Of a stretch of 36,100 bases of DNA, positions 1 through 36,100 are shown piece by piece; the first letter of the stretch is position 1, and each line of letters begins with the position of its first letter. Made by a program: the position numbers and the translations under genes. The DNA is from Planctomycetales bacterium (GTDB lineage: Bacteria; Planctomycetota; Phycisphaerae; SM23-33). The notes below the pieces were generated by a model. That model was given only the letters and a program-made list of their open reading frames with translations. It was not told the origin of the DNA and made no database searches. The stretch is from contig DAOWOP010000004.1 of assembly GCA_030642005.1 (NCBI GenBank), positions 1 to 36,100 of the forward strand. Direction: 5' to 3'.

Positions 1-1808
1 GTTCGGCTGAAGGCGGCGAGGTTGTCGCGGAGGCGGCTCGGGCGGTTGCGGGCGCGCCACAGGCGGGCGAAATCTTTCGATATTTCCCGCATTTCGCATG
101 CGAGGCTGCGCAGTGTGCGGGCGGGGATGCTCTTTCCGGCGTGGATGTCCCTGCCTGTCAGCATCCGCCTGCATGCCAGCAGGTCCATCCGCCGGGCCAG
201 GTCGAACTCATCCAGCGCGATCGCCTCGAACTCGTCGGCGACGGTGATTTTTGGTATGCGCAGGGCCTTGACCTCCTCCAGCCGCCGCCGAAGGTTTGCG
301 GCCTTGATCTTCGGGTCATTGATAACCCGCGGAGGCGTTCCCAGTTCGCCGCCGAGAGAGGTGGATTTTTTCGTCTCGAACGGTTCTACGAGTGCATTAT
401 AGAGATAGTACCCCGGCTCGGCCCCCAGGATGCGCAATGCGGGTGCGAGTTTGCCCGCCCGGTCGCCGAAGGCGTGCCGGCAGAACCGTTCTGTGAAGCG
501 TTGGTGATCCACCATGTTACCGGCCCAGGCGCAGGCTGCCCCGTGGGCCAGGCTGTGCAGGCTGACGCCAAGGCTGTTGCGGTGCCCGTGGTCGCCCCAG
601 TCGGTATTGAGCAGGCCCTCAGCGCCATGTCGTTTGGCGATGCGGGCGAATCTGGCGACGTTGGCGACGGCCTGGTCCATCCGCGTGCCGTGCGACCCCC
701 AGCCGTTCGTGCCGGGGCAGCAGAGCGCCGCCAGGCCGGCGTCGGAGATTTCATGCGTCCGCCGCATGTTCCGGGCTTCAGGGTAATAGTCCCAGTTGAG
801 CATTACGATGTCTTTGGGGATGTCCGGGATGATTTCCGGGTGGTCAAGGACGATGTCGGCCCACATGTTCATCCGCTTGCCGTGCCTGCGGCAGAGTTTG
901 TGAATCTTCAGGACGAACTGAAGGTACACTCGCCCGACGCCGGTTTTCTCGGCCCGCTTCCTGCTTCGTCCTTTGCCGAGTTCCCACGGCTCGTCGCAGC
1001 AGACGTTGAAGTCGGTCGCCTCGAAGAGCGGGAGGAATTCGGCGTACATCTCCCGCACGAGTTTGATTGAGCCGGGATCACCGGGGCAGAGCGTTGTCCC
1101 GCCGGGGTGGCTGTGGTGGCCCGGCAGTTCGCCCAGAGGCCGGTACTCCGGCAGGGCGAGTATTTTTTCCATGTGCCCGAAACTCGACAGCGACCCGACG
1201 AGGCGGATGTGATGCTTCCTGCAATGCGCCTGAATGGCGAGGATGTCGGCTGGCGTGAACGGGCTGTAACCGCGCCCGATGGCCGGATGGGAAGCGAAGG
1301 TGAAGACATTCTCGACGTACAACTGGAGTTCGTTGACCTTCCAGCGGGCCAGGCGCTCTATTAGCGCCCGGAGGGTGTTTATCTTCGGCACCTTTCCGCG
1401 TGAGCAGTCGTGATAGACGCCCCGGCGGGCGAAGTCCGGCTCGTCGTCGATCCGCATCGCCGGCAGGGCCTTGCCGTGGATTATCAGCAGTTCGCGGAGC
1501 GTTTGTACGGCGTAATAGGCCCCGGCGTCGCCGGCGGAGAGTATCTCGATCCCGTCGGGTCGAATGGTCAGCCGATATGCCTCGTCGCCTTTAATCTGCT
1601 TGTCGCGTACGATTCGCACGTCGGCAACCTTGGCCGAGCGTCCCAGCCGGGCGCGAACGCCCAGTCCCGACAGGTCCTCGCGCAGTTGCCGCATCGGCAG
1701 GCGGTCTGATTCGTGTTCGCTTTGCAGGACCGCCGACCGGCCTAAGGCGAACGAGCCGGAAAGCCCCCGGCATTTGCGGACGGGGATCAGCAGTTCTTTG
1801 TGCGGCAC
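1..1808 (-). CDS. GH20-type beta-N-acetylhexosaminidase-like glycosidase, partial (3' end off window)
   Basis: I read this frame from the reverse complement; the ORF track misses it because its stop lies outside the window. It is open for 602 codons. Start chosen: GTG at 1808, preceded by AAAGGAG about 8 nt upstream. Residues ~75-110 (DEAYRLTI... AVQTLRELL) match the small alpha/beta domain that precedes GH20 catalytic barrels. The barrel begins near residue 120 (DDEPDFARRG, KVNELQLYVE). CCDEPWE at 270-276 carries the adjacent Asp-Glu (D272/E273) expected to orient the substrate acetamido group and act as general acid. No signal peptide is visible, so a cytoplasmic role trimming imported amino-sugar oligosaccharides is inferred. 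The gene is divergent from nfeD. The family is fairly certain, the exact substrate is not. Confidence 0.8.
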   Translation of the reverse strand, partial: MPHKELLIPVRKCRGLSGSFALGRSAVLQSEHESDRLPMRQLREDLSGLGVRARLGRSAKVADVRIVRDKQIKGDEAYRLTIRPDGIEILSAGDAGAYYAVQTLRELLIIHGKALPAMRIDDEPDFARRGVYHDCSRGKVPKINTLRALIERLARWKVNELQLYVENVFTFASHPAIGRGYSPFTPADILAIQAHCRKHHIRLVGSLSSFGHMEKILALPEYRPLGELPGHHSHPGGTTLCPGDPGSIKLVREMYAEFLPLFEATDFNVCCDEPWELGKGRSRKRAEKTGVGRVYLQFVLKIHKLCRRHGKRMNMWADIVLDHPEIIPDIPKDIVMLNWDYYPEARNMRRTHEISDAGLAALCCPGTNGWGSHGTRMDQAVANVARFARIAKRHGAEGLLNTDWGDHGHRNSLGVSLHSLAHGAACAWAGNMVDHQRFTERFCRHAFGDRAGKLAPALRILGAEPGYYLYNALVEPFETKKSTSLGGELGTPPRVINDPKIKAANLRRRLEEVKALRIPKITVADEFEAIALDEFDLARRMDLLACRRMLTGRDIHAGKSIPARTLRSLACEMREISKDFARLWRARNRPSRLRDNLAAFSR

Positions 1809-1852
1809 GGGCGAATCTCCTTTGAAGAATTCTGTTACAATTTCGGTTGGAG

Positions 1853-1882
1853 ATGATAGGAGCATCATAGCATTAGAAGCAA
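1853..1882 (-). promoter_or_regulatory. candidate sigma70 promoter for the GH20 gene
   Basis: On the minus strand TTGCTT (1882-1877) is followed after 18 bases by TATCAT (1858-1853), about 45 nt before the GTG start. ATGAT/ATCAT half-sites overlap it and could be an operator. Assigned by eye only. Confidence 0.4.
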
Positions 1883-1898
1883 GATTAGACTGTAAAGG

Positions 1899-1927
1899 TT
1901 GCCCGGCGGGGCGGTTGGGTTTAGAAT
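1899..1927 (+). promoter_or_regulatory. candidate sigma70 promoter for the nfeD-floA cluster
   Basis: TTGCCC (1899-1904), a 17-base spacer and TAGAAT (1922-1927) lie 40 nt upstream of the chosen nfeD ATG. This argues against the longer ORF-track start, a TTG at 1899 that would lie inside the -35 box. Confidence 0.5.
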
Positions 1928-1967
1928 GAAACAGCGGGATCACGGGAGAACAGGAGAACACGAACAT

Positions 1968-3977
1968 ATGTCTTTGGTGCGAAAAAGGATTTCCGCGAGC
2001 GGGATTCGACGTGCGGTTATCGCCGTTGCGGCGCTGGCGCTGGTCTGTTCTGTCGGGATGTCGGAGCAGTCCGGCCCTTCGCTTGAGCGACTCTACGAGG
2101 CGGCGCGAATGGCTTATACTTCCGGCGACGTTCAGACGCGTGAGGTTGCCGCCATGGCTGTTGTCGCGCGCGGCGCCGAGGCGGTGAAGTTCCTCGCGGC
2201 CCGGCTTGAACTCCAGGCTGAAAACGTTCACGATGCCGGCGAGGCCAAGGCTGGCGGCATCTTCGTTACGATTAACCTTCTGGGGCGGATGAACAGTTAC
2301 CCAGCCGCTCGGTCGGCGTTGATTAAACTCCAGGCCCATCCGGTCGCCGAAGTCGGCAAGTGGGCGAAGTTCGCCCTTTCGCGGACGCCGCAGACCCAAC
2401 CGGGCCGGCCGGTAAAAACGACCCGCCCGACGACAACTGAACCCGCGACAGTCCGCATTGAAGGCGACCGACTTATCACGCCCGACGGGTGGTTCGCCCG
2501 GCCGAAGGTTAAGCACCCGCCGCTGCCGGAGAAAATCACAAACGCCTTCATCATTCCGATCCGCGAGCCGATTACGCCCAAGACAACCAGGGCCATTCGG
2601 CGAAAGGCCCATGCCGCACGGAAGGAACACGCCCAGCTCATCATCTTTGACATGGACACCTTCGGCGGCGGGGTAGTCGCGGCTCTGGACATCTCCGAGA
2701 TAATCAAGAAGGACCTTCAGGACATCTACACCGTTTGTTTCGTCCACACGGATGCAATATCCGCCGGGGCCCTTATAGCGCTGGCGTGCGATGAGATAGT
2801 AATGACGCCGAGCGCTACGCTTGGCGACTGCGCCCCGATCGCCGTCGGAGGAAAACTGGAAGGCGTCCTGCGCGAGAAGGTCGAAAGCCCGCTCCGCAGC
2901 GAGTTCCGGGATTCGGCCCGGCGCAACGGCTATCCGATCGCGCTGGCGATGAGCATGGTCTCGTTCGACATTGAGGTCTGGAAGGTCCGCAACCGCATCA
3001 CCCGCGAACTGCAATATGTGCTGAAAAGAGAATGGCTCGGCAAGGTGGAAATCCCGCCGGGGCTGGCCACCGGGCCTTCCAAACCGACATCCGAGTGGGA
3101 ACTGCTTCAGGTCGTCGTCAGGGAAGGCGAACTGCTGACGATGAACACCTCCGAGGCGCTGAAGTACCGCTTTGCATCGCGCCGTCTCAAAGCCCCTGCC
3201 GCTGATCCTTATCTCAATCTCAAGAGCGCCTACAACATCACCGCCGGGCCGGTGGTTTTGAGCGACACCTGGTCGGAGCAACTGGTTGAGTTTCTCACCT
3301 CAGCGCCGGTGATGGCTTTTCTGTTCTTTGTGGGCCTGTTGTGCGCGTATGCAGAGGTTCACACTCCCGGCTTCGGCGGCGCCGGAGCGGCTGCGATCGT
3401 CTGCTTTGCGATAATCTTCGGCAGCCATTACCTTGTCGGCTTGGCGCAGTGGTGGGAGATAGCGCTGTTCTTTATCGGCGTGGCGCTGCTTGCGGTGGAG
3501 GTGTTTCTTATTCCCGGCTTCGGCGTCGCGGGCGTCGCGGGCTTGCTCTGCTGCGTCGCGGCGCTTCTGGCGATGATGGTGGACAACGCGCCGACGGAAT
3601 TTCCCTGGCCTGACACCGAAGGGGCGTGGGAGATGCTCAAGACGGGCGTATTGTGGATGATGGCGGCGTTTGTGGCCGCTACGGTTACTGCGGCGGCCCT
3701 CGCGCGGTTCCTGCCGAAGGTCCCGATCGCCGGACGGCTTGTGCTGGCTGCGCCGGAAGGCTCGCTGACAGCGCCGACCACGGAAGATGCGCCGATACTC
3801 GATGTCCGTCCAGGCCAGGTCGGAGAAGTTACGCAGACCTGCCGGCCTGTCGGAAAGGTCCGCATCGACGGGCGGCTTGTCGATGCCGTCGCGGACGGTG
3901 CCTTCATCGAGGCCGGCGCTGAAGTCGTCGTCCTCCGCAACGAAGGCAACCGGGTCGTGGTTGAGACAAAGGCGTAA
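1968..3977 (+). CDS. NfeD1b-type membrane-bound ClpP-class serine protease
   Basis: The protein has 669 aa from the ATG at 1968, which has CAGGAG 11 nt upstream and fits the promoter at 1899-1927. Residues 1-30 form a signal peptide/anchor. The ClpP-like protease domain includes DAISAGALIALACDEIVM with candidate catalytic Ser265 and, downstream, a Lys in REKVES. Several hydrophobic segments follow (roughly residues 435-590). The C-terminus is the NfeD OB-fold (VGKVRIDGRLVDAVADGAFIEAG). Long NfeD proteins of this type pair with flotillins in membrane microdomains and are thought to cleave membrane-protein fragments. The usual partners, short nfeD and floA, are downstream but are separated by an AT-rich restriction-modification insertion. 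Not to be confused with SppA, which lacks the NfeD tail. Confidence 0.9.
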   Translation: MSLVRKRISASGIRRAVIAVAALALVCSVGMSEQSGPSLERLYEAARMAYTSGDVQTREVAAMAVVARGAEAVKFLAARLELQAENVHDAGEAKAGGIFVTINLLGRMNSYPAARSALIKLQAHPVAEVGKWAKFALSRTPQTQPGRPVKTTRPTTTEPATVRIEGDRLITPDGWFARPKVKHPPLPEKITNAFIIPIREPITPKTTRAIRRKAHAARKEHAQLIIFDMDTFGGGVVAALDISEIIKKDLQDIYTVCFVHTDAISAGALIALACDEIVMTPSATLGDCAPIAVGGKLEGVLREKVESPLRSEFRDSARRNGYPIALAMSMVSFDIEVWKVRNRITRELQYVLKREWLGKVEIPPGLATGPSKPTSEWELLQVVVREGELLTMNTSEALKYRFASRRLKAPAADPYLNLKSAYNITAGPVVLSDTWSEQLVEFLTSAPVMAFLFFVGLLCAYAEVHTPGFGGAGAAAIVCFAIIFGSHYLVGLAQWWEIALFFIGVALLAVEVFLIPGFGVAGVAGLLCCVAALLAMMVDNAPTEFPWPDTEGAWEMLKTGVLWMMAAFVAATVTAAALARFLPKVPIAGRLVLAAPEGSLTAPTTEDAPILDVRPGQVGEVTQTCRPVGKVRIDGRLVDAVADGAFIEAGAEVVVLRNEGNRVVVETKA

Positions 3978-3980
3978 CAT

Positions 3981-4007
3981 GAGAGCAATGAAAGGAGTTA
4001 CGCTCTC
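3981..4007 (+). terminator. weak hairpin after long nfeD
   Basis: GAGAGC and GCTCTC are separated by 15 bases just after the nfeD stop, without a T run. It might be an attenuator. A 22-codon frame (3979-4047, ATG AGA GCA ATG...) runs through it and has no supporting evidence of being a gene. Confidence 0.2.
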
Positions 4008-4089
4008 GTATGTGCGTGGCGAGTTGGGCATCGGCAAAGAAGGCTGAATATCCAGAAGTTAGCCAATATAAAAAGAAGCGGAAGTAGTT

Positions 4090-5226
4090 ATGAAATACGA
4101 ATCAGTTGATCAATTGCAAAAAGCATTGACCGAAGATGTGTTTCACTACGCCAAAGACTCGAAAAAGGCTGCCGGACGAGCATTGGGTACTATTGTTGAA
4201 ATAATTACATTCTATCTTCTCAAAGCGTGGAAGTTGGATAGCACTGTCTCCATTGAAAAGAGAATACCCGAGTACGGCAATCCCGATATTACACATAATG
4301 TTGAGTATTCCTTTCATCCGGTTCTGAATGAATATAAGATTCGGATTACCAATAGCGGCTCTTCCGTAACAGCAGGCAGGATTTTGAAAGCGCTGGAGAC
4401 TGGATTGGATATAACGTATTTTGAGAAGACCAGTAACAATCTGCTTTCAAAAGATGGTGTATTGAGAAATGCATGTACGATAGCGGTGAGTGATAATTCG
4501 TATCTTGTCGCTTCCATCAGACGGAAGACTGATGAAGAAATTATTGTTTCTGTTGTCGAGCAAAGCAATAGGCCGTTTGCCATATTTGAATGTAAAAGAG
4601 TCGGCGTAGAAGAGGGAACTAAAAAAGGGCCTCAGACAATCGAGAAGGCAAAACAAGGAGCGTATGTTGCTCGATGTGTTTCCTCCTTACAGAAAGTCAG
4701 ACTCAATAATGGTGAATTATACGGCGTCATTTATAGGGGGGAAAACGTCCTTTATTCAGAGCCGTATCATGAATTACTTGCGAAGGTTGTTAATTCCGAT
4801 GATGCTGAATTATTGGAACATTTTATTCTGACGGTTGGGGTTGTCAGCAACCATGGTAATTGGTTTACATCGAAAGATCACAATAAAGAACTTAAGGTAT
4901 TGGCGCAGTCTTATGATTGGTTAATCTTTCTTAGCGATTTTGGTATGACAGAGTTTATTGGGGATTTGATATTAAACCCGTTGCCTGAATATGAAGACGT
5001 GAGGAAAGCATTTCTTGCAAGTTACTCTGCCGACAAGAAGAAAAATCAATTCACGAAGGTTCAAATAAACTTTAATGCAAGCGAGGCTCTCAAGAAGTAT
5101 TTTTCCGAAAATATTAAGCGTATAGAAAGATGGTTCAATGTAATTGCGCCTCCTGCCGGTAATATCCGCCAGGTGAAAGATGAAATAAAGAGATTGAAGT
5201 CAAAATCGTGGGAGGAAATCCTGTAA
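4090..5226 (+). CDS. putative type II restriction endonuclease (PD-(D/E)XK-like)
   Basis: 378 aa, soluble, no signal peptide. I do not recognise a named enzyme. GNPDI (residues ~63-67) and FECKR (residues 166-170, E167-C-K169) could supply the acidic residue and the (D/E)xK of a PD-(D/E)XK nuclease, although they are about 100 residues apart. KKGPQTIEKAKQGAYVAR follows, resembling the segment after the active site in several restriction enzymes. The main support is context: the stop codon directly abuts the ATG of an adenine methyltransferase, giving an R-M gene pair. Base composition is AT-rich (24 of 60 G+C on the line at 4441), unlike the flanking nfeD genes. A possible -10 (TATAAA at 4068-4073) lies just upstream. 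The Shine-Dalgarno is weak. An alternative is another nuclease of a small defence module. Confidence 0.6.
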   Translation: MKYESVDQLQKALTEDVFHYAKDSKKAAGRALGTIVEIITFYLLKAWKLDSTVSIEKRIPEYGNPDITHNVEYSFHPVLNEYKIRITNSGSSVTAGRILKALETGLDITYFEKTSNNLLSKDGVLRNACTIAVSDNSYLVASIRRKTDEEIIVSVVEQSNRPFAIFECKRVGVEEGTKKGPQTIEKAKQGAYVARCVSSLQKVRLNNGELYGVIYRGENVLYSEPYHELLAKVVNSDDAELLEHFILTVGVVSNHGNWFTSKDHNKELKVLAQSYDWLIFLSDFGMTEFIGDLILNPLPEYEDVRKAFLASYSADKKKNQFTKVQINFNASEALKKYFSENIKRIERWFNVIAPPAGNIRQVKDEIKRLKSKSWEEIL

Positions 5227-5817
5227 ATGACCGCTGGCAGAAAGATAAATACGGGAAGTCAAGATTGGGGGACTCCGCAAAAGTACGTTGATGCGGTAAA
5301 GGAAGTATTTGGAGAAAAGATCGCTTTGGATCCATGTTCGAGTAAGTGTTCTATAGTAGATGCAGAAGTTGAATATATATTACCGGAACATGACGGATTG
5401 AGAGAATCATGGGATTATCCAACAATATATGTCAATCCTCCTTATGGAATTAATAAGGGAAATGGAACGACCATTCGGCATTGGTTGGCTAGATGTGCAG
5501 AGGCACATAAGATGTCTGGTTCAGAAGTCTTAGCGCTTGTGCCTGTTGCAACGAATACGGGTCATTGGAAAAATAGTGTGTTTGGCAAGGCGGCTGCAAT
5601 ATGTTTTTTATATGATACGCGGCTGAGATTTCTTGAGAATGGTAAAAACGGCGGCAAAGGCGCTCCAATGTCCTGCGCAATGATTTATTGGGGTGATAAC
5701 TATGATAAATTTTATGATGTTTTCATAAATCATGGAGCAGTCGTGAATATTTCACCTCTTGAAAGGGGAAAAATAGGCTATGAAAGAAGTAATCCTCAAC
5801 AGATATTATTTAATTAA
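5227..5817 (+). CDS. Dam-family (phage-type) DNA N6-adenine methyltransferase
   Basis: 196 aa. The start is fixed by an abutting TAA-ATG junction with the preceding gene and GGGAGGAAAT upstream. SQDWGTPQKYVDAV at the N-terminus, IALDPCSS (residues 32-39) and YVNPPYG (68-74, the NPPY catalytic motif of amino-methyltransferases) fit the short phage-type Dam family (PF05869-like), whose members are about this length. It would transfer a methyl group from SAM to adenine in a specific site and protect the host from the nuclease encoded upstream. The target sequence cannot be deduced. It has the same AT-rich composition as its partner, and the pair is likely a horizontally acquired unit inserted into the nfeD-floA cluster. 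Phage proteins of this family are often orphan; here the tight pairing favours R-M. Confidence 0.8.
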   Translation: MTAGRKINTGSQDWGTPQKYVDAVKEVFGEKIALDPCSSKCSIVDAEVEYILPEHDGLRESWDYPTIYVNPPYGINKGNGTTIRHWLARCAEAHKMSGSEVLALVPVATNTGHWKNSVFGKAAAICFLYDTRLRFLENGKNGGKGAPMSCAMIYWGDNYDKFYDVFINHGAVVNISPLERGKIGYERSNPQQILFN

Positions 5818-5880
5818 ATCGGCTAATAAGGTCCTGCGCCGAAACGCAGTTCAGCTGTTCTCCATAGTGGTGGGAGACTA

Positions 5881-6381
5881 ATGACCGGTACGATATTACT
5901 GATTATCGCGTTGTTGTTTTGTGCGTTACTGCTGTTTGCCGTGGAGGTTTGCACGCCGACGTTTGGGCTGCTGGCGTTCACGGCGATTGCGTGCCTGGCG
6001 GGAGCGGTGTACCTGTGCTTCGGTATCAGTCCGACTTTCGGGGTCGTGATGATCGTGGTGCTGGCGTTCGCCGTCCCGGCGTATCTTTGGGCGATGATTA
6101 AATACCTGCCGAAGACCGCCGTCGGCCGCATTCTGCAACTCCGTGTCGATAAAAAAGGCCCCGGCGAGGGCACGCCGGACGCCGCCGAACTGGAATCGCT
6201 CGTGGGCGCTGCGGCGGTGGCTGAAACACCCCTGCGCCCCAGCGGCGCTGTCCGGGTTGATCACAAACGCATCATCGCCACAGCCGAGTCGGGATTCATC
6301 GAAAAAGGCGCGACTGTAAAGATAATTAAGGCCGGCGGCGCCGACGTCGTGGTGCGGGAAGAGAAAGGACCCGCCTCCTGA
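5881..6381 (+). CDS. short NfeD-like membrane protein
   Basis: 166 aa with ATG at 5881 and GGGAGAC just upstream. Two hydrophobic helices occupy residues ~1-75. The C-terminal NfeD OB-fold follows (LRPSGAVRVDHKRI, SGFIEKGATVKII), closely similar in pattern to the tail of the long NfeD at 1968. It has no protease domain. Short NfeD proteins bind flotillin-type SPFH proteins, and floA follows 99 bp downstream. In the undisturbed order this gene would follow long nfeD directly. After the R-M insertion its transcription must come from read-through or from promoters inside the insert. Confidence 0.88.
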   Translation: MTGTILLIIALLFCALLLFAVEVCTPTFGLLAFTAIACLAGAVYLCFGISPTFGVVMIVVLAFAVPAYLWAMIKYLPKTAVGRILQLRVDKKGPGEGTPDAAELESLVGAAAVAETPLRPSGAVRVDHKRIIATAESGFIEKGATVKIIKAGGADVVVREEKGPAS

Positions 6382-6393
6382 CGGAGTCGTCCC

Positions 6394-6421
6394 TTGCGAA
6401 TTGTCGCCGAAGGCGTAAGAT
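6394..6421 (+). promoter_or_regulatory. candidate internal promoter for floA
   Basis: TTGCGA (6394-6399), 16 bases, TAAGAT (6416-6421), about 60 nt before the floA ATG. The 99-bp spacer before floA is long for a tight operon, which agrees with a separate promoter. Confidence 0.35.
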
Positions 6422-6480
6422 AAGGCCGGATCGGATAAGTCGTTTATAAAACAGGTTTTTCTTATGAAAGGGGTAGTAGC

Positions 6481-7494
6481 ATGTTGGCATTAGAAGCGGT
6501 TTGGGTAGTGGCTATCGTTCTGGCGCTGATTGCGCTGGTGTTCTTCGTGATTGTTCTGAAGTTTTTCGCGTTGTACATTCAGGCGCTCTTCGCCCGCGCT
6601 AAGGTCGGGATGGGCGAACTGATCGGAATGAGCCTGCGGAAAGTCGATCCTCGCGTGATCGTCTTGAGCAAGATTCGCGCCGTTCAGGCGGGTCTTGAGG
6701 TAACGACGCGCGAGATGGAAAGCCATTATCTCTCCGGCGGGCGGGTTCCGAACGTCATCACCGCCCTTATCGCCGCAAACCGCGCCAACATCGAACTGAC
6801 GTTCAGGACGGCTACGGCCATCGACCTTGCCGGCAGAGACATACTCGAAGCCGTTCAGACGTCGGTCAACCCGAAGGTCATCGACTGTCCCAACCCGGCC
6901 AGTGGGAAGATGTCCATCGACGCGGTCGCCAAGGACGGTATCCAGGTCAAGGCCAAGGCCCGCGTAACGGTCCGCGCCAACATCGACCGCCTCGTCGGAG
7001 GCGCCACCGAGGAGACGATCATCGCCCGCGTCGGCGAGGGTATCGTTACGACCATCGGCTCGTCCGATACATACAAGAGCGTCCTGGAGAATCCCGACAA
7101 CATCTCCAAGCAGGTGCTGGACAAGGGTCTGGACGCCGGAACGGCCTTCGAGATACTCTCGATCGACATCGCGGACGTGGACGTTGGCGAGAACATCGGC
7201 GCGAAGTTGCAGGCAGACCAGGCCGAAGCCGATAAACGCCGCTTCCAGGCCGAGGCTGAAAAACGCCGCGCAATGGCGATGGCGCGCGAGCAGGAAATGA
7301 AGGCAAACGTACAGGAAAACCGCGCGAAGGTCGTCCTCGCCGAAGCCGAGATACCCCTGGCTATGGCCGAGTCGTTCCGTTCCGGGCACCTGGGAATTAT
7401 GGACTATTACCGCATGAAGAACATCCAGTCCGATACGCAGATGCGCAATAACATCGGCGGCGGACCGACCGGCGGAGAAAGCCAGAAGAAATAA
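6481..7494 (+). CDS. floA: flotillin-like protein FloA
   Basis: 337 aa, matching the usual FloA length of about 330. ATG at 6481 follows AAAGGGGTAGTAGC. One N-terminal membrane helix (residues ~5-35, [16 protein letters not shown]) is followed by [13 protein letters not shown], the SPFH-like core with [19 protein letters not shown] and [12 protein letters not shown], and a charged Ala/Glu/Lys coiled coil ([20 protein letters not shown]). FloA scaffolds ordered membrane domains on the cytoplasmic face and works with NfeD proteins. It follows short nfeD on the same strand. The C-terminal tail is Gly-rich and not distinctive. Confidence 0.95.
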
Positions 7495-7506
7495 TCACCG
7501 GACCAA

Positions 7507-8145
7507 ATGACCTTTCAATGGCACAATCTGTTGGGCTTCGGCCCTTCGACTTTGCTCAGGGCCGCCCTGAGCCTGCCGAAGGGCGGCGAGCTCAGTCGAG
7601 CCGCGGCCGATGACGACGGCGGTCTGGTCAACATCCTTATCCTGGTCGTAATGATGGTTATCGGCCTGGTTGGGCATCTAATCAAAAAGGCCCAGGAGAA
7701 GCAGCAGGTCGATCAGGCCGATAGCAAGGTGGCCGAGGCCAAGCGTCGGCAGGTGAGCTCGCCGCATGAGGCGCCGCCGCCTCGCCGTCGGCCTACAGCG
7801 GCCGAACAGGTCGTCGCGCTCCACTCGGCGGTGGCGACGAAGGCCAAACCCCCGCCGCCTCCCGCCCGCGCCGAACTTGCCCAGGGCGTCCGTGAAGAGG
7901 TCCGCAAGGTCAGGCAGCATCTCCTGGCCGAACAGACCGGTCGCGGACGCAGGCTCGTGCACATCGAAGCCCTGAAGCTCGGCATCGGCCCCGAAACAGC
8001 GCCGGCGGAGACCCCCTCCGGGGAAAAGCCGAAAATCCGACTGAACCTCTCCAACCCGAAGGCTGCAAGAACGGCGATTATCTGCGCGGAGGTCCTCGGC
8101 CTGCCGAAAGCGCTGCGGTCCGACCCGGAACCCTGGGAACAATAA
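7507..8145 (+). CDS. small single-pass membrane protein downstream of floA, function unknown
   Basis: 212 aa, ATG 12 nt after the floA stop, with no clear Shine-Dalgarno. The N-terminus (residues ~12-28) is encoded by a palindromic repeat, giving the low-information stretch TLLRAALSLPKGGEL. A membrane helix follows (LVNILILVVMMVIGLVGHLI, ~39-58), then an Ala/Pro/Arg/Lys-rich cytoplasmic tail with possible coiled coil (EEVRKVRQHLLAEQ). The C-terminal ~35 residues (PKAARTAIICAEVLGLPKALR) look like a short conserved tail. Position suggests a membrane-microdomain accessory, but this is inference only. The reading frame stays open through the repeat, so the start may have been altered by its insertion. 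Confidence 0.65.
   Translation: MTFQWHNLLGFGPSTLLRAALSLPKGGELSRAAADDDGGLVNILILVVMMVIGLVGHLIKKAQEKQQVDQADSKVAEAKRRQVSSPHEAPPPRRRPTAAEQVVALHSAVATKAKPPPPPARAELAQGVREEVRKVRQHLLAEQTGRGRRLVHIEALKLGIGPETAPAETPSGEKPKIRLNLSNPKAARTAIICAEVLGLPKALRSDPEPWEQ
7541..7584. repeat. REP-like palindrome inside a coding region
   Basis: GCCCTTCG (7541-7548) pairs with CGAAGGGC (7577-7584), and CTCAGGG (7555-7561) with CCCTGAG (7565-7571), giving a long imperfect hairpin. The text resembles the widespread TTCGAC..GCTCAGG..CCTGAG..CGAAGGG interspersed palindromes of many bacterial genomes. It lies in frame within the N-terminus of the gene after floA. Confidence 0.75.
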
Positions 8146-8227
8146 CGGGGCAAGCCGGACGCCGTGGTCACGCCGCGAAGGTAAAAAAGGGCATTCGTAA
8201 TTGAAAACGGAAAGGAAAGAAGGAATA

Positions 8228-10441
8228 GTGAAAACAGGATTAGCCGCACTGGCGATAATCCTGATTGTAGCCGCTGGTTATGGCGAAAACAGCGTGGCGA
8301 CAGGAAAGACGTTTTACGTCTCGGTCTCGGGGAGCGATTCTGCCGACGGCCTGACCGAAAAAACCGCCTGGCGGACGATCACCTGCGCCGCCAAGGTCGC
8401 CGCCGCGGGCGATACGGTCAAGATCAGGGCCGGCAACTACGGCGGCGAGCACGTCGTCGTAGCAAACTCCGGGACTAAAGACAAACCTATCGTCTTCGAG
8501 GGATACGACGGCCTGCCGGAACTCGCCGGCAAGGGAAAAGCCAAGGGCCACAGAAGCCTGGGAACGGGTATTTCCATAGTGCGGCGCAGTTACATCACGC
8601 TGAAGAACATCAAGGTAAGCGGTTATTACCGGGGTATTCGCATCGCAGGCGAGGGGAACAACGTGGTTACGGGCTGTATGGTTTCTCTCTGCGCAAGGGG
8701 TATGGAAATAGGATCCGGTAACGTTATTGACAACTGCACGCTGTATTACAATCATTTTTCCCTGTATCTCGCTCCCAAACCGGATAACTGCCTGGTAACG
8801 AACACCGAGATATACCTCGGGAAATGGAACAATTTCTGGGTAACGATGTCCGGACATCACAATACGCTCAGGAGCAATGCATCCTACACTTCGCTCAATC
8901 ACAGTGGAATCGACCTTCACACACTGGTTCACCACAACTTTGTTGAGAACTGTCTGGTTCAGAACACCCCCGATAACGGTATCTTCCTGCACAATCAGAA
9001 CTCGCACGACAACTACATCCTCGACTGTGTCTCTAATTTTCACTACAAGAGCATCACTCTTTTCCAAGTAAAGGATAATATCGTCGAGAGGTGTTTTGCT
9101 TCCGGAGGCCGGCGGCATCAAATTCAATTATACAGTTCGAGCGGGAATGCGTTCAGGCAGTGCGTGGCAAGCAGCGTGGATATTATTAACCACCCCAAGT
9201 ATGGGGCGACGGAGAAAAACGTCTTTTCGAACGACGCCGTCGGCAAATACAACCTGATAAACTGGGGTGGCCCGTGCGTGGGCACTGTTATTGAGGACCC
9301 GCCCACCGGCGCGCTTGTCGTGAGCCTTCAGAAGGAAAACGGCCCCGTCAAGGTTCGCGCCGGCGGCGGCAAAAGCATCTCCAAAGACGACGGCGCCTGG
9401 GTGCGGGAACTGGAGACCAAAGGAGCCGGGATATCGGTGAAGGTTGAAAGGCCTGGCCGGCCTGGCACGCCCGGCAACTCACTTGTGCTGGCATCTTCCG
9501 CTCTGGAGGCGTACGTCCGCTGGGATGACCCCTCAAACGGTCAGGCCGGTTTTATCCTGGAACGAAAAGCAGGCAGGAATGGCCGATACCGCGTTATTGC
9601 GACCCTGAAGCCCAAAGTCAGTTTGTACCGGGACAAGGGGCTTTTGAGGCGGGCGGTTTATTATTATCGCGTCAAGTCTGTCGGCGGGAAGGAATACTCC
9701 CGCGAGGCGATGCGGCGCAGCCCGGGGCGAAAAGCCATCTCGTTTTACGCAAAGTGCACGAGCGTAAAGATCACCGACCGGACTGACCGCGCTGTAGAGT
9801 TTGAAGTAAGGAAGATCAAAAACCTCGGCGGCGGGCCGGTCTGGCGGATTGAGCACAGGAATGTAACCGACGGCGTCAGGTACGTTCTGCGGGACGCCGC
9901 CGGCAGCGTTATCAAGGCCGAAACCGCGCGGGACGGAGCCGCCTCTTTCCGCGGACTGTCGCTCGGCGACGGGACCTACAGGATCGCGGAAGCGGGTGAT
10001 TCCACACGCCTCAGGCCCAATCGACCGAGCCTGCTTGTCGCTTTCTCGGCGGGGACGGATGCACATCTGGCGTGGCATGACAATTCGAACAACGAGACGG
10101 CCTACGTGGTGGAGAGGGCAAATGCCGAAGGAGGTCGTTACGAGCAAATCGGGCGGGTTGCACCGGATTCGGAATACTTCATCGACAAGGATGCCGCCGC
10201 AGGCGTAAAGTTTCTCTACCGGGTATATGCGGCCAACGAGGCCGGTAAGTCTGCATATTCCAACGAAGCCGGGCGGTTCATGTTACGAGCCATTGTTTCG
10301 CCGAAGTTCTTTTCCACGCTGGAGCGCCACTTTAAACTTGCGAACATGTACTATTCAACGGCGAAGCCGTCCGGGAATAATTCCGACAGGCCCGGCCCGG
10401 CATCGTCGCCCGGCATCCGGGGAGCCGGGAACATGCCGTGA
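8228..10441 (+). CDS. secreted right-handed beta-helix protein with FN3-like domains
   Basis: 737 aa from GTG at 8228, preceded by AAGGAAAGAAGG. The track's TTG at 8201 would place charged residues before the signal peptide (MKTGLAALAIILIVAAGYG). Residues ~20-110 have the FYVSVSGSDSADGLTEKTAW pattern (DUF1565-like start of pectate-lyase-like helices). Repeating short beta strands rich in Asn/Gly follow to ~350 (NNVVTGCMV, NVIDNCTLYYNHF, DNYILDCVSN). Two fibronectin type III-like modules end in YYYRVKSVGG and LYRVYAANEAGKSAYSNEAG. It probably binds or cleaves polysaccharide outside the cytoplasm. No catalytic residues can be assigned with confidence. It is monocistronic in appearance. Confidence 0.75.
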   Translation: MKTGLAALAIILIVAAGYGENSVATGKTFYVSVSGSDSADGLTEKTAWRTITCAAKVAAAGDTVKIRAGNYGGEHVVVANSGTKDKPIVFEGYDGLPELAGKGKAKGHRSLGTGISIVRRSYITLKNIKVSGYYRGIRIAGEGNNVVTGCMVSLCARGMEIGSGNVIDNCTLYYNHFSLYLAPKPDNCLVTNTEIYLGKWNNFWVTMSGHHNTLRSNASYTSLNHSGIDLHTLVHHNFVENCLVQNTPDNGIFLHNQNSHDNYILDCVSNFHYKSITLFQVKDNIVERCFASGGRRHQIQLYSSSGNAFRQCVASSVDIINHPKYGATEKNVFSNDAVGKYNLINWGGPCVGTVIEDPPTGALVVSLQKENGPVKVRAGGGKSISKDDGAWVRELETKGAGISVKVERPGRPGTPGNSLVLASSALEAYVRWDDPSNGQAGFILERKAGRNGRYRVIATLKPKVSLYRDKGLLRRAVYYYRVKSVGGKEYSREAMRRSPGRKAISFYAKCTSVKITDRTDRAVEFEVRKIKNLGGGPVWRIEHRNVTDGVRYVLRDAAGSVIKAETARDGAASFRGLSLGDGTYRIAEAGDSTRLRPNRPSLLVAFSAGTDAHLAWHDNSNNETAYVVERANAEGGRYEQIGRVAPDSEYFIDKDAAAGVKFLYRVYAANEAGKSAYSNEAGRFMLRAIVSPKFFSTLERHFKLANMYYSTAKPSGNNSDRPGPASSPGIRGAGNMP

Positions 10442-10640
10442 ACGGCGCCGAGCGTCATAGCCCTTCCGGCGATCCGGGAATATCTTGTTAGTGTTTGGAT
10501 TACACGGACCGCCGGCAATTCCGCGCCGATAATCATCTTGCCTTACGGCGGGTTTGCGCATAGGGTATCGACTCGCGCCCAATCGGGCGGGACATATACT
10601 GTTGTCTTTTTGGTGAGTTCACGAATATTGGAGATATGGC

Positions 10641-12590
10641 GTGGCAGAGTATAAAGACCTGGACCGCAAGGTAATCCAACTTGCAAAGCAGATCGTTCGT
10701 ATGTGCACCGACGCCGGCAGCGGGCACCCATCGACGGCGCTGTCGCTGGTGCACATTGTATCGGCCTTGATGTATCGCGCGATGCGATATGACCCGAAAG
10801 ACCCGTGGAACAACGCCGCCGACCGGCTGGTGCTCTCGGAAGGCCATGCCGTGCCGGTCGTCTATGCCGCCTACTGCGACCTGGGTGGGGTGGTTGGGAC
10901 GCCGGACAGACCTTCGGAACTGCGATTCGACGACGCGATGACGCTCCGATCGGCCGATTCGGTCCTGGACGGGCATCCGAACCCGGCTATCGGGTTTCCG
11001 TTCTTTGATTCGGCGACCGGTTCGCTGGGTCAGGGGCTTTCGACCGCCGCCGGTCTGGCAGCAGCGGCCAGGCTCGACGGATTCGACAAGAAAATCTACT
11101 GCATCTGCGGCGACGGCGAGGCGCGCGAGGGGCAGATCGCAGAGGCCGCCGACTTCATCGTGGACCACAAACTCACCGCCGTCCGCGCCATCTTCAACTG
11201 CAACGGACAGGCGCAGAACGCCTACGTTTCGCCCCAGCAGTCGCCCGACGCGCTTGCGGCCAAACTGCTGGCTTACGGATGGGATGTCCGCGCCATCGAC
11301 GGGCATAACTGGGATAAAATTTTCGAGGCCCTGGCCGCTGACGCGGGCGAGAAGCCCCTGGCGATAATCGCCCGAACTCTCAAGGGCTGGGGCGTAACGG
11401 CCCTGCATGATGAGAACTCCCACGGCAAGCCGCTGAAATCCGACCAATTGGAGTCGGCCATTGCGGACCTTGACGCCAAGGCCGGCGAACTGGGCGTCGC
11501 CGAAGGCGAAGACGTCAGTGTTGAGCACTTGTCGTCGCCGCCGCCGGTGGTTCGGCCTGCGCGCGGCGGCTTTTCAGCCGGCATGATGGCCGAGGCCGCC
11601 AAAGCCGTCGGCCTGGAACAGGCTGTCGAAGAAAAAGTCCTTTCCACTCGCCGGGCATACGGGGCGGCGCTGAACGTCATCGGCGCAGACGACCGTATCG
11701 TCGCGCTGGACGGGGACGTGAGAAACTCCACCTTCACCATTTTCTTCGCCGACAACTATCCGCAGCGGTATTTCGAGGCCCGCATCGCCGAGCAGAACAT
11801 GGTCTCGGCGGCGGTCGGCCTGGCGGCGGCGGGAAAGGTGCCGTTCGTCTCCAGTTTCGCCAAGTTCCTCTCCCGCGCCTATGACCAGATAGAGATGGCC
11901 GCCGTCGGCAGCGCGAATATCAAACTTGTCGGCTCGCATGCCGGAGTTTCTCTGGCGGCCGACGGGCCGAGCCAGATGGGCCTGACGGATGTGCCGTTCT
12001 TCCGCGCCCTGGCTCGCACCCGCCGCGCCGACGGAGCGCCCGCCTGCCGGGTAATGCTGCCCTCCGACGCCGTCAGCGCATTCAAACTGACTGAACTGAT
12101 GGCCAACATCGACGGGATGTGCTACATGCGGACCCATCGCCCGGATGTGCCGTTCATCTACGACGAGAACGAGACCTTCCAGGCCGGCGGTTTCAAGCAT
12201 CTCGTGGACGGGGAAGATTTGGCCATCGTTACAAGCGGGTACATGGTACACGTTGTCCGAAAGGCTCTGGAGTTGCTCGAGGAGCAGGCGGGCCTGTCGG
12301 CCAGCCTTATCGACGTCTATTCCCTGCCGGTGGAGACCGACGAAATCATGCGCATCGGCGACGATTGCCGCGGACAGATACTCGTCGTCGAGGACAACTA
12401 CGTCGGCGGAGTGGCCGACGAGATTACCGCCGCCGCCGCAGGCAGCGACCTGGGCGTGATGGTCGATAGCCTCGTGCTGCGACACATACCCAAGTCCGCC
12501 CGCACGCCGGAAGAAACGCTCGCACTGGTCCACCTCGCCGCCGAAGACATCGTCGCGGCCGCACAGAAAATGTTCGACCAGAGCGAGTAA
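10641..12590 (+). CDS. tkt: transketolase
   Basis: 649 aa from GTG at 10641 with GGAG ~8 nt upstream; the nearby ATG at 10636 is out of frame. It transfers two-carbon ketol units between sugar phosphates in the pentose phosphate pathway with thiamine diphosphate. Visible motifs are GSGHP (residues 26-30), LSEGHA (65-70), the ThDP-binding GDGE (157-160) with the later NCNGQ, and in the pyrimidine-binding half AEQNMVSAAVGLAAAG and the following PFVSSFAKFLSRAYDQI. Length matches single-chain transketolases. The preceding ~200 bp contain no gene; a TATACT at 10595 lacks a good -35. Confidence 0.93.
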   Translation: MAEYKDLDRKVIQLAKQIVRMCTDAGSGHPSTALSLVHIVSALMYRAMRYDPKDPWNNAADRLVLSEGHAVPVVYAAYCDLGGVVGTPDRPSELRFDDAMTLRSADSVLDGHPNPAIGFPFFDSATGSLGQGLSTAAGLAAAARLDGFDKKIYCICGDGEAREGQIAEAADFIVDHKLTAVRAIFNCNGQAQNAYVSPQQSPDALAAKLLAYGWDVRAIDGHNWDKIFEALAADAGEKPLAIIARTLKGWGVTALHDENSHGKPLKSDQLESAIADLDAKAGELGVAEGEDVSVEHLSSPPPVVRPARGGFSAGMMAEAAKAVGLEQAVEEKVLSTRRAYGAALNVIGADDRIVALDGDVRNSTFTIFFADNYPQRYFEARIAEQNMVSAAVGLAAAGKVPFVSSFAKFLSRAYDQIEMAAVGSANIKLVGSHAGVSLAADGPSQMGLTDVPFFRALARTRRADGAPACRVMLPSDAVSAFKLTELMANIDGMCYMRTHRPDVPFIYDENETFQAGGFKHLVDGEDLAIVTSGYMVHVVRKALELLEEQAGLSASLIDVYSLPVETDEIMRIGDDCRGQILVVEDNYVGGVADEITAAAAGSDLGVMVDSLVLRHIPKSARTPEETLALVHLAAEDIVAAAQKMFDQSE

Positions 12591-12616
12591 CGCCGAAATC
12601 GGGTTGTGTCCTGCTT

Positions 12617-13342
12617 TTACCCGCTAATGGCGACCGGTTCCGGCATCTGGTTCCAGGTGCGCCCCTCTAACTCTCGCCCAGCCTTTTTCTTGTTGAAGCC
12701 TCCCCATTGCTTGAAGAAGAAAGGAACTCCGACGTCGAGGCATTGGTTTCTGATGTCGATTACCCACGAGGGGTCCATTGGTCTGGCCCCTGGGCCCGAT
12801 TCACCACCAACGATTGCCCAATCGATCCCATCCAGATTAAGTTCACGCAAGGGACCCAATAATGGTTCGAGAGACAGGAATTTTACATGCGCATCCGTTT
12901 GCCGAAGGTGGTCGATCCGAAATGTGTAATCCTCATTCTCAACGCTCACGCCAACCCAGATATTATCCGTCCAGGGCAGTTGAGGGCTAAGGTCGCCAAG
13001 GCGCTGCGACCTCTTGGTTAATACCTGGAACTGGTGCTGGTACGCTTGATTCATAACATCGAAGGCGCGTTGGATAAACTCGTCCGGGACCTCTTTGTGG
13101 AAAAGGTCGCTCATCGAATTGACAAAGATGATTCTTGGCTTTTTCCATCGTAGGGGTATTTCAAGGACATGCTCGTGGATGCTGACGCTGAAACCGTTGA
13201 CGTAATTGGGTTGTCCCATTGCCTGTAAACGCCGGGCCATGCGCTCCGCGTAACAATGCTCACAGCCAGGGCTGACCTTGGTACATCCCGTTACAGGGTT
13301 CCAGGTTCCCCCGGTCCATTCTATCGCAGAATTCAAAGCCAT
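12617..13342 (-). CDS. Gp37/Gp68-type three-Cys-motif protein (DUF5131-like)
   Basis: 241 aa. Its ATG overlaps the TcmP stop by one base (TAATG), so the two are translationally coupled. Near the N-terminus [14 protein letters not shown] is followed by [13 protein letters not shown], the three-cysteine cluster (C..C..C) that defines the phage Gp37/Gp68 family and resembles a radical-SAM iron-sulfur site. Further family blocks are [28 protein letters not shown] and [14 protein letters not shown] near residues 170-185. The biochemical role of the family is not established. Members are common on phages and mobile islands beside a TcmP partner. The insert lies between the convergent tkt and trpG genes and has lower G+C (28 of 60 on the line at 13021). 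Confidence 0.85.
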
Positions 13343-13782
13343 TATTTTGCCCCTCTCTCACAATACTTATCGAAGAGGTGTTTAATAATCTTATCAGCCA
13401 CAGGTTTTTGCGAGGCAAAGAACAAATAATAGACAGTTGCTCCAACGGAGTTCCGCATCGGTATCGGTTCGGGTACATATTGGAATCCGCCGACGTTGCG
13501 GAGCCTTGTCCGAAACGCTTCCGCTATTGTTTTGTTGTTAACCTTCCTTTGTTCCGTTCCGTAAAGAGTGACTTCCGGCTTATATACGATGCTCTGCCAC
13601 GTTTCGTCGCCCCAGAAAGCATTCATTCTTTCAATGTCACTCTCCCTGACTCCGGTTGGATCTCGCCAGAATACGTTCCTGTTCATGTCCGCTACCGGAA
13701 AATTGAGAAACAGATCAATGCTTCGCATTTGCCCGGCCTTCAGGATGACCTCCCAGTTTAAATGGAGGCTGCTGCCGCTGCG
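13342..13782 (-). pseudogene. TcmP (three-Cys-motif partner protein), 5'-truncated remnant
   Basis: The frame is open from just after TAA (13785-13783) down to the stop at 13342. An ATG at 13728 would give 128 aa. LNWEVILKAGQ, upstream of that ATG, continues the same homologous-looking sequence into IDLFLNFPVADMNRN, so the ATG sits inside the domain. The tail (VYYLFFASQKPVADKIIKHLF) matches the C-terminal part of TcmP. Full TcmP proteins are some 250-400 aa with an N-terminal methyltransferase-like half (YIDGFAGPG-type motif), absent here. The break coincides with a palindromic element abutting trpG. A shortened protein could still be made. The gp68-like partner downstream appears intact. Confidence 0.7.
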
Positions 13783-13785
13783 TTA

Positions 13786-13838
13786 CATGCCCACCCCCGA
13801 AGACGGGTGAGGGCATGGCACCCATCATTATTGATGGG
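13786..13838. repeat. double-hairpin palindromic element between trpG and the TcmP remnant
   Basis: CATGCCC (13786-13792) pairs with GGGCATG (13811-13817), with ACCC/GGGT inside. CCCATCA (13821-13827), TTAT, TGATGGG (13832-13838) is a second perfect hairpin. The whole starts 9 nt past the trpG stop and may also end trpG transcription, though no T run follows. Confidence 0.65.
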
Positions 13839-13846
13839 ACAGAATA

Positions 13847-14422
<576 letters not shown>

Positions 14423-14484
14423 GTTCGCATCGTATAGGCCGGCGGGGGCCTGGTCAAGCCGGGCTGACAATTCAATAATCCGCG

Positions 14485-14513
14485 TTGTATCGCCGGAGCG
14501 GGCGAGTTATACC
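14485..14513 (+). promoter_or_regulatory. candidate sigma70 promoter for the coiled-coil protein
   Basis: TTGTAT (14485-14490), 17 bases, TATACC (14508-14513), 43 nt ahead of the ATG at 14556 in the trpG divergent spacer. Confidence 0.45.
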
Positions 14514-14555
14514 ATACAGGAAGGCATCGTGGGCGAACGCGGTAAGGAGAAGGCC

Positions 14556-15803
14556 ATGAAAAGCAAACACGCGGTGACAATTTTTGTAACGGCAATGTCC
14601 TGGACTTCTCTTGCCGGTCAGGCCACCAGGTCGAGTCCGGCCACAAAGCCGGCCGATCGGCTGGAGGCGTACATTCGGGCTGTCAGGCAGGCCGACAATC
14701 CCCGCTCGGCGATGTCGGCCTACGCTCGCGGCTGTGCGATAGACCGCAACAAGGCCGAACTCCACAACGCATACATGCGGCGGATGCTGAAGTTCGGCTT
14801 GCCGAAGATAGCCTACTATCCGGCCAGGGTGCTGGTCCGGCTCGACCGGAGCAACGGCCTGGCGTGGGGCGTCGTCGGGTACATGCAGGGTAAACGCGGC
14901 GAATTTGCCGAGGCGTTTTCAGCCACAATCCGCTCACTTGAAAACCGGCGCGACGACCCGTCGGTCCTGCACAACGCCGGACAACTTGCCGCCTGGTACG
15001 ACAACGAACCGGACCTGCCCAGGGTCCACGACCGCGTTCGGCGGTCGCTGGCGCAGATGAAAAAAGAACTGCTCGCCGGGAAGCCCTATTCGTCGGCATA
15101 TAAAGCGATCGAGGCCGCCTACGCGCAGCGCGCCGAGATGGTGGAGCGGCTTGACAAGCAGGTTGCCGCCGCCGAAGCAGAGGTTCTGGCGGCCCGGCGA
15201 ATGGCGATGGAAATCGACAGCCAACTGCGAGAACTGGCCGACGAAATCGACCGGCGAAAACGCATGATAGATGAACTCTGGCGCGAATTGCGGACCGGCG
15301 CCGGATATTACTATCGCGACGCCGACGGGCGGCTTATTTACTATCGTCGCTACAGGCGGGCCTACCGCGACGACCTCTACGACCGCATACATCAGGCGGA
15401 ACGCGAGGTCGAGCGCCTCAAGGCCGAACGAAGGGGCGTCCGAAACCGGGGCAAAACGGTACTGGTCGAACTGAAGGGCAAGGAGGTTATCCTGGCCCGG
15501 CTGCGACAGCAAATGCGCAAAGCGAAAATCCGCACCGGGAGGACATTCCGCTGGGACCCGCCCGCCGTCGATGGCGTCGTTACGCCCGAAGTCGAGCACT
15601 TTCCCGTCTCGACCAGGCCGGCGGCGCCCGCCGACCCGGAGACCCAGGCCGGCCAGCGCCTAAAACTGGCCGAACTCTACCTCCGCCACGAGATGAACGA
15701 AAAGGCCGGCGTAATCCTTCAGGGAATACTCGAAGATTACGGCTCGACCAAAGCCGCCGCCCAGGCAAAGGCGTTCCTGGCCAAACTCAAGCCGCTCGAG
15801 TAG
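14556..15803 (+). CDS. secreted coiled-coil/TPR-like protein, function unknown
   Basis: 415 aa from ATG at 14556, which follows GGTAAGGAGAAGGCC; the track start at 14403 overlaps trpG and lies upstream of the promoter. Residues 1-22 are a probable signal peptide (HAVTIFVTAMSWTSLAGQA). Residues ~30-170 look helical and repeat-like (NAYMRRMLKFGLPKIAYYPA, LAWGVVGYMQGKRGEFAEAF), in keeping with TPR units. A long heptad-rich coiled coil covers ~190-325, interrupted by a Tyr/Arg patch (YYYRDADGRLIYYRRYRR). A final TPR-like unit (LKLAELYLRHEMNEKAGVIL) closes the protein. It would act in the periplasm as a scaffold or assembly factor; this is inference. Confidence 0.7.
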   Translation: MKSKHAVTIFVTAMSWTSLAGQATRSSPATKPADRLEAYIRAVRQADNPRSAMSAYARGCAIDRNKAELHNAYMRRMLKFGLPKIAYYPARVLVRLDRSNGLAWGVVGYMQGKRGEFAEAFSATIRSLENRRDDPSVLHNAGQLAAWYDNEPDLPRVHDRVRRSLAQMKKELLAGKPYSSAYKAIEAAYAQRAEMVERLDKQVAAAEAEVLAARRMAMEIDSQLRELADEIDRRKRMIDELWRELRTGAGYYYRDADGRLIYYRRYRRAYRDDLYDRIHQAEREVERLKAERRGVRNRGKTVLVELKGKEVILARLRQQMRKAKIRTGRTFRWDPPAVDGVVTPEVEHFPVSTRPAAPADPETQAGQRLKLAELYLRHEMNEKAGVILQGILEDYGSTKAAAQAKAFLAKLKPLE

Positions 15804-15877
15804 GGAAGGCTTGGCTGGCCGTCGGGCGCAGCGGCAGGGCGAAAAAGCAGACGGCGATACCCCGGTCAGGCACACCG

Positions 15878-15892
15878 CCGGCACAGTGCCGG
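15878..15892. terminator. short perfect palindrome after the coiled-coil gene
   Basis: CCGGCAC-A-GTGCCGG, about 75 nt past the stop at 15803. It has no T run, so a terminator role is only possible. Confidence 0.3.
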
Positions 15893-15929
15893 TTATGGGA
15901 AAACCCCGCAATTTGAGGGAAAATCGGGG

Positions 15930-15958
15930 TTGACGAAATCCGCAAAGAGTGGTAGAAT
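15930..15958 (+). promoter_or_regulatory. strong sigma70-like promoter for the PEP-CTERM gene
   Basis: TTGACG (15930-15935), exactly 17 bases, TAGAAT (15953-15958); the best promoter match in the window. AACCCCG (15902-15908) and CGGGGTT (15925-15931) form an inverted repeat whose right arm overlaps the -35 box and could be an operator. Confidence 0.65.
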
Positions 15959-16008
15959 TAATGACGCTCGAGGGTCAGGTCTCACGCTCGAAAACAGGAG
16001 GAAAAGTC

Positions 16009-16647
16009 ATGTGGAAGCAGAAAGCCGCTGTGTGTGCGCTTTTAATGGTCCTTTCGTGCGCAGCAGAAGGGGCGTTGGTATCCTTTGATTTGGCTGTCGA
16101 GTTCAGCGGGGCTACGCCTCCGGCTGGGGCAGCGCCGTGGCTGAACGCGACCTTTGACGACGAAGGCTCGGCCGGCTCGGTTATACTGACGCTCACGACC
16201 ACCAATCTGACCGGCACAGAGTTCGTCTCCGATTGGATGTTCAATCTGGACGCCGCTTTGGACCCGACGGCCCTGGTTTTCTCTTCGCCGACCGGGACCG
16301 GCAATTTCGCCGATCCCGACATCTATACCGGCGTGGACAACTTCAAGGCCGACGGGGATGGCTACTTCGACATCAAGATTGCCTTTGAGACCGGCGACGG
16401 GGCGAACAATCGCTTCGGCGTCGGCGATGCCGTTGAGTACACCATCACCGGGATATCCTCGCTGACCGCCGATTCCTTCTATTTTCTCAGCGCTCCGGGC
16501 GGCGGTCATGGCCCCTTCCCCACCGCGGCGCACGTTCAGGGCATCGGGGAGACCGGAGACGACAGCGGCTGGGTAACAGCCCCCGAACCGGCGACGCTCT
16601 CGCTGCTGGCGCTCGGCGGCTTGGCGTTGATTCGGCGACGCCGATAA
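16009..16647 (+). CDS. PEP-CTERM sorting-domain protein
   Basis: 212 aa from ATG at 16009, preceded by ACAGGAGGAAAAGTC; the ORF-track start at 15949 lies within the promoter. A signal peptide (KAAVCALLMVLSCAAEGA) is followed by a beta-rich, Gly/Asp/Thr-rich extracellular domain. The C-terminus is the sorting signal: PEP (as APEPATLSLL), a hydrophobic helix (LALGGLALI), then RRRR. Such proteins are cleaved and attached or released at the envelope by an exosortase, normally with exopolysaccharide genes elsewhere in the genome; no exosortase is in this window. The adhesive or matrix function of the body domain is unknown. Confidence 0.88.
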   Translation: MWKQKAAVCALLMVLSCAAEGALVSFDLAVEFSGATPPAGAAPWLNATFDDEGSAGSVILTLTTTNLTGTEFVSDWMFNLDAALDPTALVFSSPTGTGNFADPDIYTGVDNFKADGDGYFDIKIAFETGDGANNRFGVGDAVEYTITGISSLTADSFYFLSAPGGGHGPFPTAAHVQGIGETGDDSGWVTAPEPATLSLLALGGLALIRRRR

Positions 16648-16664
16648 CCGACTACCCAGGGACG

Positions 16665-17306
16665 TTATCCGGGTTTTGTGAATCGGAAGAAGTGTACCCT
16701 GACGAGTTTGCCGTCGTGAACGAGCGTAGGTCTGGACCGGCGGCGCAGCCGGAAACCGGCGTCTGTTATCTCCGCCAGTATCTTTTTATAGGTCCACCCG
16801 AACTGTCTCAAGTGTGTCAGGCAGCACGATAGAACACCTCCGGGCCTGAGACACCTGTGAACCTGTCGCAGGAGATTGTCTCGCTGCGCCTTTTCGGGAA
16901 AATACCCCCCATGCAGCACGTCATAAAGCAGGATCACGTCAATCGTTCCGGCACGTATGGGAATCGTACCGTATTGGGCGACGTGAACTGTGTCGATGTT
17001 GCGAAGTCCTTCCTTGTCGGCTTGGCGTTTTACTTCACGGAGGCCTTGTTTGTCTTTATCGACCGCATGGACCCATCCGGAATCACCCACGATGCGTGCA
17101 GCCGGTATCGCATATCGCCCCTGCTTGCAGCCGAAGTCCACAACACGATTCCCCTCGCGCAGACCCACTTTTCGCAGAACCGCCTCAGGCCCGCTGCGAA
17201 GCCACTTGTCTATCTTATCGGTCATTTGTGCTGATGGTGCGCCCTCGGATTTCCCGGAATAATCCCCGTGGTACGGCGCCGGACCTGTTTTTGCGATGGG
17301 GATCAC
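16665..17306 (-). CDS. class I SAM-dependent methyltransferase
   Basis: 213 aa from GTG at 17306, which overlaps the lptB stop as GTGA, suggesting coupled translation. An internal ATG (MTDKIDKWL, residue 28) is an alternative start. Motif I is VVDFGCKQGRYAIPAA. AVDKDKQGL follows as the acidic residue of motif II, then IDVILLYDVLHG (motif IV) and LRPGGVLSCCL (motif VI region). The fold is the Methyltransf_11/25 type with a soluble cytoplasmic product. Its substrate cannot be inferred. Linkage to lptB hints at an envelope or lipid substrate, but this is speculative. Confidence 0.8.
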   Translation of the reverse strand: MIPIAKTGPAPYHGDYSGKSEGAPSAQMTDKIDKWLRSGPEAVLRKVGLREGNRVVDFGCKQGRYAIPAARIVGDSGWVHAVDKDKQGLREVKRQADKEGLRNIDTVHVAQYGTIPIRAGTIDVILLYDVLHGGYFPEKAQRDNLLRQVHRCLRPGGVLSCCLTHLRQFGWTYKKILAEITDAGFRLRRRSRPTLVHDGKLVRVHFFRFTKPG

Positions 17307-18061
17307 CGCCGGCCGAAGTGGCCGTCTTCGTCGAACTCGTCGCCCCGGAAGGTCCGGCCTAGGTAGGTCTTGCGGACAAGTTCGTCGTTGATGAGTTCCC
17401 TGGGCGCTCCCTCGCGCAGGACCTTGCCGTTGTCGATAATGTAAGAGCGGTCCGTAACGTTGAGCGTCTCGCGGACGTTGTGGTCGGTCAGCAGGAGGCT
17501 GATGCCCCTTTCCTTCAGGCCTACGATCTCGCGCTGAAGTTCTTCCACGGCGATGGGGTCCACGCCGCTGAACGGCTCATCCAGCAGGATCATCGTCGGG
17601 TTGGTTACCAGCGCGCGGGCGATTTCCAGTTTTCTCCGCTCGCCGCCCGACAGCGTCCGCGCCTCGTGGTTGGTCAGGGCTGACAGCCCGAATTGCTCCA
17701 GCAGTTGTTCAGCCCGTTCGAGCCGCATCTGCCTGGTGAGGTTCATTGTGTCCAGGACGGCCAGCAGGTTCTGCTGGACCGTCAGTCGCTGGAAAATGCT
17801 CGGCTCCTGTGAGAGGTAGCCCATGCCGAGGCGGGCGCGTTTGTACATGGGTATTGTCGTTACGTCTATGCTGTTGAAGAATACCCGGCCTTCGTTTGGG
17901 CTGATCATGCCGATGACCATTCGGAAGGTAGTGGTTTTTCCGGCACCGTTTCGCCCCAGCAGCCCTACGATCTCGCCCTGTGCGACGTACAGGCCTACGC
18001 GGTCCACCACGGCCCGGCCTGAATAACGCTTAATCAGGTTTTTCGTCTCCAGAAGTACCAT
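17303..18061 (-). CDS. lptB: LPS export ABC transporter ATP-binding protein LptB
   Basis: 252 aa with ATG at 18061. LptB powers extraction of lipopolysaccharide from the inner membrane with LptF/LptG. Motifs are Walker A GRNGAGKTT (residues 36-44), Q-loop region YLSQEPSIFQRLTV, signature LSGGERRK (~138), Walker B MILLDEPFSGVDP and H-loop LLTDHNVRETL. The SQEPSIF and DHNVRETL wording is characteristic of LptB rather than branched-chain amino-acid transporters. The downstream methyltransferase overlaps it. LptF/G/A/C genes are not in the window. Its presence supports a Gram-negative envelope. Confidence 0.93.
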   Translation of the reverse strand: MVLLETKNLIKRYSGRAVVDRVGLYVAQGEIVGLLGRNGAGKTTTFRMVIGMISPNEGRVFFNSIDVTTIPMYKRARLGMGYLSQEPSIFQRLTVQQNLLAVLDTMNLTRQMRLERAEQLLEQFGLSALTNHEARTLSGGERRKLEIARALVTNPTMILLDEPFSGVDPIAVEELQREIVGLKERGISLLLTDHNVRETLNVTDRSYIIDNGKVLREGAPRELINDELVRKTYLGRTFRGDEFDEDGHFGRR

Positions 18062-18288
18062 AGATTCTCTATCTTTCCACTTGTGGATAACTTGTGCAAA
18101 ACTCCCGCCTGCTGCCTTGTCGGGTCGGCGGGAGCGTTTTCCGCCTCATCTTCCCCGGCAAGAGGCCGGGGTGGTTCAGGCAGCCTGCTTTATTCCGTTT
18201 TTATCGCTAACTCCTTTTATTACAGAGCGTTATCGCTAATTACCTGACCTGCGGCGCGTTTTTGCCGGCTTTCAATCCCTTCGGCGGT
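18062..18288. other. intergenic region with hairpin, direct repeats and a DnaA-box-like 9-mer
   Basis: No gene. CCCCGGC (18153-18159) / GCCGGGG (18165-18171) is a 7-bp hairpin that could stop the DNA methyltransferase transcript. TTATCGCTAA occurs twice in direct orientation (18201-18210 and 18230-18239). TTATCCACA, the consensus DnaA box, lies on the minus strand at 18090-18082, just upstream of lptB. Confidence 0.5.
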
Positions 18289-19260
18289 TTAACCTGTCCG
18301 TGCCGGCTCGCTCGGCAGGTCGGCCTTTGCCCGTCCTTCGGTGCTATTGTTGATAACTGTTCGCGCGCTTTGTGGTAAAACGCGCCGTTGCAGGGACATC
18401 CGTAACACCGACGCATCGCCCATTTGGGCGTCGAAACCGATGAATTCGGGCCTCGCGGACGCCAATCGACAGGCCATGACTTCCATCGCCTGCGGGTTGT
18501 TGTCTATCAGTATAAACTCGCGTCCTTCCTCAGCGGCACAAGCGCCGAGCGTCCCGCTGCCGGCAAAGCAGTCAAGCAGCGTGTCGCCGGGACGAGAGTG
18601 TACCCGAACCAGCCGACGTATTATACCCAAAGGCTTCTGCGTGGGGTAGCCGGTCTTTTCCCGCCCGTTGGTCGGGACGATCGTATGCCACCAGACATCC
18701 GTCGGCGTCTTGCCGCGAGAGGCCTTTTCTTTGCTCACCAGGCCCGGGGCCATGTACGGGATCCGCTCCATCTGCTCGAAATTGAATATATAGTTTTCGG
18801 GGTCTTTTGCATACCACAAGATGTTGTCATGCTTGGCTGACCACTTTTTCTTCGACCGTCCGCCGTAATCGTATGCCCAGATAATCTCGTTCATAAAGCC
18901 ATCCCGGCCAAAGATTCCGTCCAGGAGCACCTTTGCGTAATGGACCTCCCTGTAATCCAGGTGCAGGAAGAGCGAGCCGTCGGGCGTGAGGATTCTGTGC
19001 AGTTCGAGCAGGCGTGGTTCCAGGAACGCCAGGTAATCATCGAACGAGTCGGCGAAATCCCTGCCTGCCAGGCGAATTGAGCGGTATCGCCTGCCCTGGT
19101 ATCCGGTGCGGTCGCCGGCGTCGTCGCGGACTGTCCGCAGGGGCGTGCGTTTTTGTGTCTTTCCGGTGTTGAAGGGCGGGTCGGTATAGACCAATTGGAT
19201 GCTGCCGGCCGGCAGTTCCCGCAGGATAGGGAGGTTGTCGCCGAAGTAGATTTTATTCAT
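18289..19260 (-). CDS. beta-class DNA methyltransferase (N6-adenine or N4-cytosine)
   Basis: 323 aa from ATG at 19260 (MNKIYFGDNLPILREL), 5 nt after the lepB stop; the track start at 19347 overlaps lepB. Motif order is typical of the beta class: catalytic TDPPFNTG (residues 26-33) first, then LLELHRILTPDGSLFLHLD (~84-102), and the SAM-binding DCFAGSGTLGA (230-240) near the C-terminus after YPTQKPLGIIRRL. It methylates an exocyclic amino group at a specific site; the site is unknown. No restriction gene is adjacent, so it may be a solitary regulatory or anti-restriction methylase. Tight linkage to lepB suggests co-transcription. The last ~35 residues are unlike the family and may be an added tail. 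Confidence 0.85.
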   Translation of the reverse strand: MNKIYFGDNLPILRELPAGSIQLVYTDPPFNTGKTQKRTPLRTVRDDAGDRTGYQGRRYRSIRLAGRDFADSFDDYLAFLEPRLLELHRILTPDGSLFLHLDYREVHYAKVLLDGIFGRDGFMNEIIWAYDYGGRSKKKWSAKHDNILWYAKDPENYIFNFEQMERIPYMAPGLVSKEKASRGKTPTDVWWHTIVPTNGREKTGYPTQKPLGIIRRLVRVHSRPGDTLLDCFAGSGTLGACAAEEGREFILIDNNPQAMEVMACRLASARPEFIGFDAQMGDASVLRMSLQRRVLPQSARTVINNSTEGRAKADLPSEPARTG

Positions 19261-19265
19261 CGCAT

Positions 19266-20957
19266 CTACCGTATCAGTCGCATCCTGCCGACGTTGGGCA
19301 CGAGCGGCAAGCGTTTGAGCATCGGCAGGCGGAAGCCTCCGGGCCAATACACGAAGAACGCCCTGCCGATCATGTTGTATCGCGGCACGGTCCCCAGTTC
19401 ATATCCAGGTCTGAGGCTCGGTGCGCCGTGTTCCCAGAGGCGCGAATCCAGAGACGCCGGCGAATTGTCGCCGAGAACGAAGAATTCGTCCAGGTCCGGC
19501 TTATTGCTGAATTTGCGCAGTACCATTGGGTTTCCGGTCGTTGCTCTTCCGGGCTGGCTGGCGTCGCCTCCGATGTCTGGGCAGGTATAGTACACATCCC
19601 GCATGAGTTTGACGTGCCGCAGTTCCGCCGGGCCTCCCTCGGCGAGTATCGCCACCGTCGGCGTCGGAACGCCTCTGGCGACGGCCTGGATGATCTTGTC
19701 GCGGTTGGCCGAATATTGGGCCTCGGTGCTGGTGAGAACCGCCTTGCCGTTCACCCACAGCGTTACGCGCCTTTCGACGTTCGTCAGCGCCACGTCATAA
19801 GCCCTGCCAATCGTCAGCGGGTTCAATCGGCCCGAAGCCCACGGCTGCTTGTCCCATTTGACGTTGCCGGCTTCGTCGGCGACGCCGTGTTCCAGCGTGC
19901 AACTACCGTCCATATCCACCCATGCGCGGAAGTGGTCCGCGAAACTGCTCAGCCGCAAACCCACGCGGATGTCGCTACTTTCGCGCGGCACAAACATAAA
20001 CGACAGTTTCAGGTCGCTGCAGACGTCCACTTTCGGGTTGTAACGTTTTCTGCCGGACCGGTTGGATTGATTGTAGGCATAGACGGGGCAGAATCGTCGT
20101 CGGTCGGTCTCGGTTTCGGAGGCGAATCGCAACTCCGACGGCGCCTTCGAGTCATTCGAGCCGTTGAATTTGAAGACCCGCCCGCCGTGGTCTCTGGTCC
20201 ATGCGCCTTGGCCGGCGGGGTCCCGCCAGAGTGATCGCCATTTCCGACCGGTCTTGGCCTTGTATATCGCCGGGTCGGGCTGATAATCACTATCGAGAAT
20301 CACCTGCCACATGACCTGCTGGGTCTTGGGCGACTTGCGGAGAATCCGCCAGGGACATTCCTTTTGGGCGCGAGGATGGCTGAAATCCTTCTCGTCGATG
20401 ATGCCGTTGCCATCGAAGTCCTTATCCTGCGCGTCGCGAACGAACACGTTGCCGTGGACGATCTCGATCATTTGTCCCGGCAGGCCGATGAGACGCTTGA
20501 TGTAATTCTGCTCGTTGTCCTGCGGGTTCTTGAAGACCACCACGTCCCAAGGCCTCGGCTCGGTGAAGCGGTAGAGGTACTTCAACACCAGTACGCGGTC
20601 CCCGCCGTAAGCGAACTGCTCTGTGAACCGATGCCGATAGCCGCAATTCGGACAAACCGGCAGCGCCCCGCCGGGCTTGCCTTTACGTCCGCTGGGCGGC
20701 AGGGGAATAGACAGATTTGGAGGCGGCGAACCAGGCTCGTGGGGAATGCCGTAGGCATAGTGATACCCGCAGGCAGGGCAATCGAACTGCCAGTGCTGAC
20801 CCATCAGGCGCGGCGCCATCGAGCCGGTGGGAATCACAAACGCCTCCAGCACAAACGCGCGCAGCACAAACGCAAGCACCACCGCTATCCAGATGCTCTC
20901 AACCGTCTCGCGGATCGATGCGGATTGTTCGCCGCTTTGATTGTCGCTGCGGGCCAT
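19266..20957 (-). CDS. lepB: signal peptidase I with large insert
   Basis: 563 aa from ATG at 20957 (AAGGAA 13 nt upstream), about twice the usual length. It removes signal peptides at the outer face of the cytoplasmic membrane. A membrane helix (SIWIAVVLAFVLRAFVLEAF) is followed by the catalytic Ser46 in IPTGSMAPRL and Lys154 in NYIKRLIGLPGQ. The late GDNSPASLDSRLW box completes the peptidase. Added parts: a Cys4 zinc-ribbon-like segment (CPACGY.. CPNCGYRHRF, residues 60-110); a perfect EF-hand/dockerin loop DFDGNGIIDEKD (180-191); and ~280 residues of beta-rich sequence resembling a LamG/concanavalin-type sandwich (FMFVPRESSDIRVGLRL, RRVTLWVNGKAVL) before the GDN box. Planctomycetes often have enlarged signal peptidases. 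Confidence 0.9.
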   Translation of the reverse strand: MARSDNQSGEQSASIRETVESIWIAVVLAFVLRAFVLEAFVIPTGSMAPRLMGQHWQFDCPACGYHYAYGIPHEPGSPPPNLSIPLPPSGRKGKPGGALPVCPNCGYRHRFTEQFAYGGDRVLVLKYLYRFTEPRPWDVVVFKNPQDNEQNYIKRLIGLPGQMIEIVHGNVFVRDAQDKDFDGNGIIDEKDFSHPRAQKECPWRILRKSPKTQQVMWQVILDSDYQPDPAIYKAKTGRKWRSLWRDPAGQGAWTRDHGGRVFKFNGSNDSKAPSELRFASETETDRRRFCPVYAYNQSNRSGRKRYNPKVDVCSDLKLSFMFVPRESSDIRVGLRLSSFADHFRAWVDMDGSCTLEHGVADEAGNVKWDKQPWASGRLNPLTIGRAYDVALTNVERRVTLWVNGKAVLTSTEAQYSANRDKIIQAVARGVPTPTVAILAEGGPAELRHVKLMRDVYYTCPDIGGDASQPGRATTGNPMVLRKFSNKPDLDEFFVLGDNSPASLDSRLWEHGAPSLRPGYELGTVPRYNMIGRAFFVYWPGGFRLPMLKRLPLVPNVGRMRLIR

Positions 20958-21199
20958 GGCTTCTGCACTTTCCTTCAAGGCTCAATACATTATCGGTTCA
21001 CGCGCGGTTGTGCAAGTAACCGAAAAACAGGGATTAGGGATTTAGGACTAGGGACTAGGAAAAACGGGAAGAAACAAAGCATGGACTTGGAAAAGAAATC
21101 CGCAATCCGGCTTCGCCAAAGGCTTCGCCGGGACAAGTCCGCAATCCGCAATCTGCAATGGCTTGACGCCGGCGCGCCGGTGTGATAATTCCATACCCT
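20958..21199. repeat. intergenic spacer with repeat-like sequence
   Basis: No gene. GATTAGGGATTTAGGACTAG followed by GGACTAGG (around 21031-21060) and CCGCAATCC..CCGCAATCC..GCAATCTGC words (21100-21160) look like degenerate direct repeats. GGACTTG (21084-21090 region) and CAAGTCC (21133-21139) form an inverted pair. No clear pyrE promoter was found. Confidence 0.4.
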
Positions 21200-21724
21200 A
21201 TGGAAATGACAATCGAGCAACTGGCGGCACGGGTCAAAGAAACCGCTTACCTGGAAGGCGACTTCCTCCTCCGCAGCGGCAGGCGGAGCAAGTTCTACCT
21301 CGATAAATACCTCTTCGAGACCGCCCCGGACATCCTTGCCGAAATGGGCAGGCGAATGGGCGAATATGCCGCCGACGCCGAGGTAATCGCCGGGCCTGAA
21401 CTGGGCGCGGTGGCGCTGGCGGCGGCGACCTCGATGGCGACCGGAAAACCATTCGCCATCGTCCGCAAGGCCAAAAAAGACTACGCCACAGGAAAACTCA
21501 TCGAAGGTACGGACGTAGCCGGCAAAAAAGTGCTTCTCGTCGAAGACGTCGGCACCACCGCCGGGGCGGCCCTGGAAGCAGCCGGTACTCTCACCGCCGC
21601 CGGCGCGAAAATCACCCGCCTGGTCTTCGCCATCGACCGCATGGAAGGCGCTCGCGAAAACGTAGAATCCGCCGGATACGAATTCAACGCTATCCTGACT
21701 GCCAAAGATTTGGGAATAAAATAA
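21200..21724 (+). CDS. pyrE: orotate phosphoribosyltransferase
   Basis: 174 aa from ATG at 21200 (MEMTIEQLAARVKE). The track's GTG at 21182 or an ATG at 21206 are alternatives, and no convincing Shine-Dalgarno decides. It joins orotate and PRPP to give OMP in pyrimidine synthesis. GDFLLRSGRRSKFYLDKY is the N-terminal PyrE signature, AGPELGAVALAAA forms a phosphate loop, VRKAKKDYATGKLIEG supplies active-site lysines, and LVEDVGTTAGAAL is the PRPP-binding motif. Length fits. It is followed by a 157-bp spacer and the TIGR04255-like cassette. Confidence 0.92.
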   Translation: MEMTIEQLAARVKETAYLEGDFLLRSGRRSKFYLDKYLFETAPDILAEMGRRMGEYAADAEVIAGPELGAVALAAATSMATGKPFAIVRKAKKDYATGKLIEGTDVAGKKVLLVEDVGTTAGAALEAAGTLTAAGAKITRLVFAIDRMEGARENVESAGYEFNAILTAKDLGIK

Positions 21725-21825
21725 AATGGGCCAAGGATTGGGTATTTCGCGCGGCACGGTAGATGTTGATTCCGTCTCGATGGACATTTATGATACGCTA
21801 AACGCATAGATGCCGTTCCGCACAC

Positions 21826-21855
21826 TTGACTGACACACTAGGAATAACCGATACT
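21826..21855 (+). promoter_or_regulatory. candidate promoter of the TIGR04255-like cassette
   Basis: TTGACT (21826-21831), 18 bases, GATACT (21850-21855), 27 nt before the ATG at 21882. Confidence 0.4.
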
Positions 21856-21881
21856 GATTTACAGGACCGATATACAGAACT

Positions 21882-22709
21882 ATGGAAACTGATGTAACAT
21901 TCAAGCACCCGCCAGTAGTAGAGACAGTTTTGGGCATCCAGTTCGAGCGACTGCCGGGGCTGGCAAACGCGCACTTGGGAGCATTTTGGCAGCAAAGAAA
22001 GTCAGAATGGCCGCAGATTGACGATGCACCCCCGCTGGAAGAGCAATTCGAGACATTCGGGAAACAGACAGGATGGCAGAAGGGCATTCACCTGAAAATA
22101 ACGCAGGCTCCCGCCGCACGGCTTCAGATGAGGAACGCGACGGGCGATCGGATGATCCAGCTGCAAAATTGCCGCTTGGACTACAACTGGATCGGTCAAC
22201 ATGGACAGAAATACCCAAGGTATAGTACAGTGCGCCCTGAGTTCGATAAGGTCCTGATTGCTTTCGAGGAGCTTGTTGCCAAGAACAATTTAGGGAATAT
22301 GGTTCCCAAACAATGGGAAGTTACCTATGTAAATCACATCCCCAAGGGTATGATTTGGAATGAGCCTGATGAGTGGGCGAACCTGTTCAACTTGTCTGGT
22401 TTGGTAGTTGTCCCTGATGGTCTGCGATTCGAAGGTTTCGGTGGACACTGGCATTTCGAGATTGAGCCGCAGCGGGGACGACTGCATGTGGGCATCCAAC
22501 ATGCCTTTGTCGGAGGCTCAGAAAAGAAAGAGGTCTTAGTGATGAATCTGACGGCCCGAGGGCCTATTGCTAAGAATCAGAATGCCATCACAGCCATTGA
22601 CGAGGGATTGAACCTGGGACACGATGTGATTGTAAAGTCATTCAGGGACCAGACCTCACAGCGGGCGCACGATTACTGGAACAGGGAGAACCACGATGCC
22701 GACATCTAG
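21882..22709 (+). CDS. TIGR04255-family-like protein, function unknown
   Basis: 275 aa, soluble, ATG at 21882 with weak Shine-Dalgarno. The N-terminus (FKHPPVVETVLGIQFERLPG) and the pattern MIQLQNCRLDYNWIG, followed by WEVTYVNHIPKG in the middle, agree with my recollection of the sporadically distributed TIGR04255 family. The C-terminus ends with TAIDEGLNLGHDVIVKSFRD, again family-like. No catalytic motif or membrane segment is visible. It overlaps the next gene by 14 nt and heads a three-gene unit. Base composition is lower than its neighbours (26 of 60 G+C on the line at 22261), suggesting acquisition. No biochemical role can be given. Confidence 0.65.
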   Translation: METDVTFKHPPVVETVLGIQFERLPGLANAHLGAFWQQRKSEWPQIDDAPPLEEQFETFGKQTGWQKGIHLKITQAPAARLQMRNATGDRMIQLQNCRLDYNWIGQHGQKYPRYSTVRPEFDKVLIAFEELVAKNNLGNMVPKQWEVTYVNHIPKGMIWNEPDEWANLFNLSGLVVVPDGLRFEGFGGHWHFEIEPQRGRLHVGIQHAFVGGSEKKEVLVMNLTARGPIAKNQNAITAIDEGLNLGHDVIVKSFRDQTSQRAHDYWNRENHDADI

Positions 22710-23112
22710 CGCTGCAGTTCTTTCCGGCGAACCTATGCCTGTTTTTGCTACGCCGAACGTTCGAGAATCTGAACTGTACGAAAAGAAACAAGGCGAGAAA
22801 AACAAAAAGGGCTGGGACAAGTTCATCTATGATACTTTGGTCGAATGGGGTAAAGACGTAACCGCCCTGGAGGATGAAGACTTTATTCCTCCGAACCCTG
22901 ATGTCATCTATCTGGCATGTAGAGTTGCAAGGAAGTGCCGGGACAAAGGATTTGTGCCGCCTACGAGAGTCGTTCCGGATGGAGAGGGAGGAATCTCTTT
23001 CGAATGGGTCGAGGAAGATATTTCTCGGTCTCTGAACATTTACGCCGACAAGTCCATTGAATTACTCACCTTTGACGATTGCCGCCTGTGTGATCGCCGT
23101 CGCCTGCCGTGA
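22696..23112 (+). CDS. small hypothetical protein, second gene of TIGR04255-like cassette
   Basis: 138 aa, ATG at 22696 inside the end of the preceding gene, with GGGAGAACC just upstream. It is soluble and highly charged: a Lys/Glu-rich start (YEKKQGEKNKKGWDKFIYD), an acidic middle (LEDEDFIPPNPDVIYLACRV) and a beta-strand-like C-terminal half (RVVPDGEGGISFEWVEED, ELLTFDDCRLCDRRR). The VPDGEGGISFEW stretch looks like a beta hairpin conserved in small proteins that accompany such cassettes, but I do not recognise a named family. The overlap with its neighbour implies coordinated production. Confidence 0.65.
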   Translation: MPTSSAAVLSGEPMPVFATPNVRESELYEKKQGEKNKKGWDKFIYDTLVEWGKDVTALEDEDFIPPNPDVIYLACRVARKCRDKGFVPPTRVVPDGEGGISFEWVEEDISRSLNIYADKSIELLTFDDCRLCDRRRLP

Positions 23113-23121
23113 GGTCTTGTC

Positions 23122-23523
23122 ATGGGCGACGGGTCAGAGCCTATAGAAAACGATGAATATCTCTATAGGCGTATTTTATTGCAGTATTATGATCCTAGCC
23201 AGGGATCTGAACCCAGCCCAAATGCGTTCCATCCGCGGGATTACGACAAGACAGAGATATCCGTTTTCAGGGCGAAGTATGTGACCCCAGAGCAGGTGGC
23301 GCAGAATGATCGCGGAAAACGCTACTACGTTGCCGTTCTGCGCGCCGGCGATCTCCGTGATAATGGAATAGAAGTCGTGCCCAGAATCGAAGGCCATGAA
23401 CAGGGACACGCAGAATTGCTGGATCTAAAATCCGAAAACCGGCGAACGGACGCTGTCGAAGAGGCACAGCAGCTTCTTGCTCGGAAACTCTGTCTGGAAG
23501 TACTGGGACCGTTCCCACGGTAA
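23122..23523 (+). CDS. small hypothetical protein, third gene of TIGR04255-like cassette
   Basis: 133 aa, ATG at 23122, 9 nt after the preceding stop, with GAGG upstream. The order of blocks is LYRRILLQYYD, then NAFHPRDYDKTEISVFRA, then YVTPEQVAQ, then YYVAVLRAGDLRDNGIEVVP and GHAELLDL. This resembles a common but uncharacterised type of small bacterial protein with a terminal His-Ala-(Glu) motif. No catalytic site is proven; the His-Ala-Glu could be one. It ends 12 bp before a convergent minus-strand gene. It is likely the last member of a three-gene operon. Confidence 0.65.
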   Translation: MGDGSEPIENDEYLYRRILLQYYDPSQGSEPSPNAFHPRDYDKTEISVFRAKYVTPEQVAQNDRGKRYYVAVLRAGDLRDNGIEVVPRIEGHEQGHAELLDLKSENRRTDAVEEAQQLLARKLCLEVLGPFPR

Positions 23524-23535
23524 GTCGGTCAGACT

Positions 23536-24081
23536 TCATAAAGGGGATGGAGCATTTGATTTCCCTTTGCCTTTCATCCACGGGCAGTCGTTTCGTTGGG
23601 GGCAGGTTCCGCAGCCGTGCTTTTTCGACGACATCGGCAGGATGATGAAGGCGTCAATCGCAAAGGCCACAAGCAGCACCAGCAGAATCCAGTCGAAGCG
23701 GCTGATTTCGATGATAATCCCGGCTATCGGCGGGATGAACCATAACGGCACAATTACCGGAATGTGCCGCTTGAATTTCTCGGCGAAGCGAGCGTAATCC
23801 CGGCGCTTTCGCAGTCTGGCTGAAATCAACCCGTAGCCGGAGGGACACGACCGCGCACCGTATCGACGGCAATAGGGGCACAGAAACAAAATTATCCACA
23901 GCGACCCGGTCAGTCCGTAGAGGACATAAAGCCCGGCACAAACCCATCCCCACAACGACGCGCCCAGCCCGGCTAGGAAAATCCCCGCACCCAATAAAAT
24001 CACAATTTTATACGGCAGATTGCGGAAAAGTTTGCCGGCAAGCGCGTATTCGCGTCGGCCTGTGGAGTTTTCGGTATTCAT
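23536..24081 (-). CDS. four-helix membrane protein with two Cys clusters
   Basis: 181 aa from ATG at 24081. Hydrophobic helices lie at ~25-45 (IVILLGAGIFLAGLGASLWG), 46-68, 108-127 (VIVPLWFIPPIAGIIIEI) and 128-148 (WILLVLLVAFAIDAFII). Between helices 2 and 3 is CPYCRRYGARSC, and after helix 4 is CGTCPQRNDCPW: each group has three cysteines suited to metal or Fe-S binding. Similar Cys-rich small membrane proteins occur in anaerobes, but no family name can be given. It is convergent with the TIGR04255-like cassette. Shine-Dalgarno is weak (GTGGA). Confidence 0.7.
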   Translation of the reverse strand: MNTENSTGRREYALAGKLFRNLPYKIVILLGAGIFLAGLGASLWGWVCAGLYVLYGLTGSLWIILFLCPYCRRYGARSCPSGYGLISARLRKRRDYARFAEKFKRHIPVIVPLWFIPPIAGIIIEISRFDWILLVLLVAFAIDAFIILPMSSKKHGCGTCPQRNDCPWMKGKGKSNAPSPL

Positions 24082-24103
24082 GTTATTCCACGTTCTTCTG
24101 TAA

Positions 24104-24360
24104 CAGGCCCCCGCTAAAACGGGGTGCGTGTTTAGCCCCGTCGGGGCGGCCGTATTTAGCCCAGACCGGAAGGTCTGGGGATTCGATGGTCTATGTCATT
24201 TTCAGCCCCATCGGGGCGGTCGTAAAGACTCCGAAGCCCACGAACGCCCCGATGGGGCTTGATTTCCGCGGCATCTTCGTACCCAAGGCTTGCCCGACTT
24301 CATCGGGCCGCGCCTTGGGCTAAAAACGACCACCCCCTTTGGGGGCTAAACACCAAAGCG
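24104..24360. repeat. cluster of palindromic repeats (AGCCCC-TCGGGGCGG units)
   Basis: Unit A AGCCCCGTCGGGGCGGCCGT (24134-24153) and unit B AGCCCCATCGGGGCGGTCGT (24204-24223) are direct near-copies with two changes. Unit C (24240-24259) is the same in inverted orientation with one change. A nested hairpin follows: CCCAAGGC (24282-24289) with GCCTTGGG (24312-24319) enclosing GCCCGA/TCGGGC. CCCCC-TTT-GGGGG then precedes the next gene end. No coding sequence. These look like genome-wide interspersed palindromes rather than one terminator. Confidence 0.75.
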
Positions 24361-24368
24361 TCTTATAT

Positions 24369-25964
24369 TCACTTTGCCCGGACAACGATGTCGTCGCAGT
24401 CTTCGCCGTCGTCGCGGCCTTTGCCGCCGTCGTCTTTCATATCAGGCCCGACGCTGTAAAGCAGATACCCTTCGCCCGTACGCTTGTAGTGCAGCGGCTT
24501 TTCGATAAACAGGTCATTTGGGATTTTTTTGAGATAATGCGGCTTAAGGACCGCCAGCGTTTCGGGATATTTGCCCTTCTCAGCCTTACACGCCGCCAAT
24601 GCCAGAGCAACTTCCGCCATCCGCCGCTGCATCGTGGCGCGGTCGTACAGTTTCTGGACACGACCCAAATACGGCATAAATGCAGCAATGTGCACGTTAG
24701 CGATGTCCCGACTGATTTCCTCGCGCGGCATGTTCTCAGCGGTTGCCAACCTCTTCATTACCCCCACACAGTAAAACTCATCGCCACCCGGTGGATATTT
24801 CTTTAACATCTGCTTTTTCAATTTGGCGAGGTCCTGTTGAAAAGCGGCCATGGCTGTTTTTCTCTCGGCAAATGTCGGTTTTCGAAACGTGGCCACACAA
24901 CGCGCGTACCATGTGTTGGCGATACGCAGCAGCACGTTATAATCGAGAGACGGCTCCGAGCCATTTTGGGCCTCGTGTCCCTTTATGCCTGCGTACGCTT
25001 TCAGACCTTTCCGCGAAAGGACCATAATTAAGTCCAACATCCAAAACCGCTCTGCTTTATCTATCGGCTCGGCGATGCCCGGCAACGGCGGAAGGGCCTG
25101 AAGGTCGGCCAGATGGGCCTTGGCCTGCGCGGCAGTGAGTTTACCGCTGGTTGCCAGGGCCGTGGCAGCCTCACAGGCGTAGATATCGAACCAGGTTGTC
25201 TCCAGCCGACCATCCGGCGTCGGTCTCTGCCCGATGAGTCGGGCCAAGCGATGCACAGCCATCAAGTCCGCTCGTGCGGCCTCAATGTCGCCCGTCCCGG
25301 CATGGAGCATCGCCCGAGCAACCATGGCCTTTATCATCGACCACTGACCGAGATGGAAAGGAAAGGCGCTCGTCATATCTGGCGGCTCCGAGGATGACAA
25401 AAGCGGGATATAATATCGTGGACGTTTGCTCGCGGCCACAACCAGCGCGAGCGGTTTCTCGTTGACCTTGAGCCACCCGGCAGCGATCGGATAGTCCTTT
25501 GCCGACCACGGAGCCTCCATGGCTTTCTTCAAAAGCCGTTCTGTCGCTTCCGGGTTCGCCTTGGTTCCCGCCTTTTCCGTGTGGGTCTCTTCGTAATCCT
25601 CCAAGTCTTGGAAGTAATCCCCGTTTTTGGGCAGCGCACTTATTCCAAGGCGTTTGTAAATGTTATCTATGAATTTGGGAGGAATGCGCGTTGGTCCAGC
25701 GGCGCGTATCATCAGAACGGCGGCGTTGTTTTTGGGCGTTACGCCTTTGCTGCACATCTTATTAATCGCAGCGACGTAGTTGATTGTCCCGTCGGCGTTA
25801 ACAGGCCCAAGGACGTAAGTCGTCTGGCGGGAAATTGTGATCTTGACGCTGGCGGGGCGGGAGGCTGGTTGGGATGCGGGTTTTTCGCCCACAACCGGAG
25901 CGGTCAGTAAATAAAGCGAGGAAAATGCGACACAAAAGAGATTCTTACAGATGATATGGTTCAT
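24369..25964 (-). CDS. secreted planctomycete-type protein with pilin-G-like C-terminus
   Basis: 531 aa, ATG at 25964 with AAAGGGGCGAAACTT upstream. Signal peptide (NLFCVAFSSLYLLTAPVVG), then an Ala/Ser/Pro linker (PASQPASRPAS) typical of planctomycete exported proteins. The central helical region (AMVARAMLHAGTGDIEAARA, LARLIGQRP, AATALATSGKLTAAQAKAHL) resembles a tandem helical repeat. The last ~90 residues (ALAACKAEKGKYPETLAVLK, then PNDLFIEKPLHYKR and YLLYSVGPDMKDDGG) match the tail of type II secretion major-pilin-like proteins. That tail probably forms a Ca-binding beta subdomain. No enzyme motif is visible. Role in export or surface assembly is only a guess. Confidence 0.75.
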   Translation of the reverse strand: MNHIICKNLFCVAFSSLYLLTAPVVGEKPASQPASRPASVKITISRQTTYVLGPVNADGTINYVAAINKMCSKGVTPKNNAAVLMIRAAGPTRIPPKFIDNIYKRLGISALPKNGDYFQDLEDYEETHTEKAGTKANPEATERLLKKAMEAPWSAKDYPIAAGWLKVNEKPLALVVAASKRPRYYIPLLSSSEPPDMTSAFPFHLGQWSMIKAMVARAMLHAGTGDIEAARADLMAVHRLARLIGQRPTPDGRLETTWFDIYACEAATALATSGKLTAAQAKAHLADLQALPPLPGIAEPIDKAERFWMLDLIMVLSRKGLKAYAGIKGHEAQNGSEPSLDYNVLLRIANTWYARCVATFRKPTFAERKTAMAAFQQDLAKLKKQMLKKYPPGGDEFYCVGVMKRLATAENMPREEISRDIANVHIAAFMPYLGRVQKLYDRATMQRRMAEVALALAACKAEKGKYPETLAVLKPHYLKKIPNDLFIEKPLHYKRTGEGYLLYSVGPDMKDDGGKGRDDGEDCDDIVVRAK

Positions 25965-26016
25965 AAGTTTCGCCCCTTTCAGTTAAGTCTGTCTGGCGTT
26001 GCGCGATATTCTAAAG

Positions 26017-26100
26017 CCGGCAGATGAGCGAAGCGAATCTGCCGGAAATGTTTTTGTTGAGACAGATTTTCCGGCACTTTCGCTTCGCTCAAGTGCCGGC
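26017..26100. repeat. pair of inverted hairpins with identical loop and compensated stems
   Basis: Hairpin 1 (26017-26045): CCGGCAGAT, loop GAGCGAAGCGA, ATCTGCCGG. Hairpin 2 (26071-26099): CCGGCACTT, loop TCGCTTCGCTC (exact reverse complement of loop 1), AAGTGCCGG. Both stems are perfect 9-bp helices that differ from one another by paired changes. The spacing is 25 nt. It lies between the secreted protein and the dUTPase-like gene. Confidence 0.85.
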
Positions 26101-26105
26101 TTGGA

Positions 26106-26564
26106 TCACACAACCTCGCGGTTTTCGTCTTCGTGCTGGTTGTGCTCCGCCTGTGAGCGGTTTTCGTCCTGGCGTTTGTGGTTGATGCCTAGTTTGGCTT
26201 CGTAGAGGCGGTACACGTCGGCCGGACCCATGCCGAGCAACTGGCAGATGCTGATCCAGAAGAACAGCATGTCGGTGGCCTCTACGCGGGCGTTCTGGAG
26301 GTCCTGCAATTCATACTGTCGGCCTTCCTTGGCCTCCTTGTACCAGTGTTTCCAGGCCAGGCAGTGTTGCAGTTCGCGGCACTCATCGACCAGCGCGTCG
26401 ATGTAGTTTTTCAGCGCCTTTCCGACCTTAAGCCGCAATTCGGCGCTGTTTTCGTCCCCGGCGAGCGCTTTTCCCAGCGCGTCGGTGTCGAAGCCCGCCC
26501 GGGCGTTCAGGGCCGCCTGCATCGGCCAGATGTCTTCCAATGATGAAATTTCACGTTTCAGCAT
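26106..26564 (-). CDS. dimeric dUTPase/all-alpha NTP pyrophosphatase-like protein
   Basis: 152 aa, ATG at 26564 with GGGAGG upstream. The protein is all-helical. VDECRELQHCLAWKHWYK provides the ExxE-type metal motif with the Trp-Lys-x-Trp core, and RVEATDMLFFWISICQLLGM the ExxD motif. VYRLYEAKLGINHKRQ matches the C-terminal helix of the dimeric dUTPase family (YxxKxxxNxxRQ). These enzymes hydrolyse dUTP or related nucleotides to the monophosphate with Mg2+. The final ~18 residues are a hydrophilic tail (ENRSQAEHNQHEDENREVV) with no family match. A MazG-like house-cleaning role is an alternative. Confidence 0.75.
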   Translation of the reverse strand: MLKREISSLEDIWPMQAALNARAGFDTDALGKALAGDENSAELRLKVGKALKNYIDALVDECRELQHCLAWKHWYKEAKEGRQYELQDLQNARVEATDMLFFWISICQLLGMGPADVYRLYEAKLGINHKRQDENRSQAEHNQHEDENREVV

Positions 26565-26896
26565 AGTTGTAAGCCTCCCATCCGTACCTGTCTGTGTTCT
26601 CGTCCGTCCCGAAATCCATAATAGCCGAACGAATACTCGTCGCGTGAGGAAAAAATTTTAGAGCCGTATCCCTTGTGCTCTACGCACTCTGCGCATCTCC
26701 GCGGGTTTGCGTGGGTTTTTGCCGGTCGATTCATGATTGGGAATCTGGTATTTGCATCGTCAAGGGGTTTGTTTCCAGCCAGGCGTTATGGAGTGTCCCG
26801 GAATTACCTGGGGTCCCCAATCGCCCAAAAAAGCGATTGGGGTCCCCTTCCGCGGCAGGATTGTTCAGGAGTGTTTCGTTAAGGAAAGGAGCAACG
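26565..26896. other. intergenic region, 5' leader of the next gene
   Basis: No gene supported. Around 26675-26720 the text CTCTACGCACTCTGCGCATC followed by TCCGCGGGTTTGCG resembles a degenerate repeat of the CTCTGCG type common in intergenic spaces of many genomes. The 3' part carries the 26810-26847 hairpin. No convincing promoter was located for either flanking gene. Confidence 0.4.
26810..26847 (+). repeat. long hairpin 50 nt upstream of a small hypothetical gene
   Basis: GGGGTCCCCAATCGC (26810-26824) and GCGATTGGGGTCCCC (26833-26847) pair over 15 bp with one central mismatch around loop CCAAAAAA. It may be an interspersed palindrome or a leader structure of the gene at 26897. Confidence 0.6.
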
Positions 26897-27313
26897 ATGA
26901 ACCCGACCATGTATGGAAGAGGTGGACTGGCATTTTATGATGATTTATCCGGGAGGGCATTCAAGCGTCTTGTCGAGGTGCTTGCCGACGCGGCGGACGG
27001 TCCCGGCAGGCGCGCAGAGGCGCTGATGGCTGAAGCGATCCGGCGGAAGTGTGCGAGGTTGCAATCGGTTTTTCCCGAACGTTCCCTGCCGGAACCGTCC
27101 GAAGGGCTCTCGTGCCCGACAGCGGCCGAGCAGATACGTCTGATTACGGCGTGTTGGATTGACGGTGTGCGTGCCCTAGCCGACGACAACGAACTGGACG
27201 TTCCCTGGCCTGACGGCAACGGTCGGATTCGTCCAGCCGCCGAGGTCGTCGTCGAGGCCATTTTGGACGACGCGGTGCTGGCCGGCAGACTGGTCGAAAT
27301 TCGCCGTTTGTAA
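26897..27313 (+). CDS. small hypothetical protein upstream of asnB
   Basis: 138 aa, ATG at 26897 after AAGGAAAGGAGCAACG, a strong Shine-Dalgarno; the track start at 26675 runs through the leader hairpin. Acidic helical protein: FKRLVEVLADAADG (residues 20-33) and EALMAEAIRRKCARLQ, then TAAEQIRLITACWIDGVRALADDN and PAAEVVVEAILDDAVLAGRLVEIRR. No signal peptide or metal motif. It is separated by 30 bp from asnB on the same strand, so the two may be co-transcribed, but I do not recognise its family. Confidence 0.6.
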   Translation: MNPTMYGRGGLAFYDDLSGRAFKRLVEVLADAADGPGRRAEALMAEAIRRKCARLQSVFPERSLPEPSEGLSCPTAAEQIRLITACWIDGVRALADDNELDVPWPDGNGRIRPAAEVVVEAILDDAVLAGRLVEIRRL

Positions 27314-27343
27314 CAGCGAGCCGGGCGGATACAATGCCGCCGG

Positions 27344-29245
27344 ATGTGTGGATTTGCAGGTGAATATGTTTTTGCGGCGACCGGCCGGGCCGATCCCGCG
27401 GTGGTTGAGACGATGGTCGGGTGTCTCGGCCACCGCGGGCCTGACGAGGCCGGCGATTTTCTAAGCGACGACGGATGCTGCGCCATCGGCTTTCGCCGCC
27501 TGGCAGTCATAGACCCGGAACTGTCGCATCAGCCGATGTCTGCGCCGGACGGCTTGGCCGTGGTCGCCTTCAACGGCGAGATATACAACTTCCGCGCGCT
27601 GCGGGAGGAATTATCCTCAGGATGGACGTTTCGTACCCGCGGCGACACGGAGGTGCTCCTTGCGCTTTGGCGGCGGGACGGCGAGGCGATGCCGGAGAAA
27701 CTTTCAGGCATGTTCGCCTTCGTCGTCTATGACGCCCGCGCGGGCGGGCTGTTCCTTGCGCGGGACCGGCTCGGGCAAAAGCCGCTGTGGTACGCGATGC
27801 TGCCCGACCGGGTGGTCTTTGCATCCGAGGCCAAGGCCCTGCTGGCGCATCCGCGCGTGGCCTGCCATGTTGACCCGCGCGCCGTGGCGTTCTACCTGTC
27901 GCTTGGGTACATCCCTGCGCCGATGAGTGTCTGGCGCGGCATCGCTAAACTCCCGCCGGCACATTGCATGACGGTTTCGGATTCGTCGTCGGAACCGCGG
28001 CGGTACTGGTCTTTACCGGAGGGGTCGGCGGATATTTCCGACGACGATGCTGTCGAGCGGGTCCGCGAGGCGATATCCGCTGCCGTGGAGCGTCGGATGG
28101 TCGCCGATGTGCCGCTCGGCGCGCTGCTGTCGGGGGGTGTGGACTCGTCCATCATAACAACCCTGATGTGCCGGGCCGCCGGATCGGCAGGAGGAGTAAA
28201 AACCTTCACCGCCGGTTTCGCCGACAGCGAATTCGACGAGCGGCCATTTGCCGCCGAAGTTGCCGCGCACCTCGGAACAGACCACCGCGAACTGCTGATA
28301 GCTCCGTCTGACTTCGACGTTCCGGCCCTGCTGGATAAACTGATGTCGCAATACGACGAGCCTTTCGCCGATTCGTCGGCGCTGCCGACGTACCTTGTCT
28401 GCCGGGCCGCCCGCGAGCACGTAACGGTGGCGCTGACCGGCGACGGCGGCGATGAGGCCTTCGGCGGATACGACCGCTACCGCGCGATGCGCCTTGCCGA
28501 GACGATGGGGCCGGGTCGATGGCTGGGGATCAGGGCGGCGGCGGGCCTGGCCGGATTGATAGCGCCGCACGACGAGCGGTCGCGCCTCCGTCGGCTGGTA
28601 CGGTTCGCCTCAGGCCTGAACGAACCTCCGGCGATGCAGTATTTCATCTATCGCCGCCTCTTTTCGCCGGAGCAGCTGCAATTCATCGTGGAGCGAGAAT
28701 TCGCCGCCGAAGCCGGAATCGACTCTCCGCGGGAGTGGTTCTGCGGCCTCTACGAACAGGGCGACTTCGACGACGAGATCGCCTACGCCCAGCGGCACGA
28801 TCTGCTGAGTTACCTGCCGGACGACCTGCTGGTCAAGGCCGACATCGCCTCAATGGCGAATTCGCTGGAACTGCGGTCGCCGATGCTGGACCACGAGGTG
28901 GTCTCTTTGGGCCTTTCGCTGCCGGCGAATTGCAAGGTCCGCCGCCGGCGTGGCAAAGCGATCCTCCGCGACGCCTTCGGGCGACTGCTGCCGGAGGGGG
29001 TTTTTACTCGCCGAAAGAGAGGTTTCGGCGCGCCGATTCACGACTGGCTGCGGAACGAATTGCGGGAAACTTTACGCGAGACGCTGCTGGACGGTCCGCT
29101 GGTCAGCCGGGACTGGCTGGCGCGCGTGCCGCTTGAGCGGATGATTGACGATCACCTTGCCGGCAAGGCCGACCACCGCCACAGACTCTGGGCGCTGCTT
29201 TGGCTGGGACGATGGATGAGTAGAAGCGTAATGACTAATGTCTAA
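27344..29245 (+). CDS. asnB: asparagine synthase (glutamine-hydrolysing)
   Basis: 633 aa, ATG at 27344. Cys2 (MCGFAGEY) is the N-terminal nucleophile of the glutaminase domain, with RGPDEAG, FNGEIYNFRALREEL and RGDTEVLL around it. The synthetase domain has the ATP-pyrophosphatase loop LLSGGVDSS (residues 261-269) and LTGDGGDEAFGGYDRYR. ELRSPMLDHEVVSLGLSLP and RRKRGFGAPIHDWLRNELRE close the protein. It makes asparagine, or amidates another acid: paralogues serve polysaccharide gene clusters. The last codons (SVMTNV) are part of a repeat that continues downstream, so the end has been reshaped by repeat insertion. Confidence 0.9.
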   Translation: MCGFAGEYVFAATGRADPAVVETMVGCLGHRGPDEAGDFLSDDGCCAIGFRRLAVIDPELSHQPMSAPDGLAVVAFNGEIYNFRALREELSSGWTFRTRGDTEVLLALWRRDGEAMPEKLSGMFAFVVYDARAGGLFLARDRLGQKPLWYAMLPDRVVFASEAKALLAHPRVACHVDPRAVAFYLSLGYIPAPMSVWRGIAKLPPAHCMTVSDSSSEPRRYWSLPEGSADISDDDAVERVREAISAAVERRMVADVPLGALLSGGVDSSIITTLMCRAAGSAGGVKTFTAGFADSEFDERPFAAEVAAHLGTDHRELLIAPSDFDVPALLDKLMSQYDEPFADSSALPTYLVCRAAREHVTVALTGDGGDEAFGGYDRYRAMRLAETMGPGRWLGIRAAAGLAGLIAPHDERSRLRRLVRFASGLNEPPAMQYFIYRRLFSPEQLQFIVEREFAAEAGIDSPREWFCGLYEQGDFDDEIAYAQRHDLLSYLPDDLLVKADIASMANSLELRSPMLDHEVVSLGLSLPANCKVRRRRGKAILRDAFGRLLPEGVFTRRKRGFGAPIHDWLRNELRETLRETLLDGPLVSRDWLARVPLERMIDDHLAGKADHRHRLWALLWLGRWMSRSVMTNV

Positions 29246-29375
29246 TGACCAATGCCCAAGGAATGCCTAACGATGAATGTCTAATGACTAAAAGTAGTCA
29301 GGAGCAATTCGCTGTTTCTTTCGGCATTAGACATTAGTCATTGATTGGTTATTGGGCATTGGTCATTAGACATTA
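29236..29375. repeat. perfect 24-bp inverted repeat pair at the end of asnB
   Basis: TAATGTCTAATGACC and the 9 nt after it (29236-29259) match exactly, in reverse complement, 29352-29375. The element includes the last codons of asnB. Between the arms lie further related words (AATGTCTAATGACTA, CATTAGACATTAGTCATTGA). It is a compound of direct and inverted TAATGACTAATGTC repeats. Confidence 0.8.
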
Positions 29376-29478
29376 AAAGTCCACCGGCGCGGAACGTCTC
29401 TCCAATTGGAAATTGAAAATACTACTCTGCGAAGTAACGTTTCGCTACGTAGCACGAGTCGGAAATTGGAAATTGCCC

Positions 29479-30468
29479 TTATCCTTTTATTCCGCCGATT
29501 CTGACGCCTCTGATGAAGTATTTCTGGCCTATGACAAAGGCGATCAGTACGGGGATTATGTGCAGGATGGAGGCGGCCATCAGCAGCGTCCACTTGGTGG
29601 CAGCCACTCCGCCCTGTGCGGTCTGGAATGACCGGATCAGGATAGGCAGCGTCATGATGTCCTGGTGGTATGTAACGATCAGCGGCCACATGTAGGCCCG
29701 CCAGGCGCCCAGGAAGGTAAAGATTCCCAGTGTCGCCAGCGCCGGCCTGCTTAGCGGCAGCATGATGCGCCAGTATATTCCCCATGTGCTCGCCCCGTCG
29801 ATGCGAGCGGCCTCCTCGTAGTCCTTCTCGATCGACATGAAGAACTGCCTCAGCAGGAACGTACCGTAGGCGGTGAACATAGCCGGGGCGATAAGGGTAA
29901 AGTAACTGTCCAGGCCCACCGGGCGGCCCATGTAGGTGTTGTGGAACATGTAGTAACTGGACGAGAAAAGAACTACCGGCGAACCGATCAGCCAACTCAA
30001 TGCCCCATCAAGCCACAGGGGCGTCTTGCTGGTGAGGATGAACACAGGGATCATGGTAACCGACCCGGGGATCATCATGGTTGCCAGATATGCCATGAAA
30101 ATTTTATCTCGTCCGGGGAATTTCAGTCGTGCGAAGGCGAACGCCGCCAGGGAAGAGGTAAAGACCTGCCCGAACGTAACCAGTCCGGCGACGATGATAC
30201 TGTTGATGTAGGCGCGCCCGAACGGAACGGCCTCAACGGCGTCGGTGAAGTTCTTTCCCTGTGGGAACGACGCGGGGACCAGCCACCGCAGAAAGCCAAC
30301 CTTGTCGATGGAAATAAAGACGTCCTTGGGGTCTATGAAGGCCGTCCGCACCATCCAGACGAACGGGAAGACCATGGTAACGGCCAAGGCCGACAGGAAC
30401 ACGTAGGTTACTACCGTCGTCAGCCTGACGGGGGCGCGTTGTCGGGAAAGTGTGGTTATTTCATCCAT
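29479..30468 (-). CDS. ABC sugar transporter permease (MalG type)
   Basis: 329 aa, ATG at 30468, overlapping the end of the upstream permease (ATGGATGA). Six hydrophobic segments: TTVVTYVFLSALAVTMVFPF near the start, then VAGLVTFGQVFTSSLAAFAF, IFMAYLATMMIPGSVTMIPV and others. The cytoplasmic EAA loop that docks the ATPase is visible as DYEEAARIDGASTWGIYWRI, followed by PLSRPALATLG. A long periplasmic region follows the first helix. It works with the MalF-type subunit and the binding protein upstream to import oligosaccharide. The ATPase gene is not adjacent, as is usual when a shared MsmK/UgpC-type subunit is used. Substrate unknown. Confidence 0.9.
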   Translation of the reverse strand: MDEITTLSRQRAPVRLTTVVTYVFLSALAVTMVFPFVWMVRTAFIDPKDVFISIDKVGFLRWLVPASFPQGKNFTDAVEAVPFGRAYINSIIVAGLVTFGQVFTSSLAAFAFARLKFPGRDKIFMAYLATMMIPGSVTMIPVFILTSKTPLWLDGALSWLIGSPVVLFSSSYYMFHNTYMGRPVGLDSYFTLIAPAMFTAYGTFLLRQFFMSIEKDYEEAARIDGASTWGIYWRIMLPLSRPALATLGIFTFLGAWRAYMWPLIVTYHQDIMTLPILIRSFQTAQGGVAATKWTLLMAASILHIIPVLIAFVIGQKYFIRGVRIGGIKG

Positions 30469-31465
30469 AGTGTACGAGCCTCTTGCTGGCGCGCCAGTTA
30501 ATCAGAGTCAGGACCAGGACTATCAGGAACAGTAGCCAGGCGACACTGGCGGCATATCCCATCCTGAACCACTGGTACGCATTCTGATAAATGTAAAACC
30601 CGATTGTGGTGGTGGACCCCGCCGGCCCGCCGTTGGTCATGATGTGGGCCTGCTGGAACCCGCCCTGGAACCCGCCGATGATGCTCATAACGAAGATGAA
30701 GAACGTCGTCGGGCTGACCATGGGCCAGGTGATCTTCCAGAACCGCTGCCAGGCGCCGGCGCCGTCGATTTTGGCGGCCTCGTACAACGCCGGCGGGACG
30801 TTCGAGAGCGCCGCCAGGTACAATATCATATTCATCCCGCCCATCGATCCCCACAGCCCCATCATGATCATCGCAGGCTTGGACCAGGTAACGTCCTGTA
30901 GCCAGGCCGGACGTACCTGGGCCCACGACGCCCACGTCCAGCCGACCAGGGACGCCATCCACGCCAATGCGTCATAGACGTGTCCGAAAACAAGGTTGAC
31001 GATGCCGTAATCCGGGTTCAACAGCCACATCCACAGCAGCATTGTCCCTATCCCGGCAGTGATGGAGGGGAGAAAAAACAACGTGCGGAACAGGATCATG
31101 CCTCGCAATTTCTGATTCAACAAGGCCGCCAGAAACAGCGACAGGAGGATGCTGGCGGGGATCGCCAGCATCATGACCAGCGTGTTGAACAGGAAGCCGT
31201 GCTCAAGCGGACAGTCGGTTATCCAGGGAATCGCAAAGAAGGGATTTTTCCAGAAGTGCGCATCGGTCAGCAGGTTCTGAAAGTTTTGCAGGCCTACCCA
31301 CTGCGGCGGCCTCAACAGGTCCCATTTAGCGAAACTCAGCAGCAGCGACGCCAGGACGGGCAAGGAGGTGAATATCAGGAAGCCCAGCACGTTCGGGAGG
31401 ATAAACAGGTATCCTGCCAGTGCGGCGCGTCGTCGCCAGGTAGTAGCGGTTTTGGTTTTTTTCAC
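30461..31465 (-). CDS. ABC sugar transporter permease (MalF type)
   Basis: 334 aa from GTG at 31465, which overlaps the binding-protein stop as GTGA and follows AAGGAAGGCGGACC; the track start at 31486 overlaps the previous gene. Hydrophobic segments include ALAGYLFILPNVLGFLIFTS, PVLASLLLSFAKWDLLRP, TLVMMLAIPASILLSLFLAA and ILFRTLFFLPSITAGIGTML. The EAA loop reads LYEAAKIDGAGAWQRFWKIT with WPMVSPTTFFI after it. It forms the translocation pore with the MalG-type permease. Overlaps at both ends show one operon: binding protein - MalF type - MalG type. Confidence 0.9.
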   Translation of the reverse strand: MKKTKTATTWRRRAALAGYLFILPNVLGFLIFTSLPVLASLLLSFAKWDLLRPPQWVGLQNFQNLLTDAHFWKNPFFAIPWITDCPLEHGFLFNTLVMMLAIPASILLSLFLAALLNQKLRGMILFRTLFFLPSITAGIGTMLLWMWLLNPDYGIVNLVFGHVYDALAWMASLVGWTWASWAQVRPAWLQDVTWSKPAMIMMGLWGSMGGMNMILYLAALSNVPPALYEAAKIDGAGAWQRFWKITWPMVSPTTFFIFVMSIIGGFQGGFQQAHIMTNGGPAGSTTTIGFYIYQNAYQWFRMGYAASVAWLLFLIVLVLTLINWRASKRLVHYG

Positions 31466-32799
31466 GGTCCGCCTTCCTTTTCCCACAGGGTGTCCAACCC
31501 TTTCTGGAATATGCGTGTGAAGTTCCGGCAGGCCTCTTCGGGCTTTCGCCGACCCTGGGAAAGATAATTTATTTCATCCAGCGCCCTTTGGCGATCAGCA
31601 CCCATTTCCAGGAAGTCGAAATCCTTAGGCCGGGCGTCAGCCATGATCTCCACCCAGACATAGTCGTGTTCGGGCGGGATGCCGGGATGATGGACAAGCC
31701 GTTCAACCACGGCGCGATTGGCCGCCACTCCCCGACCGGTCAGCATGGACAACTCGCTGGAGTATTCGTTGGTGAGGAACTTTGCCAGCCGCCAGGCCTT
31801 CTCGGGATAAGGCGTTTTCGAGGAGATCATCCATCCCCCGCCGATGAAAACAGTCGCCCTGTTGGCCGAGCCTTTCGGAAGCAGTGCGACGTCCCATTCG
31901 AAATCCGTAAGGAGTTTGCCGTCTTTCAACAGGTCTTCATAGGCCCACCGCGTCGTCATCATCATCGCCAGGTGTTGTTCCTTGAAGAAGATGCTGTGGG
32001 TTTGCTGGCTGGCGCCCTCGATCTGCGAGAAGTAGGTCGGCGCGCTTTTATCCACCCACAATATGTCGTACATCCACTGAATGGCTTCAATCGCTTCGGG
32101 AGAGTCCATCATGCAGCGTTTCTTGTCGGCGCTGATGATCTCGCCGCCGTTCTGCCAGATGTAGGCGGGAAAACGGTTCATGCTGAACCCGACGGTGGTG
32201 CCATATACGTCGATCCGCCCGTCGCCGTCACGGTCCTGGGTGAGCGCCTTGGCGGCGCGGCGGAAATCCGCCCACTTCCAATCCCTGCCGGGATAAGTCA
32301 GCGGCTCCTGGTCGGGATGATTGCGGTTGTATTCGTCGAAGAGGTTCTTGTTGTAGAACAGCACCATGGGCGAGCCGTGGTCGGGCAGGGCGTAAATCTT
32401 GTCTCGATACCACATGCCCTTGACCGTGGCGGGGAAGAAAGCGTCCAGGCTGAAATCCTTGTCATCGGCGATGAATTTGTCCAACGCCAGCACGCACTTG
32501 CGCTTGGCATAGTAGGATATGTTCTGATAGGCGTTGTGGGCTACGTCGGGCGGCACGCCGCCGGTAACCATTGTCAGGTACTTGTCGTTGTTGCCGGTAA
32601 CCAGCCGGACCTTGATGTCGGGATTTTCGGCCTCGAAAGCGGCTATCCGCTGGCGGTTCATCTTGTTGTAGGGGGCGTAGTCCCAGTCAAACATGGTCAG
32701 TTCCGTCCGTCCGCCGGACTGCTCGCTCCGGCAGGTGGAGAAGGAGTACGCTATCCCCGCCAGCACCACCGCTATCAGCAGCCACACAACAACTTTCAT
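31462..32799 (-). CDS. extracellular sugar-binding protein of ABC importer
   Basis: 445 aa from ATG at 32799, preceded by CGAGGAAAAAGTA; the track's longer start at 32847 precedes the signal sequence MKVVVWLLIAVVLAGIAYSF. FSTCRS is followed by a Ser/Gly linker. The Cys is not preceded by a canonical lipobox, so lipidation is uncertain. The mature part is family-1 solute-binding fold: LTMFDWDYAPYN, IAAFEAENPDIKVRLVTG, PDVAHNAYQNISYYAKRK, WADFRRAAKALTQDRDGDGR, PEKAWRLAKFLTNEYSSEL. The DRDGDGRIDVYG segment is a Ca-binding-like loop seen in many such proteins. It captures a carbohydrate in the periplasm. The substrate is not inferable, although a GH20 enzyme and a beta-helix protein in the window would fit complex glycans. 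Confidence 0.88.
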   Translation of the reverse strand: MKVVVWLLIAVVLAGIAYSFSTCRSEQSGGRTELTMFDWDYAPYNKMNRQRIAAFEAENPDIKVRLVTGNNDKYLTMVTGGVPPDVAHNAYQNISYYAKRKCVLALDKFIADDKDFSLDAFFPATVKGMWYRDKIYALPDHGSPMVLFYNKNLFDEYNRNHPDQEPLTYPGRDWKWADFRRAAKALTQDRDGDGRIDVYGTTVGFSMNRFPAYIWQNGGEIISADKKRCMMDSPEAIEAIQWMYDILWVDKSAPTYFSQIEGASQQTHSIFFKEQHLAMMMTTRWAYEDLLKDGKLLTDFEWDVALLPKGSANRATVFIGGGWMISSKTPYPEKAWRLAKFLTNEYSSELSMLTGRGVAANRAVVERLVHHPGIPPEHDYVWVEIMADARPKDFDFLEMGADRQRALDEINYLSQGRRKPEEACRNFTRIFQKGLDTLWEKEGGP

Positions 32800-32847
32800 T
32801 ACTTTTTCCTCGCTATACCGCTCATGCCCGAACGCTCGCCGGGGCAC

Positions 32848-33242
32848 AGCAGTCTAGTTTCCCCCATTGGGGGTGTAAAGGATTTCTTCTGTTTGCATTA
32901 ACAGAGGTGTGTGCCCGGATTTTCCGGCTTCTGTGCAACTGACAGGTTAAGCAGGCAGGCCTGCCTTTGTAGTGGTAAAGAGAATGTTGAATATTGAACA
33001 GAAGAATGTTGAATTTCGAAGTGAAAGGAAGAAAAAGAAGATAAACGAAACCCAAAACGCGGATTCAGAGTCTCTTTTTCTTTCTGTTACTTCGAAATTC
33101 AAAATTCTTCTGTTCAACATTCATTATTCAGAAAAAAAGGTGGACCCGCCCCGGCGAATTTGTCCCTTGTCATCGTCGTCGTTGGCGCGTATGTTCTGGT
33201 GGAGATTATCGGAACTTTCACAGATAAGAGGCTTTATTCAAG
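32848..33242. other. divergent intergenic region, AT-rich repeat
   Basis: Holds a perfect 14-bp palindrome AGGCAGGCCTGCCT (32953-32966), the long AT-rich inverted repeat at 32982-33129, and a short frame ending in ATGA at the epimerase start (33160-33246). No intact gene is seen. The track ORFs at 32822-33055 (-) and 32972-33334 (+) are the two strands of the repeat. Confidence 0.55.
32982..33129. repeat. large AT-rich imperfect inverted repeat (MITE-like)
   Basis: Arm 1 32982-33022 (GAATGTTGAATATTGAACAG...) and arm 2 33089-33129 (...CTGTTCAACATTCATTATTC) match in reverse complement at 37 of 41 positions. They extend further inward with A/G-rich and C/T-rich tracts (33023-33040, 33069-33088). 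Loop about 28 nt. Very different base composition from the genome. Confidence 0.8.
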
Positions 33243-33246
33243 ATGA
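33160..33246 (+). pseudogene. possible remnant of a small membrane protein ending at the epimerase start
   Basis: TTG TCC CTT GTC ATC encodes LSLVIVVVGAYVLVEIIGTF followed by TDKRLYSR and TGA. The stop overlaps the ATG of the next gene (ATGA), a layout typical of coupled genes. No Shine-Dalgarno or normal start precedes it, and just upstream lies the AT-rich inverted repeat. It may be the 3' end of a gene whose 5' part was displaced. Chance is also possible. Confidence 0.3.
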
Positions 33247-34205
33247 ACGTATTGATTACAGGCGGGGCGGGTTTCATCGGTTCGCATCTGGCCGAAGCGA
33301 TGCTGAACGCAGGCCACGGCGTTACCGTCGTTGACGACCTATCGACAGGCTCGTTTGAGAATATCAGCGCACTGGCCGGACAAAAGGGTTTCCAGTTCGT
33401 CCGAGAGTCCGTCCGCAACGACACCACCATGGCCGTGCTTACCGACCGCTGCGACGTGATATTTCACCTTGCCGCCGCCGTCGGCGTCCAACTTATCGTC
33501 GATAAGCCGGTTCACACCATTGAGACGAACATTCACGGCTCGGAGGTGGTCTTGAACCTCGCCAACAAGTTCGGGCGGAAAATCTTCGTCGCCAGCACGT
33601 CCGAGGTGTACGGCAAGAGCGACAAGGTTCCCTTCAGCGAGGACGACGAATCGGTCCTGGGGCCTACGCGGTTCACGCGATGGTCTTATGCGTGCAGCAA
33701 GATGGTCGATGAGTTCCTGGCCTTGGCCTATCACGACCAGTTCGGCCTGGAGACGGTTGTCGGTCGGCTTTTCAACACCATAGGCCCGCGCCAGACGGGC
33801 GCTTACGGCATGGTCGTGCCGAGGTTCGTCCGCGCGGCGGTGCGGGGCGAACCGCTGGAAGTCTATGGCACGGGCGACCAGAGCCGATGCTTCACGAACG
33901 TTGCGGATGTCGTCGGTGCGTTGATAAAACTGATGGATTGTCCCGAAGCCGTCGGACGGGTCGTCAACATCGGCTCGGTCGAACTGATTACCATCGCCGC
34001 CTTGGCCGAGAAAATCATCGCAATGACCGGCTCGAAAAGCGAAATTCGCCGCCTGACCTACGAGCAGGCCTATGGCCGGCCTTTCGATGACATGCTCACG
34101 CGAAAACCCGACCTGACCAGGATCAAGAGGCTGATAGGCTACGAACCAGGATATTCGCTGGACGAAACGCTCCGGCAGATAATCGAGTACGAAAAAGACA
34201 GGTAG
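33243..34205 (+). CDS. NAD-dependent nucleotide-sugar epimerase/dehydratase
   Basis: 320 aa, ATG at 33243. Extended short-chain dehydrogenase: TGGAGFIGSHL (NAD-binding, residues 6-16), VVDDLSTG (29-36), IFHLAAAVGV, ASTSEVYGKSD (catalytic Ser/Thr region), WSYACSKMVDE with the YxxxK pair, and RLFNTIGPRQTGAYGMVVPR. The last motif and DDMLTRKPDLTRIKRLIGYEP match enzymes such as UDP-glucuronate decarboxylases and UDP-glucose epimerases acting on sugar nucleotides for surface polysaccharides. GalE-type versus decarboxylase cannot be decided by eye. An activator gene follows 84 bp downstream on the same strand. Confidence 0.85.
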   Translation: MNVLITGGAGFIGSHLAEAMLNAGHGVTVVDDLSTGSFENISALAGQKGFQFVRESVRNDTTMAVLTDRCDVIFHLAAAVGVQLIVDKPVHTIETNIHGSEVVLNLANKFGRKIFVASTSEVYGKSDKVPFSEDDESVLGPTRFTRWSYACSKMVDEFLALAYHDQFGLETVVGRLFNTIGPRQTGAYGMVVPRFVRAAVRGEPLEVYGTGDQSRCFTNVADVVGALIKLMDCPEAVGRVVNIGSVELITIAALAEKIIAMTGSKSEIRRLTYEQAYGRPFDDMLTRKPDLTRIKRLIGYEPGYSLDETLRQIIEYEKDR

Positions 34206-34289
34206 GCTCCGACGAAGCCCGTCAAAGGCGGATAAACTCCACGGAGTCCCGGCAATTCAGATGAACGTTATATGCAGGATGGCGACTGT

Positions 34290-36100
34290 ATGAAGTGTTA
34301 CATAGGAATAGACATCGGCGCGATCAGTATCACGTCGGCTGTGATGGTCGATGACGCCGATGGTCTTGCGTTGCCCGACGGGCAGTTCACATTCGCCGGA
34401 AATATCAACGGCGCCCGCCTCTGGTTCGGCAAGTATCGCCGGACACGAGGTCGGCCCGTCGAGGCCGCTACGGACATCCTGGAGCAGGTCATCGCCGTCG
34501 TCGGCGCCGACAACGTCGCCGGCGTCTGCCTGACCGGTTCAGCCGCCCGGCTGGTGGCCGAAAAACTCGCCGCCGAGACTGTCAACGAATTCAAGGCCAT
34601 TACCCTGGGCTTATCGGCGATGAGCATTCAGACCCGCACCGTATTCGAGATGGGCGGACAAACCAGCAAATACCTGCTGCTGGACAGCGCCGCAGAGGGC
34701 TACTCCATCGCGGATTACGCCACGAACGGCGACTGCGCCGCCGGAACGGGCGCTTTCATAGACCAGCAGGCGGGCAGGCTTCAGTTCGCCGTCGAGGACG
34801 TCGGGCGGATCGCCCTTGAGACCGAACGAACCGCCCAGATCGCCGGGCGGTGCAGCGTCTTCGCCAAGAGCGACATGATCCACGCCCAGCAGAAGGGTTA
34901 CACGCCGGGCGAGGTTTTGGCAGGTCTGTGCCGGGCAGTGGCGAGGAACTTCCGAATGGCGGTCGTCCGGTCGCATCCGGTCGAGCCGCCCGTAGCGTTC
35001 ATCGGCGGGCTGGCGGCAAACGCCGCCGTCGTTCGCGCGATGCGAGAGGTATTCGAACTGGATGACGGCGATTTTATCGTCCCGGACGCTTACGCCCATC
35101 TCCCGGCAGTCGGAGCCGCCGCGGCATCCCGGCGGCGGGGGCCGAGGGAGGACTGGAGTCTCGCGGTGCAGATGGAGCAGATTCGCTCTGCCTCCGATGC
35201 CGCCGGAGGAAACTTCCCCACCGCCGAACCGCTCAGCACGCACCGATTAGTGCTGCTGCGGGACCAGGTCGAGCCGGTCGAGCTGCCCTACGGCGACGAG
35301 AAGATAGATGCATACCTCGGCATCGACATCGGGTCGGTCTCCACCAACCTGGTCGTAATCGACTCGTCCGGCGGGGTCGTCAAGGAGATATACACGCGTA
35401 CGCAGGGTCGGCCCATAGAGGTCGTCTCGGCGGGACTGGCCGAGATTGCCGAGGCGATCGGCCAGAGCGTTGTCATTCGCGGCGTCGGAACCACCGGCAG
35501 CGGACGCGAACTTATAGGCCAACTCGTCGGGGCAGATACGATTAACGACGAAATCACCGCACACAAGACCGGAGCGACCTTCGTAGGTCAGACGATGCTC
35601 AACGGGCGAGTCCCGGACACCATCTTCGAAATCGGCGGGCAGGATTCCAAGTTCATAAGCCTCCAGGACGGCGTGGTTGTCGATTTCACCATGAACGACG
35701 CGTGTGCCGCCGGGACCGGCTCATTCCTGGAAGAACGGGCCGAAGAACTGGACATATCCATCATCGACGAGTTCGCCGAACTCGCCCTTTCCAGCGGCGC
35801 GCCGATCCGCCTGGGCGAGCGGTGCACGGTCTTCATGGAGCGGGACGTCGCTGACTACATGCAGCGCGGCGCAGACAAGGCCGACCTGGTGGCCGGACTG
35901 GCCTACTCGGTAGTCTATAACTACATTAACCGCGTTGTCCGAGGCCGGCACATCGGCGAGTGTATCTTCTTCCAGGGCGGGACGGCCTACAACGACGCGG
36001 TGGCGGCTGCCATGTCGGCGGTGCTGGACAAGGAGATTATCGTCCCGCCCCATAACGGCGTGATAGGCGCTATCGGCGCTGCGATGCTGGCCAGAGATAA
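34290..36100 (+). CDS. 2-hydroxyacyl-CoA dehydratase-type activator, two BadF/BadG/HgdC ATPase domains, partial
   Basis: Open for 603 codons to the right edge; ATG at 34290 with AGGA about 10 nt upstream (ATG at 34272 also in frame). Two copies of the ASKHA-type activator fold are present. The first has YIGIDIGAISITSAV, FEMGGQTSKYL, CAAGTGAFIDQQA and GRCSVFAKSDM; the second has YLGIDIGSVSTNLVV, FEIGGQDSKFI, CAAGTGSFLEERAEEL and GERCTVFMERDV. In HgdC-type proteins the two such cysteines of each subunit hold a [4Fe-4S] cluster that reduces the dehydratase at ATP expense. The duplicated ATPase makes this one of the very large (usually >1000 aa) CoA-substrate-type fusions with a C-terminal dehydratase-like half, which would lie beyond the window. 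The chemistry is oxygen-sensitive, consistent with an anaerobe. Confidence 0.85.
   Translation, partial: MKCYIGIDIGAISITSAVMVDDADGLALPDGQFTFAGNINGARLWFGKYRRTRGRPVEAATDILEQVIAVVGADNVAGVCLTGSAARLVAEKLAAETVNEFKAITLGLSAMSIQTRTVFEMGGQTSKYLLLDSAAEGYSIADYATNGDCAAGTGAFIDQQAGRLQFAVEDVGRIALETERTAQIAGRCSVFAKSDMIHAQQKGYTPGEVLAGLCRAVARNFRMAVVRSHPVEPPVAFIGGLAANAAVVRAMREVFELDDGDFIVPDAYAHLPAVGAAAASRRRGPREDWSLAVQMEQIRSASDAAGGNFPTAEPLSTHRLVLLRDQVEPVELPYGDEKIDAYLGIDIGSVSTNLVVIDSSGGVVKEIYTRTQGRPIEVVSAGLAEIAEAIGQSVVIRGVGTTGSGRELIGQLVGADTINDEITAHKTGATFVGQTMLNGRVPDTIFEIGGQDSKFISLQDGVVVDFTMNDACAAGTGSFLEERAEELDISIIDEFAELALSSGAPIRLGERCTVFMERDVADYMQRGADKADLVAGLAYSVVYNYINRVVRGRHIGECIFFQGGTAYNDAVAAAMSAVLDKEIIVPPHNGVIGAIGAAMLARD

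Follow-up and report, generated by a model that had tools for sequence, protein, structure and literature searches.

A mobile three-gene cassette headed by a TIGR04255 family gene in a Planctomycetales bacterium, a putative tripartite toxin-antitoxin-type operon

In TAC systems, such as HigB1-HigA1-SecB-TA of M. tuberculosis, a constant component is combined with a varying toxin/antitoxin pair (HigBA, HicAB or MqsRA) (PMC5105189). In the phage-sensing form CmdTAC, an ADP-ribosyltransferase toxin is set free once the chaperone leaves the complex; the triad of CmdT is of the diphtheria type (HY-[E/D/Q]), and CmdC is homologous to SecB (PMC11618068). Panacea (DUF4065) consists of two-gene pairs in which PanA is itself the antitoxin, and this one family is associated with many unrelated toxins (PMC8832971). 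PDC-M32, a system with candidate status in PADLOC, was reported in a Sinorhizobium prophage (PMC12429752).

The three-gene cassette described here was compared with each of these, and TAC and CmdTAC are, by analogy, its closest working model. As in TAC, three co-oriented genes form one operon, and operons led by the family of the first gene, TIGR04255, likewise include a HicA-like toxin. The range of toxins is wider than in TAC (PIN, Fic, HEPN, zeta and ART-like), the toxin gene is last rather than first, and the constant component is TIGR04255, in which no similarity to SecB was found; because SecB similarity was looked for and not detected, membership in TAC is not claimed. With CmdTAC the cassette shares a toxin of ADP-ribosyltransferase type (predicted here) and two partner proteins in one operon, whereas its gene 3 shows R-S-H and resembles KptA/Tpt1, and its gene 1 belongs to TIGR04255. 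Like Panacea, TIGR04255 is a single family paired with many unrelated toxins, but it heads three-gene operons with a separate middle gene. Relatives of gene 2 match the C-terminal part of PDC-M32A and relatives of gene 3 match PDC-M32B. M32A, however, fuses an unrelated N-terminal domain to the gene 2 domain, an architecture seen in three loci (L066, L217 and L221), whereas the head of the cassette is a separate TIGR04255 gene and gene 2 stands alone; lacking the fused architecture, the cassette is not assigned to PDC-M32.

The locus and its insertion site

The window, which is the whole stretch of 36,100 nucleotides that was analysed, carries the three genes on the + strand between pyrE and a convergent right-hand gene. 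Gene 1 (21882-22709) encodes a 275-aa protein of the long subfamily of TIGR04255, proposed to be a chaperone or sensor partner. Gene 2 (22696-23112, 138 aa), the proposed antitoxin or adaptor, is a divergent member of a family with the motif 'NWDGYGxP...PxVVPTxxGGxQxEW', and gene 3 (23122-23523, 133 aa), the proposed toxin, has a predicted ADP-ribosyltransferase-like fold. The ORF coordinates bear out the close packing reported in the preliminary description, with a 14-bp overlap between genes 1 and 2 and a 9-bp gap between genes 2 and 3.

The three-gene segment is a recent insert. It spans 21725-23565 (1841 bp) and is missing from two genomes of the same genus, in which blastn of the junction placed pyrE and the right-hand gene 7-17 bp apart (G147, locus L159; G043, locus L161). 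In a further member of the genus (G290, locus L160), the same pyrE-side junction is occupied by a SAM-methyltransferase-like gene (680-1489, - strand); the junction may therefore be an integration spot with varying content. The AT-richer composition noted earlier is real and modest, the insert having 50.7% GC against 58.3% for the remainder, and 21 of 343 window segments of equal length have GC as low. Upstream of gene 1, two weak candidates for a sigma-70-like promoter were located on the + strand (21766-21794 and 21826-21855), each matching 9 of 12 consensus positions. A promoter belonging to the cassette itself is thus plausible on the strength of consensus matches, of which the region holds eight where 1.8 were expected from shuffles. 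When the home genome was searched, no TIGR04255 gene besides gene 1 was found. Elsewhere in the window, a 570-aa ORF on the - strand (19266-20978) looks by eye like a type I signal peptidase with a long insertion in mid-protein.

Conservation of the trio and exchange of its parts

An alignment of gene 1 alone was used to retrieve 81 loci, comprising 80 genome loci and one IMG/VR locus. Gene 2 lay directly downstream of gene 1 in 78 of these and gene 3 followed in 73, with order unchanged and spacing recurring, which is more than chance; the three genes form a real unit. Among the eight loci without gene 3, three reach contig ends, one (L138) has a remote gene 3 relative and one (L107) has a PIN toxin in its place; gene 3 was not detected in L109, L115 and L135. 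In the class survey of 150 genomes, gene 2 and gene 3 were each found in seven genomes, six of them common to both, and every copy of either sits directly behind a gene 1 relative. In the reverse direction, gene 3 was searched for across 294 genomes of the phylum; of the 28 distinct loci obtained, 25 have gene 2 upstream by profile. The independent occurrence that was named at the outset as the refuting outcome was therefore not seen. The three proteins diverge in step, their pairwise distances being correlated (Mantel r 0.75-0.83, p=0.001), although shared species history contributes to this value. Two irregular copies were noticed: at L122, a transposase-like gene (2167-3429) separates genes 2 and 3 of an otherwise intact cassette, and at L225 (G161:C54), genes 1 and 3 are each split into pieces, which suggests a decaying cassette or sequencing errors.

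The trio is spread over about a dozen phyla; the record titles of the gene 1 loci name Planctomycetota, Acidobacteria, Nitrospira, Chloroflexi, Gemmatimonadales, Verrucomicrobiales, Proteobacteria, Myxococcales, Latescibacteria, NC10, Zixibacteria and Acidimicrobiia. The same trio adjoins mobF on a Mycobacterium plasmid. The cassette is a horizontally moved operon, as follows from the empty sites and the alternative occupant in genomes of the same genus and from the plasmid copy. A phage origin, offered previously as one option, found little support: INPHARED gave no match to a gene 1 relative or a gene 3 relative, and the cassette on the single IMG/VR contig agrees in gene lengths and spacing with the bacterial locus L105, so that this contig may be host DNA.

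The main new point is toxin swapping behind TIGR04255. TIGR04255 genes elsewhere lead the same layout, in which a small middle gene is followed by a third gene belonging to a known type of toxin: PIN at L107 (Pfam, 1.5e-15), HEPN at L029 (6.7e-10), a HicA-like protein at L034 (3.3e-5, below its cut-off) and, on a Vibrio plasmid, a zeta toxin (3e-12). Other operons of this family terminate in a metallo-beta-lactamase or DUF7689 protein, and additional PIN and Fic genes were seen by eye at loci of short-type TIGR04255. TIGR04255 is widespread, being present in 46 of the 150 genomes sampled in the class. In these 46 genomes, co-oriented genes up to 1.2 kb downstream counted as adjacent, and PIN genes (among the approximately 150 best PIN matches listed) were found there five times against 0.03 expected and Fic genes seven times against 0.02, the expectation assuming random placement and independent loci. 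Adjacency of PIN and Fic to TIGR04255 is far above chance. HEPN is given as an example and not as a statistic, because just one adjacent pair occurred among the profile matches.

Further proteins occupy the toxin place. A protein of about 200 aa with the motif '(T/S)(Q/H)xCDL/CDI' recurs there by eye at six loci (L002, L005, L006, L014, L018 and L109); the member at L109 had no Pfam match, and this 'TQxCDL' family is possibly an undescribed effector family. DUF7689 proteins stand in the same place at L003 and L051/L023 (Pfam, 2e-42 at L051), which suggests a toxin role for them.

The head of the operon is exchanged as well. Where the window-type gene 1 is absent, the gene 2-gene 3 pair follows short-type TIGR04255 at L210, L218, L216 and L224, and at L213 it stands behind a DUF3467-like protein (E=0.0028, below the cut-off); this assignment of heads leaves out L206, L208, L211, L214 and L219. 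The N-terminal domain of PDC-M32A gave no signal against TIGR04255 in single-sequence hhalign, an insensitive comparison here, in which even a known TIGR04255 control reached just 7%.

Predicted properties of the three proteins

Gene 1 matches NCBIfam TIGR04255 with E=2.1e-12 and 47.4 bits over model positions 2-252 of 252, above the curated cut-off of 30 bits, which agrees with its earlier designation as TIGR04255-like. It is thus a full-length member of a family that carries no assigned function, and TIGR04255 was not mentioned in the open-access literature searched, a scope that takes in few subscription papers. In the same literature, PDC-M32 is mentioned by one paper. The AlphaFold2 model (pLDDT 91.8) had no confident structure match in the fold search of the PDB, and no PADLOC model matches gene 1. 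SecB homology was considered and found no support, with no PDB sequence match and SecB absent among the 50 best fold matches. The chaperone- or sensor-like role proposed for gene 1 is accordingly an analogy, TIGR04255 being not detectably SecB-like, and the modelled fold would be compatible with a DNA-binding, chaperone or sensor role alike.

For gene 2, NCBIfam, Pfam and PHROGs gave nothing significant. Its match to PADLOC PDC-M32A is weak (E=0.0012) and covers only profile positions 303-343 of 375, in the C-terminal part, where its relatives match at best with 2.7e-11. The antitoxin or adaptor role is proposed from position and pairing. At L107 (2162-3028), gene 2 is extended at its C-terminus by about 80 aa, and the VapC-type PIN toxin comes after it in place of gene 3. 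A VapB-like character of this extension, as in the antitoxins that precede VapC, was considered and set aside, with no support from Pfam, the PDB, plasmids or 20 regions upstream of PIN genes.

Gene 3 was equally without a significant hit in these three libraries, and it matches PDC-M32B weakly (E=0.025), its relatives reaching 2.5e-6. An ADP-ribosyltransferase-like shape is confidently predicted from its AlphaFold2 model, which was built from 71 sequences and has a pLDDT of 94.4. Among 350,542 PDB chains, the 17 best matches were all KptA/Tpt1 tRNA 2'-phosphotransferases (best E 0.011, prob 0.95), and NarE, PARP15, AvrPphF, a PltA-type subunit and DarT followed lower down among unrelated chains; all of these named proteins have the ADP-ribosyltransferase fold. 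The best match in the viral library was also a tRNA 2'-phosphotransferase. The matches are individually modest (TM 0.4-0.5, E>0.01), and the assignment of the predicted model to this fold is to be read with that in mind. Homology to KptA at the sequence level found no support, profile comparison giving nothing; the claim is kept at the level of fold because the hhalign probability was only 0.3.

S47 and H96 never vary across the 71 sequences, and R16 and F36 hardly do. All four are kept down to about 20% identity, and remote gene 3 relatives at L010 and L138 retain the R-F-S-H pattern. R16, S47 and H96 lie on strands 13-19, 46-50 and 96-99 of the model, which correspond to those bearing the catalytic residues in ADP-ribosyltransferases when mapped by secondary structure. 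Gene 3 is probably an NAD+-dependent modifier of RNA, DNA or protein. His appears to take the third catalytic position, where the canonical triads (R-S-E, H-Y-E) have Glu, and for this reason the activity could differ or be lost.

Explanation of the cassette and its significance

The explanation favoured here, with somewhat better than even confidence, is that the cassette is a horizontally moved tripartite operon of toxin-antitoxin type with gene 3 as toxin, gene 2 as antitoxin or adaptor and gene 1 as accessory. Since the toxin is last in the sister operons, gene 3 is likely to be the toxin, gene 2 its partner and gene 1 the exchangeable control. Of the options in the preliminary description (toxin-antitoxin-like, phage-related or defence module), the first is the best supported, on the basis of effector swapping and the gene 3 fold. 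In the mechanism envisaged, gene 3 would be a small ADP-ribosyltransferase-like toxin with predicted use of NAD+, and gene 2 would be its cognate antitoxin or adaptor. Gene 1 would bind gene 2 and hold the gene 2/gene 3 pair inactive; titration of gene 1, perhaps by a phage or stress product, would then lead to loss of gene 2 and release of the toxin. A broader proposal, judged slightly short of evenly balanced, is that TIGR04255 is an unrecognised, SecB-unrelated chaperone- or sensor-like partner of many toxin pairs in general (PIN, Fic, HEPN, HicA, zeta and ART-like), and that the toxins with the ADP-ribosyltransferase fold include a new R-S-H lineage, represented by gene 3.

Phage defence is possible, and the same genes could form an anti-phage abortive infection system with gene 1 as phage sensor, gene 2 as transducer and gene 3 as effector, free of addiction or stabilisation. 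This reading is plausible and clearly less probable than the first. The patchy occurrence of the cassette and the changing occupancy of its chromosomal insertion spot suit it, as do the parallel with CmdTAC, whose ADP-ribosyltransferase toxin is freed upon infection (PMC11618068), and the PDC-M32A/B defence candidates to which genes 2 and 3 are related (PMC12429752); PDC-M32 is itself, however, a candidate, and no defence genes were noticed beside the cassette in the stretch of the window that was read. It is improbable that gene 3 is an inactive ADP-ribosyltransferase-like binder and that toxic or regulatory activity resides elsewhere in the trio. His at the position of the canonical Glu, invariant in 71 sequences, and the want of a sequence-level match to an active family would fit such a protein, but R16, F36, S47 and H96 are conserved as expected of an active site, and the same place in sister operons is held by enzymes (PIN, Fic and zeta). 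It is hardly credible that the cassette is a small, ordinary Planctomycetes operon for metabolism or RNA repair, built for instance around a KptA-like 2'-phosphotransferase and its accessory proteins, for although KptA/Tpt1 is the closest fold, gene 3 has neither the KptA N-terminal domain nor a sequence match to KptA, and extreme divergence, presence in only 7 of 150 class genomes, site polymorphism and partner swapping are ill-suited to housekeeping.

For the toxin-antitoxin-type reading, the wider meaning lies in the head gene. Because its relatives precede many unrelated toxins, TIGR04255 may be a general control component of toxin or defence operons that has so far escaped notice. The trio in the window contributes two families absent from Pfam, one of them with a predicted ADP-ribosyltransferase-like fold. 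Should TIGR04255 prove to be the invariable component of tripartite toxin operons, the second gene downstream of it would become a toxin candidate, and the family would offer a handle on many undescribed toxins and possibly defence systems. SecB-controlled TAC would then be a single instance of a more general arrangement, with interchangeable toxin-antitoxin pairs under the control of a separate protein.
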